DNA of 64,000 bases from Acidobacteriota bacterium (GTDB lineage Bacteria; Acidobacteriota; Terriglobia; Bryobacterales; Bryobacteraceae). Position 1 is the first letter of the stretch. Every line of letters begins with the position of its first letter. The notes under the pieces are model-generated. The model did not search any database and was not told the origin of the DNA. It saw only the letters and a program-made list of their open reading frames with translations. The stretch lies in assembly GCA_003223115.1 (NCBI GenBank), contig QHXW01000089.1:1-64000 (forward strand). The letters are read 5' to 3'. Both the position numbers and the translations under genes were made by a program. Shown here piece after piece: positions 1 through 64,000 of this stretch.

Positions 1-185
1 GCGTCCTGCCCGGCTTCTTCGCCCGCCTCCGCCTCCCGAAAACCGCCTTGCGAATCTGCTCCTCGCGGACCGATCCCACCCAACGCACCGTTTTCAGCGA
101 CTTGGCCGGGGCTATGCGAAGTTCTTGGTCCCGGACCGCGGCCGGATGCCCGTCAGGCCGCCAGACTGCTAAACTGGACACGCAT
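1..185. other. Window edge, unassigned; possible 3' end of an upstream gene
   Basis: No gene can be named here. One + frame stays open from base 2 to a TAA at 170-172, so it could be the C-terminal 56 residues of a gene that starts outside the window and ends 13 bases before the next start. The translation is rich in Arg and Pro and I recognise no family in it. Confidence 0.25.
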
Positions 186-356
186 ATGGCTATCAGTAAG
201 GAACTGCTGGAGATCCTGGTTTGCCCGCTCTGCAAGGCGACTGTGGAGTTGAAACCGGATGGAAGCGGCCTGAAATGCGTGCAGTGTCACCGTGTGTACC
301 CCATCCGCGACGACATTCCAGTGATGCTGATTGATGAGGCCCGAATCGAGGAGTAA
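186..356 (+). CDS. Trm112 family protein (YcaR-like)
   Basis: A 56-residue zinc-ribbon-like protein. It shows the Trm112 signature: LLEILVCPLCKA near the N-terminus and a second CxxC (KCVQCHRVYPIRDDIP) before the conserved ending PVMLIDEA. Trm112 proteins act as small stabilising partners of methyltransferases in eukaryotes and archaea. The bacterial YcaR type is poorly defined but often lies beside lipid A and cell-envelope genes, as here, just before a heptosyltransferase-like gene and an MsbA-like exporter. The frame is open further upstream, but the family begins at the chosen ATG (MAISKELLEILV). The length matches the family. Confidence 0.85.
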   Translation: MAISKELLEILVCPLCKATVELKPDGSGLKCVQCHRVYPIRDDIPVMLIDEARIEE

Positions 357-369
357 GCGACGGCCGGGC

Positions 370-1281
370 ATGAGTACTGTTCTCGAATCTCTTCCTCAAG
401 GTGGACGCGTGGCCGTTGTTCGACTGCGCTCGATGGGAGATTGCATTCTGACCACGCCGGCGCTTGCCATTCTGAAGCGCACGCGGCCGGATGTTTCGCT
501 GGCGATTGTCGTCGAAGAACGGTTCGCGGCCATCTTTGAAGGCAATCCAGACGTGGCGATCAAACTCCCGCCTGACTGGAGCGCGCTCCGAAGTTGGAGT
601 CCGCGTCTGTGCATCAATCTACACGGCGGGCCCGCCAGCGCCACGATTACCGCGCTTTCAGGTGCGGCCATACGAGCGGGTTTCGCCCATTTCCGTCACT
701 CGTTCATCTATAACGTGAAGATTCCGCGCTCGCAGGAAATCCTGGGCACAGAAACCAAGGTGCACACTGCCGAGCATTTGGCTTCCGCCATGTTCTATCT
801 GGGCGCTCCGCGCGTGGAAATTCCGAAAGCCCGATTGTTCGCCGCGCCCAGCCGTGAAAGTCATCCCTATGCCGTGATCCATCCGGTCGCATCCGCCCCG
901 GACAAGACCTGGCCGGCGGAGCGGTTCATGGACATAGCCAACCATCTGGAGCGATATCTGGAGCTCGACCCGATCTTCATCGGAGCTGTGGGCGAAGATT
1001 TGTCGAGCTTTTGCAGGTGGCCCACCATCCTGGGCGCGCCGCTCTGTGAGCTGAAATCCCTCATCGCGGGAGCCTCGCTGTTCCTGGGCAACGACTCGGG
1101 TCCGGCGCACCTGGCGGCGGCGTTCGGCATTCCAGCGGTTGTGATTTTCGGGGCCTCTGACCCGGTGATCTGGGCGCCATGGCGCACGAATGCCGAGGTG
1201 ATGGTGGGAAGCCAGGGCATTGGTTCAGTGAGCGTGCGGCAGGTCACGGAGGCACTCGAGCGCTTGCGAGTGAAGGCATGA
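370..1281 (+). CDS. Glycosyltransferase family 9 (heptosyltransferase-like)
   Basis: About 303 residues of the ADP-heptose:LPS heptosyltransferase family (GT9). Visible features are the N-terminal VVRLRSMGDCILTTPAL, the HPVAS.PDKTWPAERF segment that opens the second Rossmann-like domain, and the C-terminal FLGNDSGPAHLAAAFGIPAVVIFGASDP, the hallmark sugar-nucleotide-binding region. It probably adds a sugar to lipopolysaccharide core on the cytoplasmic face of the inner membrane. The start ATG at 370 gives the usual family N-terminus. It lies 13 bases after the Trm112-like gene, and its TGA overlaps the start of the MsbA-like gene (ATGA), so the three are probably cotranscribed. The exact acceptor cannot be read from the sequence. 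Confidence 0.85.
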   Translation: MSTVLESLPQGGRVAVVRLRSMGDCILTTPALAILKRTRPDVSLAIVVEERFAAIFEGNPDVAIKLPPDWSALRSWSPRLCINLHGGPASATITALSGAAIRAGFAHFRHSFIYNVKIPRSQEILGTETKVHTAEHLASAMFYLGAPRVEIPKARLFAAPSRESHPYAVIHPVASAPDKTWPAERFMDIANHLERYLELDPIFIGAVGEDLSSFCRWPTILGAPLCELKSLIAGASLFLGNDSGPAHLAAAFGIPAVVIFGASDPVIWAPWRTNAEVMVGSQGIGSVSVRQVTEALERLRVKA

Positions 1282-3101
1282 AAGATTTCCTTCGCCTGCT
1301 GGGCTACACCCGCCGCTATTGGTTTTTCCTGCTGCTGTCGGTTGTGCTCATGGCCCTTGTGGGCGCAGCCCATGCTTCCATCGCGCTGCTGATTGGGCCT
1401 ATTTTCGACCGTGTTCTCAACCCGGCTTCGCCTGATACTCCGGTCAAGCTGTTCACACTGTTTCGCTATCCCATCTACCTGGAGCAATTCACTCCACCCG
1501 GAATCCACAACATCTGGACCATGGTGGCGATCGCACTCTTGATCGTGTTCGCGGCCAAAGGTATCTGCGATTATTTTGCGAACTACATGATCAATTACGT
1601 GGGATTCTCAGCGGTGACAGACCTGCGCAACGCAGTCTTTGAAAAAGTCCTACGTCACGGATCCGCCTTTTTTGAAGCTCACGCAACCGGGGCGCTGATG
1701 TCGTCGATCATGAATGACATCGAAAAAATCCAGGTGGCCGCCTCGCATATTTTGGCCGACCTGCTCCGCCAGACCTTCGTCGTAGTGTGCCTTTTGTTCG
1801 TCGTGCTGTATAAGGACTGGAGGCTGGCTCTGGTCAGCTTGATCGTGATGCCTTTGGTGCTCATCCCCACGGCGCGCCTGGGTCGGCGTATCCGACGCAC
1901 CAGCCGGCGCACGCAGGATCACGCGGCAGAGGTCAACCAGATCCTTCAGGAGACCTTCAGCGGCCATCACGTGGTGAAAGCTTTCGGCGCCGAGATCTAT
2001 GAACTACGGCGTTTCAGTGATGCATCTCGCCGCCTGCTGCGCAGTAACCTCCGCTATGTCCGCCAGCAGGCCGTTTCCTCACCGCTCATCGAGATGTTCG
2101 GCGCGCTCACTATTGTCGGATTGCTCACCTATGCCAGAACTCAGATAAAAACAGGCGCCATGACCGCCGGCCAGTTCACCAGCTTTGTGATCGCGCTGCT
2201 CATGATGTACGAACCCCTGAAGCGCTTGACTGGGATTCACAACATATTTCAGCAGGCCATCGGTGCATCTCAGAAAGTTTTTGAATACCTGGATCACCCG
2301 GTGGACATCGGCGAAAAACCCGCCGCCTCAAAGTCAGCAAAATTTGATCAGTCCATCATTTATGACAACGTGAGCTTTCACTATCCTTCGTCCGGCAACG
2401 GCGTTCAAGTCGATTCGATTACGCTGGAGGTGAAGGCCGGAGAGGTAGTGGCGCTGGTGGGGCCGAGCGGTGCGGGCAAGTCCACGACGGTGAGCCTTTT
2501 GCCCCGGTTTTACGATGTAACGAATGGCGCAGTCCTGATTGACGGCCGCGATATTCGCGATTTCACGCTGGCTTCTCTGCGCGAGAAAATCGGGCTCGTA
2601 GCCCAAGACACTTTTTTGTTCAACGACACCATCGCGAACAATATTTCCTACGGACGGCCGGAAATCAGCCGGGATGCCATCCGGCGAGCGGCTCAGAGCG
2701 CGCTGGCAGATGAATTCATCGAGCGCTTGCCGAATGGGTACGATACGCCCATTGGAGAGCGCGGCATTAAGTTAAGCGGTGGCCAGCGGCAGCGGCTTGC
2801 CATTGCACGCGCGCTTCTCAAAGATGCGCCGATTCTGATTTTGGATGAAGCCACTTCTCACTTGGACTCGGAATCGGAGATGCTGGTTCAGCGCGCACTC
2901 GCCAACTTGATGGCTGGACGCACGGTCATCGTCATCGCGCACCGAATTTCCACTATCCGGCGGGCCGACAAGATTGTTGTGATGGACAAGGGTCGAATCT
3001 CGGAAACCGGAACGCATGCGGATCTGGTCACCGGCGGCGGCATCTATCAACGTTTGCATGCACTGCAATTCGTTGAAACGGACATGGCGGTTGACTTATG
3101 A
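1278..3101 (+). CDS. msbA: Lipid A export ABC transporter, MsbA-like (permease fused to ATPase)
   Basis: A 607-residue half-transporter. The first ~330 residues form a six-helix ABC exporter domain. The nucleotide-binding domain follows, with Walker A GPSGAGKST near residue 394, signature LSGGQRQRLAIARAL near 500, Walker B ILILDEATSHLD near 520 and the switch histidine in VIVIAHR. Homodimers of this family flip lipid A-core across the inner membrane. The start at 1278 overlaps the preceding GT9 stop as ATGA, and its own TGA overlaps the yicC start in the same way. The role in lipid A export rests on family similarity and the GT9 neighbour; another lipid or drug substrate is possible. Confidence 0.85.
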   Translation: MKDFLRLLGYTRRYWFFLLLSVVLMALVGAAHASIALLIGPIFDRVLNPASPDTPVKLFTLFRYPIYLEQFTPPGIHNIWTMVAIALLIVFAAKGICDYFANYMINYVGFSAVTDLRNAVFEKVLRHGSAFFEAHATGALMSSIMNDIEKIQVAASHILADLLRQTFVVVCLLFVVLYKDWRLALVSLIVMPLVLIPTARLGRRIRRTSRRTQDHAAEVNQILQETFSGHHVVKAFGAEIYELRRFSDASRRLLRSNLRYVRQQAVSSPLIEMFGALTIVGLLTYARTQIKTGAMTAGQFTSFVIALLMMYEPLKRLTGIHNIFQQAIGASQKVFEYLDHPVDIGEKPAASKSAKFDQSIIYDNVSFHYPSSGNGVQVDSITLEVKAGEVVALVGPSGAGKSTTVSLLPRFYDVTNGAVLIDGRDIRDFTLASLREKIGLVAQDTFLFNDTIANNISYGRPEISRDAIRRAAQSALADEFIERLPNGYDTPIGERGIKLSGGQRQRLAIARALLKDAPILILDEATSHLDSESEMLVQRALANLMAGRTVIVIAHRISTIRRADKIVVMDKGRISETGTHADLVTGGGIYQRLHALQFVETDMAVDL

Positions 3102-3994
3102 GCGTGCGCAGCATGACCGGCTTTGCGCAAGTGCGTAAGATCCTGCAGCAGGGTGAGATCGTGCTCAGCGTGAAGACCGTGAACCATCGGGGTCTGGACA
3201 TGCATCTACACCTGCCGCCTGGCCTTGACCCGTTCGAAGCGGCAATCCGCAGAGCGATAAAAAACCGGGTTGCTCGTGGACACCTACAGCTCAATATCGC
3301 CTGGAGCCAGGTCAGCGGTCCAGCCGATGGATCCAGCCTGAACCGTCCGTTGCTCGAAGCCTACGTGGCTGCGTTCCACTTCGCCGCCAGGCAATTTCAA
3401 CTGCCGGGCACGCCAGACCTCAACGTCGCTTTTCGCATTCCGGGGATGTTTCGAACGGAAATCGCACCTGAGTTGGCTGACGGCTTTGAGCCGCACCTGG
3501 TGGCCCTGGCCGAAGGGGCATTGACGCAACTGAACAGTTTTCGCGAGCGCGAAGGAGCCGAGATGGCTGCGGAGATCCGCGAACGCTGTGGCGAGATCCG
3601 GACGCGAGTTGCGCGCATGGAAAGCATTCGTTCCAGCGCTCTGCCGGCATTTCACAAGCGGCTGAGCGAGCGATTGAGCGAGCTATTGCGTGCCTCTTCG
3701 ATCGATCCACAACGCCTGGCCGCCGAAGCCGCGCTCTTAGCCGATCGTAGCGATATCAGCGAAGAGTTGATCCGGCTCAAGACCCATGTAACTGAGCTCG
3801 AGCAACTGCTGAATGCCGGCGGCGAAGTGGGCAAGAAGCTCGATTTTCTATTGCAGGAAATGAATCGCGAGACCAACACCGTTTTGTCGAAGACAGGCGG
3901 TTTAGGTGATTTGGGTTTGACAATTACGGAATTGGCGCTAGCCGCCAAGGCTGAAATCGACAAGATCCGCGAGCAATCCTTGAACCTGGAGTGA
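3098..3994 (+). CDS. YicC/YloC family endoribonuclease
   Basis: A 298-residue protein starting with the family signature MSVRSMTGFA. The C-terminal region carries the highly conserved EEL.RLK.H...L....GGE.GKKLDFL.QEMNRE.NT..SK block near residues 222-280. YicC proteins are stress-associated ribonucleases, and in many bacteria yicC lies directly upstream of gmk and rpoZ, which is the order here. Length is normal for the family (~290). Start and stop overlap the neighbouring genes, so it is part of the same transcription unit. Confidence 0.9.
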   Translation: MSVRSMTGFAQVRKILQQGEIVLSVKTVNHRGLDMHLHLPPGLDPFEAAIRRAIKNRVARGHLQLNIAWSQVSGPADGSSLNRPLLEAYVAAFHFAARQFQLPGTPDLNVAFRIPGMFRTEIAPELADGFEPHLVALAEGALTQLNSFREREGAEMAAEIRERCGEIRTRVARMESIRSSALPAFHKRLSERLSELLRASSIDPQRLAAEAALLADRSDISEELIRLKTHVTELEQLLNAGGEVGKKLDFLLQEMNRETNTVLSKTGGLGDLGLTITELALAAKAEIDKIREQSLNLE

Positions 3995-3998
3995 TGCG

Positions 3999-4613
3999 CT
4001 GAACACTGTATTCATCATCTCGGCGCCATCCGGGTCGGGAAAATCTACCCTGGTGCACCGGCTGCTGGACAGCGTCCCCGGCTTGAAATTCTCCATTTCC
4101 TACACCACCCGTGCGCCGCGCGGCCATGAGAGCAGCGGAGCAAGTTATCACTTTATTTCGCGCCCGGAGTTCGAAGAGCGCATCGCCCGCGGCGAGTTTC
4201 TAGAGTATGCCGAGGTGTTCGATAATTATTACGGGACGCACCGCAGCGTGCTGAATGAGGCATTGGCGGAGGGTAAGGACCTCGTACTCGACATTGACGT
4301 CCAAGGTGCGGGACAATTGAAGAGTAAGCTACCGGACGCAGTAACTATTTTTATCCTGGCGCCCTCGCGCCAGATTCTGGAGCAGAGGCTCCGGGCCCGC
4401 AGCGAAGACGCCGATGACATTATCAGACGGCGGCTCCACGACGCAGCCGAAGAGATCCGGAATTACAGCTTATACGACTACGTGATCATCAATAACGATC
4501 TGGAAGAGTCGGCCGAAACTCTGGCGGCCATTGTGTGCGCCGAACGGACACGACGCACCAGGATTGAGGACCTGATACGGCCCATCCTGGCGACGTTTCA
4601 AACGAATTCTTGA
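3999..4613 (+). CDS. gmk: Guanylate kinase (apparent CTG start)
   Basis: Phosphorylates GMP to GDP. The frame encodes FIISAPSGSGKSTL (P-loop), then SYTTRAPRGHE and the GMP-binding Y-H-F-I segment, all typical. The frame is open only from a TGA at 3981-3983. Between that stop and the P-loop there is no ATG, GTG or TTG. The only plausible initiator is CTG at 3999, which gives MNTVFIISAPSGSGKS and a normal 204-residue protein. It sits 7 bases after a GGAG motif (3988-3991) inside the end of yicC. The first ATG/GTG-type codon in frame (GTG at 4053) lies after the P-loop lysine and would destroy the enzyme. The alternative is one missing base just after ATG 3994, which would restore an ATG start. 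The product is certain, the start is not. Confidence 0.88.
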   Translation: MNTVFIISAPSGSGKSTLVHRLLDSVPGLKFSISYTTRAPRGHESSGASYHFISRPEFEERIARGEFLEYAEVFDNYYGTHRSVLNEALAEGKDLVLDIDVQGAGQLKSKLPDAVTIFILAPSRQILEQRLRARSEDADDIIRRRLHDAAEEIRNYSLYDYVIINNDLEESAETLAAIVCAERTRRTRIEDLIRPILATFQTNS

Positions 4614-4628
4614 ACGGAGAAAGAACTT

Positions 4629-4880
4629 ATGGCGGAATCCACCCCGCGTAACAACGTCCACTGCACCATCCCGGACGATCCCGATCAGAGCACTTATCGC
4701 TTCATTATCGTGGCGGCCAAACGGGCACGACAGCTGCAAGGCGGCGCCCGGCCGTTTCTTCCCACGTCCTCCAAGAAACCCACCATCATCGCCGTGGAGG
4801 AGGTTCGCAGAGGGCTGGTGAAATACGAAATTCCCGGACAAACGACGGCGGAGGAGCCACCGGCTCCCGAAACCATCTAA
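4629..4880 (+). CDS. rpoZ: DNA-directed RNA polymerase omega subunit
   Basis: An 83-residue protein with the omega core pattern YRFIIVAAKRARQLQGGARP, then KPTIIAVEEVRRGLVKYEI. Omega binds the beta-prime C-terminus and helps polymerase assembly. The gene follows gmk after 15 bases and precedes coaBC after 9, the common gmk-rpoZ-coaBC order. A purine-rich ribosome-binding site (GGAGAAAG, 4616-4623) precedes the ATG. The Pro/Glu-rich tail after residue ~70 is not conserved in the family. Confidence 0.9.
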   Translation: MAESTPRNNVHCTIPDDPDQSTYRFIIVAAKRARQLQGGARPFLPTSSKKPTIIAVEEVRRGLVKYEIPGQTTAEEPPAPETI

Positions 4881-4889
4881 CAAATTCAA

Positions 4890-6170
4890 ATGCAAGATCA
4901 GCACCGTGATCGTGTGCCCGCTGCCGAGGCCGAAACGCCAAAAAAGCGTTCAGTGGTGTTAGGCATAGGCGGCGGAATTGCGGCGTATAAAGCGGCAGAG
5001 CTGTGCCGCGCGCTGGTCCAGCGCGACTTCAGCGTTCAGGTGGTGATGACCGCCGCGGCGCAGGAATTCGTCCGACCCCTCACTTTCGCGGCGCTCACCG
5101 GCCGCAAGGTAATCACGGGCTTATTCTCGTCCGAGAGTTCCGAAGCGACGCTTTCGAGCGCCGTGGAACACATCGGCGTGGCGCAGGAACACGAGCTGCT
5201 GGTGGTTGCTCCGGCAACGGCCCATCTGCTGGCGAAGTTCTCCCACGGTTTGGCGGACGACTTCCTCACCACGATGTATCTCGCCTTTACCGGTCCGGTG
5301 ATTCTCGCTCCGGCGATGAACAGCAATATGTGGCTGCATCCGGCCACGCAGGCAAACCTGGCGGCGTTGCAGGCGCGCGGTCACCGCATTGTGGAGCCTG
5401 GCGAAGGATTTCTCGCTTGTGGCATGGAGGGACCAGGGCGACTGGCGGAGCCCGAGGAGATCGCCCAAGCGGTTTCGGCTGAGCTCAACCGCCGTCGCGA
5501 TCTCGAAGGGGAAACCGTGCTGATTACGGCGGGGCCGACACAGGAACCGCTAGACCCGGTACGATTCATTTCCAACCGCTCCAGCGGCAAGATGGGTTAC
5601 GCAATGGCCACCGCGGCGGCACAGCGCGGAGCTCGAGTGACGCTTATCTCCGGACCCGTGCACGTGCCGGCGCCGCGCGGTGTCATCGTGATCCCAGTTC
5701 GTACCGCCGATGAGATGCGCGCGAAAGTTTTCGAGAACCTGGACCGCTCGGACATCATCATCAAGGCAGCGGCCGTGGCAGACTTTCACCTGACCGACGT
5801 GCCGGCCCACAAGATGAAGAAGACCGCCGCCAGGCTGTCAGTGGAGCTCGACCCCACGGTGGACATTTTGGCCGAGTTGGGGAGCCGGAAAGGTGACCGG
5901 CTGCTCATCGGCTTTGCCGCCGAGACCGAAAACCTGGAACGCGAAGCGCGGCGCAAGCTCGAAACCAAGAATTGCGATATGGTTGTGGCGAACCTGGTGA
6001 ACGGCGAGGGAACTGGTTTCGACTCCGATCAGAACGAGATCTCCCTGGCCTTACGCACCGGCGAATATTTTTCGCTGCCCCGAGCTTCCAAGCGCGAACT
6101 CGCCGACCGGATACTGGATGAGATACTGAAGCTGCGCCGAGCGCTTGCGGCCCCGGTTCATGGACGCTAA
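4890..6170 (+). CDS. coaBC: Bifunctional phosphopantothenoylcysteine decarboxylase / phosphopantothenate-cysteine ligase
   Basis: A 426-residue coenzyme A biosynthesis enzyme. The N-terminal CoaC flavoprotein half shows GIGGGIAAYKAAEL, the catalytic histidine region VEHIGVAQ, PAMNSNMW, and the loop with the active-site cysteine, GEGFLACGMEGPGRL (near residues 170-184). The C-terminal CoaB ligase half starts at VLITAGPTQEPLDPVRFISNRSSGKMG and carries KAAAVADF and the lysine-rich HKMKKT motif. About 18 extra residues precede the conserved KKRSVVLGIGGG, so a slightly later start cannot be excluded, but no closer ATG is seen. The next gene starts inside its 3' end. Confidence 0.92.
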   Translation: MQDQHRDRVPAAEAETPKKRSVVLGIGGGIAAYKAAELCRALVQRDFSVQVVMTAAAQEFVRPLTFAALTGRKVITGLFSSESSEATLSSAVEHIGVAQEHELLVVAPATAHLLAKFSHGLADDFLTTMYLAFTGPVILAPAMNSNMWLHPATQANLAALQARGHRIVEPGEGFLACGMEGPGRLAEPEEIAQAVSAELNRRRDLEGETVLITAGPTQEPLDPVRFISNRSSGKMGYAMATAAAQRGARVTLISGPVHVPAPRGVIVIPVRTADEMRAKVFENLDRSDIIIKAAAVADFHLTDVPAHKMKKTAARLSVELDPTVDILAELGSRKGDRLLIGFAAETENLEREARRKLETKNCDMVVANLVNGEGTGFDSDQNEISLALRTGEYFSLPRASKRELADRILDEILKLRRALAAPVHGR

Positions 6171-6942
6171 ACAGCTCCGCGGCTATTTGGAATTCTACCG
6201 CGATCTAGGATTCACCACTCTCTATAAACGTGCGCCCGGAAATGCGCACGGCCCACAAGAATCTACAGAACCGCGGCCGTCAGCGACTGGGAGTGCGGTC
6301 GCCCAGAGTGCGGTGCTTCCAGGTATTCTCGCGGGACCCGATGTGATGCTGCCTAGCCTGGCTCCGGAAAATGACACGCTCGAAAGAATCCGCGAAGACA
6401 TTGGCGACTGCAAGCGCTGCCGGCTCCATACGGGGCGGCAGAAAATCGTCTTCGGCACAGGCGATCCGGAGGCGAAACTCGTCTTCGTCGGCGAGGGACC
6501 TGGTGCGGATGAAGACACGCAAGGTGTGCCGTTTGTCGGCCGCGCGGGCCAGTTGCTGACGCAGATGATCGAAAACACCGCCAGCCGTGAAGGCATTCCA
6601 CTTGTACGCAAAGACGTTTATATCTGCAACGTGGTGAAGTGCCGGCCGCCTGAAAATCGCACGCCCGAACCCGATGAAATGGAGATCTGCGGCCAGTTCC
6701 TGTTTCGCCAGTTAATGGTGATTCGTCCGAAAGCCATCTGCGTACTCGGCTCGACGGCAGTGCGCGCGTTGCTCGGCCGCAAAGAGGGTGTGACGCGTAT
6801 GCGCGGCAATTGGTACAAGTGGCGCGATATTCCGGTCATGGTGACGTACCATCCTTCGTATCTGTTGCGGCCGTATAACCAGAACGCCAAACGCGAAGCA
6901 TGGGAAGATATGAAGAAAGTTCTGCACTTCGTGTACGACTGA
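6160..6942 (+). CDS. Type 4 (Fe-S) uracil-DNA glycosylase
   Basis: A 260-residue base-excision repair enzyme that removes uracil from DNA. The catalytic motif GEGPGADED and the late motif HPSYLLRPYNQNAK are those of family 4 UDGs. The four iron-sulfur cysteines are present: DCKRC, and a pair spaced 16 residues apart (VVKC...EIC), the same spacing as in the Thermus enzyme. About 70 low-conservation residues precede the core, as is common in this family. The ATG at 6160 overlaps the last codons of coaBC by 11 bases. The sequence continues with AVRALLGRKEGVTRMRGNW, consistent with an intact enzyme. Confidence 0.9.
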   Translation: MDAKQLRGYLEFYRDLGFTTLYKRAPGNAHGPQESTEPRPSATGSAVAQSAVLPGILAGPDVMLPSLAPENDTLERIREDIGDCKRCRLHTGRQKIVFGTGDPEAKLVFVGEGPGADEDTQGVPFVGRAGQLLTQMIENTASREGIPLVRKDVYICNVVKCRPPENRTPEPDEMEICGQFLFRQLMVIRPKAICVLGSTAVRALLGRKEGVTRMRGNWYKWRDIPVMVTYHPSYLLRPYNQNAKREAWEDMKKVLHFVYD

Positions 6943-7002
6943 AATCGCTCGCTTGCGCTAGAGAGCGCTTGATCGAGCGCGTAGCCGGTGATCCACACCA
7001 GC

Positions 7003-7209
7003 CTAACGTTCGACCTTGAAACCCACCTTCAGGGTCACTTGAAATTCCCGAACTTTGCCGTCCGCGATACTCCCGCGCTGTTCCACAACTTCGAACCAAT
7101 CCATGTGATGAATGGTCTTGGCAGCTTCTTCGATTGCTGCGCGCGTGGCCTCGGCGAAGCTTTTTGGAGAAGTGCCGACGAGTTCAACGAGTTTATAGGT
7201 TCCTGGCAT
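7003..7209 (-). CDS. Dodecin (flavin-storage protein)
   Basis: A 68-residue protein with the dodecin pattern VYKLVELVGTSP.SFAEA...AIEEAAKT, then FEVVEQRGSI.DGKV.EFQVTLKVGFKVE. The tryptophan in MDWFEVVEQRG corresponds to the flavin-stacking residue. Dodecins form 12-subunit hollow spheres that store and protect riboflavin or FMN in the cytoplasm. It is convergent with the uracil-DNA glycosylase gene, with ~60 bases between them that contain short inverted repeats of CGCTCG/CGAGCG but no T-run, so a terminator is not clear. Confidence 0.9.
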   Translation of the reverse strand: MPGTYKLVELVGTSPKSFAEATRAAIEEAAKTIHHMDWFEVVEQRGSIADGKVREFQVTLKVGFKVER

Positions 7210-7342
7210 CTGAGCGTCTGTTTGGATAGACGCAGTCCATTTTATGTCAAGTGCGACCTGATACCCATGAGCCGGACTGGAGCGCCAGAGGCGCCATTTG
7301 GCCCCGCCCCGGAGCCGATCGAAAACTGGTTATGATCGACGT

Positions 7343-8473
7343 ATGTACCGTCGCGAATTTTTGCAAGCCGCGGCCGCTGCGCCCGTTGCACTCGCCGCTG
7401 ACGTGCGCCAGGAACTGCCGAAGTATCGGGTTGTCAGCCGTTTTCAGCCCGTTGCGCATCCCGGCATGCCGGGGCCTTACGCAGGCAAAGTAACGCGCGT
7501 GCACGCCGAAAAGTGCATCGACGAGAAGTCGGAAAAGGCGGACGTCCCAACCGTGCGCGAAATGATGGCACAAGGCATGCGCGGGCTCACCGGCGACACT
7601 GACGCGCGCGATAGTTGGGCGCGATTTTTCACGGCTGCCGATGTGGTGGGGATCAAAGTCAACTGCTCCGGCGCGCCCGGTATCATGTCCACACCTGAGG
7701 TTGTGGGAGAAATCGTGCGCAACCTGGGAACAGTGGATGTGAAGCCGGAACAGATCTGGATCTATGAACGCTTCAAGAACCAAGTGGACAGCGTGCATTA
7801 TGATCGCCACGTACCCGGGGGCGTGCACATCTGGACCGCGGAAAACGATCGGGGATCCATCCTGAGTTACGATCCAAACACATACGTCGATGTGAATTTC
7901 TTCGGCGAGGAAGACACGCGCTCTAATCTCATCCGGCTGGTTTCAGAACGCTTCACTAAGATCATCAACGTCCCGAACATGAAGGACCACGGCGCGGCGG
8001 GCGTCACGGGTTGCCTGAAGAACATTGCCTATGGAGATTTTTCAAACGTGGCCCGTTCCCATTCCGGGTACAAAACCAACACGTACTCCTTCATCGGCAC
8101 GCTGGCCGGTGTCGAGCCGCTGCGCTCGCGGACCGTGCTTCAGATCATGGACGGGCTGCGCGGCGTTTGGCATGGCGGACCTTTCTCGCCCAATCGGAAA
8201 TTTCGTTTTTATCCCAAGCAAATGCTGTTCGGCACGGACCCGGTGGCGATCGACCGCCTGCTGCTTGACGTGATCGATGACAAACGCAAGGCCGAACATT
8301 CCGTCTCCGTGTGGGACCGCTCCATGACAAACCTGAAGTCAGGCTATGGCTACGATGACAACCCCAGCCTCAATCGGTTTATCCGCGAGCCCGGTCATAT
8401 CGAATATGCGTCGACCCTGGGCCTCGGAATCTACGACGTCCACAAGATTCAAGCCAGGAAAATCGAATTGTGA
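7343..8473 (+). CDS. Tat-exported DUF362 protein
   Basis: About 376 residues. The start at 7343 gives MYRREFLQAAAAAPVALA, a short twin-arginine signal. The body matches the DUF362 domain: DVVGIKVNCSGAPGIMSTPEVVGEIVRNL, INVPNMKDHGAAGVTGCLKNIAYG and FGTDPVAIDRLLLDVID. DUF362 proteins often occur with ferredoxin-like partners or in sugar catabolism of Acidobacteria and Planctomycetes, but no reaction is established. There is no ferredoxin CxxCxxC cluster here. The TGA overlaps the GTG start of the next gene, so the two are probably translated together. Confidence 0.8.
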   Translation: MYRREFLQAAAAAPVALAADVRQELPKYRVVSRFQPVAHPGMPGPYAGKVTRVHAEKCIDEKSEKADVPTVREMMAQGMRGLTGDTDARDSWARFFTAADVVGIKVNCSGAPGIMSTPEVVGEIVRNLGTVDVKPEQIWIYERFKNQVDSVHYDRHVPGGVHIWTAENDRGSILSYDPNTYVDVNFFGEEDTRSNLIRLVSERFTKIINVPNMKDHGAAGVTGCLKNIAYGDFSNVARSHSGYKTNTYSFIGTLAGVEPLRSRTVLQIMDGLRGVWHGGPFSPNRKFRFYPKQMLFGTDPVAIDRLLLDVIDDKRKAEHSVSVWDRSMTNLKSGYGYDDNPSLNRFIREPGHIEYASTLGLGIYDVHKIQARKIEL

Positions 8474-9405
8474 TCGTTGTCTTTCTGGCGGTTCTCTTGC
8501 CAGGCCTCCACTGGGACCAGGGTCCGGAGGCGGCAAAAGCCCTCAAGCAGGCTGCTATCGAGCGCCTGTACGTTCCCGCTGACCAGGTAACGGCGTGGAA
8601 GAAAGAAGGATTTGATGCGCAGCCCTTCGACGCAGCGCGATACCTCAAGCTTCCAGTGCCCGGAGTACGCTATCAGATGGACCTAGCGGCAGCAACCAAC
8701 GTGCCCTGGGTTGACGCGAACGGCTGGCGTTTCGAACGCGGGCGCGCTCAGAACATTGATCGGCGGTACTATTACAGCGTGCCCTGGCACAAAGCCGCGC
8801 TGGCAGCGGCCGAAGCGTACGCGAGTGGCGCCGATGCCGTTGTTCATCCAGACCCGAGAGACCTGACCGCGTTGAGCCGCATGCTGGCGTTTCTGCGGAG
8901 CATCGACGGGCCGCGATTGCCGGCGTTGGCCAATATCGGAGTCATTGACGACGGTTCCGCCGAGACCGGGGAAGTGCTGAACCTCCTGGCCCGCCGCAAT
9001 CTGCTTTTTCGCGTGGTGCATGCACCGGATCCGACGCTTGACCTCAACGTGCACATCGGTAGCACTGAGTATCCAAAGGCCGAGGCGGCCAATCCAGCGG
9101 CGTTTGCCACCAGCGTCCGTCAGAAGCTGACGGATGAGAAGCGCCTGGTGCGTGTGTACGGCAGCGACGTGGTGCTCGGCCGTCTGGAAGGTAATGAGCG
9201 TCAGATTCGGATTCACCTGATCAACTATGGGGGCGGAAAAGTGGAAGGGCTGCGCGTCAGGGTGCGCGGTCCGTATCCTCACGGTACGCTCGCTGCGTTC
9301 GGATTATCAAACGTCAAGCTGGGGGACCATGCCGCTTCCGTGGACGCGACCGAGTTCACAATCCCTGAAATGGATGTCTCCGCAGTCGTGGATTTGAGAA
9401 AATAG
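8470..9405 (+). CDS. Unknown exported protein following the DUF362 gene
   Basis: A 311-residue protein I do not recognise. It starts with GTG inside the previous stop (GTGA). The first ~12 residues are hydrophobic (MIVVFLAVLLPG), so a signal peptide is likely. A central segment, LANIGVIDDGSAETGEVLNLLARRNLLFRVV, has the look of an alpha/beta glutamine-amidotransferase-like fold. The C-terminal ~80 residues (HLINYGGGKVEGLRVRVRGPYPHG) look like a beta-sandwich of the kind found at the ends of carbohydrate-active enzymes. The arrangement suggests a non-catalytic carbohydrate-associated role, but this is inference only. Confidence 0.65.
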   Translation: MIVVFLAVLLPGLHWDQGPEAAKALKQAAIERLYVPADQVTAWKKEGFDAQPFDAARYLKLPVPGVRYQMDLAAATNVPWVDANGWRFERGRAQNIDRRYYYSVPWHKAALAAAEAYASGADAVVHPDPRDLTALSRMLAFLRSIDGPRLPALANIGVIDDGSAETGEVLNLLARRNLLFRVVHAPDPTLDLNVHIGSTEYPKAEAANPAAFATSVRQKLTDEKRLVRVYGSDVVLGRLEGNERQIRIHLINYGGGKVEGLRVRVRGPYPHGTLAAFGLSNVKLGDHAASVDATEFTIPEMDVSAVVDLRK

Positions 9406-9418
9406 TCAAAGGTAATCC

Positions 9419-10678
9419 ATGCCCATTTCCAGAAGAGAATTTATCGCTGGGACAGCATCCGCGCCTTTCCTGCAGGGCCAAAACCAACCCACGCGTCCAA
9501 AGCTGGCAGCGGTCTGCACCATTTACCACCGCATGTCGCACGCGCAGCAGATCGTGGACCGGTTTCTCGACGGATACGGCTGGAACAGTACACATCACCA
9601 TCCGCCTATGGATCTGGTTTCGCTGTATGTAAACCAAATTGGCGGCGACGACTTGAGCCGCGAGCGCGCCAGCCGCCATCCGGAGATGAAGATGTATCCC
9701 ACCATCGCCGAGGCGTTGACGCGCGGAGGCAGTAAGCTGGCGGTCGACGGCGTGGTGCTGGTGGGTGAGCACGGGCATTATCCCAAGAACGAAAAAGGCC
9801 AGACGAAGTATCCCCGCTATGAATTCTTCCAGCAAATCGTAAACGTGTTTCGCTCGAGCGGCCGTTCCGTGCCCGTGTTCAACGACAAACATCTTTCCTG
9901 GAACTGGACTTGGGCGAAGGAGATGTACGACACGGCGCGCAGCATGGGCTTCGCCTTCATGGCCGGCTCCAGCCTGCCGGTCACCTGGCGGACACCATCG
10001 CTTGAGATGTCTGCCAACTCGCGAGTGCGCGAAGCTCTGTGCGTCTGTTATGGAGGCGTGGATAGCTACGATTTCCATGGTCTAGAAACGATTCAGTGCA
10101 TGGTGGAGCGCCGCGCGGGTGGTGAGATTGGCGTGAAATGGGTCCAAGCCTACCGCGGCGAAAACTTCTGGAAAGCGTATCAGGATGGCATCTGGCCCCA
10201 CGATCTCATGGATGCCGCACTCTGCCGCAGCCACACGCTCACGCCCGGGCGCCAAGGCTTCAACAACATTTTTCCGGCTTTTGATGATATGCGCCGGCTG
10301 GTGAAGGACCCGGTGGCCTACCGTTACGAACACGAAGACGGCGTCAAATGCACCATGCTGTTGATGAACGACCTGGTGAGAGATTTCAATTTCGCCGCCC
10401 GCCTGGAGGGCCAAGCTGAACCTTTCTCCACACAAATGTATCTGCCGATGCCGGACGGCCGCACCACGCTGGCCAACTTTTTCAGCCCGCAGGTCAATAA
10501 CCTGGAAAAAATGTTTCTGAGCGGCAAGCCCACTTATCCGGTAGAGCGCACGCTGCTGACCACCGGATTAACCGCGGCGGGAGTGGAGAGCCTTTACCGC
10601 AGGCAGGCGCGATACGACACCCCGCACCTCGCCATCCCCTATCAGCCGGCGACAGAGTCCACCTTCTGGAGAACCTAG
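9419..10678 (+). CDS. Tat-exported protein of unknown function, paralogue 1 of 2
   Basis: A 419-residue protein of a family I know only as hypothetical in Solibacter-like bacteria. MPISRREFIAG at the N-terminus is a twin-arginine signal. Conserved stretches shared with the next gene include LAVDGV.L.GEHG.YP.NEKGQ..YPRYEFF, VPVFNDK, LAGSSLPVTWR and NFAARL. The shared His and Asp residues in SLYV, GEHG, FNDK and YDFHGLE would suit metal or sugar binding, but no motif is decisive. It follows the previous gene by 13 bases and precedes its paralogue by 5, so an operon with DUF362 is likely. Confidence 0.7.
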   Translation: MPISRREFIAGTASAPFLQGQNQPTRPKLAAVCTIYHRMSHAQQIVDRFLDGYGWNSTHHHPPMDLVSLYVNQIGGDDLSRERASRHPEMKMYPTIAEALTRGGSKLAVDGVVLVGEHGHYPKNEKGQTKYPRYEFFQQIVNVFRSSGRSVPVFNDKHLSWNWTWAKEMYDTARSMGFAFMAGSSLPVTWRTPSLEMSANSRVREALCVCYGGVDSYDFHGLETIQCMVERRAGGEIGVKWVQAYRGENFWKAYQDGIWPHDLMDAALCRSHTLTPGRQGFNNIFPAFDDMRRLVKDPVAYRYEHEDGVKCTMLLMNDLVRDFNFAARLEGQAEPFSTQMYLPMPDGRTTLANFFSPQVNNLEKMFLSGKPTYPVERTLLTTGLTAAGVESLYRRQARYDTPHLAIPYQPATESTFWRT

Positions 10679-10683
10679 CCGTC

Positions 10684-11853
10684 ATGCCACAGCGGATCGC
10701 AGTCATTACAACCGTTTATAAATACCTTTCGCACGCACAGCACGAGGCGGATCGAATTCTGGTGGGCTACCCGCATAACGGCAAATGGCATCGCCCGGAC
10801 ATGAAGATCGTGTCGCTCTATGTGGACCAGAAGCCGCACGACGACCTGAGCGAGGCGCGCGCGCGTGAATTTCGATTCAAAGTGTACCCGGGCGTCGCGG
10901 AAACGCTTCGCTGCGGCGGCGACAAGCTGGCTGTAGATGGCGTGATGATCATCGGTGAACATGGAAATTATCCGCGCAACGAGAAAGGGCAGATCCTCTA
11001 TCCGCGCTACGAGTTCTTTAAGCAGTGCACGGATGTATTCGAAAAAGACGGTCGGGCAGTACCGGTGTTCAACGACAAGAATCTTTCCTATAGCTTCGAG
11101 AAAGCTAAATGGATGGTGGACGCCTCCAGGCGGCTTCGATTCCCGATCCTTGCCGGCTCCTCACTGCCGGTCACCTGGCGTCTGCCGGATATTGAATTGC
11201 CGCTCGGATGCCGGATCGACGATGCGCTCATGGTCGGTGTGGGTGAGTCAGACGCCATGGACTATCACGCGCTCGAAGCCATGCAATCGATGGTGGAGCG
11301 CCGCAAGGGCGGCGAGACAGGCGTAAAAGCCGTCCAGTTGATCGAAGGCGATGCCGTCTGGAAGGCTGGCGAAGACGGCCGCTGGCCCAAGGAACTGCTG
11401 ACTGCGGCGCTCTCACGCAGCGATACGCCACAGGGCCTCACTGTGACCGACGGCCGCACGCAGGACCTGGTGCGCAATGGCCAGTTGCCGAAGCTGGTGA
11501 AAAATCCCTGGGCCTATTTCATCGAGTACAACGACGGTCTCAAAGCCACTTTGCTCATGCTGAACGGGGCTGTCGGGGATTTTAACTTTGCCGCGCGCGT
11601 CAAGGACCTTGGGGTACAGTCCACGCAATTCCTGCTGACACCTGAGCCCAACGTCACCTATTCGGCCTGCCTCATCGGCAAGGTCGAGGCAATGTTCGCC
11701 ACGGGCAAGGCGCCCTACCCCGTGGAACGCACGCTGATCGTCAGCGGCATCCTAGAAAGCTGTCTGACTTCGCGAGCCGAAGGTCACAAGCGGCTGGAAA
11801 CCCCGTATCTCACGGTGCGATACCAGGCGCCGAATGTAGGTTTTCAGAATTAG
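10684..11853 (+). CDS. Cytoplasmic protein of unknown function, paralogue 2 of 2
   Basis: A 389-residue paralogue of the preceding protein along its whole length, sharing GEHGNYPRNEKGQ, YPRYEFFKQ, VPVFNDKNLSYS, LAGSSLPVTWRLP, MVERRKGGETGVKAVQ and NFAARV. It lacks the Tat leader and begins directly at the conserved core (MPQRIAVITTVYKYLSHAQHEADR), so one copy is exported and one stays in the cytoplasm. It ends with TPYLTVRYQAP, a sequence that recurs as a relic at 15242-15304. No function can be given from the sequence. Confidence 0.7.
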   Translation: MPQRIAVITTVYKYLSHAQHEADRILVGYPHNGKWHRPDMKIVSLYVDQKPHDDLSEARAREFRFKVYPGVAETLRCGGDKLAVDGVMIIGEHGNYPRNEKGQILYPRYEFFKQCTDVFEKDGRAVPVFNDKNLSYSFEKAKWMVDASRRLRFPILAGSSLPVTWRLPDIELPLGCRIDDALMVGVGESDAMDYHALEAMQSMVERRKGGETGVKAVQLIEGDAVWKAGEDGRWPKELLTAALSRSDTPQGLTVTDGRTQDLVRNGQLPKLVKNPWAYFIEYNDGLKATLLMLNGAVGDFNFAARVKDLGVQSTQFLLTPEPNVTYSACLIGKVEAMFATGKAPYPVERTLIVSGILESCLTSRAEGHKRLETPYLTVRYQAPNVGFQN

Positions 11854-12154
11854 TGAAAATTCTTGCTGCAGTTCTTGAAAAAACGCGCCACAGTTAGTGA
11901 AATAATCCTACATGGCGCGTAGCAGTTCAGATTGAGCCCAAACGCTTCGACCGCCTCATCTGGGGAGCGCAACCGTAGTATTGACAAACCGTAGTCTTGA
12001 GATTGACACTCAACCAGGCATGTGACACTCTACGTGAGGTCTGAATTGCTTTCCGCGCCGCCCTTTCGGTAGTAAGTCGAAACTGAGGCTCGTATACTGG
12101 TTGACTTCGAGCTAATTTGATCCGGGTGTCTTTGGTTTCTTGAGGAGGATTGGA
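11854..12154. other. Intergenic region with a 16-bp tandem repeat
   Basis: No gene seen. At 11971-12002 there is an imperfect tandem repeat of a 16-bp unit (AACCGTAGTATTGACA, then AACCGTAGTCTTGAGA, 14 of 16 identical). A TTGACA lies in the first unit and another at 12003-12008. I see no convincing -10 box at the right distance. It may hold the promoter of the following gene, which has a strong ribosome-binding site (GAGGAGGA) near 12142. Confidence 0.4.
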
Positions 12155-13051
12155 ATGGCTGACTCCAAGGCCGACGCTCCCTTTGTTTTTGAAGGTTCCG
12201 TGAAGTCTGTCTCCGATTCCAATGTGTCCGCCGTTCCGGCGGACGAAAGGACGGCGGTAGTTCAGGTGGACCACGTTCGCCACGCGCCACGTGCGCTTGC
12301 GGGTTTCGCCGGCAAGGAAATCACTTTGCGAATGGCCCCCAATGAGAAACTTGCGGCCGGCGATAAAGCCATTTTTTTCACCGACAGCCTCGTATTCGCA
12401 GACCGCCTAGCGGTTCAGTCGATGGGACACGATCCCCTGGTCGCTACGGAAGCCAAGGCTGCGCTTGCAGGAGCGAGTCCGGTAGTTCAGCAGTTGCGGC
12501 GGCGGATCGATCAGGCGCAAGCCGTGGTATCGGGCCAAGTGACAGAAGTTCGCCCTGATACGCCCGGGTCGGTGAAAGCCATGACAGCCACCGGGCCTGC
12601 CATGCCGGCCGGTCGGATCAGCGAGCACGCTCCTTTCTGGCATGAGGCCGTAATCGATGTCTCGGGAGTTCATAAAGGTCCCAAGCAAAAGAAGGTGGTG
12701 GTGCGGTTCCCGACCAGTACAGACGTGAAATGGCGCAAAGCGCCGCGCTTCAAGAAGGGACAAAAGGGCATTTGGCTGCTCCACTCTGGTTCGCCCGCCC
12801 CGGCTGAGGCGAAGTCGCCAGCGGCCATGTTGAAGGCGGCTGCGGCGCCACTCGCTGCCGGGTTCTACACTGCCTTGGACCCAAACGACTTTCACCCAGC
12901 CACCGAGGCATCCGTTGTACAGGCTATGCTGCCGGTACCCGCGTCTACCCCAAAGAAGTCCGCAGCCAAAGCGGTCGCAGCGAAGAAACCTGCATTGAAG
13001 AAGGCGGCGAAACCGGCTGCCAAGACCCCTGGGAAGAAACGCCGATCCTAA
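12155..13051 (+). CDS. Unknown protein with a histone-H1-like Lys/Ala tail
   Basis: A 298-residue protein. A GAGGAGGA ribosome-binding site supports the ATG at 12155. The first ~220 residues form an alternating beta-rich region (VFEGSVKSVSDSNVSAVP..., KKVVVRFP, KGQKGIWLLH) without a signal peptide and without a family I can name. The last ~35 residues are a low-complexity tail of Lys, Ala and Pro (KKSAAKAVAAKKPALKKAAK) like those of histone H1-type and AlgP-like bacterial proteins, so DNA or polyanion binding is possible. It lies 27 bases before a beta-propeller gene and may be cotranscribed with it. Confidence 0.65.
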   Translation: MADSKADAPFVFEGSVKSVSDSNVSAVPADERTAVVQVDHVRHAPRALAGFAGKEITLRMAPNEKLAAGDKAIFFTDSLVFADRLAVQSMGHDPLVATEAKAALAGASPVVQQLRRRIDQAQAVVSGQVTEVRPDTPGSVKAMTATGPAMPAGRISEHAPFWHEAVIDVSGVHKGPKQKKVVVRFPTSTDVKWRKAPRFKKGQKGIWLLHSGSPAPAEAKSPAAMLKAAAAPLAAGFYTALDPNDFHPATEASVVQAMLPVPASTPKKSAAKAVAAKKPALKKAAKPAAKTPGKKRRS

Positions 13052-13078
13052 AGCTGGTGAAAAGGAGGTGTACCTGAA

Positions 13079-14473
13079 ATGGCAGCAACCTTATTGCTCG
13101 TAAACATGATCCCGAATTCTCTCAGCGGGGAGACTGAGCAGGACAGCGAGCCGATGCTGGCAGTGAATCCCAATAACCCGCAACAGCTCGTGGGCACAGC
13201 CTTCACGCCGAATCCCATGGGCGGGAGTTCGACGACGGCGCCGGTATTTATTTCCACCGACGGAGGCCACACCTGGACGCTGAACACGATTGTGCCGGGC
13301 GGAGATATGACAGGCGACATCACAGTCGCCTTCGGACCGAAATCGAATAACCTGTACGCCGGAATTCTGCGCCAGGACTCGCCCCCGAATGAGACCGAAC
13401 TGAATATCCTTCGAACCTCGAATTTACAGTCACCGTCGCCGATGCAGGTGCTCGTAGACCGCATCGGACCGGATCAGCCATTCATTCATTCCTCGCTTGG
13501 CGGCAGCGGGGCCGGCGCCACGGACCGTGTCTATGTTGGTGACAACCTCCCGAATTCCACGGTGGACTTCTCCTTGAACGCCGCCGTGGCGACGGCGACC
13601 ACTGGTTTCCGGAAAACCTTCGTTGAGTCTCGACCCAACGCGGGACAGAATGGCCCGCAGGTACGTACCGCCTGTCACCGCAACGGCGTTACCTACGTGG
13701 CGTACTATGGATGGCGCAAACAGTCCGGTGACTTCGCCGCCAACACACTCTCGATCACGGCCGATGTGGTGGTGGTCCGCGACGATTCGGGCACTTCGGG
13801 CGCCAATCCCTTCCGCGACCTGTTGGATCCCTCCGACGGCTTGCCCGGCCGGATTGTAGCGAAGAATGTGAAGTTTCCGTTCCGGCGACGCGGCAAACCG
13901 TCGGAAGGCCAGCAGCGGCTCGGAGGCGACCTCTCCATCGCGGTCAACCCGGCCAACAGCAAGATTGTTTACTTGGCCTTTACCGGCTTGGTCGGCAAAA
14001 AGCTCACGCTGCATATACAGCGTTCAACCGATTCCGGCGAGAACTGGTCGGCGGATCTACTCACCGTCCCGTTTGGCATCAACATCGCTGTGGCCGTCAA
14101 TGACAGCGGCGACCCCGGCTTGTTGTATCAGCGGTTGACCGGTTCGGGAGCCAGCGCTCGTTGGGTAACACATTTTCGTAAGGCAGCCGTGGCGGCCCCC
14201 ACCACCTGGAGCGATCTGGTGCTCTGCGACCATCCTGCGTTGAAGCCCGCCAAGACGTTCGATCCCTTCCTCGGCGACTATGCGTATCTCACAGCACTCG
14301 GTCAGGAGTACTTCGGAATCTTCTCTGCCAGCAACGAGCCGGACTTGGCGCATTTTCCCAACAACGTCATGTACCAGCGCAACCACAATTTCACTTCGAA
14401 GAAGCTGACGAATCTGGCCGGCGCCACCGTGCCGATCTCGATCGATCCATTCTTCTTCAAGTTCACTCCGTAG
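13079..14473 (+). CDS. Sialidase-like beta-propeller protein with Asp-boxes
   Basis: A 464-residue protein. Asp-box (BNR-type) motifs are visible: STDGGHTWTLN near residue 60 and STDSGENWSADLL near 318. Segments such as DPMLAVNPNNPQQLVGTAF and GDLSIAVNPANSKIVYLAF are typical of propeller blades in exo-sialidase-like and glycosyl-hydrolase-like exported proteins. The catalytic arginine triad of true sialidases is not evident. No signal peptide is seen at the ATG, which is placed by AAGGAGGTG upstream (13062-13070). It follows the Lys-tail protein gene and may work with it. Enzyme activity is not supported. Confidence 0.7.
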   Translation: MAATLLLVNMIPNSLSGETEQDSEPMLAVNPNNPQQLVGTAFTPNPMGGSSTTAPVFISTDGGHTWTLNTIVPGGDMTGDITVAFGPKSNNLYAGILRQDSPPNETELNILRTSNLQSPSPMQVLVDRIGPDQPFIHSSLGGSGAGATDRVYVGDNLPNSTVDFSLNAAVATATTGFRKTFVESRPNAGQNGPQVRTACHRNGVTYVAYYGWRKQSGDFAANTLSITADVVVVRDDSGTSGANPFRDLLDPSDGLPGRIVAKNVKFPFRRRGKPSEGQQRLGGDLSIAVNPANSKIVYLAFTGLVGKKLTLHIQRSTDSGENWSADLLTVPFGINIAVAVNDSGDPGLLYQRLTGSGASARWVTHFRKAAVAAPTTWSDLVLCDHPALKPAKTFDPFLGDYAYLTALGQEYFGIFSASNEPDLAHFPNNVMYQRNHNFTSKKLTNLAGATVPISIDPFFFKFTP

Positions 14474-14930
14474 TCCCAACGATGAGACTGGACTCGACGT
14501 TGCCGAGTCCGCTTAAAGGGGTGCTCCCAAATTCGAAGCACCTTGAAGATTCGGTTCCAGCGCACCACCGGCGTGAAGCATTATCGTTGTTGCCAGCGCC
14601 CCGTTGCGTAGACTTTGGCTTTGGGTGCCGATCAATTCTCGCCGGCACTCGCCGATCGATGCCTCCCAATCTGATCTCATCGGATGGGAGCGTCGCTCCT
14701 GGACGAAGTTGTCGAGAAACCGAATCTTTGTATCACCGCTCTGTGGATCGCATACGGTTCGTCCGCAAAAGTTTCCATTAATGAACAGCCTCTTGCCCTT
14801 TGAAGCGCGAACTCGCAAACGGACATTCCGCCGGAAGTCACGAACTTCTGGGCGATTGCTAGATAATATTCCTCTCCATCATTGACAACATGCAGAGACT
14901 GTGGGAGTCTGCTGTAACAGGCACACAGTC
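14474..14930. other. Intergenic region, nothing recognised
   Basis: About 450 bases without a convincing gene. Open frames exist on both strands but their translations are Arg/Ser-rich and match no family I know. There are no tRNA-like arms and no clear terminator after the propeller gene. Confidence 0.4.
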
Positions 14931-15077
14931 ATGGATTTCCTTGAACGCTGTTTGCACATTAGCCCCGACGGTGGTTCTGGAGCTACGGAAGCGATCTACA
15001 TTGCGGTCGTCGTGTTGATTGCGTTAGCGCTGGTCCTCCGCCGCGTACTTACTGCTTGGTCGCCCATTAGAGACTGA
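14931..15077 (+). CDS. Small single-span membrane protein (48 aa)
   Basis: A short ORF: MDFLERCLHISPDGGSG, then one hydrophobic helix IYIAVVVLIALALVL, then a positive tail RRVLTAW. The topology (N-terminal outside, RR flank inside) is coherent, and the length suits the many small membrane proteins of bacteria. The ribosome-binding site is weak. The MDFLER..HISPDGGSG opening looks like a real protein start rather than noise, but I cannot confirm homologues. Confidence 0.4.
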   Translation: MDFLERCLHISPDGGSGATEAIYIAVVVLIALALVLRRVLTAWSPIRD

Positions 15078-15222
15078 ACCGCCGACCGAAGCGGCGCCAG
15101 CGTAGATTCGCATGTCCCTGCCGCCCGCCGCCCAGCACAACACAACAACCCCAACGATTCCATAAGCCATGATGGCAAAGCATCTAGGAGTGGGTAGCTT
15201 GCGCGCGTGGGGCCGGATTTTC

Positions 15223-15304
15223 TCTGGAACCAGGGTCCGGCGGACCGCCGTATCTCGCCGTGCGATACCAGGCGCCAAAAGACAACCAGCATTGTAGAAC
15301 GTAG
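15223..15304 (+). pseudogene. Relic: 3' end of a third copy of the 9.4-11.8 kb paralogue family
   Basis: In one frame this reads GGPPYLAVRYQAPKDNQH before a stop. It matches TPYLTVRYQAP at the end of the gene at 10684-11853, with 28 of 31 bases identical (ccgtatctc...gtgcgataccaggcgcc). The preceding bases (15226-15243) also resemble the 5' part of the unknown gene at 8470-9405 (about 16 of 18 bases around ggaccagggtccgg). The two similarities suggest a collapsed remnant of a further copy of that operon. It is far too short to be functional. Confidence 0.5.
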
Positions 15305-15394
15305 AGCCCTATGCCCTAGCCACGTTAGGCAGGGCCGCTTGCGTTGCTTTGTACGTTATCGTATTAAAGGCGCAGGGATTGCTCTCTCACAGGC

Positions 15395-15628
15395 ATGAAA
15401 CGTCTTATCTATTCAACAGTTCTGGGTCTGGCGCTGACAGGCGCAGCCTTGTGGGCTCAAGCTGATACTCAGGGCGCCAAGCAGGAGATGAAACAGGCCG
15501 GCCATGATGTGAAAGATGCCGCCAAAAGCACCGGCCGCGCCACCAAAAAGACTGCCAAGAAGGGCGCAAGAAAAGTCAAACACGGCGCTCATAAGGCGGC
15601 GGAGGCAGTGGAAGATAAAACGAAGTAG
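15395..15628 (+). CDS. Small exported Lys/Ala-rich protein
   Basis: A 77-residue protein with a clear Sec signal peptide (MKRLIYSTVLGLALTGAALWAQA) and a mature part of ~54 residues dominated by Lys, Ala, Gly and Thr (KNDA-type repeats such as DVKDAAKSTGRATKKTAKKGARKVKHGAHKAAE, split here by residues not quoted). Similar small basic periplasmic proteins are common in Acidobacteria and Proteobacteria and are often induced under stress. It ends 12 bases before the convergent metH stop. Confidence 0.6.
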   Translation: MKRLIYSTVLGLALTGAALWAQADTQGAKQEMKQAGHDVKDAAKSTGRATKKTAKKGARKVKHGAHKAAEAVEDKTK

Positions 15629-15640
15629 GCCCTGGTCCTG

Positions 15641-18600
15641 CTATACCAGCACGGTTTCGGCCTGTTCGCTGGCTGTAAAGTAGGCGCAGTCGGGATGGTG
15701 GAATACCAGTGCGCTGACGCTTGCCTCGGGTTCCATCATCATACCCTCGGTGAGGCGCACGCCGATGTCATCGGGCTCGAGAAGCGTCCAGAGGCCCTGC
15801 TGGTCGTCCAGGTTGGGGCACGCAGGATAGCCGAAACTGTAGCGCTTGCCGCGGTAACGAGAGGTAAAACGTTCCTGCATGGTCATGGTAGGCGGATCTG
15901 GAAATCCCCAATCTTCCCGGATGCGGCGGTGCAACCACTCCGCGCAACCTTCGGCGGTTTCAAGCGCCAGTGCTTGCAGCGCGTGGGCCTTGAGGTAGAG
16001 GCCCTCCAGCTTCCAGACCTCGCTCTTCTCGCGAATGCCCGCGCCTGCCGTCACCACAAACAGGGCCAGGTGATCGCGGCGGCCATCCTGCGGCTCGAGG
16101 ATATAGTCGCTCAAGCACAAGCCTTCCTGCCGGCGTTGACGGCCGAAACCGAAGGTGTGGATGGGCTCCGCGACGCCGGGTGTGAACAGGCGAATGGAGT
16201 TCCCTTGCCGTTCCGCTTCAAAGAATCGCCAGACGGCTTTCACCTTCATGAACGCCGCCGCCTCGTGCTTCACTTCCTCGACATTGTGATAGAGCTCCAG
16301 CGCCTTTTCGTTGTGTTCCGCCAGTTCTTTTTCAAAGCGCCCCTTATATCCCAGATGGTGCCCATAAAGCATCTGCGGATTGATATAGCTCCAGATTTCG
16401 GTGAGCTGTGGCACATCGCGAACCTTGCGGTCAAGATACGGCGCAGCGGGAATCGGAAGATCGGCGCGCACCTTGCGGCTGCGTGTCTCGGTGAGCGGAA
16501 GGACCGGCTCCTCGACGTGACCATTTACCGCGACCGGTTCCAGATGTGTGTGGGCGCGTAGCACGCCGGAACGCTCGTTCGGATCCATGAGCTGGTTCAT
16601 CAACCTGAGCCCGGTCATAGCGTCTTTGGCATAGCACACCGCTTCGCCGTAAGCCGGAGCAATCTTGGTGACGGTGTATTTTTCCGAAAGCGCCGCGCCC
16701 CCGACCAGCAGAGGCACATGCACGCCGGCATCTCTGAGATCGCCGGCAGTAATCACCATCTGTTGCGCGCTCTTCACCAGCAGACCTGACAGGCCAATGG
16801 CGTCCGGCGTGTGCTCTTTGAACGCTTCGATCAGCTTTTCGGGCGGCACTTTGATGCCCAGATTGATCACACGGTATCCGTTGTTGCTGAGAATGATCTC
16901 GACAAGGTTCTTGCCGATATCGTGCACATCGCCTTTGACCGTGGCGAGCACGATTTTCCCCCGCGTAGCTGTCTCGGCCTTTTCCATGAAGGTCTCGAGA
17001 TAATTCACCGCGGCTTTCATGGCTTCGGCCGATTGCAATACCTCCGCCACGATCAGCTCGTTATTGTTGAATAGCCGTCCTACTTCGGACATGCCCGCCA
17101 TCAACGGACCGTTGATGATCTCGAGCGGTTCCGACCCTTCATTGCGCTTGTGATCCAGGTCCTCGATAAGACCCTCTTTGGTGCCCTCAATGATGTAATT
17201 TGCCAGACGTTCGTCGAGAGGCAGGTCGGCAGCTTTGGCCTTTTCCTTTTTGACGGCGTGACGGAAATGTTCGGCGATGGCCGCGATGTGATATTGATTG
17301 ATCCCCGCCTTCTGTTCGGCGGTTTGCTGACGCCAGTCTTCGGGCGCCATGCGCAGTGCCTCATTAGCCGCCAGGTCAGCGGGAGGCTTGTTGAAGAGCA
17401 GGCTTTCCGCGAGGCGGCGCTCATGCTCCGGAATCAAAGCAAAGCGCTCGAGCTTCTCTGCGTTGACGATCGCCAGGTCGAGACCCGCCTTGGTGCAGTA
17501 GTAAAGAAAAACCGAGTTGACCACTTCGCGCGCGGCGGCGGGCAATCCGAACGAGATGTTCGAAATGCCCAGGATGGTCTGCACAAACGGAATTTTTTCC
17601 TTGATCAAACGCACGGCTTCGATGGTTTCAACCGCGCCGCCGATATAATTACTGTCGCCGGTCGCGCAGGGGAACACCAGAGGATCGATGATGATGTCCT
17701 CGACCGGAACACCATATTTCCCGGTGAGCAACTGGACCGAGCGCTCGGCAACCGCCAGCTTCCGCTCGCGGGTGAAGGCCTGGGCCTGCTGCTTATCCTC
17801 ATCGATGCAACCCGCGATCAGCGCCGCGCCGTAGGTCCGCGCGACGGGGCATACGCGCTCGAATTTTTCCTCGCCGTCTTCCAGGTTGATCGAATTGATG
17901 ATGCTCTTCCCCTGGCAGTAGGTGAGCGACTGCTCGATCGACTGGGGATCGGTGGTGTCCACCATAATGGGCGCCTTGACCAGCCGGATCAGCCGCTCAT
18001 AGAAGAATGGAATGTCCTTGATTTCATCCCGATCCGTAGATTGCAGGCAGACGTCCACGATGTGAGCGCCGTTTTTCACTTGCTGGCGCGCGATCTCCGC
18101 GGCCTGCTCCCATTTTTCTTCCGCGATCAGCGTCTTAAATGCCCGGGAGCCGATGACGTTGGTGCGCTCGCCGACAATCAGCGGGCGGCTGCTGTCTTCT
18201 GCCTCGACCAGCTCGATGCCCGAATAGTATGCCCGATGTGGCCGAGCCTTGAGTACCCGTGGCTTCTTGCCTTCGACCATACGGGCGATGGCGCGGATAT
18301 GCGCATCGGTCGTACCGCAGCAGCCGCCGATCAGGTTCAACCAGCCATGCGATACAAATTTTTCGAGTTGCGCGGCCAGGCTCTCGGGCGTCTCGTTGTA
18401 CTTCAGTTGCTCGTTCGGCAGGCCGGCATTGGGATAGCAGGAAACACTTGTCGTCGCCAGATCGCTTAAGGTGCGGATATGGTCGGTCATGAACTCGGGC
18501 CCCGTGGCGCAGTTCAGACCAATCGAGAGCAAATCGGCGTGCGAAATGGATGCCCAGAACGCATCGGCGCCCTGGCCCGCCAGCATGGTGCCAGAAGCCT

Positions 18601-19195
18601 CAATGGTGCCAGAGACCATGACCGGGATGTCCCGGCCCAATTCTTTCTTGAGCTGCTGGATGGCAATCAGGCCCGCCTTCACCGAGCGGGTATCATTGCA
18701 GGTCTCGAGCAGCAGAATATCTACACCGCCTTCGGCCAGACCTTGCGCCTGTTCATAATAGGCTTGCCGGAGTTCCTCGAAGGTGATATTGCCACCGATG
18801 GAAATCACCTTGGTGGTCGGGCCCATGGAGCCGGCGACCCAGCGGGGCCTGCCGCGGGTGGAAAACTCGTCCGCTGCCTGCCGGGCCAGACGCGCGGCCT
18901 TCAGATTGAATTCATGGACTTTATCCTGGAGTCCGAATTCAGTCAGCACGATCCGGGTTGAGCCAAACGAATTCGTCTCGATAATGTCCGACCCAGCTTC
19001 GAGATAGGCGCGATGAACGCCTAAGACAGCTTCGGGCCGCGACAGGACGAGGTATTCCATGCACCCGTCCAGCGCGGGACCGTCCGTGCCCGTGAGCTGC
19101 TGCTGGTGCAGCATCGTGCCCATAGCGCCGTCCAGTACCAGGATATGGGTCTCCAAGGCCTCGTTAAGGGCTCGGATTCGCTGTTGCCAGTCCAT
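15641..19195 (-). CDS. metH: Cobalamin-dependent methionine synthase
   Basis: An 1184-residue, four-module enzyme that transfers the methyl group of 5-methyltetrahydrofolate to homocysteine. Module 1 binds homocysteine and zinc (LDGAMGTML at the start, GGCCGTTDAHI near residue 290). Module 2 is the pterin-binding domain (GERTNVIGSRAF). Module 3 binds cobalamin (DVHDIGKN near 756, with the cobalt-ligating His). Module 4 is the reactivation domain with the AdoMet motif GYPACPNLDDQ near 1120. All modules are complete. I chose the ATG at 19195 over a TTG two codons earlier. I see no B12 box or SAM/SAH riboswitch in the ~95 bases upstream. Confidence 0.95.
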   Translation of the reverse strand: MDWQQRIRALNEALETHILVLDGAMGTMLHQQQLTGTDGPALDGCMEYLVLSRPEAVLGVHRAYLEAGSDIIETNSFGSTRIVLTEFGLQDKVHEFNLKAARLARQAADEFSTRGRPRWVAGSMGPTTKVISIGGNITFEELRQAYYEQAQGLAEGGVDILLLETCNDTRSVKAGLIAIQQLKKELGRDIPVMVSGTIEASGTMLAGQGADAFWASISHADLLSIGLNCATGPEFMTDHIRTLSDLATTSVSCYPNAGLPNEQLKYNETPESLAAQLEKFVSHGWLNLIGGCCGTTDAHIRAIARMVEGKKPRVLKARPHRAYYSGIELVEAEDSSRPLIVGERTNVIGSRAFKTLIAEEKWEQAAEIARQQVKNGAHIVDVCLQSTDRDEIKDIPFFYERLIRLVKAPIMVDTTDPQSIEQSLTYCQGKSIINSINLEDGEEKFERVCPVARTYGAALIAGCIDEDKQQAQAFTRERKLAVAERSVQLLTGKYGVPVEDIIIDPLVFPCATGDSNYIGGAVETIEAVRLIKEKIPFVQTILGISNISFGLPAAAREVVNSVFLYYCTKAGLDLAIVNAEKLERFALIPEHERRLAESLLFNKPPADLAANEALRMAPEDWRQQTAEQKAGINQYHIAAIAEHFRHAVKKEKAKAADLPLDERLANYIIEGTKEGLIEDLDHKRNEGSEPLEIINGPLMAGMSEVGRLFNNNELIVAEVLQSAEAMKAAVNYLETFMEKAETATRGKIVLATVKGDVHDIGKNLVEIILSNNGYRVINLGIKVPPEKLIEAFKEHTPDAIGLSGLLVKSAQQMVITAGDLRDAGVHVPLLVGGAALSEKYTVTKIAPAYGEAVCYAKDAMTGLRLMNQLMDPNERSGVLRAHTHLEPVAVNGHVEEPVLPLTETRSRKVRADLPIPAAPYLDRKVRDVPQLTEIWSYINPQMLYGHHLGYKGRFEKELAEHNEKALELYHNVEEVKHEAAAFMKVKAVWRFFEAERQGNSIRLFTPGVAEPIHTFGFGRQRRQEGLCLSDYILEPQDGRRDHLALFVVTAGAGIREKSEVWKLEGLYLKAHALQALALETAEGCAEWLHRRIREDWGFPDPPTMTMQERFTSRYRGKRYSFGYPACPNLDDQQGLWTLLEPDDIGVRLTEGMMMEPEASVSALVFHHPDCAYFTASEQAETVLV

Positions 19196-19296
19196 AAGCA
19201 AGCGGTAAGTCTCTTTATTCTATCAGGTTGTGAAGATCGAAGACACTCGCCGGCCGGAGATGGCTGATCACCGGGAGGCTGTCGTTTTTCGCAGAA

Positions 19297-20229
19297 TTAC
19301 GCCAGCCAGGGCTGCGCAACGTCGTCTTCGACCACTAGGCGTTTGCAGCCGCCAATTTTTGCTTGGGATAGGGCGCGCTCCGCCGCGAGGACCAGATCGT
19401 CGGCGGCGAGGTCGTCGCTAGCGGTAACCGACGCACTCCCGATACTCACGGAGACGTACCGACCCGCAGGGGAGACGTCGTGCGGAATCGCCAGTTCCTG
19501 TACCGGCTCAATAATCGTTCGCCGACAATCACGGCTCCCTCCCGGTCGGTGCGGTATAAAACGACGAATTCACCGGAGCCGCGATGCGCAGCGACATCAT
19601 CGGGACGGTAAAGGGAGTCCTGCAAAATGGCCGCGATGCGCCGCAGGCAATCGTCAGCGGCGGCGTGCCCGTAGTGGTGGTTGTATAAAGCGAGATGGTC
19701 GATGTTGAGCACTATCACCGGAAGAGGGGATTGCGAGCGGCGGTCGCGGCGCCATGCGTGCTCGAGATTTTCCTGACGACGCCTGCGCGTTGGCCAGTCG
19801 CGTCAACGGGTCATCTGGCGCTGAATCGCTTGCCGGTTCGCCTGACTGAGGTTCGCCCTTTTCAGCCAGGCGGTCAGAGTGCTTTTGGTGCTGGGGAGTC
19901 ATCGCGCGGCGTAATCTGGCCGACAACTCAGTTGGATGATTGACCGATGCAGTCTGTGACGCCAGCTTCAAAAGCTTCCTGGATTTCGCCACAGCGCTCT
20001 CATCAAAAATGGCGAACAGCGGCACTCGCGCAAGCGCCGGCGAAGCCCGGATCTGGTGGCAGGTCAGCAGACCGGAGTCAGCAGTAATATCCACAAGAAT
20101 CGCCTCGACTTTCTTCACAGAGATGGGTAGCTCGTCCAGGATCTGCGCCACATTGCGCGGAAAGCGTGGCGGGCCGAAACCCTCTGCCTGCGGGATGGCA
20201 TCCAGATGCTCGCGCGCAGCGCCTGCCAT
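19297..20229 (-). pseudogene. Receiver-GGDEF diguanylate cyclase, frameshifted twice
   Basis: Three reading-frame pieces in order make one protein. The first (from the ATG at 20229) is a receiver-like domain (VEAILVDITADSGLLTCHQIR) ending in DDPLTRLAN, the usual entry to a GGDEF domain. The frame then shifts near 19790 to give RRRRQENLEHAWRRD...VIVLNIDHLALYNHHYGHAAADDCLRRIAAIL. It shifts back near 19495 to give IPHDVSPAGRYVSVSIGSASV...ALSQAKIGGCKRLV up to a TAA at 19297. The two shifts cancel, so the first and last pieces share a frame. The active-site GG(D/E)EF is degenerate (RGSGEF), so even the repaired protein would probably not make cyclic di-GMP. The frameshifts may be decay or sequence error; the degenerate motif favours decay. 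Confidence 0.75.
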
Positions 20230-20307
20230 TTGGAGGATCGAAATGGACGTGGCTCTAAAATGTTCATCGGCAGAAGTTCAAATTGATTTTAGATCTGCCC
20301 TGGATTC

Positions 20308-20336
20308 TTGATTCAAACCCGGTCCCATCCTAGATA
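20308..20336 (+). promoter_or_regulatory. Candidate sigma-70-type promoter
   Basis: TTGATT at 20308-20313 and TAGATA(AT) at 20331-20338 are 17 bases apart, in the only gap upstream of the DUF4440 gene at 20376. The spacing is ideal and the boxes are near consensus. Transcription start has not been shown. Confidence 0.35.
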
Positions 20337-20375
20337 ATACAGAGACATTAAATCCCACTTTCCAAGGAAAAGCCG

Positions 20376-20813
20376 ATGCCCGCTTTGTCACGCAGAACCG
20401 TCCTTCTCATTCCCGCTCTAGGGGCCGTCCACGCCCAGAATACGCCGACGGAAAGCGCGGTCCGCGCGGTGCTAGAGATGCAGCGGACCGCATGGAACCG
20501 CGGCGACGTGGAGACCTTCATGGCCGGCTATGAGGCGAGTGAGGAGACCACGTTTGTGGGCGCCACGGTCACGCGCGGTTATCAGAAAGTTCTCGATAAT
20601 TACCACCGCCGCTACCCGACGAAGGAAAAGATGGGGCAGTTGACTTTTTCCGACATGCAGATCCGGCCGCTCGGGGCCGATTACGCCTCAGTGATCGGCC
20701 GCTGGCATCTCGGGCGTCCAGCGGACGCAGGCGGCAATACCGGCGGCATCTATACCCTGCTGTTCCGGAAAACCGCTCAGGGATGGAAGATTATTCTGGA
20801 CCATACGAGCTAG
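20376..20813 (+). CDS. Exported SnoaL/DUF4440 (NTF2-like) protein
   Basis: A 145-residue protein. A signal peptide (MPALSRRTVLLIPALGAVHAQ) precedes an NTF2-like fold of the DUF4440 type: VRAVLEMQRTAWNRGDVETFMAGY, FVGATVTRGYQKVLDNYHRRYP, VIGRWHLGRP and the C-terminal YTLLFRKTAQGWKIILDHTS. These proteins bind small hydrophobic ligands, or act as isomerases or hydrolases; the ligand cannot be read here. A second, truncated copy of the same gene lies just downstream on the opposite strand. Confidence 0.8.
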   Translation: MPALSRRTVLLIPALGAVHAQNTPTESAVRAVLEMQRTAWNRGDVETFMAGYEASEETTFVGATVTRGYQKVLDNYHRRYPTKEKMGQLTFSDMQIRPLGADYASVIGRWHLGRPADAGGNTGGIYTLLFRKTAQGWKIILDHTS

Positions 20814-20859
20814 GTCCGTTACACCAGCACCTGCCGGTGGCCTGGCCTTTGGTGATTCT

Positions 20860-21021
20860 GGCGCCAACAAAAGTGGTGGCGTCGCTCGACTCATAACCCG
20901 ACATGAAGGCGTCCACATCGCCGCGATTCCATGCGGTTTGCTGCGCTCCGAGCACTGCACGCACGGCGTCGTCGGTGGATTGCGATTGTGCGCGCAGAGC
21001 CGCACGTTCGTTTTCATGCAT
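20860..21021 (-). pseudogene. Truncated, inverted copy of the DUF4440 gene
   Basis: Reading on the minus strand from ATG at 21021, residues DDAVRAVLGAQQTAWNRGDV, DAFMSGYESSDATTFVGARI and TKG match the N-terminal core of the gene at 20376 (TAWNRGDV..FM.GYE.S..TTFVGA). The match stops abruptly at about base 20865, and the frame then runs through unrelated sequence to a stop near 20791. There is no signal peptide and two thirds of the domain are missing. It lies tail-to-tail with the intact copy, so this is an inverted partial duplication. Confidence 0.65.
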
Positions 21022-21113
21022 AACGTGCCTGGGAGTCCTGCGGGTTCTCGGCCGTGCGCCGGGCAAAAACCGCAAGGTCAGAGTACAAAACAGTGTGGTC
21101 TCGCCTGCAGAGG

Positions 21114-22580
21114 TTAAGGTCGCTGCTCCGCCTGCGCGGCGCTTTTCAACATCAGATGGCTGCGCTTTCGGCTGTAGGTGAAGTAGATGATCTGCCCGAT
21201 CGCGAGCCAAATGATCAATCGCAGCCAATTGCTCAACCCCAGCGAATACATCATGGCAAAGTTCCAAACGATTCCCAGAATGGGCACCAGCGGAACCAGC
21301 GGAGTGCGGAAAGGACGAGGGTGCTCGGGATGAGCCCGCCGCATCACCCAGACACCTGCGCACACGATCACAAAAGCGAACAGCGTGCCGATGCTCGTCA
21401 TCTCCCCGACGACGGAGAGAGGCAGAAACGCTGAGAACGGTGAAACGAACAGCATGAACAAGAGGTTCGAGCGCCACGGCGTACGGAACTTCGGATGGAT
21501 GTCGGAGAACACTTTGGGCACCAGACCATCACGTGACATGGAGAAAAACACACGGCTCTGTCCCAGAAGCATCACCAGCATGACCGAAGTGAATCCGCAG
21601 ATAATGCCAAACTTGATCAGGATTTTCAGCCAATCGTAGGGCGTTTGATCGATGGCGACGGCAACCGGGGCCGACGTGTTGAGCTTACTGTAAAGCACCA
21701 TGCCGGTAAGGACATATGAGAACAACACGTAAAGGATGGTGCATACCAGCAGCGAGCCGATGATGCCGATGGGCATGTCCTTCTGCGGGTTCCTGGCTTC
21801 CTGCGCGGCCGTGGAAACGGCGTCGAAGCCGATGTAGGCGAAAAAGATGACGCCCGCGCCCATCATGATGCCGCTGATCCCGAACTTTCCGAACTCGCCC
21901 TGGTTCGGCGGAAGGAACGGATGGTAGTTTTCGGGGTGAATAAAGTGCCAGCCCACGGCGATGAATACCACGACTACCGCCAGCTTGATCGCGACGATGA
22001 TGCCATTGGCACGGGCAGATTCCTTGATTCCGAGTATCAGCAGCAGCGAAATCATGCAGATGATGAACACAGCCGGCAGATTGACGATTCCCTGGATCAT
22101 TCGGCCGTCCGGCAAGGTCCGCGTCTCGAACGGTCCGGCCAACAACTGCGTCGGGAGATCAATGCCGAAATCGTGTAGGAGCGAAACTACGTAGCCCGAC
22201 CAACTGATCGAAACTGTGGACGCGCCCACGGCATACTCGAGCACCAGGTCCCAGCCGATGATCCAGGCCAGCCACTCACCCAGAGTCGTGTAGGCGTAGG
22301 TGTAGGCGCTGCCGGCGACAGGAATCATGCAGGAAAATTCGCTATAGCAAAGCCCAGCGAAAGCACAGCCGATGCCGGCCACGATCATGGAGAGCACGAT
22401 GGCCGGACCTGCGTGCAGGGCCGCGGCCACGCCGGTGAGCGAAAACAGGCCAGAACCGATGATGGCACCGATGCCCAGCGCCACCAGGCTTCCCGGCCCG
22501 AGCGTCCGCTTTAACTTGTGCTCGCCAGCCTCCGACTCGGCCATGATGTATTCCACGGATTTTGTCGCGAATAAGCTCAA
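21114..22580 (-). CDS. APC-family amino acid permease (TTG start)
   Basis: About 488 residues with some 12 predicted membrane helices. The first is LVALGIGAIIGSGLFSLTG, the canonical G-rich motif of the amino acid-polyamine-organocation family, and FFAYIGFDAVSTAAQEARNPQKDMP is the conserved middle signature of the cationic amino acid transporter group. The start is TTG at 22580, 7 bases after AGGAGG, and it overlaps the upstream gene's TGA as TTGA. The resulting N-terminus (MSLFATKSVE...EHKLKRTLGPGSLVALGIGA) fits relatives well. The substrate is not clear from sequence. Confidence 0.85.
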   Translation of the reverse strand: MSLFATKSVEYIMAESEAGEHKLKRTLGPGSLVALGIGAIIGSGLFSLTGVAAALHAGPAIVLSMIVAGIGCAFAGLCYSEFSCMIPVAGSAYTYAYTTLGEWLAWIIGWDLVLEYAVGASTVSISWSGYVVSLLHDFGIDLPTQLLAGPFETRTLPDGRMIQGIVNLPAVFIICMISLLLILGIKESARANGIIVAIKLAVVVVFIAVGWHFIHPENYHPFLPPNQGEFGKFGISGIMMGAGVIFFAYIGFDAVSTAAQEARNPQKDMPIGIIGSLLVCTILYVLFSYVLTGMVLYSKLNTSAPVAVAIDQTPYDWLKILIKFGIICGFTSVMLVMLLGQSRVFFSMSRDGLVPKVFSDIHPKFRTPWRSNLLFMLFVSPFSAFLPLSVVGEMTSIGTLFAFVIVCAGVWVMRRAHPEHPRPFRTPLVPLVPILGIVWNFAMMYSLGLSNWLRLIIWLAIGQIIYFTYSRKRSHLMLKSAAQAEQRP

Positions 22581-23974
22581 GCACTCACCTCCTTGTTCCG
22601 CCACAAGAAATACACAGGCACACCAAGCAGCACGATAATCAATCCGGGCCAGGTGTACTTCGGCTTGTAAATGAGCAGCAGGATTTCGATCAGACCGGCC
22701 GCCGCCATGTAGAGAGCGGGCAGCACCGGGTAACCGATGGCCCGATACGGGCGCTCGGCATCCGGACGTGTGCGGCGAAGCTTGAAAATCCCCGCAATGG
22801 TCAGAATATAGAAAAGCAGAACAGCAAAGATAACATAGTCGAGCAAATCACTGTAGGTTCCGCTCAGAGTCAGCAAGGTCGCCCAGATACATTGGATGGC
22901 CAGTGAGAAAACCGGCGCGTGGGTGCGCGGGCTGAGTGCCGCCACCTTATGGAAAAACAGCCGGTCGAGCGCCATGGCGTAATAGACGCGCGCACCGGCC
23001 AGAATCAATCCATTGGCGCAACCAAAGGTGGAGATCATGATCGCCGCAGCCATGAGTTGGACGCCCATGGGACCAAACATCACCGCCGCGGCGGCCGTAG
23101 CCACACGGTCTTCGGCAGCGTTCTGAATGGCCGCAAAGGGCAGTACGTTGAGGTAAACCACATTGGCAGCGATATAAAGCACCGATACGATGGCTACTCC
23201 GAGCCCCAGGGCCAAAGGAATGTTGCGCCTGGGGTTGCGAACTTCGGCGCCCGTGAACGTGACGTTATTCCAGGCGTCGGCTGAGAATAGTGCCCCGACC
23301 ATGGCCACTCCGACCAAGCGAACCGAGTGGAAATCCCAGCCGGAATTGCGCCAGAAACCAGTGAAATTATCGGTGATGGCTTGAGTGTTGCGTCCCAGTA
23401 CAAATCCGAACACGACCAGGCCCAGCAGAGCCGCGGTTTTTGCGACCGTGAATACGTTCTGCACTATAGCGCCGGTCCGGATGCCGCGTGCGTTGATGGC
23501 GGAAAGGACCACGATCACCAGGATCGCCACCAACTGCTGCGTGGTGAGACCGATTCTGCCGGAACCGAGGAGATAGTTGGCCGCCGAAATCTGCGGCACG
23601 AATACGCCCAGAAATTTCGCGAAGGCCACGGCAACCGCCGCGATGGTCCCGGTCTGGATCACCAGGAATAAAGTCCATCCGTACAGGAAACCGCTCAAGG
23701 GACCGAACGATTCGCGCAGGTAAATGTACTGGCCTCCGGCGTGCGGCATCATCGCAGCCAGTTCGCCGTATGAAAGCGCTGCGGTCAGCGTCAGGAGGGC
23801 GGTGACAATCCAGGTCATGAGCAACAGGCTGGGCGAATTTACCTGGCGTCCGATATCCGCGGCGACGATGAAGATTCCGGAGCCGATCATGGAGCCGACC
23901 ACGAGCGTAGTGGCATCCATCGCGCCCAACCCCTTGACCAGTCCGGTTTCTACTTCTGTGCCAGTTGTTGCCAT
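22577..23974 (-). CDS. APC-family amino acid permease
   Basis: About 465 residues and ~12 helices. The first is TTLVVGSMIGSGIFIV, then HAGGQYIYLRESFG and ALFSADAWNNVTFTGAEVRNPRRNIP, the signatures of the LAT/basic-amino-acid group of APC transporters. I chose the ATG at 23974, preceded by GGAAGA; 12 further upstream codons are possible but overlap the coding end of thiE more. It lies between thiE and a second APC permease, each overlapping its neighbour, so the minus-strand genes from 25.5 to 21.1 kb look like one transcription unit. Confidence 0.85.
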   Translation of the reverse strand: MATTGTEVETGLVKGLGAMDATTLVVGSMIGSGIFIVAADIGRQVNSPSLLLMTWIVTALLTLTAALSYGELAAMMPHAGGQYIYLRESFGPLSGFLYGWTLFLVIQTGTIAAVAVAFAKFLGVFVPQISAANYLLGSGRIGLTTQQLVAILVIVVLSAINARGIRTGAIVQNVFTVAKTAALLGLVVFGFVLGRNTQAITDNFTGFWRNSGWDFHSVRLVGVAMVGALFSADAWNNVTFTGAEVRNPRRNIPLALGLGVAIVSVLYIAANVVYLNVLPFAAIQNAAEDRVATAAAAVMFGPMGVQLMAAAIMISTFGCANGLILAGARVYYAMALDRLFFHKVAALSPRTHAPVFSLAIQCIWATLLTLSGTYSDLLDYVIFAVLLFYILTIAGIFKLRRTRPDAERPYRAIGYPVLPALYMAAAGLIEILLLIYKPKYTWPGLIIVLLGVPVYFLWRNKEVSA

Positions 23975-24585
23975 TCTTCCATCCGCCGGCGTAAGGTGGC
24001 GCTCGTACAAGGCTCAGGCAGCAGGTCTGCAATCACCGCCACCGTATCCGCGCCGGCTGCGAATACTGCGCGCGCGTTCTGGCGCGTGATCCCGCCGATA
24101 GCGACGAGCGGCCGAAGGCAACTCGCGCGACATCTCTCGAGTTGTTCGATGCCAACCATGGGATCAGGATTTTGTTTTGAGACCGTTCCAAAGATCGGCC
24201 CAAAGGCGAGGTAATTGACTGGCGCAGCCGCGGCCTCGCTGATCTGTTCGGAATTGTGAGTGGAATACCCAACGACTGCGTCCGGCCCCAGAAGGCGCCG
24301 CACATCTGCCGGGTCGAGATCGTCTTGCCCGACGTGCATCCCGGCTTGGAACAGCATCGCCACGTCAGCCCTGTCATTCACGACGAAGACGGCGTCACTT
24401 TCGCGGCAAACTGCTGCAATCCGCTCAGCCTGCTCGAATGTTGCGCGCGTCCATTGAGATTTGTGGCGGAATTGCAGGATACGGGCGCCGCCATCGAGAA
24501 ATGCGCGGGCCGCGGTTGCCGCCTGGCAGCCTCGCGCGGCCAGCGCTTGTGTGTCGAGGATGGGGTAGACGCGGGGAAGATTCAT
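23950..24585 (-). CDS. thiE: Thiamine-phosphate synthase
   Basis: A 211-residue TIM-barrel enzyme that joins HMP-diphosphate and thiazole phosphate to make thiamine phosphate. Motifs include LQFRHKS (usual LR.K), FVVNDRADVAMLFQAGMHVGQDDL, VGYSTHNSEQ (usual G.S.H), YLAFGPIFGT and the glycine-rich end VAIGGITRQNARAVFAAGADTVAVI. It starts inside the preceding peptidase stop (ATGA, 24585-24582) and overlaps the permease start by 25 bases. It is the only thiamine gene in the window. Confidence 0.9.
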   Translation of the reverse strand: MNLPRVYPILDTQALAARGCQAATAARAFLDGGARILQFRHKSQWTRATFEQAERIAAVCRESDAVFVVNDRADVAMLFQAGMHVGQDDLDPADVRRLLGPDAVVGYSTHNSEQISEAAAAPVNYLAFGPIFGTVSKQNPDPMVGIEQLERCRASCLRPLVAIGGITRQNARAVFAAGADTVAVIADLLPEPCTSATLRRRMEEWQQLAQK

Positions 24586-25469
24586 TTCAAATACCGGTCC
24601 AACCACTCCGCGGTACGCCGGAATGAATCGATCCGCGTCTCATCACGAACGAATCCATGGATCTCTTCCGAATAATAGATTTCGGAAAATTCCTTGCCTT
24701 CGTGGATGAGTTTCTCGCTGATCTCCACCGTGTCCTGAAACATCACATTATTATCAACGATGCCATGGACCACCAGCAGCGGATTCTTCAGCAGCCAGGA
24801 AAACGTCACAGGCGAGCTGCGGCGGTAGGCTTCGGGGTTGTCTTGCGGCCGCATCAGCCGCTGGCCGGTGTACTGGGCGTTGTAGTTCTCCCAATCGTTG
24901 ACCGCTGCCCAGGCAGCGCCGGCTCGAAATGTGTCCGGCGACAAAAACATGGCCATGTCGGTCATGAAGCCACCGTAGCTGACGCCCCAGATGCCAATGC
25001 GCTTCATATCCACATTGCCCAGGCTGCGCAAGTAGTCCACAGCGCCGAGAACGTCGTCGAGATCCGGGCCGCCCATGTGCAAGTAAACCCCGGTACGCCA
25101 ATCGCTGCCGTAGCCGGAGCTACCGCGATAGTCGAGATCCATCACCACGTATCCGCTCGCCGCCAGGGAACAGTTGAAGACATAACGCAGATCCTGATAG
25201 CTGCCCCACTGCTTGAGCACGCTCGTAGCGTAACCCGAGCCGTGAATAAAGAAAACGGCGGGCCAAGGCTTTTGGTTTCGTTCTTCCGGGCGATAACTCG
25301 GCGGCAGCAGGATTTTGGCAGCCACGGTCTTGTGATCACCACGCGAGGGGAAGCTCACGAAGCGGGTCTCGGGCCACCGGTACCCGGCGAATTCGGATCG
25401 CGGCGAGGTCGTGATCCGGTTGCCGCTCACATAGAGGTCGAACGGGCTTTGGAGGTCGGCTTCCTGGCA
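24582..25469 (-). pseudogene. Prolyl oligopeptidase family (S9) catalytic domain, separated from its propeller
   Basis: A DPP-IV-like alpha/beta-hydrolase domain of ~295 residues: oxyanion region IHGSGYATSVLKQWGSY, DLDYRGSSGYGSDWRTG, nucleophile in IWGVSYGGFM, acid in VVHGIVDNNVMFQD and the histidine in EIHGFVRDET. The catalytic domain is intact and open. The family normally has a signal peptide and a ~400-residue beta-propeller before it; these are lost here. A signal peptide with ~30 residues of N-terminus survives upstream (25630-25773), and a propeller fragment between them reads on the opposite strand. A start at ATG 25469 could still give a cytosolic hydrolase, so function is not excluded. 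Confidence 0.7.
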
Positions 25470-25470
25470 A

Positions 25471-25625
25471 GTTACTGACATCGAGGATCCAAAGGATTCG
25501 ATGGACGCATTCAAGTGGTCGCCGGATGGACGACAGTTCTTCTATTCCATTCGGGTGGGCGCTCCTCGAAAATTGTTCTTGCCGAATTACTCGGGCCGCG
25601 TGGTCACAGCCCGCACGTTTGACCG
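25471..25625 (+). pseudogene. Inverted propeller fragment of the S9 peptidase
   Basis: Read on +, this segment encodes DIEDPKDSMDAFKWSPDG, RQFFYSIRVGAPRKLFLPNY, SGRVVTARTFDR. FKWSPDGRQFFYS is a typical beta-propeller blade, and PNYSGRVVTAR.F matches the blade found before the catalytic domain in DPP-IV-like S9 peptidases. It lies between the N-terminal and catalytic pieces of such a gene on the opposite strand, so it is best explained as an inverted piece of that gene. Confidence 0.6.
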
Positions 25626-25773
25626 ACAGAAAGAGGAGGACGTGTTTCGACCAGGTGATCTCAGCAGGCGAGGTCCCCCAGATGAAGGGACGGATGAAGA
25701 GCTTTTCGAGAGACCAATTCCCGGCGGCGGCCAGCGGCGTGGCGAGAAAGAGATAGACGAGCAGTCTTCTCAT
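25626..25773 (-). pseudogene. N-terminal remnant of the S9 peptidase
   Basis: From ATG 25773 the minus strand reads MRRLLVYLFLATPLAAA (signal peptide), then GNWSLEKLFIRPFIWGTSP and AEITWSKH, the usual start of exported DPP-IV-like peptidases. The match ends at the border with the inverted fragment. Confidence 0.65.
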
Positions 25774-25837
25774 GCGGACAACTCGCCTATGATAGCCGAA
25801 AAGGAATTGCGGGGCTTTCATCCCGCTGCTTAAAGCG

Positions 25838-26281
25838 CTAATTCGCCGCCGCGAGGACTTCTTCAGGCACAGGCTTGCCGCGTTTCGCGTAACGGATGAC
25901 GCCATCCTGCCCGATCAGGTACACCGTCCGTTTCACGAACAAGCTATTGGTGTGGTACTGCTCGCCTACTTTCTGGCCCGTGTCCACCAGCAGCGGGAAC
26001 TGGAATTTGTATTTATCCCGGAATTTCTTGTGACTGTCGGGACTCTGTGGGTTGACGCCGTACACTACCGTGTTGCGCATTTTGGCCTGGTCCCAACGGT
26101 CGCGGAATTCGCAGAGCTGTTTGGTGCAGATCATGGTGTCGTCGCCAGGATAAAAGACCAGCACCACGTTTTTGCCGTGTAGAGACGAGAGCGTCACTTT
26201 CTGGCCCGTTTCATCGGGTAAGGAAAATTCGGGAGCTTTTGTGGCGACCGGCAGCGGATCTGAAAATAGCCAGCCGAACAT
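25838..26281 (-). CDS. Peroxiredoxin, PrxQ/BCP type
   Basis: A 147-residue thiol peroxidase that reduces hydrogen peroxide and organic hydroperoxides. The peroxidatic cysteine is in YPGDDTMICTKQLCEFRD, with the resolving cysteine 5 residues later (ICTKQLC), the atypical 2-Cys arrangement of BCP/PrxQ. KAPEFSLPDETGQKVTLSSL and the C-terminal VKRTVYLIGQDGVIRY are also typical. The first base of its ATG is the last base of the preceding TAA, so it is translationally coupled to the large metallopeptidase-like gene. Confidence 0.9.
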   Translation of the reverse strand: MFGWLFSDPLPVATKAPEFSLPDETGQKVTLSSLHGKNVVLVFYPGDDTMICTKQLCEFRDRWDQAKMRNTVVYGVNPQSPDSHKKFRDKYKFQFPLLVDTGQKVGEQYHTNSLFVKRTVYLIGQDGVIRYAKRGKPVPEEVLAAAN

Positions 26282-29259
26282 TATTGGATCGCCACTTTCA
26301 CAGTGTTACTTTGAACCCCATTCATAATCACGATGAGTGATTGAATTCCCGATGGCACCGAGGACGAAATCTGGGCGTTCACCTGGTATAAGCCGCCATT
26401 ATAGATGGGAGCAAGCCCGCTGAAGCTCACGCTGAGCGGAATGCTGCCAATCAGCACTTGAGGCTGGCTGACCGTCAGCACCGTTCCGGAATTCTTCCGT
26501 GAAACCGCGCCCAAACCGGTGCAATAGATTTCGATGTACTGTCCGCGGGACACCGGCCGCTGGCGCGTGGTTTGGGATGTACCGGCGTTGAGGATGGCTC
26601 CGAACCCGCTGGCAACGTCGAAGAAAATGCCCGGTGAAACCGGACTGACAGCAACCTGACTGCTGGCGGAAGTGCCCGCCGAGGTCTCTACGGTGACTGA
26701 TGCGGTGCCGGGCGCGAGATCGGGCGAGACCAGAAAGTTGATCTGACTGTCGCTCACATAGAGCAGCTGGGACGGCTGGCCATTCACGAGCACGCGGACA
26801 CCGTTGATGGAATCCGGCCAGGGAAGCATGGACTGGGCTGTGATACCCCCAGCGAGCGTGGTGCCGTAAACGGTCGACAGCGCGCCAGGCGAAAGGCCCG
26901 CGACAAAGGATGCTGCATTCACGATCCCGGAGGGGCTGATCGACGTGGGGGGCAGCGCCATGATCGTGAGGCCGGCGCCTGTCTGTGACCCCGACAGTGT
27001 TACCTGCAAATGCATCGGACCGGCGCCAGGCGCCCAGCGAAACGTCACAAACCCATTCGCATCGGACGTGGCGGACTGAGGAGAAACGCTACCGCCGACG
27101 CTGGCCCACGCCTGCACAGTCGCCCCCTGATACGACAGATGATTGCTATCCGTAACGCGCAGGACCACGGGTTGAGTCAGTGTGCCTCCGGTGGCGATGA
27201 CCTGCTTGTCTCCCGAAACAACGACGAGGCTCAGTGCGGATGGCCCCAGCACCTGAACGTGCGCGTATGCGGTTTCGTAGCGGTCGTCCGGAGGAATGGC
27301 CGCCAGCTCGTCCACACCCTGCTGCTTGCCCGTGATGATGAAACTGGCGCTGGCGGCTCCCTTCGGAATCGTCACCGAGGTCGGAATAGACGTGTTTCCT
27401 CCGCGGGCGGAAAGCGAAATCGGCAGGGCTTCGGTTGCGGGCTGCTGGATCGAAACGCTGGCGTTCCCAGCGCCTCCCGCCAACACGCCCGCCGCTGGAG
27501 CAACAGAAAGGGAAAGAGCGTGACGCAGCTTGATGTCTATAGACGCGCGGTTGTCGGTGGCCTGCTGAAAGAACCCTTCAAACTGCGAGCGAAGATTTTC
27601 GAGTTGTGTAAGCTCCGGGGCCGAGGGCGTAGTGCCTTGATTTACGATCAACACGAACGCCATGCGGAAATGCCGCTGCGATACCGTATAATCCGGTGTC
27701 CGCCGGCCCATTGCCTGTTCGATCTCCTCAATCCCAATGTCCCGCCGCCCGCCGTTGAACGTCACTCCCACTTGCGGAAACGTCAGAGAGAACGAAGGCG
27801 CGTGCCCAGTCACCAGGAATGACGGCGGCACTTCCGAAGCCGGCCGAAATCCCATCAGGTACTGATCGAGAGGCGAATAATGCTCGACGGTATCGGTGAC
27901 AACAAAGCGTGGGGAGGCGCCGGCGCCGTCGTCTTTGATCCGGTTCCCCTCCATGACGGAGGCCTCGGCGTTGAAGTTGAACGCCCAATGCGCCTGCTGG
28001 ATGCCCAGCATGGGCTGCGCTGTCGGATTGTTCGGGTCGAGCACGCTGGCGTAAGCCAGAAACAGATGGCCGGCCTCATGGGTGATCAACTTCAGAGAGT
28101 TATAGCCGCTCTCGGCTCGTACGGAAAGAATGTCTCCCGGATTCACGGGAAACTGGCTGAGCGGACCCATATTGAGCACGGACTGCAAACGCGAATGCGA
28201 GCCAAACTCAGAGCTAACGTCGAATACGATGTCGCCGTAACCGGTTCGGAAGTTCCTGATCGTCTCCTCCCAGGATACCGAATCCGGTCCCGATGGGATG
28301 TCTTCGTTATTGAAGAAGGCGATGTAGTCGTAAGCGTCATCGTGGGTCTCAAGGAACTTTTGAGTAGCGGTCTCGATGTCGATTTCGTTATCGCCCCCGA
28401 AGCGTTCGGCCATCGTTGAGGAGTACTGGGCGGAACTGCCGGCTGAGAACGAGACCACGGAACTCGAGCCCTGCAGGCGTCCAGGGCTGATGCCAACCAC
28501 CGCGCCCGTCGTTGCGATTCCGGCATAGGCGAACTGGATGCGTCCATCGGGGTACAAGCGGACTTGAAAGGTTTGCGGCGTGCCGAAACCAAAATTTGAA
28601 TAAGGGGGTACCTTCACCCAACTCACAACGAAACGCGTGAGATCGGAGGACACCGTGATCCCTTGGGGAGTTTTTGACGGATCGAGGTCTTCAAACAACG
28701 GGGCGATGCGCGGCGGCCCAGCCACCATGCGGCCCAGCGACCGGTCCGTGGACGCGTTTTCGCCTTCGTTGAACGTCAGGTCGCCATCCGAATTGATGAA
28801 CACGGCCTGGTATGTCTTGCCAAACAGCGGAAACGTAAAAGGCAGTTGTTCCTTGCGAAAATCATCATCACCCATCGGCACTGCAACCCCGGAAGATGCA
28901 GCCGCGGAATCGTAAGGATCCCCAGCGACTTGAAACTTGTAACTGGCAGCCAGGGGGGCTACGGGGCTGAAGGTCAGTGTCTTTTGATCCAGATCAAACG
29001 GATTTCGGCGGGCTACGATGCCATCACCGTCCTCGAGGACCGCAATATTCCCGATGTCGCGTGCGGCCGAAGGACGCGAGGTAGGGCTACCGGTCGATTG
29101 TAACTGGGCTGCGCGGCGGGCGCGCTCGGCCTGGCGATGAAGAAAAAGCTCCACCTTCCATCGCTCCGGATTGGTGCCACAGATGACTTTGGTTTGGCGG
29201 GCGGTGGCAAGTTGAAGAACAATTAAAAGGCCCGCAAGAACGGTAATGAAGCGGCGCAT
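26281..29259 (-). CDS. Exported metallopeptidase-like protein with TIGR03437 C-terminal domain
   Basis: A 992-residue protein. After a signal peptide (MRRFITVLAGLLIVLQLATA) comes a region with FTFPLFGKTYQAVFINSDGDLTF (nidogen-like beta fold). Near residue 390 lies LITHEAGHLFLAY, a zinc-binding HExxH site, and EHYSPLDQYLMGF downstream may hold a further ligand. Residues ~590-760 look like Ig-like/Big-1 domains (VTDSNHLSYQGATVQAWASVGGSV). From ~770 on the protein matches the TIGR03437 domain of Solibacter-type secreted proteins (GIVNAASFVAGLSPGALSTVYG, LLYVSDSQINF, YCTGLGAV), which occurs almost only in this bacterial group. Peptidase activity is inferred from the HExxH motif only. Confidence 0.75.
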   Translation of the reverse strand: MRRFITVLAGLLIVLQLATARQTKVICGTNPERWKVELFLHRQAERARRAAQLQSTGSPTSRPSAARDIGNIAVLEDGDGIVARRNPFDLDQKTLTFSPVAPLAASYKFQVAGDPYDSAAASSGVAVPMGDDDFRKEQLPFTFPLFGKTYQAVFINSDGDLTFNEGENASTDRSLGRMVAGPPRIAPLFEDLDPSKTPQGITVSSDLTRFVVSWVKVPPYSNFGFGTPQTFQVRLYPDGRIQFAYAGIATTGAVVGISPGRLQGSSSVVSFSAGSSAQYSSTMAERFGGDNEIDIETATQKFLETHDDAYDYIAFFNNEDIPSGPDSVSWEETIRNFRTGYGDIVFDVSSEFGSHSRLQSVLNMGPLSQFPVNPGDILSVRAESGYNSLKLITHEAGHLFLAYASVLDPNNPTAQPMLGIQQAHWAFNFNAEASVMEGNRIKDDGAGASPRFVVTDTVEHYSPLDQYLMGFRPASEVPPSFLVTGHAPSFSLTFPQVGVTFNGGRRDIGIEEIEQAMGRRTPDYTVSQRHFRMAFVLIVNQGTTPSAPELTQLENLRSQFEGFFQQATDNRASIDIKLRHALSLSVAPAAGVLAGGAGNASVSIQQPATEALPISLSARGGNTSIPTSVTIPKGAASASFIITGKQQGVDELAAIPPDDRYETAYAHVQVLGPSALSLVVVSGDKQVIATGGTLTQPVVLRVTDSNHLSYQGATVQAWASVGGSVSPQSATSDANGFVTFRWAPGAGPMHLQVTLSGSQTGAGLTIMALPPTSISPSGIVNAASFVAGLSPGALSTVYGTTLAGGITAQSMLPWPDSINGVRVLVNGQPSQLLYVSDSQINFLVSPDLAPGTASVTVETSAGTSASSQVAVSPVSPGIFFDVASGFGAILNAGTSQTTRQRPVSRGQYIEIYCTGLGAVSRKNSGTVLTVSQPQVLIGSIPLSVSFSGLAPIYNGGLYQVNAQISSSVPSGIQSLIVIMNGVQSNTVKVAIQ

Positions 29260-29443
29260 TGGGATTAATCGACGCTACTATTCTAACCTGTTGAGAAAAC
29301 TCGATGGACCAGGGAAACCCAGGGAAACGCCCGAAAACCGGGGTGCGGGGCAGAGAGGGGCCGTTAAAAGTCCAGTCACAAGCCCTGCAAGTGCTTGATT
29401 CTTAGGCTAGGCGGGCCTTGCCACCGCCCAAGCTGCGATGCCT

Positions 29444-30562
29444 CTAGGCACCAATCTGCTGCCAAGTCATCTCCCTGTGCGAGTAGATGGCTTCACGCGC
29501 CAGGATCGCCGTCAGCGTGCTTTCGGCGGCTGCAAAGGCGGCATTCTCGATCTTGCCGGTGCGCGCCCCTTCCACGAAGTCGTTTACAGCATCCTGTGTG
29601 ATGTCGCCCTTGGTCTCAACTTCCTCGGGAGGACCGTCCTTGCGGTAAACCTTGTAGCCCTGGCGCGAGGTTGTAACGGAGCCGCGCTCACAAATGAACG
29701 TCTCCCCGACGTCTTTGAATCCGACGGCAAACTGGTTCGCACTGTAGCTGAAAACCAAGCCGTTCGAAAATTGGAACGTGGCGGCGAGATTGTCCATGAT
29801 ATCGCCGATATTGGTGCGGACAGCCCGGCCGCCATATCCGGAGGCCCGTTCCGGGTGCATACTCGTGAACCAGTTCACGACGTCGAGGTTGTGGCAGTTC
29901 TGTTCGACGATGATATCGCCGGAGCGCTCGCGGTAAAACAGCCAGTTGCGCATCTTCTCTTCGCTCGCTGGATGTCCTTGGCGCACCGGCAGCCCGCCGC
30001 CAATCCAGGCTGCGCGGACCATCTTGATGCCGCCCAGTTCACCGGAGCGAACGATTTCGTAAGCCTTGCGGTAGTCCTTCCCATAGCGCTGCTGATAGTC
30101 GATGGTGATGCGCTTGGTCTTGTCGGCCTGCTTCGCCGCGGCCGCAACGCGATGACATCCTGCAACGTCGACGCCCGCTGGCTTCTCCATGAAGATGTGT
30201 TTACGGGCTTTTACCGCGGCCTCGAAATGCTCCGGGTGCAGATAAGGCGGCGTGGCGATGTAGACGGCGTCGACGTCGCTAGCCAAAAGCTCGTGATAAT
30301 CCTTGAACGTTCTGGCGCCGGAGAACAGCTTGGAAGCCGCCTCGATCTGGTCATCGTAGATGTCGCAGAGCGCCGCGATTTTGGCGAATTCATTCTTGAC
30401 GAATAGCTTGCTGATGGCAGTGCCTCTGCGGCCGCAGCCGATCAGTCCGACTGAAAGCGCGGAATTGGCTTGTGCGGCACGAATCAGGTGTGGCTTCAGA
30501 ATTAAAAAACTGCTGGCGGCGCCGGCCGTAAGCCAATCACGACGCGTGGTCTGGTTGTTCAT
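29444..30562 (-). CDS. Tat-exported Gfo/Idh/MocA family oxidoreductase
   Basis: A 372-residue NAD(P)-dependent sugar or inositol oxidoreductase. MNNQTTRRDWLTAGAASSF is a twin-arginine signal. The Rossmann motif is VGLIGCGRRGTAISKLF, and the family's catalytic-lysine motif is HIFMEKPAGVD. The C-terminal half is the usual beta-sheet substrate domain. Exported members of this family (GFO-like) carry their cofactor through the Tat pathway in the folded state. Its substrate is unknown. It is divergent from the sugar cluster at 30.7-34.4 kb. Confidence 0.85.
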   Translation of the reverse strand: MNNQTTRRDWLTAGAASSFLILKPHLIRAAQANSALSVGLIGCGRRGTAISKLFVKNEFAKIAALCDIYDDQIEAASKLFSGARTFKDYHELLASDVDAVYIATPPYLHPEHFEAAVKARKHIFMEKPAGVDVAGCHRVAAAAKQADKTKRITIDYQQRYGKDYRKAYEIVRSGELGGIKMVRAAWIGGGLPVRQGHPASEEKMRNWLFYRERSGDIIVEQNCHNLDVVNWFTSMHPERASGYGGRAVRTNIGDIMDNLAATFQFSNGLVFSYSANQFAVGFKDVGETFICERGSVTTSRQGYKVYRKDGPPEEVETKGDITQDAVNDFVEGARTGKIENAAFAAAESTLTAILAREAIYSHREMTWQQIGA

Positions 30563-30705
30563 GTATCCCCCTTGAAGCTCCTAGTGTACTGCGGCGAAAC
30601 GAGGTGTTGGCCGATGTGGTTGGTCGATAATGATCCGCAATGATCCGCTTCGGCGCCGAACCGGGTTAATTTAGTGAGGTAGACCAGACCTCCGTCCTGC
30701 GTCCT

Positions 30706-32112
30706 ATGAAGCTTTCCATCCTGATGCCCGTGTACAACGAGCGTACTGTGGTGGAGCGGTGCATCTCGCTGGTACTGCAGGCGCCGGTTCCGGAGAACAT
30801 CGAGCGCGAACTGGTCATTGTGGATGACCGCTCGACCGACGGCACCTACGAGATTCTCGAAAGGCTGGCCGCCGCGCATCCGGAAATCCAGCTCCACCGG
30901 CATGACGCCAATTCCGGCAAAGGGGCGGCTGTGCGCACGGCCATCCAGCATGCGACCGGTGATTTTTCGCTCATTCAGGATGCCGATCTGGAGTACGATC
31001 CTGCCGAATATCCCGTGCTTCTCAAGCCACTGTTCGACGGCCGTGCGGACGCGGTATTCGGGTCGCGCTATCTGGCTGGCGGCCAAACCCGCGTGCTGCT
31101 CTACTGGCATTCCATGATCAATAAGGGCCTGACCATGGTCTCGAACATGTTCTGCAACCTGAATCTCACCGACATGGAAACTTGCTACAAAGTCTTCCGC
31201 ACGGACCTGCTCAAGAGCATTCCCATCCGCTCCGACCGGTTTGGCTTCGAACCCGAGATCGTCATGAAATGCGCCAAGCGCAAACTGCGCATCTACGAAG
31301 TGCCCATCAGCTATCACGGGCGCAGCTACGAAGAAGGGAAAAAAATCGGCTGGAAAGACGGTGTGAAGGCTTTGGGCGTCATCCTGAAATTCTGGCTCAT
31401 CGACGACCTTTACGCCACGCTTTACGGCCGCGCTTTCCTGAACAATCTGACGGGAACACCGCAGTATGTGAGCTGGCTGACGCGCGTACTGAGGCCCTTC
31501 ATCGGAGATACCGTGCTTGAGGTAGGCGCGGGCATCGGTAATATGTCGGCACGACTGATGGGCCGCAGGCTGATGTACGTGGCCGCTGAAAAAGATCCCC
31601 TTTACCTGCACGCGCTCGGAAACCGTTTTCTGCGAACTCCCAACGTATGCGTCCGCAAGATCGATCCGGAGTGTCCGGGCGACTTCGACGGGCTGGCCGA
31701 AACGTTCGACACGGCGCTGTGCGTGAACGTGCTCGAGTATGTTGCGGATCCGGCGGCGACGCTCGACAATCTGCGCAAGACCTTGAAATCGGGAGGCCGG
31801 CTGATCGTGCTGGTGCCGCAGAGCCCAGGACTCTACGGGACGCTCGACCGTACCATGGGCCACCAGCGCCGGTTCAGCCGCGGCTCAGCCCTGCAACTTC
31901 TGAAGCAGACCGGCTTCACGATCGAACAGACGAAGAGCTTGAACAAGATCAGCGCGCTTTCGTGGTGGCTCTACAGCCGCGTGCTGGGTTCGTCGAGCAT
32001 CAACAAGTTCTCCTTGAAACTGTTTGACAAGACGGTCTGGATCTGGCGACGGCTTGATCCGCTGTTACCCTGGCGCGCGCTGTCGCTGATTCTGGTGGCG
32101 CGCAAACCCTAA
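30706..32112 (+). CDS. GT2 glycosyltransferase fused to an SAM-dependent methyltransferase
   Basis: A 468-residue two-domain protein. Residues 1-235 are a GT2 transferase of the dolichol/undecaprenyl-phosphate-sugar synthase type: LMPVYNERTVVERC, VDDRSTDGTYE, DADLEYDPAEYP, DMETCYKVF and RFGFEPEI. Residues ~265-440 are a class I methyltransferase (VLEVGAGIGNMSARL near 270, LCVNVLEYVADPAATL, GRLIVLVPQSPGLYG). A fused enzyme could glycosylate a lipid carrier and methylate a related sugar or lipid, but substrates are not known. There is no long C-terminal membrane domain. The next three genes (isomerase, epimerase, DUF309) follow closely. Confidence 0.85.
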   Translation: MKLSILMPVYNERTVVERCISLVLQAPVPENIERELVIVDDRSTDGTYEILERLAAAHPEIQLHRHDANSGKGAAVRTAIQHATGDFSLIQDADLEYDPAEYPVLLKPLFDGRADAVFGSRYLAGGQTRVLLYWHSMINKGLTMVSNMFCNLNLTDMETCYKVFRTDLLKSIPIRSDRFGFEPEIVMKCAKRKLRIYEVPISYHGRSYEEGKKIGWKDGVKALGVILKFWLIDDLYATLYGRAFLNNLTGTPQYVSWLTRVLRPFIGDTVLEVGAGIGNMSARLMGRRLMYVAAEKDPLYLHALGNRFLRTPNVCVRKIDPECPGDFDGLAETFDTALCVNVLEYVADPAATLDNLRKTLKSGGRLIVLVPQSPGLYGTLDRTMGHQRRFSRGSALQLLKQTGFTIEQTKSLNKISALSWWLYSRVLGSSSINKFSLKLFDKTVWIWRRLDPLLPWRALSLILVARKP

Positions 32113-32165
32113 TTCGGTCGTAGCCTCTATTCACTGGCAAAACACAGTACACTGAAATCTTTTGG

Positions 32166-33005
32166 ATGAGCCATCATTTCCGCCACGCGATTTGCAACGA
32201 AGCCTTCGAAAAATCCGCATTCGCCGACGCCTGCCGCGCCATTCGTAAGGCCGGATACGAGGGAATCGAGATCGCTCCGTTTACTCTGGCCGAAAATCCG
32301 GCTACGATTCCCATGGCAAAGCGCGGGGAATACCGGACCATCATGGATTCTGAAGGGCTACGGTTCGTCGGGCTGCACTGGCTCATGGTGAGCCCGAAAG
32401 GCCTGCACGTCACGACGCCCGACGCCGGCTTGCGCGCGCGGAGCTGGCAACACATTCGCGATCTGGTGGACCTGTGCGCCGACCTCGGGCCGGACGGCGT
32501 CATGGTTTTCGGATCGCCCCAGCAGCGGTCTACCACCGGAGGCGCTACGCGTCAGCAGGCGACGCGGCATTTTGTTGACGGACTCGGAACGGCGGCGCCG
32601 CATGCCGCACAACGGGGCGTGACCATTCTGGTGGAAGCCCTGCCGAAAGGCCAATGCGATGTGGTGATCACGCTCGAAGAGGCCGCGGGCATCGTGGATT
32701 CGATCGCGAGTCCGGGTCTGCGCACGATGTTCGACGTCCATAATGCGGTGGACGAGATCGAGCCGCATGCCGCCCTGGTGGACAAGTATTTCGATGTAAT
32801 CCGGCACGTGCACGTGAACGAGTTGGATGGAAAGCACTGCGGAAGCGGCTCGTACGATTTCAAGCCGTTGCTCGCGATGCTTCGCCGGCGTGGATACTCC
32901 GGCTGGGTGTCGCTGGAAGCTTTCGACTTCACACCCGGCGCGGAAAAGCTGGCCAACGATTCGCTGCGATACCTGGAGGCAGAGATCGCCAAATTACCTC
33001 AATGA
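32166..33005 (+). CDS. Sugar phosphate isomerase/epimerase (TIM barrel)
   Basis: A 279-residue TIM-barrel protein of the xylose isomerase-like AP-endonuclease 2 fold. Motifs include AIRKAGYEGIEIAPFTLAENP, VLVEALPKG (metal-binding Glu), MFDVHNA and VHVNELDGKHCG, the pattern of metal-dependent sugar and hydroxypyruvate isomerases. The specific sugar cannot be read. Its TGA overlaps the start of the epimerase gene by four bases. Confidence 0.8.
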   Translation: MSHHFRHAICNEAFEKSAFADACRAIRKAGYEGIEIAPFTLAENPATIPMAKRGEYRTIMDSEGLRFVGLHWLMVSPKGLHVTTPDAGLRARSWQHIRDLVDLCADLGPDGVMVFGSPQQRSTTGGATRQQATRHFVDGLGTAAPHAAQRGVTILVEALPKGQCDVVITLEEAAGIVDSIASPGLRTMFDVHNAVDEIEPHAALVDKYFDVIRHVHVNELDGKHCGSGSYDFKPLLAMLRRRGYSGWVSLEAFDFTPGAEKLANDSLRYLEAEIAKLPQ

Positions 33006-33946
33006 ACAAATATGTCGTGACCGGAGGCGCGGGTTTCATCGGCTCGGCGCTGGTTCGGGGGTTGCTGCGAGACGGAGCCTCCAAGGTCGCGGTGATCGAC
33101 AACTGCCTGACCGGATACGAAAAGAACCTGGAGGAAGTCCGTGCCTCCGTCGATTTCCACCCGGTGGATGTCCGCGACTTCGACGCAATTGCGCCGATCT
33201 TGCGCGGCGCCGAGGTGGTGTTCCACGAGGCCGCGATCCCATCGGTGCCGCGGTCGATCAACGACCCCGTGCCCTCGCACGAAGTCAATATCAACGGCAC
33301 GTTCCAGCTTTTGCGCGCTGCTGCGGCGGGTGGCGTAGGGCGAGTGGTCTACGCGGCTTCATCTTCGGCTTACGGCGATAGCGAGGTACTGCCGAAAGTG
33401 GAACGCATGGTGCCCAGACCCAAATCTCCTTATGCGCTCCAGAAGCTGGCGGGTGAGTACTATGCAACTGTATTCGCCGAATGTTTTGGCCTCGAGACTG
33501 TCTCGTTGCGCTACTTCAACGTGTTCGGTCCGCGCCAGGATCCATCCAGTCCCTATTCCGGCGTGCTGTCGCTGTTCATGCGGGCAATTCTCGAGAAGCA
33601 TGCGCCGGCAATCCTCGGCGATGGAGAGCAGTCCCGAGATTTCACCTACGTGGAGGACGTGGTCGACCTGAATCTCAAAGCCGCCCGGGCCAAGGGCGTG
33701 TCTGGCAAGATGTACAACGGCGGCAACGGCGGCCGCATCACGTTGAATGAGGCTTGGGCGCTGCTGCAAAGCATCGAAGGCGTGAAGATCGCACCCGTCT
33801 ATGGTCCGGCGCGGGCCGGCGATGTACGTCATTCGCAAGCCGACACCAGGGCGGCGCAGGCAGACTTAGGCTATTCTCCACGCTTCACCTTCGAACAGGG
33901 ATTGCGCCTGACGCTTGACTGGTTCCGGACGCATCCCCAGAAGTGA
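33002..33946 (+). CDS. NAD-dependent nucleotide-sugar epimerase (SDR family)
   Basis: A 314-residue extended short-chain dehydrogenase. TGGAGFIGSALVRGLL binds NAD, YGDSEVLPKVE and the Y-x3-K catalytic pair in SPYALQKLAGEYY are present, and the C-terminus carries FGPRQDPSSPYSGVLS, RDFTYVEDVV and the substrate loop. It resembles UDP-GlcNAc/UDP-glucose 4-epimerases (GalE/WbpP group). It probably makes an activated sugar for the neighbouring glycosyltransferase. Start and stop overlap neighbours, so it is in an operon. Confidence 0.88.
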   Translation: MNKYVVTGGAGFIGSALVRGLLRDGASKVAVIDNCLTGYEKNLEEVRASVDFHPVDVRDFDAIAPILRGAEVVFHEAAIPSVPRSINDPVPSHEVNINGTFQLLRAAAAGGVGRVVYAASSSAYGDSEVLPKVERMVPRPKSPYALQKLAGEYYATVFAECFGLETVSLRYFNVFGPRQDPSSPYSGVLSLFMRAILEKHAPAILGDGEQSRDFTYVEDVVDLNLKAARAKGVSGKMYNGGNGGRITLNEAWALLQSIEGVKIAPVYGPARAGDVRHSQADTRAAQADLGYSPRFTFEQGLRLTLDWFRTHPQK

Positions 33947-34377
33947 AACCGGCTCCGCAAGTACAAAACGCTGCCAATCAACCGCTGGTGCGCGAACCCC
34001 TGTTTGAGCGTGGGTTACGCCTTTTCAACCAGCGCTCCTTCTTCGAGTGTCATGAAGTTTTAGAAGATCTCTGGCGGCCGGAACGCGGCCCACGGCGGCT
34101 TTTCTTGCAAGCCGTTATCCATTTCGCGGTGTCTTTCTATCACGTCCAGCGGCACAACTTACCGGGCGCCGAGCGGCAATTAAGCAAAGGTCTCAAAAAG
34201 CTCGCGGGGTACTTGCCCGCATTCGAAGGCGTGAATACGGAGCGGCTGTACCTTTCCGGCATCCAGTTCCTCGAGCGCATCGGGCAGCGTAAGAATCTCA
34301 AGCAATTTCCGAAGCTGACTCGAGCCGGACGATCTAAACGCTCGCACGCAGAATCGCCTCGACCAGCCCGCCGGTAG
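33943..34377 (+). CDS. DUF309 family protein
   Basis: A 144-residue all-helical protein with GTG start (33943), overlapping the epimerase stop. FNQRSFFECHEVLEDLWR is the family signature (H-E-x-x-E-x-x-W), followed by FLQAVIHFAVSFYHVQRHN. Function is unknown; the conserved His and Glu residues suggest a metal site. Its last 44 bases overlap the convergent cobA-hemD gene, tail to tail. Confidence 0.8.
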   Translation: MKPAPQVQNAANQPLVREPLFERGLRLFNQRSFFECHEVLEDLWRPERGPRRLFLQAVIHFAVSFYHVQRHNLPGAERQLSKGLKKLAGYLPAFEGVNTERLYLSGIQFLERIGQRKNLKQFPKLTRAGRSKRSHAESPRPARR

Positions 34378-35815
34378 TGTAGACGGACGCTTCGACGGCG
34401 ACGTCGATTCCCAGCTTTCTTGCCGTGGCCGTGGTGACCGGGCCAATGGAAGCCACCTTGATGCCGCCGAGCACCTCGGTACCGGCCAAGCGCACGAAAT
34501 TTTGGACGGTGGAGGAACTGGTGAACGTGATCCAATCTGGTTTGCGGCCCGAGCCGAAAATTTCAGTGGCCCGCTGACCGGCTTTTTCAGGCACCACGGT
34601 CCGGTACGCTTCCACGACGTCCACACAGGCGCCGCGATCACCAAGCGATCTAGGCAGCACGTCGCGAGCCGCGGCTGCGCGGGGGAGGAGAATGCGCCGG
34701 CCTTTGACATCGATGTCGTGAAAGGCCTGGATCAACCCCTCGGCCACGTACTCCTCTCCGATCAGGTCGACTTTGAGATGCAGGGATTCGATGGCGCTTT
34801 TTGTGGCCTCGCCGATCACGCAGATGCGCGCGCGCAGGGCACGCAAGTCGCACTTGGAAGCGTCGAGGCGTTCGAGAAAGAAGCGCACGCCGTTCACGCT
34901 GGTGAAGATCAGCCACTCATAGGCGCCCAGGTCCGCGATCGCGCGGTCCAGGGGACCATAGTCGGACGCTGGAACAATCTCAATGCTGGGCAGTTCCAAC
35001 ACCTCCGCGCCCAGCGTCCCGAGCTTTTCTCCCAGAGAACCGGCTTGCTCCCGCGCACGCGTGATCACGATGCGGCGGCCGAACAGCGGCAGACGCTCAA
35101 ACCAGTTCAGCTTTTCGCGCAGCCGCACGACTTCGCCCACGATGATGGTGGCCGGCGGTTTGAGCCCGCGCCGCTGAATAAGATCCGGCAGCGTGGCGAG
35201 CGTGCCCACAATGGTTTCCTGGTCGCGCCGCGTGCCCCAGCGCACAGCCATGGCCGGCGTTTCCGGCGATCGCCCGCGCTGGATGACTTCATGTGCGATT
35301 TCGGCGAACGTGGTCAAGCCCATAAAGATCACCAGCGTTTCCGCATGGCCGACCTTGTCCCAATCGATGTGCGCTACACCGTGGCCCGTAACGAAAGTGA
35401 CCACCGAAGTGTGATCTCGATGCGTGAGCGGCACGCCCGTGTACGCCGCAATGCCCAGCGGCGACGTCACGCCGGGGACTATTTCGAATGGAATCCCGGC
35501 CTCCGCCAGCGTCTCAGCTTCTTCGCCGCCGCGGCCGAAAATGAATGGATCGCCACCTTTGAGCCGCACCACAGCTAAGCCACGCCGGGCGCGTTCGATC
35601 ATCATCCGGCAGATTTCCTCCTGCGTGAATGCGTGGACGGATTTCTTCTTGCCTACATAGAGCAGTTCCGCGTGCGGCGGCGCCAGGCGAAGCAGTGCCT
35701 CGTTCGCCAGGTGGTCATAGAGCACCGCGTCGGCCTGTTCGAGGACATGGCGTCCCTTGCAGGTGATGAGATCAGGATCGCCCGGCCCGGCTCCAACCAG
35801 AGAGACCGGTTTCAT
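34334..35815 (-). CDS. Fused uroporphyrinogen-III C-methyltransferase / uroporphyrinogen-III synthase
   Basis: A 493-residue fusion in tetrapyrrole synthesis. Residues 1-~245 are CobA-type SAM-dependent methyltransferase (VSLVGAGPGDPDLITCKG, VRLKGGDPFIFGRGGEE, VPGVTSPLGIAAYTGVPLTHR). Residues ~255-490 are HemD, which closes and rearranges hydroxymethylbilane (RRIVITRAREQAG, WLIFTSVNGVRFF, WITFTSSSTVQNF). The fusion is common in several bacterial phyla and channels substrate from HemC to both heme and siroheme/B12 routes. It overlaps hemC by four bases. Confidence 0.93.
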   Translation of the reverse strand: MKPVSLVGAGPGDPDLITCKGRHVLEQADAVLYDHLANEALLRLAPPHAELLYVGKKKSVHAFTQEEICRMMIERARRGLAVVRLKGGDPFIFGRGGEEAETLAEAGIPFEIVPGVTSPLGIAAYTGVPLTHRDHTSVVTFVTGHGVAHIDWDKVGHAETLVIFMGLTTFAEIAHEVIQRGRSPETPAMAVRWGTRRDQETIVGTLATLPDLIQRRGLKPPATIIVGEVVRLREKLNWFERLPLFGRRIVITRAREQAGSLGEKLGTLGAEVLELPSIEIVPASDYGPLDRAIADLGAYEWLIFTSVNGVRFFLERLDASKCDLRALRARICVIGEATKSAIESLHLKVDLIGEEYVAEGLIQAFHDIDVKGRRILLPRAAAARDVLPRSLGDRGACVDVVEAYRTVVPEKAGQRATEIFGSGRKPDWITFTSSSTVQNFVRLAGTEVLGGIKVASIGPVTTATARKLGIDVAVEASVYTTGGLVEAILRASV

Positions 35816-36732
35816 ACGTCGGCGTCCCGTCCCGGCGTCGAATAGACCTGCTCGAGAATTCCGCGCGCGCCGGCGGCGAGCAGCCTTGCGCCGAGTTTGC
35901 TTCCCAAACGTTCGGCCTCCTGCATCGGCCCGCCGGTATTCTCACGAACCAACCGGCTGCCGTCTGGCGAAATGACAACCGCAATCAGACGCAGCGTCTC
36001 GTCCTGAACTTCGGCATACGCGCCGATGGGCACCTGACAGCCGCCGCCCAGCGCAGCCAGTACTGCACGCTCGGCAGTAACCGCTGCCCGAGTTGCGGTG
36101 TGATCCAGGCTTTGGCAGGTTTCTTTCGCATAACCCGACTCGCGGGTTTCAACCGCCAGCGCGCCTTGACCGACCGCAGGGCACATGATTTCCGGCTCCA
36201 GAACCTGGCTAATGCGGTGCGCCCACCCCAGCCGCGTCAGACCGGCTGAGGCCAGCACGATGGCGCGATACTGTCCCTCGTCGAGCTTGCGCAATCGTGT
36301 CTCTAGGTTGCCGCGAATCGACTCCATCACCAGGTCTGGCCGCATCTTGCGCAGTTGCGCCGCGCGGCGGAGCGAACTGGTGCCAACTGTCACCCCGGCA
36401 GGGAGCTCATCGAGCTTACTGCCTACTAGGGCGTCGCGTGGATCTTCGCGTTCGGGGATGGCGCCGATGACGAGTCCCACAGGCAGCTCCGTTGGAAGGT
36501 CCTTCAAGCTGTGTACAGCCAGATCGATGCGTCCCTCGAGCAGCGCTTCTTCGATTTCCTTGGTGAACAGTCCTTTGGTCCCGACCTTGGCCAGCGGCAC
36601 ATCGGTAATTTTGTCGCCGGTGGTCTTGATGATTTCGATCCGCGTTTCACAACCGCGTTCCGCCAGCCGGGATGCAATCCAACGAGCCTGCCAGAGCGCA
36701 AGCTGCGAGCCGCGCGAGCCGATCACCAGCAT
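35812..36732 (-). CDS. hemC: Hydroxymethylbilane synthase (porphobilinogen deaminase)
   Basis: A 306-residue enzyme that joins four porphobilinogens. GSRGSQLALWQARW at the N-terminus, KDLPTELPVGLVIGAIPEREDPRDALV, GTSSLRRAAQLRK and the cofactor-binding cysteine region LAALGGGCQVPIGAYA are present. It lies between hemA and cobA-hemD in the same direction. Confidence 0.95.
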   Translation of the reverse strand: MLVIGSRGSQLALWQARWIASRLAERGCETRIEIIKTTGDKITDVPLAKVGTKGLFTKEIEEALLEGRIDLAVHSLKDLPTELPVGLVIGAIPEREDPRDALVGSKLDELPAGVTVGTSSLRRAAQLRKMRPDLVMESIRGNLETRLRKLDEGQYRAIVLASAGLTRLGWAHRISQVLEPEIMCPAVGQGALAVETRESGYAKETCQSLDHTATRAAVTAERAVLAALGGGCQVPIGAYAEVQDETLRLIAVVISPDGSRLVRENTGGPMQEAERLGSKLGARLLAAGARGILEQVYSTPGRDADV

Positions 36733-36733
36733 G

Positions 36734-37999
36734 TCAGTCTTTTAAGTGGAACACACGGCGGATGGTAGCGACTATATGGACGCCTTCAGGTTGTCCGGCC
36801 TGGCTGCGCAGCTCAGAAATCGGCCCATGCGCGATTTTATTGATGATCGCGCGCGTCAGGGACTCGAGAGCTTCCTCCTGCTGCGGCGTCAGGTGGCCGA
36901 ATTTCCTTCGCGTACGTTCCAACTCCGCCGTCCGGATCTGCTCCAGTTGTTCCTGCAAGCTGACGATGGTGGGCGCCACCTCCTGCACCTTGAGGCGGGC
37001 CATCATGCGTTCCACTTCTTCGGCGACCAGGGCCTCAGCGCGGTCGGCTTCCTTGAGCCTCTCGCGCAAATTCAAGTTGACCACTTCCTGAAGGTCATCG
37101 ATATCGTAGAGGAAGACGTTATCGATGCCATTGACCGCGGGATCAATATTCCGCGGCACCGCGATGTCAATCAGGAACATGGGCCGGTTGCGCCGGGCGC
37201 TGATGACGCGCTGCATGTCCTCCTTGCTGAGGATGTGATGTGGTGTGCCGCTCGAGGCGAGCAGAATATCGACTTCAGGCAGCATGCCCATAAAGCGCGT
37301 GTACTCGACCGGAGTGCCCTGAAACAGCGTGGCCAGTTCCTGAGCGCGCTCAAAAGTTCGATTGGTAACGAAGATATGCGAGGCGCCGGAGCGGCGCAGA
37401 TGCCGGGCTGCCAGTTCCGACATTTTGCCGCTGCCGACGATCATGATGGTTCGGCCCTCGAGCGAACCGAAAATTTTGCGCGCCAATTCGACTGCCGCGT
37501 AACTCACCGAAACCGCCATCTGCCCAATTCCCGTTTCGGTGCGCACTCGCTTGGCCACGTTGAATGCCCGTGTCAGGATGCTGTCCAGCAGGCCGCTGAG
37601 ACAGTTCTGTGCTTTTGCGTGTGCGTACGCGGTTTTGAGCTGACCCAGAATCTGCGGCTCTCCCACCACCATGGAATCCAGGCTTGACGCCACACGGAAC
37701 AGGTGATGAATGGCGTCGTGTCCTTCGTGACGGTAAATGCAGGGGCTCAGCGCGGTGGGCGAGACGCCTCGCGTTTCGTAGAGAAACGAATCGATAGCCG
37801 CCGCGGGGTCGGTCTGGTCCGCCGCACTGACGATGATCTCGACGCGATTGCACGTAGAGAGAATCACCGCTTCCGATATGCCTTCGCGGGCCGTCAAGTC
37901 CGCTAGAACGTGCGGCAGAATTCCTTCGGCGAAAGCCAGCTTTTCCCGAAGTTCGACCGGCGCGGTCTTATGGCTGACCCCGGTGATCAGGAGTTTCAT
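36734..37999 (-). CDS. hemA: Glutamyl-tRNA reductase
   Basis: About 421 residues. It reduces glutamyl-tRNA to glutamate-1-semialdehyde, the first committed step of C5 tetrapyrrole synthesis. MKLLITGVSHKTAPVELREKLAF starts at the ATG at 37999 (a longer upstream frame is open but not conserved). ILSTCNRVEI holds the catalytic cysteine, then GEPQILGQLKTAY, the NADPH site MIVGSGKMSELAARHL, and the C-terminal dimerisation helices. The start overlaps the hemX stop as ATGA. Confidence 0.95.
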   Translation of the reverse strand: MKLLITGVSHKTAPVELREKLAFAEGILPHVLADLTAREGISEAVILSTCNRVEIIVSAADQTDPAAAIDSFLYETRGVSPTALSPCIYRHEGHDAIHHLFRVASSLDSMVVGEPQILGQLKTAYAHAKAQNCLSGLLDSILTRAFNVAKRVRTETGIGQMAVSVSYAAVELARKIFGSLEGRTIMIVGSGKMSELAARHLRRSGASHIFVTNRTFERAQELATLFQGTPVEYTRFMGMLPEVDILLASSGTPHHILSKEDMQRVISARRNRPMFLIDIAVPRNIDPAVNGIDNVFLYDIDDLQEVVNLNLRERLKEADRAEALVAEEVERMMARLKVQEVAPTIVSLQEQLEQIRTAELERTRRKFGHLTPQQEEALESLTRAIINKIAHGPISELRSQAGQPEGVHIVATIRRVFHLKD

Positions 38000-38820
38000 C
38001 GCATCAACGCATTCGGCAATTGGGCGTGGGCCACCCAGGTGAGCGCGCAGCAACCCAAGGCTGTGATCGCCAGTATCGCCGCCTTTCTGCCGCGCCATCC
38101 CGCCGAGATGCGTAGGAACACCATTGCCAGATAGATGCCCCAGGTAGCGAATGAAATGCCGATCTTAGGATCGGCAATCCAACGTGTCCCCAATTCCACA
38201 AAGGCCCACATGCTGCCCACCACAATGGCCAGAGTGATCAACACAAAGCCCACGCCCATGAACTTGGTGATGAGTTCGTCGAGCGTACCGAGCGGCGGAA
38301 GACGATGAGAGAAACTTCGCGGCTTTTTACGCTTCAGCTCGCGTTCCTGTAACAGGTAAAGAACGGCGGCCACGGCAGTGAACAACAGCGCTGCGTATCC
38401 AAGCAATACTAATACCACATGAGTAATGAGCCATGCGTTCCGAACCGTTTGGCTAGCCCAAGTGTTCGGTACCGGACCGCCGCCCAACGATGCGACCAGC
38501 GCCATCACGAACGCCAGGGGGAAGATGAAGACGCTCAGACTTTCCAGCCGGTAGCGCCAAAATATGAACAGAAATAATGCCGCGATCAAAAATGCACAAA
38601 GCGACATCGATTCATAAAATCCGCTGGCCGGAAAACGTCCGATGGCTATCCCTTGCTCCACAATGGAGACCAGGTGAAAGATCACACCAAGAGAAAAAGC
38701 GCCGAGCGCGAACCTAAATAACTGAGCCCGCCGCCGGATGATGGTGAAGATGGAATCCAGCAGACCCAGCGAGTACAGCCCGGCCGCTACCCGAAGCCAG
38801 ATGATGTTCATTTCAACCAT
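37996..38820 (-). CDS. HemX/CcsA-like integral membrane protein
   Basis: A 274-residue protein with ~8 predicted helices (VSIVEQGIAIGR, ALFLFIFWRYRLESL, AWLITHVVLVLLGYAALLFTAVAAVLYLL). It belongs to the CcsA/HemX cytochrome-c assembly-like family. In CcsA the heme-handling tryptophan-rich motif reads WGxxW.WDPKE; here the aligned region is WAFVELGTRWIADPKIGISFATWGIY, so it is of the HemX type found next to hemA in many bacteria, where it influences glutamyl-tRNA reductase level. The position directly before hemA supports that role. Its stop overlaps the hemA ATG. Confidence 0.8.
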   Translation of the reverse strand: MVEMNIIWLRVAAGLYSLGLLDSIFTIIRRRAQLFRFALGAFSLGVIFHLVSIVEQGIAIGRFPASGFYESMSLCAFLIAALFLFIFWRYRLESLSVFIFPLAFVMALVASLGGGPVPNTWASQTVRNAWLITHVVLVLLGYAALLFTAVAAVLYLLQERELKRKKPRSFSHRLPPLGTLDELITKFMGVGFVLITLAIVVGSMWAFVELGTRWIADPKIGISFATWGIYLAMVFLRISAGWRGRKAAILAITALGCCALTWVAHAQLPNALMR

Positions 38821-38900
38821 GACAAGCCGATCTTAAAGTCAGAGAATTAATTCCAAGTATATCGCGGTAAGTCGGTATGGCCGCGTCCGAGGCGCGCAAC

Positions 38901-39635
38901 CTAATTTACCCAGGGCCCGCGTTTATTCTGTTTACGCATGTAGACCTGGAACTTCTTCTTGGCGCGCTGTAATTTCCATTCCTGGTAGCGCTGTATCAGC
39001 TTGCCCGCATCCAACCGTAGGAAGCCCATGCGCAGGTAGAGGTACCCGAAGAGCATGCCGCCCAGGTGCGCCACGTTGCTCACGCCGCTTCCGGCGTTGT
39101 TCACCGAGTTTAGAAACGCGATCCCGCCGATAATCATCACAAAGTACTTGGCCTTGATGGGAAACAGGAAGCTGATCAGGACGATGCGGTCCGGATAGAG
39201 CACTCCGAAAGCCAGAAGCAGTCCGTAGATGCCGCCCGACGATCCGATGGTGCGCGTATTGAAGTTGCCCATCGCGGCGTTCACCAGTACGTCGCAAAGG
39301 CCGGCGCCGATGCCGCATAGAAAGTAATACTTCAGGAAGCGCCTGGTGCCCCAGTCGCGCTCCAGGTCCATGCCGAACATCCAGAGCGCCAGCATGTTGA
39401 ACAGGATGTGGCCGATACCCCCGTGCAGGAACATGTACGTGACGAGCTGCCAGACCGCGAACTGTTTCAGTACCATTTCAGGCGAGAGCGAAAACCACTG
39501 AAAAACGCTTCTCGACGGAAAAAGGAAGCACAGTACGAAGATGGCGGTGTTGGAAATGAGCAGCCACTTCACGCCCAGCGGGAAGTACGCAGACCAGGAG
39601 TAGCCGGTAGCTCGAAATCGGTAATCGTTCCGCAT
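38901..39635 (-). CDS. Rhomboid family intramembrane serine protease
   Basis: A 244-residue membrane protease. Helix 1 is KWLLISNTAIFVLCFLF. FLHGGIGHILFNMLALWMFG is the rhomboid HxxxN region, the nucleophile lies in TIGSSGGIYGLLLAFG (GxSG), and the catalytic histidine in SNVAHLGGMLFGYLYLRMG. Six helices in all, then a basic tail (KLQRAKKKFQVYMRKQNKR) in the cytoplasm. Rhomboids cut transmembrane helices of other proteins; the target here is unknown. Confidence 0.9.
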   Translation of the reverse strand: MRNDYRFRATGYSWSAYFPLGVKWLLISNTAIFVLCFLFPSRSVFQWFSLSPEMVLKQFAVWQLVTYMFLHGGIGHILFNMLALWMFGMDLERDWGTRRFLKYYFLCGIGAGLCDVLVNAAMGNFNTRTIGSSGGIYGLLLAFGVLYPDRIVLISFLFPIKAKYFVMIIGGIAFLNSVNNAGSGVSNVAHLGGMLFGYLYLRMGFLRLDAGKLIQRYQEWKLQRAKKKFQVYMRKQNKRGPWVN

Positions 39636-39755
39636 GCGAGAAATGCGCCCTTGAAATTAGAATAACAGACGCCAACCGGGTATTCGGCGTCGGTAACCCG
39701 CCGCGCTACCAAAGCACGATGGTTTGCGTTACATTAGTCGATTCGGAAACGTCAC

Positions 39756-40943
39756 ATGCGCAAAATAAAAACAGCGGTCTTGGGAACTGGGTTCATGGGG
39801 CGGGTGCACACCGAGGGCATTCGCCGCGTGGGCAATGTGGAGGTGGCGGCAATTGCCGCTTCGAGCCAAGAGAAGGCCAGGAAGTTTGCGGACGAGCTGG
39901 GAGTCGAGCGTTCCACAGGCGATTACCGCACGTTGTTGAAAGACCCGGAAATCAACGCCGTGCATGTCTGCACGCCCAACGCGCTGCACTTCCCCATGGC
40001 CAAAGCGGCTCTCGAAGCCGGCAAGCACGTGCTTTGTGAAAAACCTCTGGCCACCTCAGTCGAAGAGGCGCAGCAGATGGTGGACCTGGCGCGCGCCAAG
40101 AACCTGGCGAACTGCACCTTCCATAACTTGCGCTACTACCCCATGGTGCAGCACATCCGGCGGATGCGTGAAGCCGGCGAACTGGGAGACATCTACTGCG
40201 TGCAAGGCACCTACTCCCAGGATTGGCTGCTTTACGACACGGACTGGAACTGGCGTATCGACTCGAGCGCGAACGGGCGCTCACGCGCATTCGCCGACAT
40301 CGGCACACATTGGTGCGACATGATCGAGCACGTGACGGGATTGAGGATCACGTCTGTGTGCGCCGATTTACAGACATTCCATAAGACGCGCAAGCGGCCC
40401 AAGGGCTCGATCGAGACCTTCGCCGGCAAGATGAGCAAGCCCGAGGATTACGATGTCGTGCCGATCGATACCGAGGACTATGCGGCCGTGCTGCTGCGGC
40501 TGGGCGATCGGACCCGAGGAGCCTTCACCGTCAGCCAGGTTTCAGCGGGGCGAAAGAACCGGCTCGCGATCGAGATTTACGGCACGAAAGGTTCAGCCGC
40601 GTGGGACCAGGAAAAACCGGACGAATTGTGGCTGGGCCAGCGCAACAGTCCCAACCAGGTGATCGTCAAGGACCCGTCGCTTCTGCATGAAAAGGCCCGG
40701 TCATATGCGGACCTGCCCGGCGGCCACAGCGAAGGTTACGACGACACGTTCAAACAGGTCTTCCGGCGCTTCTACAGGACGGTCGCAGACCGCTCCGCAG
40801 CGGTGGAATATGCGCAGTTCGTGGACGGGTTGCGGCAGCTCCAGATCCTGGACAAAGTGCTGGAGAGTTCGAGCAAGCACGCTTGGGCCGATGTGCCGGC
40901 GCCGAAGCTGGAACCGAAATCGGAGCAGAAAGCGGCCCGGTAA
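39756..40943 (+). CDS. Gfo/Idh/MocA family oxidoreductase
   Basis: A 395-residue cytoplasmic NAD(P)-dependent dehydrogenase. AVLGTGFMGRVHTEGIRRVGNVEVAAI is the Rossmann motif and HVLCEKPLATSVEEAQQMV the catalytic-lysine region, followed by the family's beta-sheet substrate domain. No Tat leader, in contrast to the exported member at 29.4 kb. The C-terminal ~18 residues (PAPKLEPKSEQKAAR) are low complexity. It lies tail-to-tail with the large heme-binding HEAT protein; both classes are common in polysaccharide and sugar breakdown of Acidobacteria and Planctomycetes. Confidence 0.85.
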   Translation: MRKIKTAVLGTGFMGRVHTEGIRRVGNVEVAAIAASSQEKARKFADELGVERSTGDYRTLLKDPEINAVHVCTPNALHFPMAKAALEAGKHVLCEKPLATSVEEAQQMVDLARAKNLANCTFHNLRYYPMVQHIRRMREAGELGDIYCVQGTYSQDWLLYDTDWNWRIDSSANGRSRAFADIGTHWCDMIEHVTGLRITSVCADLQTFHKTRKRPKGSIETFAGKMSKPEDYDVVPIDTEDYAAVLLRLGDRTRGAFTVSQVSAGRKNRLAIEIYGTKGSAAWDQEKPDELWLGQRNSPNQVIVKDPSLLHEKARSYADLPGGHSEGYDDTFKQVFRRFYRTVADRSAAVEYAQFVDGLRQLQILDKVLESSSKHAWADVPAPKLEPKSEQKAAR

Positions 40944-41034
40944 GTATAAGTAGCACTGTGGAATAGGCCTTCCTGCCTGTAGTGGTGTATGCTTCCGCCT
41001 GCGGGCCTGCATTCCTGCGAGCGGACTGCCTCAC

Positions 41035-44000
41035 CTATAATCCGGCTCGCAGGTAAGCGATCACATCCGCCAGATCCTGGCGGCTCATTGATTTTTCCAG
41101 CCCTTCCGGCATCAGTGAGACGCTCGAAGCGCGGATATCTCTGATATTTTTGCGCAGGATGGTTTCATCGCCGGCCTCGGTGCCTCCCCGCAAAGTGATA
41201 GCACCCGGCGTTTCATTAGCGATCACGCCATCGTGGATTTCCCCATCCGTGGCGGTAACAATGTAGTGTACATATCGCGGCTCGATGGCGTAGCTCGGAT
41301 TCAGAATCGACGTCAGCAGTTCTTCCTTGCTCTTGTTATTCACACCGGAAAGATCGGGGCCCACGCGCCCGCCCTGCAGCCGCGGCATGTGACAGCGCGC
41401 GCAATTGGTATCGAACACTTTCTTCCCGCGAGCTTCGTCGCCACTCAATTGCAGCGTGTCGCGGTAGCTCTCAACTAATTTCGCCCTGTCGGAGGACTGG
41501 TCCTGAAACAATTTCCGGGCGCGCTGCGCGATCGCACGATCGGAATCGTCCATCAGTCTCGAGCGGGCCGGTATATCGACGGCGGCGGCTTCGATCTGGC
41601 CGTCTTCAACGGCTTTGAGCAATACAGGCAGGCGCTGATGCTGGTTCAACAACGCCGCGATCACATCTTTGCGGCCCTCCGGCCTGTACGTTTTCCAATC
41701 CGCCAGCAAAACCTGTGCAACCGCTGGATCATTGAACGCCGAAAGGCACTCGATGGCTGCCGTCTGTATGTCAACCGGAGGATTCGATCCGAGAATCTTG
41801 CTGAGAACCGGCTGTACGCCGGCAAACTGTCCGCTGCGCAGCGCTCGAATCGCCGCCGCCCGCCGCGCGACCGGCAAATCCGTAGCTGCGCCATCGTGCA
41901 TGGCGCGCTCGACCAAGGCAAAGAGTTTGAGATGTTGCGCGATACCCCACGCTGCTCTCTGAACAGTTTCCGATGGATTGTTGAGAAACTGCGCCAGTTT
42001 GGGCTCAGCACCATCCACGAACAGGTCATGCACGCCGGCCAACCTCAGGCCTTTGCCGAGCCCGAACAAGGCGGCGGCCCCTTCATTGGGCTGCTGTGGA
42101 ATAAGCAATTGTTCTACAGCCAGAAATCTCCGGATCTCAGCGGGATCATGCTTGGCGCCGATCAGCGAAGCCAGCTCGTTCAAGAAGACCGGATTCAGCG
42201 TGAATCTATTGCGCGACAGAAACAGATGAAAGAAGTCGGAGGCATTGTCATTCAGCGAGCTGAGCATCGCCACACGGAACCAGGAGTCACCCCCGCGTAC
42301 ACGTGCGAGGTCCGTGAGCGCCACCAGAGCGCGCGGATCCTTCAACTGTCCCAGCGTAAAACAGAGCTGGAACAGAACGCGTGGTTCAGGATCGCTTCCG
42401 AGCGCCAGCACGGTGTCGACTACGGGCTTCGAGATTGGAAACTTTTCTGCAAGGTGCAAAGCATGCTCGCGCACCGAAGCATTCGGATCTTTGAGCGCCG
42501 CAATCACTAGAGGCGGCTCAAGCGCCGACAATCCTTCGAGAGTCCAGAGCGCATGCACCCGGGCTTGCGGAAAATCGCTCTTTTGCGCAAGTTCTTTCAG
42601 CAGCAGAATGGCGGCCCTGTCCTGCCTCTCGATCAATAAGCGCTGCGCCGTCTGGCGGTGCCACCCGTTGGTGAGCGTTAACTGCTGGACCAACTCAGGC
42701 GTGCTCGCGCTCGCCAGGTTTACTTTGAGACTGCGCATGCGGAGCGGGTGGTTGGGAACGATGCGGTAGATGCGCCCCTTGTCCGCACCGCTCCAGAAAT
42801 TCATGAATCTCTTGATCTCCTCGGGAATTGATTCCGGTGTCTCAATGAACTCGCGATAAATGTCCGTCATGTAAAGATTGCCGTCGGGCGCATTGGCGAA
42901 GTTGCAGGGACGGAACCACATGTCGGTGGATGCCAGGAACTCGACCTTATCCCGCGCGCGATGCGCCGTGAAGCTGACGCCGTCCGGTATGAGAACATCG
43001 CGGTGCACCATATTGGCGCTGACGTCGCCGGTGAAGTCGTTTCCCCAATACTCTTTCGGAAAAACATCGCCGCTGTAAATGGTGCCCCCGCTAGCCGCCG
43101 TGAACCAGCCGCCGACCTGTTCCGTAATGTTGAGCTGATTTTCGTTGTACCGCTGCTGCCGTAAGCGAGTGCGCTGCACTCTCCAATGCTGCGGGTGAGT
43201 CAATGGGTAAATGGGCCCCGAAGGCCGGCCGTGATCGGAGATGTCCTGGGCCACCTGCCTGACCTCTAGCAGCGGCGCGCGGATCAGGTACTGCATCGGA
43301 ATCACGGTATTCCGGATGTGAGTCGTGTTCTGGGTGATGAACCGGTTGCCCCAATCGTCAAAGGTCTGCCCGAATTGCGCCGGACCGGAGACGGGCTCGG
43401 CTGCGCCGGTGAGCGGATTGAAGCGGAAATCGGCGCCGCGCACCAGTACCGGAGGATGGTTGCGATGTCCGGGCGCAGTGATGCGGCCATCGGAGCCGTC
43501 GTTCGAGCAATAGATCCAGTTATCGATTCCCAGGCGGGGATTGGTGATGCGAGCTTCAGGATTCACCTTGGGAAACCCTGTGTAGAGAACCTCGCGAACG
43601 TCCGCCTTGCCATCGCCGTCGGTATCTTTGAGAAACAAAATATCTGGCGCGCTGGTGACGACGAGTCCGCCTTTCCAAGGCTGCAAGCCGCTTACTTCAA
43701 GGACGTGTTCGGCAAATACCGTGCGACGGTCAGCCTTGCCGTCTCCATCAGTATCCTCGAGCATGATGATGCGCGACCGGGCGGGCTGGCCGTCGGGCGG
43801 GTCCTCAGGGTAATCCAACATCTCAGCGACAAAGGCTCGTCCGTTTTCGTCGAAAACGATTTCAACCGGATCGTAGACCAGAGGTTCGCTGGCAAAGAGC
43901 TCAACGTGAAAGTTAGAGTCGATCCGCATGCTCTCGAGAGATTGATCCGCTGATAGCGAGGGAGCGTCCGGATGCTCGCGCCGCGTGCACGAAAAAATGA

Positions 44001-44067
44001 TAAGAGCCATGAAAACGACCGCTAAAATCGTGGAACAAACGAGCCCAATGCGGGTAACCAGGGACAT
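41035..44067 (-). CDS. Large membrane-anchored dehydrogenase-like protein with HEAT repeats and c-type heme (PVC-type)
   Basis: A 1010-residue protein. The N-terminus (MSLVTRIGLVCSTILAVVFMALIIFSC) is a signal or lipoprotein leader with a possible lipobox Cys. Residues ~50-430 are a PQQ-glucose-dehydrogenase-like beta-propeller (PVEIVFDENGRAFVAEML, LEDTDGDGKADRRTVF, LKDTDGDGKAD: calcium-binding DxDGDGxxD). HEAT-like helices follow (~490-800). The C-terminus is a cytochrome c domain with CARCH near residue 890 and LSGVNNKSKEELLTSILNPS, the signature of the PVC-type 'heme-binding domain' proteins. It probably oxidises a sugar-derived compound in the periplasm. Confidence 0.85.
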   Translation of the reverse strand: MSLVTRIGLVCSTILAVVFMALIIFSCTRREHPDAPSLSADQSLESMRIDSNFHVELFASEPLVYDPVEIVFDENGRAFVAEMLDYPEDPPDGQPARSRIIMLEDTDGDGKADRRTVFAEHVLEVSGLQPWKGGLVVTSAPDILFLKDTDGDGKADVREVLYTGFPKVNPEARITNPRLGIDNWIYCSNDGSDGRITAPGHRNHPPVLVRGADFRFNPLTGAAEPVSGPAQFGQTFDDWGNRFITQNTTHIRNTVIPMQYLIRAPLLEVRQVAQDISDHGRPSGPIYPLTHPQHWRVQRTRLRQQRYNENQLNITEQVGGWFTAASGGTIYSGDVFPKEYWGNDFTGDVSANMVHRDVLIPDGVSFTAHRARDKVEFLASTDMWFRPCNFANAPDGNLYMTDIYREFIETPESIPEEIKRFMNFWSGADKGRIYRIVPNHPLRMRSLKVNLASASTPELVQQLTLTNGWHRQTAQRLLIERQDRAAILLLKELAQKSDFPQARVHALWTLEGLSALEPPLVIAALKDPNASVREHALHLAEKFPISKPVVDTVLALGSDPEPRVLFQLCFTLGQLKDPRALVALTDLARVRGGDSWFRVAMLSSLNDNASDFFHLFLSRNRFTLNPVFLNELASLIGAKHDPAEIRRFLAVEQLLIPQQPNEGAAALFGLGKGLRLAGVHDLFVDGAEPKLAQFLNNPSETVQRAAWGIAQHLKLFALVERAMHDGAATDLPVARRAAAIRALRSGQFAGVQPVLSKILGSNPPVDIQTAAIECLSAFNDPAVAQVLLADWKTYRPEGRKDVIAALLNQHQRLPVLLKAVEDGQIEAAAVDIPARSRLMDDSDRAIAQRARKLFQDQSSDRAKLVESYRDTLQLSGDEARGKKVFDTNCARCHMPRLQGGRVGPDLSGVNNKSKEELLTSILNPSYAIEPRYVHYIVTATDGEIHDGVIANETPGAITLRGGTEAGDETILRKNIRDIRASSVSLMPEGLEKSMSRQDLADVIAYLRAGL

Positions 44068-44097
44068 TTTGCGAGAGCGATTATCGCACGCAGGAGT

Positions 44098-44146
44098 CAG
44101 CGTTGTCTAAGCTGGCTGTCAAGCTTGTCAAGCTGGGTGTCAAAAA
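44098..44146 (+). repeat. Left part of direct repeat copy 1, interrupted by the IS1-type element
   Basis: Matches 54799-54827, the start of copy 2 (cagcgttgtctaa, then gctgggtgtcaaaaa), with an extra 21 bases in which agctgg[c/g]tgtca is duplicated (44110-44120 and 44131-44141). The last 8 bases (GTCAAAAA, 44139-44146) are the target duplicated by the transposon; the repeat resumes at 46598. Confidence 0.75.
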
Positions 44147-44206
44147 GGTAGTGTCCTAATTTGTCAACGTTGCCGATTAACGGCCTCGGTGGCATCCCTG
44201 ATTATG

Positions 44207-45286
44207 CTAGTCGGCCTCATTATGATGTGCCGTGTCACGGCTGTACTGTGGCTCTGGCCTAAGATTCCCATCTCTGTCTTTTTCCATTCCGGCAACCCAT
44301 GGCTGCCAGTAAACGGTGAACGCAAACTTGATGTGCCTAGTCTTATTGAAGGCGTCCCGATAGTTTACGATTCCCCACATTGCGAAAGATCGTGGTGGCC
44401 CTCCGCGTTTGACGGTATCTACCTCGTTGTCTGGTATTCTTTCAGCCACGGCGCGATGCACAAGTTTTGTTGCTCCTGGAGCGATCAGACTGACGCTTCC
44501 TCCGGCGCTGTCGTCTGGCAACGGGTAGGCAAAGTCTTCAGGGAATGGCACCGGAACGATCTGCGCAGTGGCCTTGAAGACGACATCGTAAGCGGGAGTG
44601 TTCCCGTGGTTCCTGATAACCGCAGTGGCCTCAAATACGTGGTTAACGTCCTGATAAATAGCGGAATCAAAGAAGACAGACAAATAGGCCCTGCTTTGCA
44701 GCTCCGTGGCGAACTTCTGCGTGGTGGCGATGTCCTTACTGATGGTCACGCTCTCCCGAACCGACTCCGCGCTGGTCGCCATAGCAGCAGCGACCCTCTC
44801 CATGACCCCGGCAGCCCGCGTGGCCTCAGCTATAGAAGCCTGAACAGCCAGCGCCTGATGAGTAGCGGAGTCCCGTGCTTCGGTTGCTTGTCGCTCCATG
44901 AGATCGGCTTGTCTTTCGATGGCGCGGAGCGTCCGAATTGCGGCGTATACGCCAGCCCCGCCAATGAGCACGAGGACCGCAGTAAAAAACCAACCGAGTT
45001 TGTCCATCCAATCTTTCTGGACATCGGAGCGGACATCGAGCGGTTTGACCGTCGATATGGATACTGGATTGTCGCTCTGTTTTTGCTCAGTTCGGCTCCG
45101 TTGGGTGTCTGGGGTGGTGACAGGATTGGGCGCAAAGGGCGGCGAGATCTGTTTGGCTGGTTGCTTTTGTCCACGGCTGCCACCTTTTGGATTTCCGCTC
45201 TTGTTAGTGGACTGATCGGACGTTTGCCCTGGGACTGGTGGAACGGCAACGAACAGGAGAAGACATATCACTCCTCGGAATGGCAA
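44207..45286 (-). CDS. Passenger gene: exported or anchored protein with a membrane helix and coiled coil
   Basis: A 359-residue protein within the transposon. A signal-like N-terminus (MPFRGVICLLLFVAVPPVPGQ) is followed by a Ser/Pro/Lys-rich linker, one membrane helix (LGWFFTAVLVLIGGAGVYAAI near residues 95-115), a helical coiled-coil stretch rich in Ala, Glu and Thr (RTLRAIERQADLMERQATEA), and a beta-rich C-terminal part (RNHGNTPAYDVVFKATAQI), which looks like an Ig-like domain. Such SMODS-like or 'hypothetical membrane' proteins are frequent passengers in environmental IS elements. No function can be given. Confidence 0.7.
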   Translation of the reverse strand: MPFRGVICLLLFVAVPPVPGQTSDQSTNKSGNPKGGSRGQKQPAKQISPPFAPNPVTTPDTQRSRTEQKQSDNPVSISTVKPLDVRSDVQKDWMDKLGWFFTAVLVLIGGAGVYAAIRTLRAIERQADLMERQATEARDSATHQALAVQASIAEATRAAGVMERVAAAMATSAESVRESVTISKDIATTQKFATELQSRAYLSVFFDSAIYQDVNHVFEATAVIRNHGNTPAYDVVFKATAQIVPVPFPEDFAYPLPDDSAGGSVSLIAPGATKLVHRAVAERIPDNEVDTVKRGGPPRSFAMWGIVNYRDAFNKTRHIKFAFTVYWQPWVAGMEKDRDGNLRPEPQYSRDTAHHNEAD

Positions 45287-45346
45287 GGATTAAATGTATC
45301 ACAAAAACTATTGCCATCCCGCAGGTTTTCGTATTACAATAACTAC

Positions 45347-46094
45347 ATGGCGAACATACTCAGCGCAGACAAGCAAATCGCGATTATTGCTTCGCTGTGC
45401 GAAGGTTCCAGCATTCGTTCAATCGAGCGCATAACCGGCGTTCACCGTGACACGATCATGCGGCTCGGCGTCCGCGTTGGCCATGGTTGCGCAGCCCTCA
45501 TGGACGAGAAAATGCGCAATCTATCCTGTAACCGTCTGGAGATGGACGAAATTTGGGGCTTTATTGGCAAGAAGGAAAAGCGGGTGCGACCTTTCGACGA
45601 TCCAAGTATGGGCGATGTTTGGACGTTCTGCGCAATTGACGCCGATACGAAACTGGTTCCTGCGTTCAAAGTGGGCAAGCGCGACAATGCCACGGCGACC
45701 GCCTTTGTAGGGGATATCTCTGGACGGATGAAGAATCGGGTGCAGATTTCCACGGATGGCCTCAGGGCATACGTAGACGCTATAGAGAAAGCTTTCGGCG
45801 CGAACGTAGATTACGCCCAGATCATCAAAACGTATGGCCATGAGGAAGTGAGCAACAATCGCCGATACAGTGCACCAGAGTTTGTTTCGTCTGAAAAGAA
45901 AATCATCGCCGGTACGCCGGATTATGACCTTTAGCAAGAAACTGGAGAACTTTGAAGCTGCGGTCGGTCTTCACTTCGCTTATTACAACTTTGTTCGTCG
46001 TCATAACACGTTGCGTTGTACTCCAGCGATGGCAGCTGGCGTCGAGTCTTCATTCTGGAGCGTTGGAGATCTCGTACAGGCAGCAGCCGCATGA
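45347..46094 (+). pseudogene. IS1-family transposase with internal deletion
   Basis: From ATG 45347: MANILSADKQIAIIASLCEG, SIRSIERITGVHRDTIMRLG (helix-turn-helix), LEMDEIWGFIGKK and VWTFCAIDADTKLVPAFKVGKRD carry the first two acidic catalytic residues, up to YAQIIKTYG and YSAPEFVSSEKKIIAGTPDYDL. Relatives continue with ISTSYVERLNATTRLH (third catalytic acid) and then LTFSKKLENFEAA. Here that ~22-residue piece is deleted and the frame shifts at 45925, so the end (TFSKKLENFEAAVGLHFAYYNFVRRH...LVQAAAA) is out of frame. The transposase is therefore dead. It ends at 46094, overlapping the next gene. Confidence 0.85.
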
Positions 46095-46399
46095 CCAACA
46101 TTGAGGAACTGCGGGACGTGATCCAAAAGCTCCATAGCGTCGAATCCAAGCACATTGAGAGTGTTCCGATAAAGGAAACGCACCAGGGGAAGACCGTCTG
46201 GACTGGCGTTGTTGAGGTTTTTGAAATAATCGGCCACCCTAAGGCGACAAAGCTATATGCATGGGTGCACGATACAGACGACCCCAAGCATCCGCGTCGC
46301 CATGTTACCGTTTTGCATTTGCATCCGATCCAATCGGCTCGTGATGCTGTACGCGCCGCAATCGTGCAGGAGTTTAGAAGCCTTGAGCCAACAGATTAA
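46091..46399 (+). CDS. Passenger gene: unknown 102-residue protein
   Basis: ATG at 46091 overlaps the TGA of the transposase (ATGA), so it is translated in tandem. The protein begins MTNIEELRDVIQKLHSVESKH and contains VWTGVVEVFEIIGHPKATKLYAWVHDTD. It looks like an alpha/beta protein of the type found as 'accessory' proteins in IS elements. I do not recognise a family. Confidence 0.6.
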   Translation: MTNIEELRDVIQKLHSVESKHIESVPIKETHQGKTVWTGVVEVFEIIGHPKATKLYAWVHDTDDPKHPRRHVTVLHLHPIQSARDAVRAAIVQEFRSLEPTD

Positions 46400-46574
46400 A
46401 ACCCGGAAGAAAATTGGGCGGCCCCGGCTCCCAAAAGGTGAGGCAAAGGGGAGAATTGTGCCAGTGCGCTTTTCATGGGAAGACTTGAAAGCGGTAGAGT
46501 TGGCGGCAAAGGCCAACAATCAGACGGTCTCAGCGTGGATCAGGGGTGCGGTCCATGCCAGTATCAGCGGATAA
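46383..46574 (+). CDS. Passenger gene: ribbon-helix-helix-like DNA-binding protein
   Basis: A 63-residue protein from TTG 46383, 9-10 bases after AGGAG. It is basic at the start (IKTRKKIGRPRLPKGEAKG) and ends RIVPVRFSWEDLKAVELAAKANNQTVSAWIRGAVHAS, which has the beta-strand plus two-helix pattern of ribbon-helix-helix repressors and antitoxins. It overlaps the previous gene by 17 bases in another frame. The stop lies 7 bases before the right inverted repeat. A role in controlling the element is likely but not shown. Confidence 0.55.
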   Translation: MSQQIKTRKKIGRPRLPKGEAKGRIVPVRFSWEDLKAVELAAKANNQTVSAWIRGAVHASISG

Positions 46575-46597
46575 CCTTTTCAAATTAGGACACTACC

Positions 46598-46672
46598 GTC
46601 AAAAACGTTGAAGTTCGTGATAATTGCCGAAAGACGGGATGACCGCTCGGTCGCGTGGTGATACCACGAAAC
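46598..46672 (+). repeat. Right part of direct repeat copy 1
   Basis: Continues copy 1 after the transposon: GTCAAAAA, then cgttgaagtt.cgt.ataattgccg, aaagacgggatgaccg and cgtggtgatacc.cgaaac. Against copy 2 (54813-54894) roughly 78 of 84 positions agree, with one single-base gap in each. It lies 60 bases before the first gene of the Psp-ABC-AAA cluster. Confidence 0.75.
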
Positions 46673-46732
46673 TTCAGATTCTTCTCAATCGCCGCCAAAG
46701 ATTCATGCTGCCGCCACGGTCACGGGCCGTCC

Positions 46733-47452
46733 ATGATAAACTGTCGGACGATCGAGGCTGTTATCAGCAAAAAATGGTACAACGTGTTTGTCTCGCTCGA
46801 CCCTCCGGGCGCGGGCGGCACCGCTGAAGACACGGCTCGAACGCCTCGTACTGCAGCCCAAAGCGTGGCAGAGATCGCCTCGTCGGTCGCAGCAGAGCCA
46901 ACATTCACCGCTCCGGTGAGCGCCGCGGCCGGGTTCGATGAGATCTATCGTGCCGCGGAAATTCAACCGCCGCCGCATGGCTATACGATTATGAAGATCG
47001 CTGACATGCTGCAGAGCGAGCGTATCCGTACGCTTCCCGCGGAAGTGAAGAAGAGTTCCATCTTATTGGCACTGGATGCTGCCGGTGTGAAGATCGAAGA
47101 GGTTGTCGAAGACGCTGTCAAGCGCGATCGCGCTCTGGACGGCTTCGAACGGGTGCAGCAGAAGGCTCTGGATGAGCTGGAAGCGCGTAAGGCGCAGGAA
47201 GACGCTCAGATCCAAGCCGAGCTCGACCGTCTGACCGAGGAGCATAAAGCTCGCATCCAGGCCAACAAGGACGAAGTGGCTAAGGAGAAAGAGCGTTTCT
47301 ACGGATGGCGGCTGCAGAAGCAGCAAGAGGAACAAAAAATCTCCGATTCCGTATCTTATTTTGTCGTGGAGAATCCGATTACGACCGGCGGCGTTGCGGC
47401 TGCGTCGCGCGGAGCCCAAGCACCCACTAAGCCATCTGCCCCGAAACCCTAG
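46733..47452 (+). CDS. Coiled-coil protein, first gene of the Psp-ABC-AAA cluster
   Basis: A ~239-residue protein with no family I can name. The N-terminal KKWYNVFVSLDPPGAGG is a short conserved-looking strand; then comes a Pro/Ala/Thr-rich linker and a small helical domain (MKIADMLQSERIRTLPAEVKKSSILLALDAAGVKIEEVVEDAV). Residues ~130-205 are a strong coiled coil (ELEARKAQEDAQIQAELDRLT, HKARIQANKDEVAKEKERF). The C-terminal tail is Ala/Pro-rich. No signal peptide or membrane helix, so it is cytoplasmic. The start is uncertain: ATG 46733 gives 16 residues before KKWYNVF. It probably binds PspA, encoded 31 bases downstream. Confidence 0.7.
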   Translation: MINCRTIEAVISKKWYNVFVSLDPPGAGGTAEDTARTPRTAAQSVAEIASSVAAEPTFTAPVSAAAGFDEIYRAAEIQPPPHGYTIMKIADMLQSERIRTLPAEVKKSSILLALDAAGVKIEEVVEDAVKRDRALDGFERVQQKALDELEARKAQEDAQIQAELDRLTEEHKARIQANKDEVAKEKERFYGWRLQKQQEEQKISDSVSYFVVENPITTGGVAAASRGAQAPTKPSAPKP

Positions 47453-47483
47453 GGCTTAGCAGCCGCAAGGAGAGGAAGTCCTT

Positions 47484-48215
47484 ATGTTTAGACGGCTTTC
47501 ACGCATGATGCGTTCTTTTTTCGGGTTCTTCATCTCCGTCGCGGAAAACCCGGAACTGATTCTTGAACAGAACATTCGCGACATGAATGACCAGGTTCCA
47601 CGTATGAACGACAGCATTGCGATGGTCAAGGCCAATGCGACCCTGCTCGAACGAGAAGAAGCGAAATACAAGACCGACATCAACAACCTCACTTCCAAGG
47701 TCAAGGCAGCCATCCAGGGCGGGCGAGACGATCTGGCCGGCAGTTTTGCAGTGCAACTCGAACAGGTCCGCGGTGCTCTGGCCCGCACCCAGGGCCAGTT
47801 GGAGACCGCCCACGCGGCATTCGACAAAGCCATGGCCGTGAAAAAAGCGTTCCTGATGGAGAAAGAACGTAAGACACGCGAGGCCCTCAATGCCATCGCC
47901 GACTACCGCCGCTCGCAATGGCAGAAGAAAGTCGCCGATGTGATGGAACAGTTTGAAGTCACCGGCATCAGTGCCACCCATGACGAGATGGTGCGCAAGA
48001 TCGAGGAAAGCACGGCGCTGAACGAAGCTCGCATGGAGATGGCTCTAGGCAACGTGGATCAGCAAAAGATCAAGATCGAGGAAGAAGCGGAGAAGATGCG
48101 CGCCAACGAACTGGTGAAGCAATTCAAGGTGGAAATGGGATTGATGCCATCTCAGGCGGCCCCTGAGGCGGCGCAGAAGACAATCGGAACACGCGAAGCT
48201 CAGAAGAGCACGTAA
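47484..48215 (+). CDS. PspA/IM30/Vipp1 family membrane-remodelling protein
   Basis: A 243-residue helical protein. It starts MFRRLSRMMRSFFGFFISVAENPELILEQNIRDMNDQVPRMND, an amphipathic helix and the first hairpin of PspA, then a long coiled coil (ARTQGQLETAHAAFDKAMAVKKAFLMEKERKT) and a final helix with ALNEARMEMALGNVDQQKIKIEEEA. PspA and Vipp1 form rods and rings on membranes, protect the proton-motive force, and are bacterial members of the ESCRT-III superfamily. The length is normal for PspA. It is followed by an envelope solute-binding/OmpA gene and, further on, by an AAA+ ATPase. Confidence 0.88.
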   Translation: MFRRLSRMMRSFFGFFISVAENPELILEQNIRDMNDQVPRMNDSIAMVKANATLLEREEAKYKTDINNLTSKVKAAIQGGRDDLAGSFAVQLEQVRGALARTQGQLETAHAAFDKAMAVKKAFLMEKERKTREALNAIADYRRSQWQKKVADVMEQFEVTGISATHDEMVRKIEESTALNEARMEMALGNVDQQKIKIEEEAEKMRANELVKQFKVEMGLMPSQAAPEAAQKTIGTREAQKST

Positions 48216-48266
48216 AAAGGGGAGAGGTCAGAAGCCAGTGATGGCAAACTGACCACTGTTAGGATC

Positions 48267-49844
48267 ATGGCCGTAAAAATCGAGAAGGGCGGATGGTTTC
48301 TCATTTTCCTGATCGGGCTGGGCTTGGTCGGCTATAGCCTCGACAAGTACGGGATTGTGAACCTGCGGGGAAAGTTCGGCTCACGTTCCGATACGACGCC
48401 GGGCGGAAGTGTCGACACATCCAAGCCCCTGGTGCTGCCGGTTGCGGCGGCAGCCGACTCCAATTGCAACAACGTGCGCGTGCGCGTCAATATCTGGGTG
48501 GGGTGCGCCGCCGGCCTCGTCGCCAATGGCGGTCTCGATACCGCGGGCGGTTCGATCTATGACAAGAAGGGTCTCAAGGTCAGTTTCAAAATCGTAGATG
48601 ACTGGACCGAAGGCGCCGCAGCGCTCGCTACCAACAATGTCGACGTCATGCTCACAACCGCCGACGTGTGGGCCAAAGACTACGCTCAGCTTCAGGACAA
48701 AGGATTCGGCTCCCACGCATTCTTCATGGTCGATTGGTCGCGTGGCGCCGATGGCGTGATTGGCAAGCAGGGTATCAACAGCATCGAAGGCCTGGCGGGC
48801 AAGACGGTAGCGTTCGCGCCTTACACGCCTTCGCATTTCCTGCTGTGGAACGGCCTGAAAAGCTCGGGGCTCAGCACCGATCAGCGTCGCGAGATCTTCT
48901 CCAAGGCTGTACATACCAAAGACGGTATCGAGCCTGCGACACTGTTTGCGCAGCAAAAAGTGGATGCCGCCGTGGCTTGGGACCCGGACATGAGCGATGC
49001 CGTCACCAAGCGCTCCGGATCGAAGAAAATCTATGACACGCGCATTGCCAACCGGTTGATCGCCGATATTCTCGTGGTCAGCGATCGCTTCGCATCGCGC
49101 TGCCCTCAGGCCGTTGTGAAGCTGGCTGAGGGCTGGCTCGAAGGCGTCGAATTCATCAAAGCGCAGCCCAACCGCGCGTACACCTTGATCGGCACCATCA
49201 AGGATTTCAACATTCCCGAGGACCTCGCTAAAAGCATGCTGGGCGGCGTCAAGCTCGCCGACTATGCCGATAACAAATCTTTCTTCGGCACGCGCGGCGC
49301 GGACTCCGACTACAACAATATTTTCAAGATGGCCCAGGAAATGTACCGCGAAGAGCGCGTCATCAAGCGCAACTCCGATCCGGAGTCGAGCGTGGACCGC
49401 CGCTTCCTCGATCCGCTGAGCGGCAAATTCTCAAGTGCTTCTTCGGAAACGCCGATTGAATACAAGGAACCCTCGAAAGGCGCGGTGCCGATTGCCACCC
49501 AGCGCCGGTCCATTTACTTCGAAACCAACTCGGCGAAGATGGGTCTCGACTCGCGCGCCGTTGTCGATGAGATCGGCAGCTTCATGAAAGCCTACGAAAA
49601 TACAGTGGTCGACATCGACGGCAACACCGACGCGTCCGGCTCGCACGCGCACAATGTCCAGCTTTCGCGGGAACGCGCCGAAGCCGTGAAGCAGTATCTG
49701 GTCGAAAAATACAGATTCCCAACGACACGCATGCGCACGGTCGGCAACGGCCCAGACCGGCCAGTTGCCGACAATTCGTCCCCTGAGGGCAGGGAGAAGA
49801 ACCGGCGGACAGATATCAAGGTGTACCCGAATCCAGCGGGGTAA
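48267..49844 (+). CDS. TauA/NrtA-like solute-binding domain fused to an OmpA peptidoglycan-binding domain
   Basis: A 525-residue protein with an uncleaved-looking N-terminal membrane helix (GGWFLIFLIGLGLVGYSLDKYG). Residues ~70-370 are a periplasmic binding domain of the nitrate/taurine/aliphatic-sulfonate type (VRVNIWVGCAAGLVANGGLD, FKIVDDWTEGAAALATNNVDVMLTTADVWA, GLAGKTVAFAPYTPSHFLLWNGL). Residues ~410-520 are an OmpA C-terminal domain (SIYFETNSAKMGLDSRAVVDEIGSFM, DIDGNTDASGSHAHNVQLSRERAEAVKQYL, GNGPDRPVADNSSPEGREKNRRTDI); the diaminopimelate-binding Asp (NTDASGS) and Arg (LSRERA) are present. It should link the inner membrane and the cell wall, and pair with the downstream permease. Confidence 0.88.
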   Translation: MAVKIEKGGWFLIFLIGLGLVGYSLDKYGIVNLRGKFGSRSDTTPGGSVDTSKPLVLPVAAAADSNCNNVRVRVNIWVGCAAGLVANGGLDTAGGSIYDKKGLKVSFKIVDDWTEGAAALATNNVDVMLTTADVWAKDYAQLQDKGFGSHAFFMVDWSRGADGVIGKQGINSIEGLAGKTVAFAPYTPSHFLLWNGLKSSGLSTDQRREIFSKAVHTKDGIEPATLFAQQKVDAAVAWDPDMSDAVTKRSGSKKIYDTRIANRLIADILVVSDRFASRCPQAVVKLAEGWLEGVEFIKAQPNRAYTLIGTIKDFNIPEDLAKSMLGGVKLADYADNKSFFGTRGADSDYNNIFKMAQEMYREERVIKRNSDPESSVDRRFLDPLSGKFSSASSETPIEYKEPSKGAVPIATQRRSIYFETNSAKMGLDSRAVVDEIGSFMKAYENTVVDIDGNTDASGSHAHNVQLSRERAEAVKQYLVEKYRFPTTRMRTVGNGPDRPVADNSSPEGREKNRRTDIKVYPNPAG

Positions 49845-49859
49845 TTATGCATAATCTGT

Positions 49860-50425
49860 GGTCCCGCGGACCCCCGGTCGCCCCATCCCGCACTTGACCA
49901 GCGATATTCTGGTGCTTCTCGCACCAAACCCGCCCGGGTCGGATTCTGCTCGATGTAGAGCCGGATCTGCTCAAGCTCTTTTTGACCCCGCACTAGCCTG
50001 TCGTAACTTTCCTCTAGCCAAAAAGGTCTGCCGATGAGTCCTCACATCTGGTTTGCTCGTTTGGCGGTGATTCCTTTCAGGAATCTTGTCAGCCGGGGAA
50101 CGGGAACCAAGACGGTCACGAGCAAATGAACATGATTTGGCATGAGTGCAAATGCGTGCAGGGTATAGTGCTTCAGGAGTCGGGCGTTATAGTGAATCGC
50201 TTGCACCACCATCCCGGCGATCGCCGGCTGCCGAAGATAGAGCGGGCCGTACCGCCCCCCTCATCCAACAGCCGATCCAGTGCGGCAAACGCCCGCCCGG
50301 CGTTCACGGTCGCACCTGGGAAGCGTCGATTCATTTCATCGGCAAACTGCCCGAAAGACGCCAAGTCAGAAACACAGGCTGGCCGATTTCATACCAGTGC
50401 GGAAGGCGGCGGCGATAGAAGGGCA
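49860..50425 (-). pseudogene. REP-associated tyrosine transposase (TnpA_REP/Y1), decayed
   Basis: On the minus strand, in three frames, one finds PFYRRRLPHWYEIGQPVFLT, WRLSGSLP, then FAALDRLLDEG, PLYLRQPAIAGMVVQAIHYN, the catalytic HxH in ALMPNHVHLLV, FLKGITAKRANQM, IGRPFWLEESYDRLVR and ELEQIRLYIEQNPTRAGLVR...YRWSSAGW. This is the complete order of a RAYT-type single-strand transposase. It is broken by a nonsense codon (TGA after ANQM), a frameshift in a G run near 50260 and another near 50335. It lies between the binding-protein and permease genes of the cluster. Confidence 0.8.
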
Positions 50426-50470
50426 ATTATGGTAGTCAAGAGAATGGCGCGAACTTCTCAAACTGGAGTA

Positions 50471-50490
50471 AGCCGGCCAAGGGGCCGGCT
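50471..50490. repeat. REP-like palindrome
   Basis: A perfect 8-bp stem (AGCCGGCC / GGCCGGCT) with a 4-base AAGG loop. It lies ~45 bases from the 5' end of the REP-associated transposase remnant, as expected for a REP element used by such transposases, and 27 bases before the permease start. A role as a Rho-independent terminator is less likely because no T-run follows. Confidence 0.5.
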
Positions 50491-50516
50491 GCGGACCAGG
50501 GGGGCCACCCTACTAA

Positions 50517-51377
50517 GTGCCTGACCTGCTCACAATCCGGAAAGATCTCTCGCGGCGTACGCGGCTGATCTTGGCTGTGTCCGCGTGGTTGACGGTTGTC
50601 ATCGCCTGGTTTGGCCTCACGCACTGGGACATTCTGCCGCCATTTTCACTGCCACGCCCCATGGGGGTTATGCAGGCGTTCGGCCGGCTCTGGACCGAGT
50701 ACGACCTGCTGGGAAATGTTTTGCAGAGCTGGTGGCGCATTGCCCAGGCGTTCGCGTGGTGCGCCGTTATCGCTATTCCGCTGGGTCTGCTCATGGGCAG
50801 TTTCCGGTGGGTGCACGATCTGGTTAACCCGGTGGCCGCCCCCATGCGTTCCATGCCCATCACTGCGTTCCTACCGGCCTTCATCGCCTTGTTTGGGATG
50901 GAAGAGTCGATGAAGGTAGCGTTCCTCTGGTTCGGCATGTTCTTTTATCTGCTGGCCGTGGTGGTCGAGGAAGTCAACAAAGTGGACGACAGTCTGCTCG
51001 AAACGGCGTGGACACTGGGCGCAAAGCGGCGTAACATTCTGTGGCTGTTGTTCCGCGCATCTTTTCCGCCGATCTTCGGTTCATTCCGCATCCTCTACGA
51101 TATCGGCTGGACCTACGTGATCCTGGCGGAAATGGTGAATGCGCGCAAAGGCGTGGGCTACATGGTTGAAGCGGCGCGCAAGGTGCTCGATTTCGAACGT
51201 GTGTATGCTGGCATTATCGCCATCGGCCTTGCGGCGTTCCTGTTTCGGTTTCTGCTGACATTTTTGGAGTCCCGGCTATTTCCCTGGCGCAGGGTGTCGC
51301 GCCCGGCCTCTGAACCGGTTGCGGCGGTGGCCACCGGCGCTCCAGTGAAAACGCAAGCCCATGCCGAATCCAATTAA
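50517..51377 (+). CDS. ABC transporter permease, nitrate/taurine (NitT/TauT) type
   Basis: A 286-residue protein with six membrane helices, starting at GTG 50517 (MPDLLTIRKDLSRRTRLI). The C-terminal half has the binding-protein-dependent transport 'EAA loop' (DDSLLETAWTLGAKRRNILWLLFRASFPPIFGSFRI) and ILAEMVNARKGVGYMVEAARK, typical of SsuC/TauC/NrtB. It overlaps the ATPase by 17 bases. The cognate binding protein is expected to be the TauA-OmpA fusion, so an import or an ATP-driven signalling role are both possible. Confidence 0.9.
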   Translation: MPDLLTIRKDLSRRTRLILAVSAWLTVVIAWFGLTHWDILPPFSLPRPMGVMQAFGRLWTEYDLLGNVLQSWWRIAQAFAWCAVIAIPLGLLMGSFRWVHDLVNPVAAPMRSMPITAFLPAFIALFGMEESMKVAFLWFGMFFYLLAVVVEEVNKVDDSLLETAWTLGAKRRNILWLLFRASFPPIFGSFRILYDIGWTYVILAEMVNARKGVGYMVEAARKVLDFERVYAGIIAIGLAAFLFRFLLTFLESRLFPWRRVSRPASEPVAAVATGAPVKTQAHAESN

Positions 51378-52185
51378 GATCAGCGTTCGCGAAATATCCC
51401 GCAGCTTTACGGGCGCGCAGGGAACCTGCATCGAGGCGCTGCGCAAGGTAAGCTTCGAGGTTGAAGATGCCTTCTCGGCGCAGGGTCGCGACATTGGTGA
51501 ATTCCGGGTGTTGCTCGGCCCTTCGGGTTGCGGAAAATCGACGCTGCTGCGAATGATCGCCGGTCTGGACCGTCCCGACAGCGGTCAGGTACTGGTGAAC
51601 GGTAAACCGGTCGACGGTCCGGGCCGCGATCGCGGCATGGTCTTTCAGAAGTACACGTCGTTTCCCTGGCTGACAGTCGCCGACAACATTGCCTACGGTC
51701 CGAAGATCAATGGAGTGCCGGCTGCGGAGCGCCAGCAAATCGTCGATCACCTCATCGAAGGCGTTGGTCTCGCGGGCTTCGCGAAGTCTTATCCCGACAC
51801 ACTGTCCGGCGGAATGCAGCAACGCGTCGCCATCGCGCGCACGCTGGCCAACCGTCCGCAGGTCGTCCTGATGGACGAGCCGTTCGGCGCTCTGGACGCC
51901 CAAACCCGCAGCGACATGCAGCAGCTTCTGCTTCGCGTTTGGGATGAAACCGCCAGTACGATTTTATTTGTGACGCACGATGTAGATGAAGCGATTTATC
52001 TTGCGGATCGCGTTTTCATCTTCAGCGCCCGACCCGGTACCATTATGGAAGATATCCCGGTTCCTTTCGGGCGTCCGCGGGATCCGGCGGTCAGACAGAC
52101 CGCGGAGTTTCATGAAATGCAAGAGCATGTGCTCACTTGCTTGCGGCGCGCGCCCGGAAAGGGTCACGTGAGAGTGAGCGTTTGA
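51361..52185 (+). CDS. ABC transporter ATP-binding protein, NitT/TauT type
   Basis: A 274-residue ATPase. Walker A GPSGCGKSTLL, Q-loop VFQKYTSFPWLTV, signature LSGGMQQRVAIARTLA, Walker B VVLMDEPFGALD and the switch histidine in ILFVTHDVDEAIYLAD are all intact. FQKYTSFPWLTV places it with SsuB/TauB/NrtD-type importers. The TGA shares one base with the start of the next gene (TGATG). Confidence 0.92.
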   Translation: MPNPIKISVREISRSFTGAQGTCIEALRKVSFEVEDAFSAQGRDIGEFRVLLGPSGCGKSTLLRMIAGLDRPDSGQVLVNGKPVDGPGRDRGMVFQKYTSFPWLTVADNIAYGPKINGVPAAERQQIVDHLIEGVGLAGFAKSYPDTLSGGMQQRVAIARTLANRPQVVLMDEPFGALDAQTRSDMQQLLLRVWDETASTILFVTHDVDEAIYLADRVFIFSARPGTIMEDIPVPFGRPRDPAVRQTAEFHEMQEHVLTCLRRAPGKGHVRVSV

Positions 52186-53051
52186 TGTCGCAGGACGATT
52201 CGACCAAGTCCGAGATCAATTACGTCAAAGAGGCCGCGAAACTCCAATACAACTGGATCACCCTGGCCGGCATAACCGGCTTCGCTCTGGTCTCAGGGAG
52301 CGCTCTGCCCTTGCTGCTGGGCGCCGGACTAGAGCTGATGTACCTGTCCCTGGTCCCGCAGAACAGCCGGTTTCAGCGTCTGGTCCGGTCCTGGAAATAC
52401 GCGGAAGAGAAACGCGTTCATGACCGGCGGCTCAGCGCTATGTTCCAGGAAATTCCTTCGGAGATGCGCCTGCGATATGCCGACCTGGATAAGATCTGCC
52501 GGGGCATTAGCGAAAATTACAGCCGCCTCTCCTCCACTTCGCAAATCTTCGCACAGCAGATGGAAGACAAGCTGGGGGGCCTGCTTCAGGCTTATCTGAG
52601 GCTGCTCCACTCGGCGTGGCAGCATCGTGAATACTTGCGAACCACCGATCTCAACGCCGTTCAGCGGGAACTGTCACAACTTCAAAAAACGCAGGAATCG
52701 GAGACGGGCAAGGTGCAGGAGATCAACGGCAAGCGCATCGAGATCCTGAACAAGCGAATCGAGAAGTTCAAGAAAATTCGCGAGAACTGCGAAGTGATTG
52801 ATGCGCAGTGCGCCGCGGTCGAGGACGTGCTCGGACTGGTCCGCGATCAGTCGGTCACCATGCGCGATCCCCAGCAACTGACCGATCATCTGGAGGGCCT
52901 GGTTCACGACGTCGAACAGACCGAGGAGACGGTCCGCGAAGTCGAAAACATCTTCGAGAATGTTCCCGACATGAGCGGGATTGCGCCCATGCCTTCCGAT
53001 ACCGACAACACGGGTAGCGGAGCGGCGGCGAGGAACCGGGTCCGGAACTGA
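52185..53051 (+). CDS. Membrane-anchored coiled-coil protein
   Basis: A 288-residue protein. Residues ~22-58 form one or two membrane helices (YNWITLAGITGFALVSGSALPL then LLGAGLELMYLSLVP). The rest is cytoplasmic and helical, with a strong coiled coil from ~140 to 250 (QLQKTQESETGKVQEINGKRIEILNKRIEKF). It has no family name that I know. Its position between an ABC ATPase and an AAA+ ATPase suggests it is a membrane anchor or adaptor. The gene ends 4 bases before the AAA+ start. Confidence 0.7.
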   Translation: MSQDDSTKSEINYVKEAAKLQYNWITLAGITGFALVSGSALPLLLGAGLELMYLSLVPQNSRFQRLVRSWKYAEEKRVHDRRLSAMFQEIPSEMRLRYADLDKICRGISENYSRLSSTSQIFAQQMEDKLGGLLQAYLRLLHSAWQHREYLRTTDLNAVQRELSQLQKTQESETGKVQEINGKRIEILNKRIEKFKKIRENCEVIDAQCAAVEDVLGLVRDQSVTMRDPQQLTDHLEGLVHDVEQTEETVREVENIFENVPDMSGIAPMPSDTDNTGSGAAARNRVRN

Positions 53052-53055
53052 ACTG

Positions 53056-54789
53056 ATGTCAACCACGACCCCCGCTTCCACGCAGATGCCCGATTGGGCC
53101 CAATCGCTTTCCGAAAAGTACTACTCGCGCACGCTTTCCGTATTTGTTCTTTATGGCAGCGTAAAGGATTTAGTGCCGCTCGAGCGCGGCGGCTCGACCG
53201 ACTACGTGCCGCTTCTTGCGTTCCTACAGCAAGGCCTGTTCGGCCGGCGCGACCTGGTGTTGACTTACGACCGCGGCGGCGGCTTGAGCTTCGCCCGTCC
53301 CGACATGCAAGCGGATTTTCGCAATGCGCTTTCCGGGTACGACAGCTTTCATCAAACCAACTATTCGCAATGCCTGCCGCGTAATCCCGACGGCGTTCTG
53401 AACATCCTGGATAACTACCTCCGGCTCCGCATCGCGGATGGCAAAAAGATCGCCCTGATCATCGACTTTGCCGAGACCATTGCACCCGCCGGCGATGTTT
53501 CCGGCATGTCCGCCGAGGACCGGAACGCGCTGGTCATTCTGAAACGCTGGGCGCAGAATCCGGAATTCTTGCGAGCGGATATCACCATCTGTCTGATCGC
53601 GGAAAACCAGATCGAATTGAATCAGGGCATCGTGCAGAGTCCGGGGGTGGCTTCGGTTCAGATTCCTTTGCCAGATGAAGGCGAGCGGCTGCAGTTCATT
53701 CGCGCGCAACTAGCTGCCGCGCCTCTGCCACCGGGTTCCGACGTAACCGACACCGCGCTGGCCAACCTCGGCGCAGGCCTCAAGCGCCTCCAACTGCAGA
53801 GCCTCACTTCACACGCCGTCCAGAACCAGCGGCCGCTCACCACGAAATTTCTCACGCAACGCAAAAAGGAGCTGATCGAAGCCGAATCGGGCGGGCTTCT
53901 CGAGTTCGTCCAAAGCCGGTTCGATCTCTCGATGGTGGCCGGGCAGGAACAGGCCAAAAAGAAGCTGCAGAATGCCGCCGCGGCCATTCGCTCGGGTCAC
54001 ACCGACGTGCTGCCCATGGGCTACGTGATCTGCGGCCCGGTGGGCACCGGCAAAACATTTCTCACCACGTGCTTCGCCGGCGAGATCGGCGTCCCCGTGG
54101 TCATGCTCAAGAATTTTCGCAGCATGTGGCAGGGCGTGACCGAGGGCAACCTCGAACGGGTACTGAACCTTTTGCGCGCCATGTGCCCGATTGCGGTGAT
54201 GGTGGACGAGGCCGATGCGCAGTTGGGCAACCGTTCCATGTCCGGCGACAGCGGCGTCAGTAATCGCGTGTTTGCGCAGATCGCGCAATTCATGGGAAAC
54301 ACCGAACTGCGCGGCAAAGTGATCTGGTTCCTGCTGACTAGCCGCCCGGACCTGCTGCCGGTGGATTTGAAACGGCAGGGGCGCGCCGAGGAGCACATTG
54401 CGTTGTTCTATCCCGAAACGACCGAAGAGAGGCTGGCGATGCTGCGGGCCATGTTGAAGAAGACATGTATCAATCTGCCGTCGCCCGATGCCGAGAAGTT
54501 TTTCCTGGAGCACTCGGGTGATCTCTCAGGCGCTGATATTGAAGCCGTGCTCATCCGCGCGCGCATGAAGTCGGTGCTGGAGAATGATGCGGTCATGGAT
54601 GTTGACGATCTGAAATCGGCGCTCGATGATTTCATCCCACCGTCTTATCCCACCGAGATCGAGATGCAGAGCTTGGTCGCCGTTTTGGAATGCACCAGCC
54701 GGAGTTTGTTGCCAGCCAAATACAGGGAAATGGACCGGGCCGAGGTCGCCCGACGCGCTAAGGAGTTGGCCTTATTGAGCCGGGAGTAA
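53056..54789 (+). CDS. AAA+ ATPase with a degenerate N-terminal AAA-like domain
   Basis: A 577-residue protein. The C-terminal half is a classical AAA domain: Walker A ICGPVGTGKTFLT near residue 327, pore-loop-like FRSMWQGVTE, Walker B IAVMVDEADAQLG near 381, sensor region FLLTSRPDLLP, and arginine fingers in LKRQGRAEEHI near 440, followed by the helical lid. This is close to the FtsH/Vps4/Cdc48 class. The N-terminal ~290 residues look like a second, inactive AAA module: KKIALIIDFAETIAP resembles Walker B, but there is no Walker A. It is the last gene of the cluster. In combination with PspA it recalls the Vps4-ESCRT-III pair. Confidence 0.85.
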   Translation: MSTTTPASTQMPDWAQSLSEKYYSRTLSVFVLYGSVKDLVPLERGGSTDYVPLLAFLQQGLFGRRDLVLTYDRGGGLSFARPDMQADFRNALSGYDSFHQTNYSQCLPRNPDGVLNILDNYLRLRIADGKKIALIIDFAETIAPAGDVSGMSAEDRNALVILKRWAQNPEFLRADITICLIAENQIELNQGIVQSPGVASVQIPLPDEGERLQFIRAQLAAAPLPPGSDVTDTALANLGAGLKRLQLQSLTSHAVQNQRPLTTKFLTQRKKELIEAESGGLLEFVQSRFDLSMVAGQEQAKKKLQNAAAAIRSGHTDVLPMGYVICGPVGTGKTFLTTCFAGEIGVPVVMLKNFRSMWQGVTEGNLERVLNLLRAMCPIAVMVDEADAQLGNRSMSGDSGVSNRVFAQIAQFMGNTELRGKVIWFLLTSRPDLLPVDLKRQGRAEEHIALFYPETTEERLAMLRAMLKKTCINLPSPDAEKFFLEHSGDLSGADIEAVLIRARMKSVLENDAVMDVDDLKSALDDFIPPSYPTEIEMQSLVAVLECTSRSLLPAKYREMDRAEVARRAKELALLSRE

Positions 54790-54798
54790 GCACGGCTG

Positions 54799-54894
54799 CA
54801 GCGTTGTCTAAGCTGGGTGTCAAAAACGTTGAAGTTTCGTCATAATTGCCGAAAGACGGGATGACCGATCTGTGCCGTGGTGATACCGCGAAAC
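54799..54894 (+). repeat. Direct repeat copy 2
   Basis: Starts 10 bases after the AAA+ stop (cagcgttgtctaagctgggt..., ending ...gataccgcgaaac). It matches copy 1 (44098-44146 joined to 46606-46672) in the same orientation. The two copies bracket the Psp-ABC-AAA cluster. The second copy also marks where the neighbouring DUF1080 gene stops matching its family. Confidence 0.75.
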
Positions 54895-54922
54895 AGGACG
54901 CCCGCCATCGCGGATTCAGGGG

Positions 54923-55428
54923 TCAGCGGTCCGCGTGCTTTGAGTCTTTCCAGGGCCCTTTGCCGAAACGGTCGAAGCGACCTTTGTCCTTGGTCTCACC
55001 CTTCACGGTCAACTTGGTTTCGCCCACCAGGATGATATCGCCAGTACCACCTTCGATCATCTGGAATTCAATCGACTGCGGCCCTACGTTGTCCGGACCG
55101 TTGACGTGGTAGAGAACACCGCTATCTCGCGCTTTGCCGTCGCGAGGCGCGTGCGTTTGTTCGCCCCACTTGAAAACCACGTGCAGATCATAGTTCTCGT
55201 ATTCCTTGTCGGTGCAAAAATAATCGAACTCTACGCCCAATACGTGCACCGCACCGTGCTTCCACCCGGAAAACATGGCGGGGGTCGTTGTTTTTTTCAT
55301 CTTTTTCGAGATAGGTGTAAAAGCCGTCCAGGATTTTACCCTTTGAACAGCTTTACTTTTGGTCCGAGTTGAGAATCTCGAGCCGGTGCTGACGGAACAA
55401 ATAACAGACAAACGATAAGCAGCATCAT
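54923..55428 (-). pseudogene. Exported DUF1080 protein, two frameshifts and truncated C-terminus
   Basis: From ATG 55428, inside the stop of the amidohydrolase gene (ATGA): MMLLIVCLLFVPSAPARDSQ is a signal peptide. The frame shifts once at LFKG|KILDGFYTYLEKDEKNNDPRHVF (near 55340) and again at RVE|HGAVHVLGVEF (near 55256). Each looks like one extra G. Then it reads DYFCTDKEYENYDLHVVFKW and ARDSGVLYHVNGPDNVGP, the DUF1080 (3-keto-glycoside hydrolase/LamG-like) core. It stops after GPWKDSKHADR, about 80 residues short of the usual family end, close to direct repeat 2. DUF1080 proteins act on glycosides; this one is unlikely to be active. Confidence 0.7.
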
Positions 55429-56750
55429 GGTTGTAAACCGTAAAGTTTGATTGCGTTGTCGCGCAACAGCATGCGGGCCAATTGCACAGCGCGTTCCCGG
55501 GTGATTTCGTGGTCGCGCATCATTCCCGTGAGTGCCAGTGCCAGGGCCTCTCGCGCCGTAGTGGAGGCCAGCCATCCGGACTCTTCCCAATTCACGCCAT
55601 TCGCTTCGGGTCCGCCGAAGGCATCGGTGCCAAACAGGACTTTCTCCGGATACCATTCCAGCCAATCGCGCAGAACCTCCGCAAGCGCCCGTGGATACAG
55701 AGTCTGCGTGATGAATGAGAAATCAGTGTAGACGTTCGGTTTGCCGAGCAGAGCCGCCACCGATTTGGTATACGGCCATCCGCCGTGTACGATCACGAAG
55801 TTGGTTTTGCGCAATGAAGGATCGTTGAAAACATCCTCGAGCAGCGATGGATTCGCTCCGCGAATGTTGAAGTAATCGCCGCACCCGGGAGCCGAGTGTA
55901 TGTGAATCGCCAGGCCCAGTCTGCCGGCCTCCTGCGCGATGGAGTGGAACAGAAAATCCTGCAGCTTGCGGTAATCGCCCGCCGGCGGCTCGCCGCCACC
56001 AACGTAGCGCGCGTACACAGGTTCCGCCTCACTTTGCGGCACATTGGAAAAATTCAACGGCCGGAGGTAGGCCGCTTCAAATTTCAGAGCCACCGCACCC
56101 GCGCGCTTCTGCCGCTCGAGGGTGGCGGTCACAACCTGTGAAACATAGTCGCCGAGCGTGGCGGGCGATTTACTCAGCCCCAGGTCCCAGAGGTAACGCT
56201 TCAACAAGTGCGCTTCAGCTCCATAAAACGGGCGGGAATCCGGATTGAGGCGCTCCATTTCCCCACCGTTCAGCGGAAGCATGAGCGCGTCCACGAACGG
56301 AACCCAGCGGAAACGCGGCGGAGCGAAATCATTCCCCAGGGCCACCCGATTGGCGAACATGGTCTCGATGCCCATTTTGTCCAGCACCCAGGCGGCATAG
56401 GATGCCCCGTGCCCTCGAAGCGCGCTCTGCTTGGCTATAACGAGCGTTTTGGCATGATCGGCGGACGCATCGCCGAAGCTGTAGCCGTAGAGCGCCCGCC
56501 ATGCGCCGATCCACTCTGGATTATCGGGGCGTCCGCGGACCATCGGTGGCGCGGATTCGAGCGCATCACAGGGCAGCGCGTCATACTCATCGTCAGGCTT
56601 GCTGCCTTCGACGGCGTAACGCACCGGGTGCGCATGGTTATCGATGGCTTTAATTTTCGCGATGGCCTCGACCAGAGCCGGATCGGCAGCCGGCTGCGCC
56701 AAAGCCGCTCCAGTTGCACCCAGGAGCACCAGCGCGAGCAGTTTCGTCAT
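55425..56750 (-). CDS. Exported amidohydrolase-family protein
   Basis: A 441-residue protein with a Sec signal peptide (MTKLLALVLLGATGAALAQ). IKAIDNHAHPVRY is the metal-binding HxH near the N-terminus. AIHIHSAPG carries the third and fourth histidine ligands, FVIVHGGWPY the next, and KVLFGTDAFGG the catalytic Asp. The fold is the amidohydrolase (ACMSD-like) TIM barrel. The substrate is unknown. Its stop overlaps the start of the DUF1080 remnant and its start overlaps the acyl-CoA ligase stop by four bases. Confidence 0.8.
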   Translation of the reverse strand: MTKLLALVLLGATGAALAQPAADPALVEAIAKIKAIDNHAHPVRYAVEGSKPDDEYDALPCDALESAPPMVRGRPDNPEWIGAWRALYGYSFGDASADHAKTLVIAKQSALRGHGASYAAWVLDKMGIETMFANRVALGNDFAPPRFRWVPFVDALMLPLNGGEMERLNPDSRPFYGAEAHLLKRYLWDLGLSKSPATLGDYVSQVVTATLERQKRAGAVALKFEAAYLRPLNFSNVPQSEAEPVYARYVGGGEPPAGDYRKLQDFLFHSIAQEAGRLGLAIHIHSAPGCGDYFNIRGANPSLLEDVFNDPSLRKTNFVIVHGGWPYTKSVAALLGKPNVYTDFSFITQTLYPRALAEVLRDWLEWYPEKVLFGTDAFGGPEANGVNWEESGWLASTTAREALALALTGMMRDHEITRERAVQLARMLLRDNAIKLYGLQP

Positions 56751-58336
56751 CCCTGAACGCGCCTCTCCTTCCCCGCCCAGAATTTCTCGCGCAGTTCACG
56801 CTTCATGATTTTTCCAGTCCCCGTTTTTGGCAACTGGCCCTCGAGGAACTCAATGTGGCGCGGCATCTTATATTTGGCGATACGCTGCTGCAGAAACGCG
56901 AGCAGCTCTTCCTGAGTCAGTTTTTGGCCGGGCTTCAACACCACAAACGCCACCGGGATCTCTCCCCACTTAGGATCGGGCGCCGACACCACGGCACATT
57001 CGAATACGGCCGGATGCGCGAAGATGGCTTTCTCAACTTCGATGGACGAAATATTTTCGCCGCCGCTGATGATGATGTCCTTCTTGCGATCCACGATGTG
57101 GATGTAATTTTCCTCGTCCCACACACCCATGTCGCCCGTGTGCAGCCATGCGCCCGTCATAGCCGCGGCCGTGCCTTGGGGATCCTTGTAATAGCCATCC
57201 ATCACGTTGTCCCCGCGGATTACCACCTCACCGATGCTCTGCATGTCGCGGGGAACATCGTGCATTTCCGCGTCCACCACGCGGATCTCGCAGCCCGGCA
57301 GCGGCCAGCCGGCCATAGAGCGGTGATGGATTCGGTCGATGTCGTCGTTGTACTGCGCAGTTGATTTGTCTCGCGCCGAAGTGGCTACCGGAGACGTTTC
57401 GGTCAATCCGTACCCGCCCATCACCGCGCAATGAAACGCGCGCTCCATGCGATCGACCAGTTCGGGCGAGGCTGCGGCGCCGCCGATATGAATCTGTTTC
57501 AGGCTCGAAAAATCGTACTGCCCGAGATCGGGCGCATTCAAGAGCGCATTGGCCATGGTGGGCACCAGCGACATGGCGGTGGCTTTTTCTTCCTGGATCA
57601 GGCGGAAAACCGTTGTGGGCTCAAAGCGCCGCACCATCACCTGTTTAACGCCCATCATCGGCGCGGTCTGAGGCCGTCCCCAGCCGTTGGCATGAAACAG
57701 CGGAATGGTGTGCAGTTCGACCGCATCGTCGTCTCGATTGAACGTGGCGGCCACGTAGAGCCCGTGCAGGTAAAGCGTGCGGTGAGAGAGCATCACGCCC
57801 TTCGGTGTTCCCGTGCTGCCGCTGGTGTAGAACAGTTCGGCGATGGAGTTTTCGTCAATTGAGAGATAATCGACGCGCTCAGGCTTGCCTTCGGCGAGCA
57901 ACTGCTCATAGGTGAAGTCCGCCTGCGGAATTTTGTCATCGGTGGTGATGTACCGTTCTATACTGGGGCAGGCTTTCCGCAGGTGATCCACCAGCGGAGC
58001 GAAATCATTCTCGAACACCAGCGTGCGCGCCTCGGCGTGGTTCAGAATGGTAATCAGCTCGGGCGGCGTGAGCCGCACGTTCAGCGGCATCACCACGGCT
58101 TTGGCCATGACCACGCCGTAATAACCTTCCAGAAGCTGGTGCGTGTTGAAGCTCAAATAGGCTACACGATCACCGGGCCGGATGCCGTGCGCATGAAGCG
58201 CCGCAGCCAGGTGCTCGCAGCGTTCACCGAATTGGGCATAGGTGAAACGTTTTGCGCCGGACACAATCCCCACCTTCTTCCCGAACAGATCGACGCCACG
58301 GTAGAGAAAGCGAACCGGCGTGAGGGGAACGATCAT
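56747..58336 (-). CDS. Acyl-CoA synthetase (AMP-binding, fatty acid-CoA ligase)
   Basis: A 529-residue adenylate-forming enzyme. The P-loop YTSGSTGTPKGVMLSHR, GGYGLTETSPV, WLHTGDMGVWDEE and the C-terminal hinge/lysine region YKMPRHIEFLEGQLPKTGTGKIMKRELR are present, so it should activate a carboxylic acid with ATP and attach it to CoA. It resembles medium/long-chain FadD- and AlkK-type ligases. The length is normal. It stands at the head of a minus-strand pair with the amidohydrolase. Confidence 0.9.
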   Translation of the reverse strand: MIVPLTPVRFLYRGVDLFGKKVGIVSGAKRFTYAQFGERCEHLAAALHAHGIRPGDRVAYLSFNTHQLLEGYYGVVMAKAVVMPLNVRLTPPELITILNHAEARTLVFENDFAPLVDHLRKACPSIERYITTDDKIPQADFTYEQLLAEGKPERVDYLSIDENSIAELFYTSGSTGTPKGVMLSHRTLYLHGLYVAATFNRDDDAVELHTIPLFHANGWGRPQTAPMMGVKQVMVRRFEPTTVFRLIQEEKATAMSLVPTMANALLNAPDLGQYDFSSLKQIHIGGAAASPELVDRMERAFHCAVMGGYGLTETSPVATSARDKSTAQYNDDIDRIHHRSMAGWPLPGCEIRVVDAEMHDVPRDMQSIGEVVIRGDNVMDGYYKDPQGTAAAMTGAWLHTGDMGVWDEENYIHIVDRKKDIIISGGENISSIEVEKAIFAHPAVFECAVVSAPDPKWGEIPVAFVVLKPGQKLTQEELLAFLQQRIAKYKMPRHIEFLEGQLPKTGTGKIMKRELREKFWAGKERRVQG

Positions 58337-58546
58337 GGGACTGCCTCCATGGAATTCTGGATTGTACGACGGAATGGGCAGGCGCGGTACGCTCGCAGAG
58401 CGGTCCTCACACCGAATCTACTGGGAACGAGCCGAATGCGGTGCGCCTGGACGTCAAGAAGATCATATTCCGACGGCAATGATGCCGACATCTCTCCGCC
58501 TTACAACAGCCGGGTGGGCGACCGCCTGCGCGCAGTGTCGACAGGC

Positions 58547-59146
58547 TCATTGTTCCAAACCGCGGATGACACCGCGCGTCCTCCAAACAATTCGGGAACC
58601 GCTGAGCACGGTAAAGGTCGTCCCGCGGACAAAGAATGAAGCGACGCCCGGCAACTCAGGCAGAGTAATCTTATCAGTTCTCGTAATGAGCCTGGACGCA
58701 CCAATAGGTGAAGGGGGTACGAGAACCACCTCGGAAACAGTCTGCCGGATCATCGACCTACGATCCGTACTGGGGATGTTCAGGAGGTCGGCGTAAAAAC
58801 ACAGTGATCGGCCGTCCACCTCTACCTCCGTAAACTCCAGTCCCAGGATGAAATGTCCACCCCCCTGGTATTGCTCAAGCCGCCGAATTCGCCCTCGGAC
58901 CACCGAGGCATTCGGAATGATGATCTTCCCTTTGCGGCGCACGTCACCGCTGACTCTGCCCTCAATCAGGGTCCCAACGGCATCCTTCTCTGTAATGGGT
59001 GTTGTGAGCTGCACAGTAATTCGCAATAGGGCAGGAAGGGATTCGTCGGCGTTGGGCTGGTCAGCAAGGACTCTAGGTCCACCCGGCGCCAACGAGTTGA
59101 TAGGATCATCCTGGAGTTCTGGCTCGAAGCGGATGGCGTTTTGCAC
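58547..59146 (-). CDS. Unknown protein, start uncertain
   Basis: A ~199-residue beta-rich protein from GTG 59146. The middle (AVGTLIEGRVSGDVRRKGKI, NASVVRGRIRRLEQYQGGGH, FILGLEFTEVEVDGRSLCFY) resembles the strand-rich domains common in secreted Acidobacterial proteins that contain 'GxxVxGRI' turns. The frame stays open 27 codons upstream (AGLEPGWCLDVQNAIRFEP) without an ATG, GTG or TTG, and the translation still looks coding, so the true start may be lost. I do not recognise a function. Confidence 0.5.
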   Translation of the reverse strand: MQNAIRFEPELQDDPINSLAPGGPRVLADQPNADESLPALLRITVQLTTPITEKDAVGTLIEGRVSGDVRRKGKIIIPNASVVRGRIRRLEQYQGGGHFILGLEFTEVEVDGRSLCFYADLLNIPSTDRRSMIRQTVSEVVLVPPSPIGASRLITRTDKITLPELPGVASFFVRGTTFTVLSGSRIVWRTRGVIRGLEQ

Positions 59147-59777
59147 ATCAAGGCACCAACCAGGCTCCAGCCCCGCCGTGAAAGGAAATGAAAGGTGTTT
59201 CGAAGAAAAATAAGACTGCAGATTTCAGGCTAATTGACTGAGGTGAAGGGAGTTGTTCGCCGGAGGGCTGCCCGAATCGGGCGAGGGCATTTCATCTGGC
59301 GATTGCGTCAGGTCCTGGCAGCAATTCTGGAATACCATCGCGATGTTGTTCTGTTAAGTTAAGGGGTTCCCTGATCAATCAAGCCGGCGCTCACCGGCAA
59401 GGATCGTTTCATTGTCCCACGGTAGGCATAGGCCGAGTGCAAAAGCATGTTCAACAGAGCGTTTTGAGGTGTCGATCACGTGACGTTTAAAGATTTTAAA
59501 CTTGGAGTATCAGCCTTTCGGCTGGCAAATGTCGAGCGCCGTCACCCGTCGATCGGCGAGCGCGCGGGTCGACTCATATACGTCATCGAGCGACGACGTT
59601 CGGGAACTCGCACTCGGTTTTCAGCCATTACCGGCGTGCTTGTCTGGGGCAGCCTCCCGCACCGTCACTTTGATCGTCGTCACTCTTAACAGCACGTCTA
59701 CCTGTTACGCTGATCCGGGATCCTCCACACACCGCTTTGCGCATCGACTCTCGCTCCCCAGGGCCGTACGGAGTCAG
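59147..59777. other. Intergenic region, nothing recognised
   Basis: About 630 bases between an unknown gene and the YXWGXW protein gene. The only long frames are antisense or Arg/Ser-rich and have no recognisable motif. No RNA gene, repeat or terminator is seen. It may hold decayed sequence of the upstream unknown gene. Confidence 0.4.
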
Positions 59778-60176
59778 TTATCGGTACCAGCGGCCGTCAC
59801 GATCGCGATCCCGGTACCGTCCGTGGTGTTCCCATCGTTCGTCATCATCGCGGTCCCGATGCCGCTTACGGTGTCCCCAGTACCCGGGATAATACCGGTG
59901 TTCGTAGTAGCGAGGCGCCACCCAATAGCCGCCGGCATACGGCGGCAGTGCCCAGTAACCGGCGTGCCAGGAGTAGCGCGAGCCGCCCGGGTACCAGTAG
60001 CCCGTAATCCACGTATATCCTGGGCCGGGGCAAGGTGGCGCGTAAGCGACCACCGGCGGAGGGGGCGCGGCGTAGTAGTAGCCCGGCGTACCGATGCCGA
60101 CGCCAATCGAAATATGGGTCTCGGCGAAAAGAGAACCTCCGGCGAGCATCACCATCACGAACAATTTCGTTTTCAT
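59778..60176 (-). CDS. Exported YXWGXW-repeat protein
   Basis: A 132-residue protein. AAGGAGGAAGAT immediately before the ATG at 60176 fixes the start. The signal peptide is MKTKLFVMVMLAGGSLFAET. The mature part is Tyr/Pro/Gly-rich (GTPGYYYAAPPPPVV, YTWITGYWYPGGSRYSWHAGYW, YYPGYWGHRKRHRDRDDDERW), with the W-x-x-G-Y-W spacing of YXWGXW repeat proteins and a charged C-terminal tail of RD repeats. These are small cell-envelope proteins of unknown role. Confidence 0.75.
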   Translation of the reverse strand: MKTKLFVMVMLAGGSLFAETHISIGVGIGTPGYYYAAPPPPVVAYAPPCPGPGYTWITGYWYPGGSRYSWHAGYWALPPYAGGYWVAPRYYEHRYYPGYWGHRKRHRDRDDDERWEHHGRYRDRDRDGRWYR

Positions 60177-60424
60177 ATCTTCCTCCTTCGACGGCCTCCC
60201 TAGTTGCACGAGGGCTGCCACACTCCATGTAATTGAAAGATCTGGATGCAGCGGAGGTTTGCGCTGGCTCTGGTCCGCCGCTGGTGGTGTATTTCGGCCA
60301 CCGCCTCGAACGGTCCCTTCCGGGCTACTTTCTTTCGTTAACTCATGGCCGCGCGTCTGACTTCCTCGCCAGCCGAAATCCTTCGTCTTATCTTCTCTCA
60401 GGATCTGACGTCCGAGCGGCGTGG

Positions 60425-60970
60425 TCACGTTTGAAACAAACGCTCCGTTCCGGGATACGTGACTCGTTTACCTTCAATTTTCGCGAAGGAGGTGAGCGTA
60501 TGCGGCTGGCGGCGCGTAGTGCTCATGATATGCTCGACATGAATGCCGCGCGCGGAAAGCGAATCGGCGACGAGCGATCGATGGCAACGCCACGGCACGG
60601 CCTCGGCGCACATGATGGCGGTCTGCTGTTTTCGCGCGGTCTCCATAAGCTCCTCGACAGCCTCACTAAACTCCGGCGTCTGCATGTAATCGGCGTAGCC
60701 GCGAAAGCTTGTGTTGCGCCAGCCGGTATTCAGCGAGTCCGGTCTTGCATGGCGCAAGCCACCGAGGGCTCCCAGATGCGAGTAGTCGATGCCGACGGGC
60801 TTCAGAGATTCTGGCAGCATGTCGCGATTGAACTGCGGGTTAGTTCGGGAGCGTGGAACCGTGCGGATGTCGACCAGCCGCTCGACGCCGTGCGCTTTGA
60901 GCAGCGCGATGAAATCTTCAATGGGCCTGGTGGAGTGACCGATGGTGAGGATGAGCGGAACTTTGAGCAT
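60425..60970 (-). CDS. DUF488 family protein
   Basis: A 181-residue protein. LILTIGHSTRPIEDFIALLKAHGVERLVDIRTVPRS at the N-terminus, LGALGGLR, FRGYADYMQTPEF and IMCAEAVPWRCHRSLVADSL are the DUF488 signature, with the conserved Cys in AVPWRCHR. The family is of unknown function; an enzymatic role with a nucleotide or sugar has been proposed. The length is normal. Confidence 0.85.
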   Translation of the reverse strand: MLKVPLILTIGHSTRPIEDFIALLKAHGVERLVDIRTVPRSRTNPQFNRDMLPESLKPVGIDYSHLGALGGLRHARPDSLNTGWRNTSFRGYADYMQTPEFSEAVEELMETARKQQTAIMCAEAVPWRCHRSLVADSLSARGIHVEHIMSTTRRQPHTLTSFAKIEGKRVTYPGTERLFQT

Positions 60971-61005
60971 TTCGAGACAGACACAAAGCGCTGGTCACAC
61001 CCAAT

Positions 61006-61383
61006 CTAGTGCGATCGGGCCGAATGGAGAGCTTCCTCGAATTGGGCGTCATACCTGGCCAGGTCCTCCGGCGACACCGTCACCAGGTCTTTTTCGAGGT
61101 CCTCAGCCGTTTCGATCAGGTGTTTCAGATGCGAGGCTGCCAACCGTGAGCACCAGGCGTCTGTCAGAGGCCGGCCGGCTTTGCGGCTCAACTCGAGCAG
61201 GTCAACATGCGGCATGGCGATGGTTTTCTCCATCCGCGTGCCGTCATCGCGCAACTCGAATTTTACGTCGACGGTATCGCTATGCCGCAGCGAGATGGCA
61301 GTCTGGAGCCACTTGAAATAAACCTTCCATGTCCGACCAAACGGATCAGGACCGGCCTCGAACTGGCGAAAATTCTCCATCAC
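61006..61383 (-). CDS. Unknown conserved-looking 125-residue protein
   Basis: A mixed alpha/beta protein: an aromatic N-terminal strand region (GRTWKVYFKWLQTAISLRHSDTVDVKFEL), a strand-loop (MEKTIAMPHVDLLELSRKAG), and two charged helices (LAASHLKHLIETAEDLEKDLV). No signal peptide or membrane segment. I cannot place it in a family. Its start is 52 bases from the divergent phosphatase gene. Confidence 0.55.
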   Translation of the reverse strand: MMENFRQFEAGPDPFGRTWKVYFKWLQTAISLRHSDTVDVKFELRDDGTRMEKTIAMPHVDLLELSRKAGRPLTDAWCSRLAASHLKHLIETAEDLEKDLVTVSPEDLARYDAQFEEALHSARSH

Positions 61384-61434
61384 ATGTATGGTAACTCGTA
61401 AGAACAGGGATTTGAGAACTCAAGGAGAATCGCT

Positions 61435-62202
61435 TTGTCAGAATTCGCCAAAGAGCTTGAAGTGGCTCGCGCGGCCGCGTGCCGTGCGGGTGAGATCGCG
61501 CTGCGCTACCGCGAAGAGGAAATTGGTTTCGACTCGAAGTCCGACGACTCCCCGGTGACCGCGGCAGACCGCGAATGCGAGCGGGTGATCGCGCAGGCGC
61601 TCGAAGAGGCCTTCCCGGAGGATGGTTTGCTGGGCGAGGAAGGGGCGGCCAAGAAATCACGCAGCGGCCGGCGCTGGATTATCGACCCCATTGACGGCAC
61701 CCGCGATTACATTCGTGGAATCCCGGTGTGGGCGAATTTGATCGGGTTGGAGCAGGACGGTGAGGTGGTCGCCGGCGTGGCTCATTTCCCGGGCCGCGGC
61801 GAGACCTATTTCGCCTCCCGCGGAACAGGCGCCTATGTCAATGACCGCCGCTTGCGGATATCGAATATCGCCAGCATTTCGCAGGCGTCACTGTGCCTGA
61901 CCGGTTTGAACTCCTTCTACAAGTATTCCTTCTCGGGCGAGCTGTTGCATTGGATCAAGCCGTTTTGGTCCGTGCGCTGTTTCGGCGGCAGCATCGATGC
62001 CATGCTGGTGGCGCGCGGCGAGGCCGAAGTCTGGATCGAATCCATTGTGAAACCGTGGGACCTGGCGGCACTCAAAATCATTTCCGAGGAGGCGGGCGCC
62101 GAGTTCTTCGATTTTTCCGGACAACTAACCATCAGCGGCGGCAATGCTGTGGCTTGCGTTCCCACCCTGGCTGCGGAAGTGCTCCGGTTTTTGAGCCGAT
62201 AG
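61435..62202 (+). CDS. Inositol monophosphatase family phosphatase (HisN-like)
   Basis: A 255-residue metal-dependent phosphatase. TTG start at 61435, 7 bases after AAGGAGAAT. GLLGEEG (Glu metal ligand), WIIDPIDGTRDYIRG (DPIDGT metal site) and ESIVKPWDLAALKIISEEAG (WD motif) are present. The segment AGVAHFPGRGETYFASRGTGAYVN resembles the HisN-type histidinol-phosphatases as much as inositol monophosphatases. It ends three bases before the alcohol dehydrogenase gene, so the two form a pair. Confidence 0.88.
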   Translation: MSEFAKELEVARAAACRAGEIALRYREEEIGFDSKSDDSPVTAADRECERVIAQALEEAFPEDGLLGEEGAAKKSRSGRRWIIDPIDGTRDYIRGIPVWANLIGLEQDGEVVAGVAHFPGRGETYFASRGTGAYVNDRRLRISNIASISQASLCLTGLNSFYKYSFSGELLHWIKPFWSVRCFGGSIDAMLVARGEAEVWIESIVKPWDLAALKIISEEAGAEFFDFSGQLTISGGNAVACVPTLAAEVLRFLSR

Positions 62203-62205
62203 CGG

Positions 62206-63240
62206 ATGCGAGTAGCCGAACTGACCGGTGTGCGCCGATTTCAGGTTGCGGAGCACGAACTCTCCGAGCCTGGCCCGGCTGAGGTGCAGGTGCGCGTGGC
62301 AGCGGTCGGCGTGTGCGGCTCAGACCTTCATTCGTATTCGGAAGGGGCAGTCGGCGATACGCCGTGCATCTATCCCATGGTCTTGGGACATGAGCCGGCG
62401 GGCGTTGTGGTGAAGACGGGATCGGCCGTCTCGGGGTGGGCGCCGGGGGATCGCGCCGCATGCGAGCCGTCGCTTTTTTGTTACCACTGCGAGTTTTGCC
62501 TCTCAGGCCATCACAACGTTTGTGCGAACTTGCGCTTCATGAGCCAGCCGGAAGATCCGGGATTTTTTCGGGAGTACGTCAATTTGCCGGCGGGTAACCT
62601 GTTGGCAATTCCCACAGAGATGAGCCTTGGCGAGGCTACATTAATCGAGCCGCTGGCGGTGATATTGCACTCGATGAATTTTGTTCAGATGAAGCCGGGC
62701 GAAACCGTGGCAGTGTTCGGCGCGGGACCGATCGGTTTATTAACCGTGATCGTCCTGAAGCTCGCCGGCGCGGCGCGCGTCTGGTCCATTGACCCCGTGG
62801 CTCATCGGCTCGAACTGGCGCGTGCGGTGGGCGCCGACGCAGTCATCGATTCCCATGAAGCGGATGCAGTCCGTCAGATCCTGCGCGAGACAGGAAATCG
62901 TGGCGTCGATGTTTCGGTCGATTGCGGTGGAAAGTACGACAGTATCAACCAATGCATTCGTGTGACGCGTAATGCGGGCCGCGTCGTGGTCACTGCGATT
63001 CCCTCCGAGGTCCGCGTGCCAGTAGAGTTTCACATTTGGCGCCGCAAAGAGTTGGCGCTTTACAACGTGCGACGCTCGAACCACGAATCCAATGCTGCGA
63101 CCGGTATTTTGCGCGATCACGCGAAGCTCTTCGGACCCATCATTACGCACCGGCGGCCGCTCGACCAGATCAGCCAGGCGTTCGCACAACTCGAGCACTA
63201 CGAAGACGGAGTGGGAAAACTACTGATCACGCTCGATTAG
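62206..63240 (+). CDS. Zinc-dependent medium-chain alcohol/sugar-alcohol dehydrogenase
   Basis: A 344-residue MDR dehydrogenase. GVCGSDLHSYSEG (catalytic zinc Cys), GHEPAG (His-Glu), the structural zinc cysteines in CYHCEFCLSGHHNVC, EPLAVILHSM, and the NAD site VFGAGPIGLLTVIVLKLAGA are present. It resembles L-iditol/sorbitol or threonine dehydrogenases. The structural-zinc loop holds all four Cys. It follows the phosphatase by 3 bases, which suggests a sugar-phosphate or polyol pathway. Confidence 0.88.
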   Translation: MRVAELTGVRRFQVAEHELSEPGPAEVQVRVAAVGVCGSDLHSYSEGAVGDTPCIYPMVLGHEPAGVVVKTGSAVSGWAPGDRAACEPSLFCYHCEFCLSGHHNVCANLRFMSQPEDPGFFREYVNLPAGNLLAIPTEMSLGEATLIEPLAVILHSMNFVQMKPGETVAVFGAGPIGLLTVIVLKLAGAARVWSIDPVAHRLELARAVGADAVIDSHEADAVRQILRETGNRGVDVSVDCGGKYDSINQCIRVTRNAGRVVVTAIPSEVRVPVEFHIWRRKELALYNVRRSNHESNAATGILRDHAKLFGPIITHRRPLDQISQAFAQLEHYEDGVGKLLITLD

Positions 63241-63272
63241 GATGAGCGTAGTGCGGACGCTTGAGAAAGTTA

Positions 63273-63545
63273 CTAGCCCGTGCGCGCCGGCTGTCGCGGG
63301 GCTGGCGCACCGCGAAGCAAACCTTCGGTGCTCAGATCTTCGTCGATTTCCGGCCAATGAATTCCGTAGCCACCACCGCTGATCTGCCAGTGCTTCCGTT
63401 GGGCTTCGGTCGCGTCCAGCAACTTCGGATACCAGACCAGGGGCACGGTGATGGTCCTGCCATCCATAAGACCGACGCTCAGACTCTCGTCCGTAAAACT
63501 GACGGAAGAAACTCGTTCATCAGCCGCGAGCGCCAAAATACCCAT
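63273..63545 (-). CDS. DUF2442 family protein
   Basis: A ~90-residue protein. VSSVSFTDESLSVGLMDGRTITVPLVWYPKLLDATEAQRKHWQ has the DUF2442 pattern (V..F.D..L.V.L.DGR...VPL.WYPRL..A....R..W). The family is often encoded right after DUF4160 and is treated as a probable antitoxin-like partner. The start (ATG 63545, or 63554) overlaps the end of the upstream DUF4160 gene by 26-35 bases. Confidence 0.75.
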   Translation of the reverse strand: MGILALAADERVSSVSFTDESLSVGLMDGRTITVPLVWYPKLLDATEAQRKHWQISGGGYGIHWPEIDEDLSTEGLLRGAPAPRQPARTG

Positions 63546-63762
63546 CCCACGCATCCAAGAGTTCTTGATTGTGTTCTACTAACAACGATTGTACCCTGCG
63601 TAATTCGACCGCGCTGAAGCCCAGGTTCCGGGCCAGAGTGACCGGTCCCAACCAGAATTTAGCCGACAGGGCATCCCGGTCCACGTGAATGTGAGGTGGC
63701 TCGCTCGTTTCGTGGCTGTAGAAATAGAATCGGTATGGACCCAGCCGTAATACCGTAGGCAT
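63520..63762 (-). CDS. DUF4160 family protein
   Basis: An 80-residue protein from ATG 63762: MPTVLRLGPYRFYFYSHE, then PPHIHVDRDALSAKFWLGPV (the DUF4160 signature P.H.H......AKFWL), NLGFSAVELRRVQSLLVEHNQELLDAWDGYF. DUF4160 is a small family often paired with DUF2442. A purine-rich AAAGGAG directly precedes the ATG, which is closer than normal; a start at a non-ATG codon a few triplets upstream is possible. The pair behaves like a two-gene toxin-antitoxin-style module. Confidence 0.75.
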   Translation of the reverse strand: MPTVLRLGPYRFYFYSHETSEPPHIHVDRDALSAKFWLGPVTLARNLGFSAVELRRVQSLLVEHNQELLDAWDGYFGARG

Positions 63763-63850
63763 CTCCTTTAACCCTAACCACCGAGGGTCGTGCCAACATC
63801 CCGACGCCCTACTCGTTCTTGATGTGTTCTTGCTTTTGACAAGTGCTCGT

Positions 63851-64000
63851 CTACTTCTCACTATCCATGAAGTAGTACCCGATCATATGGCACGCGATCA
63901 TGTGGCCGTCTTCAATGCGGCCCATGTGCGGTGCGGCAACCTGAATGTTGAGCTGCGCCATTGGTCCCAGTTTGCCGCCATCGCGGCCGGTGAGCGCAAT
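63851..64000 (-). CDS. SIS-domain sugar-phosphate isomerase, C-terminal end (partial)
   Basis: The last 49 residues of a gene that begins beyond the window: IALTGRDGGKLGPMAQLNIQ, VAAPHMGRIEDGHMIACHMI, GYYFMDSEK then TAG at 63851. GRDGGKLGPMA and IEDGHMIACHMIGYY are the C-terminal SIS signature of phosphoheptose isomerase-like (GmhA/DiaA) proteins. This would fit the LPS-related gene set at the other end of the window, but only the tail can be judged. Confidence 0.65.
   Translation of the reverse strand: MALTGRDGGKLGPMAQLNIQVAAPHMGRIEDGHMIACHMIGYYFMDSEK

Follow-up and report, generated by a model that had tools for sequence, protein, structure and literature searches.

Gene content of the locus

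We analysed a stretch of 64,000 nucleotides from the genome of an Acidobacteriota bacterium (contig QHXW01000089.1), hereafter the window. Its forward strand carries an operon of seven genes in the order hypothetical protein (g1), PspA (g2), fusion of a solute-binding protein to an OmpA domain (SBP-OmpA, g3), permease (g4), ATPase (g5), transmembrane (TM) coiled-coil protein (g6), and AAA+ ATPase (g7). The comparison with orthologs places the probable start of g1 at a GTG at 46760 (46760-47452, the longest frame starting at 46655), and its product matches nothing in Pfam or NCBIfam at 0.001. It is followed by a gene of the PspA/IM30 family (47484-48215; PF04012, 69.3 bits for a cut-off of 33.9) and by the SBP-OmpA gene, an intact frame of 525 amino acids with an ATG start (48267-49844). 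The ABC importer permease is TauC/SsuC-like (50517-51377; PF00528, 63.5 bits) and the ABC ATPase is TauB/NrtD-like (51361-52185; PF00005, 114.3 bits). The EAA-loop pattern of the permease is intact in 54 of 54 orthologs, and pattern searches in 49 orthologs of the ATPase identified Walker A in 48, the signature in 49, Walker B in 47, and the H-loop in 49. Judging from their sequences, g4 and g5 probably work in the direction of import, taking up a substrate.

The product of g6 (52185-53051) has hydrophobic N-terminal helices and a helical coiled coil, with an all-helical AlphaFold model (pTM 0.65) and no Pfam match above cut-off. Fold searches gave no significant match, with a best Foldseek E value of 0.18 and VIA Z scores of at most 13, a level that helical bundles reach by chance; no ESCRT-III chain was among the best 50 matches of each, a result that does not argue against one. 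The last gene (53056-54789; PF00004, 70.9 bits) encodes an AAA+ ATPase whose single Walker A/B pair lies in the C-terminal half; Walker A occurs in the window only at residue 327 of 577, and the Walker A and Walker B patterns were each found in 33 of 37 orthologs. Searches with Pfam and NCBIfam recognised no regulator among the seven genes.

Of the 66 loci, 40 have all seven genes in this order; among the 30 whose flanks reach at least 2.2 kb upstream and 6.5 kb downstream, 23 do (L079 is outside the full count only because a more distant ATPase scored higher). In 55 loci the sequence extends 2.2 kb or more upstream of SBP-OmpA; 51 of them have g1 and 54 have PspA, which in L076 lies downstream on the opposite strand. 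The permease is present in 61 of the 66 loci, and four of the remaining five end within 110 bases. Across the phylum, permease and ATPase are found in 21 of 22 loci, and no ABC genes were seen downstream of SBP-OmpA in L129. PspA is beside SBP-OmpA in 16 of these 22 loci, and in the other 6 SBP-OmpA and the ABC genes lie away from it. All 6 genomes without an adjacent PspA carry PspA and a g7-like AAA+ elsewhere, within 4 kb in three of them. A Tim44-domain protein is encoded near one PspA-less operon (L119), and small proteins that we take to be TPM-like are found near three (L119, L120, and L122). The genome of the window has a second PspA at a separate locus (G000:C143:11450-12094, L138). 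It belongs to the same PspA/IM30 family as g2, with a stronger PF04012 match (137.1 bits, for 69.0 in g2 in that comparison), and unlike g2 it adjoins a FloT-like flotillin fragment scoring under the cut-off of that model.

The gap between g3 and g4 spans 672 bases in the window (49845-50516), for a median of 24 bases in 54 relatives, of which three exceed 400. It contains on the reverse strand a decayed transposase-like remnant of approximate extent (49870-50430), not part of the system, which is a frame with stops whose NHVHLL ... YIEQNPTRAGLV stretch presumably resembles REP-associated transposases. This remnant may weaken co-transcription in the window. The ORF at 49595-49993 has no Pfam match. 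Upstream of the operon, a long frame on the forward strand (44189-45934) has a C-terminal half that we take to be like an IS1-type transposase.

Architecture of the SBP-OmpA protein

The protein encoded by g3 begins with a TM helix that looks uncleaved, continues with a binding domain resembling TauA, and ends in an OmpA domain of the peptidoglycan-binding kind. Its AlphaFold model, computed from an input alignment of 44 sequences (A1), has a pTM of 0.83 and a mean pLDDT of 83.9. The NitT/TauT-type substrate-binding domain (residues 66-385; 48462-49421) matches Pfam NMT1/THI5-like at residues 167-304, just above the cut-off (23.4 for 20.5 bits), and NCBIfam SsuA_fam at residues 98-381, under the curated cut-off (78.6 for 163.5 bits). 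The model has the two-lobed class II SBP fold, with the TauA/SsuA match spanning residues from about 66 to 383. The nearest solved structure is that of Escherichia coli TauA (6ssy_B; Z 29.3 over 288 residues, rmsd 3.2, 19% identity), and the fold comparison with the SsuA structure gave Z 27.6. The assignment to the nitrate/taurine type, made in a preliminary description of this DNA, is upheld.

For the family alignments we retained 57 distinct sequences of close orthologs and 4 distant homologs (L013-L016). Identical copies, OmpA-only matches (L002-L005, L017), and loci at contig ends (L066, L074, L075) were left out, L070, L073, and L079 were set apart from the close orthologs, and L006 and L007 had no match in the protein search of the loci. 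The OmpA-like domain (residues 412-520; 49500-49826) matches PF00691 at residues 417-513 (66.2 bits for a cut-off of 27.2). All 57 close orthologs keep its Asp455 and Arg470, which are spaced by 15 residues, as are Asp271 and Arg286 of Acinetobacter baumannii OmpA, the two residues that bind diaminopimelate according to the accessible part of PMC5974059. The domain is complete and has both residues, as previously described, and it probably binds peptidoglycan.

Among all collected loci, 96 ORFs have SBP and OmpA in one frame, a count from which repeats were removed by the matched SBP stretch. Only 10 ORFs have the SBP alone: six at locus ends, three extra free SBPs (one of them broken), and one gene split between frames at a single locus (L100/L122). 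This split gene is the one observation in favour of two separate genes having been joined in the window by a frameshift or an assembly error. Since the 96 one-frame ORFs come from many assemblies, and since 55 of 57 orthologs have 49 residues between the last helix of the SBP and the strand of OmpA, we regard such an error as hardly conceivable. The two parts are thus a single protein, and the concern that related genomes would encode them separately was not borne out.

Ligand pocket of the binding domain

The ligand residues of TauA, taken from the accessible part of PMC6906117, were mapped onto g3 by profile alignment (Glu106 to D162, Thr132 to P188, Trp176 to W238, and Asp205 to D267) and by eye (Gln30 to N75, Gly61 to W113, and Gly79 to T131), the latter in agreement with the first structurally aligned pair. 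Six positions (N75, T131, D162, P188, W238, and D267) are identical in all 57 close orthologs and in the 4 distant homologs, whose binding domains are just 27-29% identical to that of the window. The seventh, W113, does not vary among the close orthologs but is a proline in the 4 distant ones. The binomial value for six invariant positions out of seven is about 0.003, the positions not being independent.

The pocket-equivalent residues are thus retained within the family and are partly unlike those of TauA. The acidic pair that holds the amine in TauA is kept (D162, D267), whereas the sulfonate-coordinating Gln30 and Thr/Ser132 are not, Asn75 and Pro188 being found instead. Because Pro188 in the place of Thr132 loses the main-chain NH that holds the sulfonate, the ligand is probably not taurine; the case for taurine or an alkanesulfonate is weakened by both replacements. 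From these residues, the ligand is likely to be small, perhaps amine-bearing, and not simply taurine. The preliminary description had favoured a sensor over uptake and had pointed to the comparison of the pocket with that of TauA. This comparison revealed a pocket that is present and invariant, if not identical to that of TauA, which argues for ligand binding.

Membrane anchor and spacing of the domains

The first 28 residues of g3 (48267-48350) comprise a cytoplasmic tip (MAVKIEKGGW) and the TM anchor. The mean column conservation is 0.88 at residues 1-9 and 0.81 at residues 10-25 (tip and helix), for values of 0.86 in the SBP, 0.82 in the OmpA domain, and 0.54 in the tether (residues 36-67). 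The anchor thus appears to be conserved to much the same degree as the folded domains, which would be unusual for a signal peptide. All 57 orthologs have at the N-terminus a single uncharged run of 18-19 residues, with a tip of net charge +1. A pattern search found no lipobox in the first 60 residues of any of the 57, none has a cysteine within the first 45 residues, and AxA occurs at residues 15-40 in only one. We infer from these patterns that the helix stays uncleaved, in line with the earlier impression. The lack of a lipobox across the 57 orthologs also led us to drop a lipoprotein identity for g3.

Between the anchor and the binding domain lies a flexible Gly/Ser-rich tether (48351-48461), with a pLDDT under 50 at residues 38-46. 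Its length varies between 33 and 45 residues in the 57 close orthologs and between 58 and 61 in the 4 distant homologs. The preliminary description had proposed that the fusion fixes the binding domain at a set distance from the membrane. Since the tether is variable and the SBP-OmpA spacing is near-constant, the arrangement seems to be the opposite one: the binding domain would be kept at a near-fixed distance from the wall and be loosely leashed to the membrane.

Distribution across genomes

The 62 loci from named public genomes are all Acidobacteriota by title, except L025 (Methylomirabilota). Matches to g3 were found in 11 of 61 related genomes, including one (G015) via the OmpA part only. 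At the scale of the phylum, 23 of 396 genomes match SBP-OmpA at 1e-40, and in the family 31 of 200 genomes match the ordinary SBP-OmpA at 1e-100. Among plasmids, 12 records have partial matches to g3 at an E value of 1e-15 and none covers 80% of the protein.

In the phylum, the g7 AAA+ was matched in 21 of the 23 genomes that have SBP-OmpA versus 41 of the 373 that do not (Fisher test 9e-17, which is no true probability because the genomes are related). In the relatives the corresponding fractions are 9 of 10 and 6 of 51, with G015 counted as lacking SBP-OmpA though it carries the exchanged, type C form of the protein described below. Two of these 23 phylum genomes have no AAA+ match (G236 and G341), yet G236 has g7 on the same contig (L115). 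Conversely, 47 genomes have the AAA+ without an SBP-OmpA match (6 relatives and 41 in the phylum), and we inspected 20 of them. Five of the 20 AAA+ loci do carry an SBP-OmpA, either distant or of type C (L152, L165, L167, L168, and L169), so that the fraction of 41 in 373 overstates the genomes that have the AAA+ alone. In 8 of the 20, the core formed by PspA, g6, and AAA+ has no SBP cassette in view, which shows that the coupling is not obligatory. Two pairs of loci in these sets are the same places (L196 and L150; L079 and L152).

One MAG, which also holds L069, has a second, orphan SBP-OmpA with a CPKC-containing, zinc-ribbon-like N-terminus (L073:7695-9386). No ABC genes were found in the 1.8 kb downstream of it, and the adjoining gene is presumably relA/spoT-like.

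Exchange of the binding and transport genes

Six operons (L079, L205, and L209-L212) have the exchanged, or type C, form. Compared with the window, their PspA is 72-75% identical, their AAA+ 65-68% (the AAA+ of L211 is cut, with 53% identity over 74 residues), their g6 45-52%, and their anchor has the same residue at 17-21 of 26 positions. The corresponding values are 21-31% for the SBP, over only 51-135 alignable residues, 36-38% for OmpA, 24-30% for the permease, and 37-41% for the ATPase. In the 56 ordinary orthologs, the anchor is identical at 15-24 of 26 positions, the SBP at 77-93%, and OmpA at 65-87%. In the protein search of the loci, the hits of ordinary orthologs are 70-93% identical for PspA, 66-80% for the AAA+, 58-87% for the permease, and 62-84% for the ATPase. 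The breakpoints of the exchange lie inside g3, right after the anchor, and after the ATPase gene. SBP, OmpA, permease, and ATPase therefore move together, as a single cassette open to exchange. Rapid evolution of the binding domain was dropped as a cause of the divergence, since the SBP is among the best-conserved parts of the ordinary orthologs.

Because a pattern of the anchor tip (residues 5-10) had led us to five of the six exchanged loci, we ran a control search of the same 200 genomes of the family, using only the ectodomain of the exchanged form (residues 61 on). It matched 7 genomes, namely those of the six exchanged loci and L266 (45% identical), with zero overlap with the 31 genomes that have the ordinary form. 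At residues 11-28, which the pattern does not cover, the exchanged loci match the window at 10-13 of 18 positions and the ordinary orthologs at 9-17. The seventh match (L266:5473-8974, reverse strand) is a free-standing type C SBP-OmpA with permease and ATPase that has another anchor, and no match to g1, PspA, g6, or AAA+ was found in its 15.5 kb. The six exchanged loci and this control indicate that the anchor tracks PspA and AAA+ and not the ectodomain. The exchanged and the ordinary form can occur in different species of one genus: in g262, one species has the former and four have the latter. In profile comparisons, the type C binding domain matched neither TauA nor SsuA usefully but did match the SBP of the window (probability 94.7, 315 columns), suggesting that it is probably a very distant relative of the latter.

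Several variant loci have other arrangements of these parts. In L150 (7250-7540, reverse strand), a 96-residue ORF between PspA and g6 contains only the anchor, and the SBP/ABC cassette is absent; two other species of the genus keep the full-length protein (L200 and L201), and this single case could be fresh debris. A short match to the anchor pattern in L199 is an unrelated frame. In L023 (966-2028) and L026 (2317-3448), an extra free SBP without an OmpA domain lies between PspA and SBP-OmpA. In both loci this additional copy is 72-75% identical, has a signal-peptide-like start, and keeps the same six pocket residues as read by eye. The SBP could probably also work without an anchor. A broken copy of the free SBP is found in L021 (about 7700-8702). 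In L155 (7944-10936, reverse strand), a TM-anchored protein of the SBP_bac_11 type, without an OmpA match, directly precedes PspA, g6, and AAA+; upstream of it is a 593-aa protein whose weak family matches we take to be of the von-Willebrand type. Taken together, the exchange and the variant loci suggest that the anchor goes with PspA and AAA+ and that the ectodomain goes with the ABC pair.

Proposed mechanism and alternatives

We think it fairly probable that g3 is a binding protein parked at the wall that serves its own importer and is joined, via its anchor, to the PspA/AAA+ machine. Its transporter would be a dedicated ABC importer of the NitT/TauT type; the uncleaved TM helix would hold g3 at the inner membrane and the OmpA domain would hold it at the cell wall. 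The SBP-OmpA unit would then be parked on peptidoglycan with its own permease within reach. The other half of the operon would be a membrane-remodelling machine, made of PspA, the TM coiled-coil protein, and the AAA+ ATPase. The link to PspA and AAA+ seems to be the TM anchor together with the cytoplasmic tip, because these are inherited with PspA and AAA+ while SBP, OmpA, permease, and ATPase are exchanged. The importer would most likely take up, and so report, a small ligand where PspA and AAA+ act on the membrane. We infer the contact between the anchor and PspA, and likewise any role in stress. It is also conceivable, with a likelihood that we would place a little under even, that the tip (MAxKIEKGGW) and the TM helix are an adaptor to PspA/AAA+ that takes interchangeable cassettes of binder, clamp, and importer, and that the uptake of ligand at a site fixed to the wall serves to recruit or tune the ESCRT-III-like machine. 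The control search with the ectodomain and its L266 match made the adaptor more probable, and one lineage (L150) has the adaptor alone, with the cassette gone.

The preliminary description had viewed g3 as a sensor of wall-membrane spacing or of envelope damage. The part of this proposal that stands is the setting, as PspA and AAA+ make the operon one of the envelope-stress kind. This shared operon would also suit a ligand-gated sensor, in which the SBP and the ABC pair report an envelope-damage ligand to PspA/AAA+ and contribute little or nothing to nutrition. A receptor with an exchangeable sensory part would be expected to keep its anchor alongside PspA through swaps of the ectodomain and the ABC pair, as is seen here, and the protein preceding PspA-g6-AAA+ in L155 is a TM-anchored SBP of another family. 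However, the motifs for transport are intact, two loci have a free SBP alongside, as is the case with ordinary importers, and the seven genes include no recognised regulator, which makes this sensor, the main rival reading, rather unlikely in our view. The part of the proposal that is not supported is a pure gauge. A mechanical device for spacing or damage, with the SBP fold as a mere spacer, would explain why a single chain carries a membrane anchor at one end and a wall anchor at the other, and would suit the company of PspA, but it is at odds with the flexible membrane tether of variable length, the invariant pocket-equivalent residues, the conservation of a dedicated ABC pair, and the existence of free SBP paralogs, and we deem it improbable. 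Given the invariant pocket and the intact ABC motifs, import or importer-linked sensing fits better than a gauge without a pocket.

Comparison with known systems

Operons with PspA/Snf7 and AAA+ that also include an ABC ATPase, a permease, and a PBPB+OmpA protein (e.g., OGG56892.1) were described by Ravi et al. (mSystems 2024, PMC11237479). In the accessible parts of that paper, the authors likewise propose a contact between OmpA and peptidoglycan, with the PBPB domain working for the linked ABC transporter, and they note an inactive N-terminal AAA+ copy. The operon of the window has the same gene set and the same fusion, with PspA, a TM coiled-coil protein, AAA+, ABC ATPase, permease, and PBPB+OmpA in one operon, and by position g6 would be their "Snf7 homologue with a TM segment". 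It is a further member of this published type of operon and fusion, and the surprise is limited because both are already in print. We did not meet the conserved anchor, the pocket, the tether lengths, the exchange, the anchor-only remnant, or the free SBP paralogs in the accessible parts of PMC11237479, and a literature search that excluded most subscription journals and preprints recognised nothing on the anchor or on cassette exchange; among the papers it found, PMC11237479 was the only one recognised as describing the operon. The cassette exchange with retention of the anchor, the separate cassette of L266 with another anchor, the anchor-only ORF, and the free SBPs are new here. What calls PspA/ESCRT-III-like machines to membrane sites is an open question to which the anchor is relevant: a short anchor that is kept with PspA and AAA+ through the exchange of a block is a small, testable candidate for the link. 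The system further suggests that fastening a solute importer to the cell wall is possible.

With TauA and SsuA, g3-g5 have in common the SBP fold and the families of the permease and the ATPase, and D162, D267, and W238 are the counterparts of Glu106, Asp205, and Trp176 in TauA. TauA differs from g3 at Gln30 (Asn75), Gly61 (Trp113), and Thr132 (Pro188), and g3-g5 score under the curated cut-offs of the NCBIfam models of SsuA, TauC, and TauB. TauA and SsuA are free periplasmic proteins, unlike g3, which has TM and wall anchors. Sequence matches show that MotB, PomB, TssL, and other inner-membrane proteins have, like g3, a C-terminal OmpA-like domain, and these families have an N-terminal TM helix. 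Searches with Pfam and NCBIfam recognised no stator or secretion partner among the genes of the operon. Unlike MotB, PomB, and TssL, g3 carries a solute-binding domain between the TM helix and the OmpA domain.
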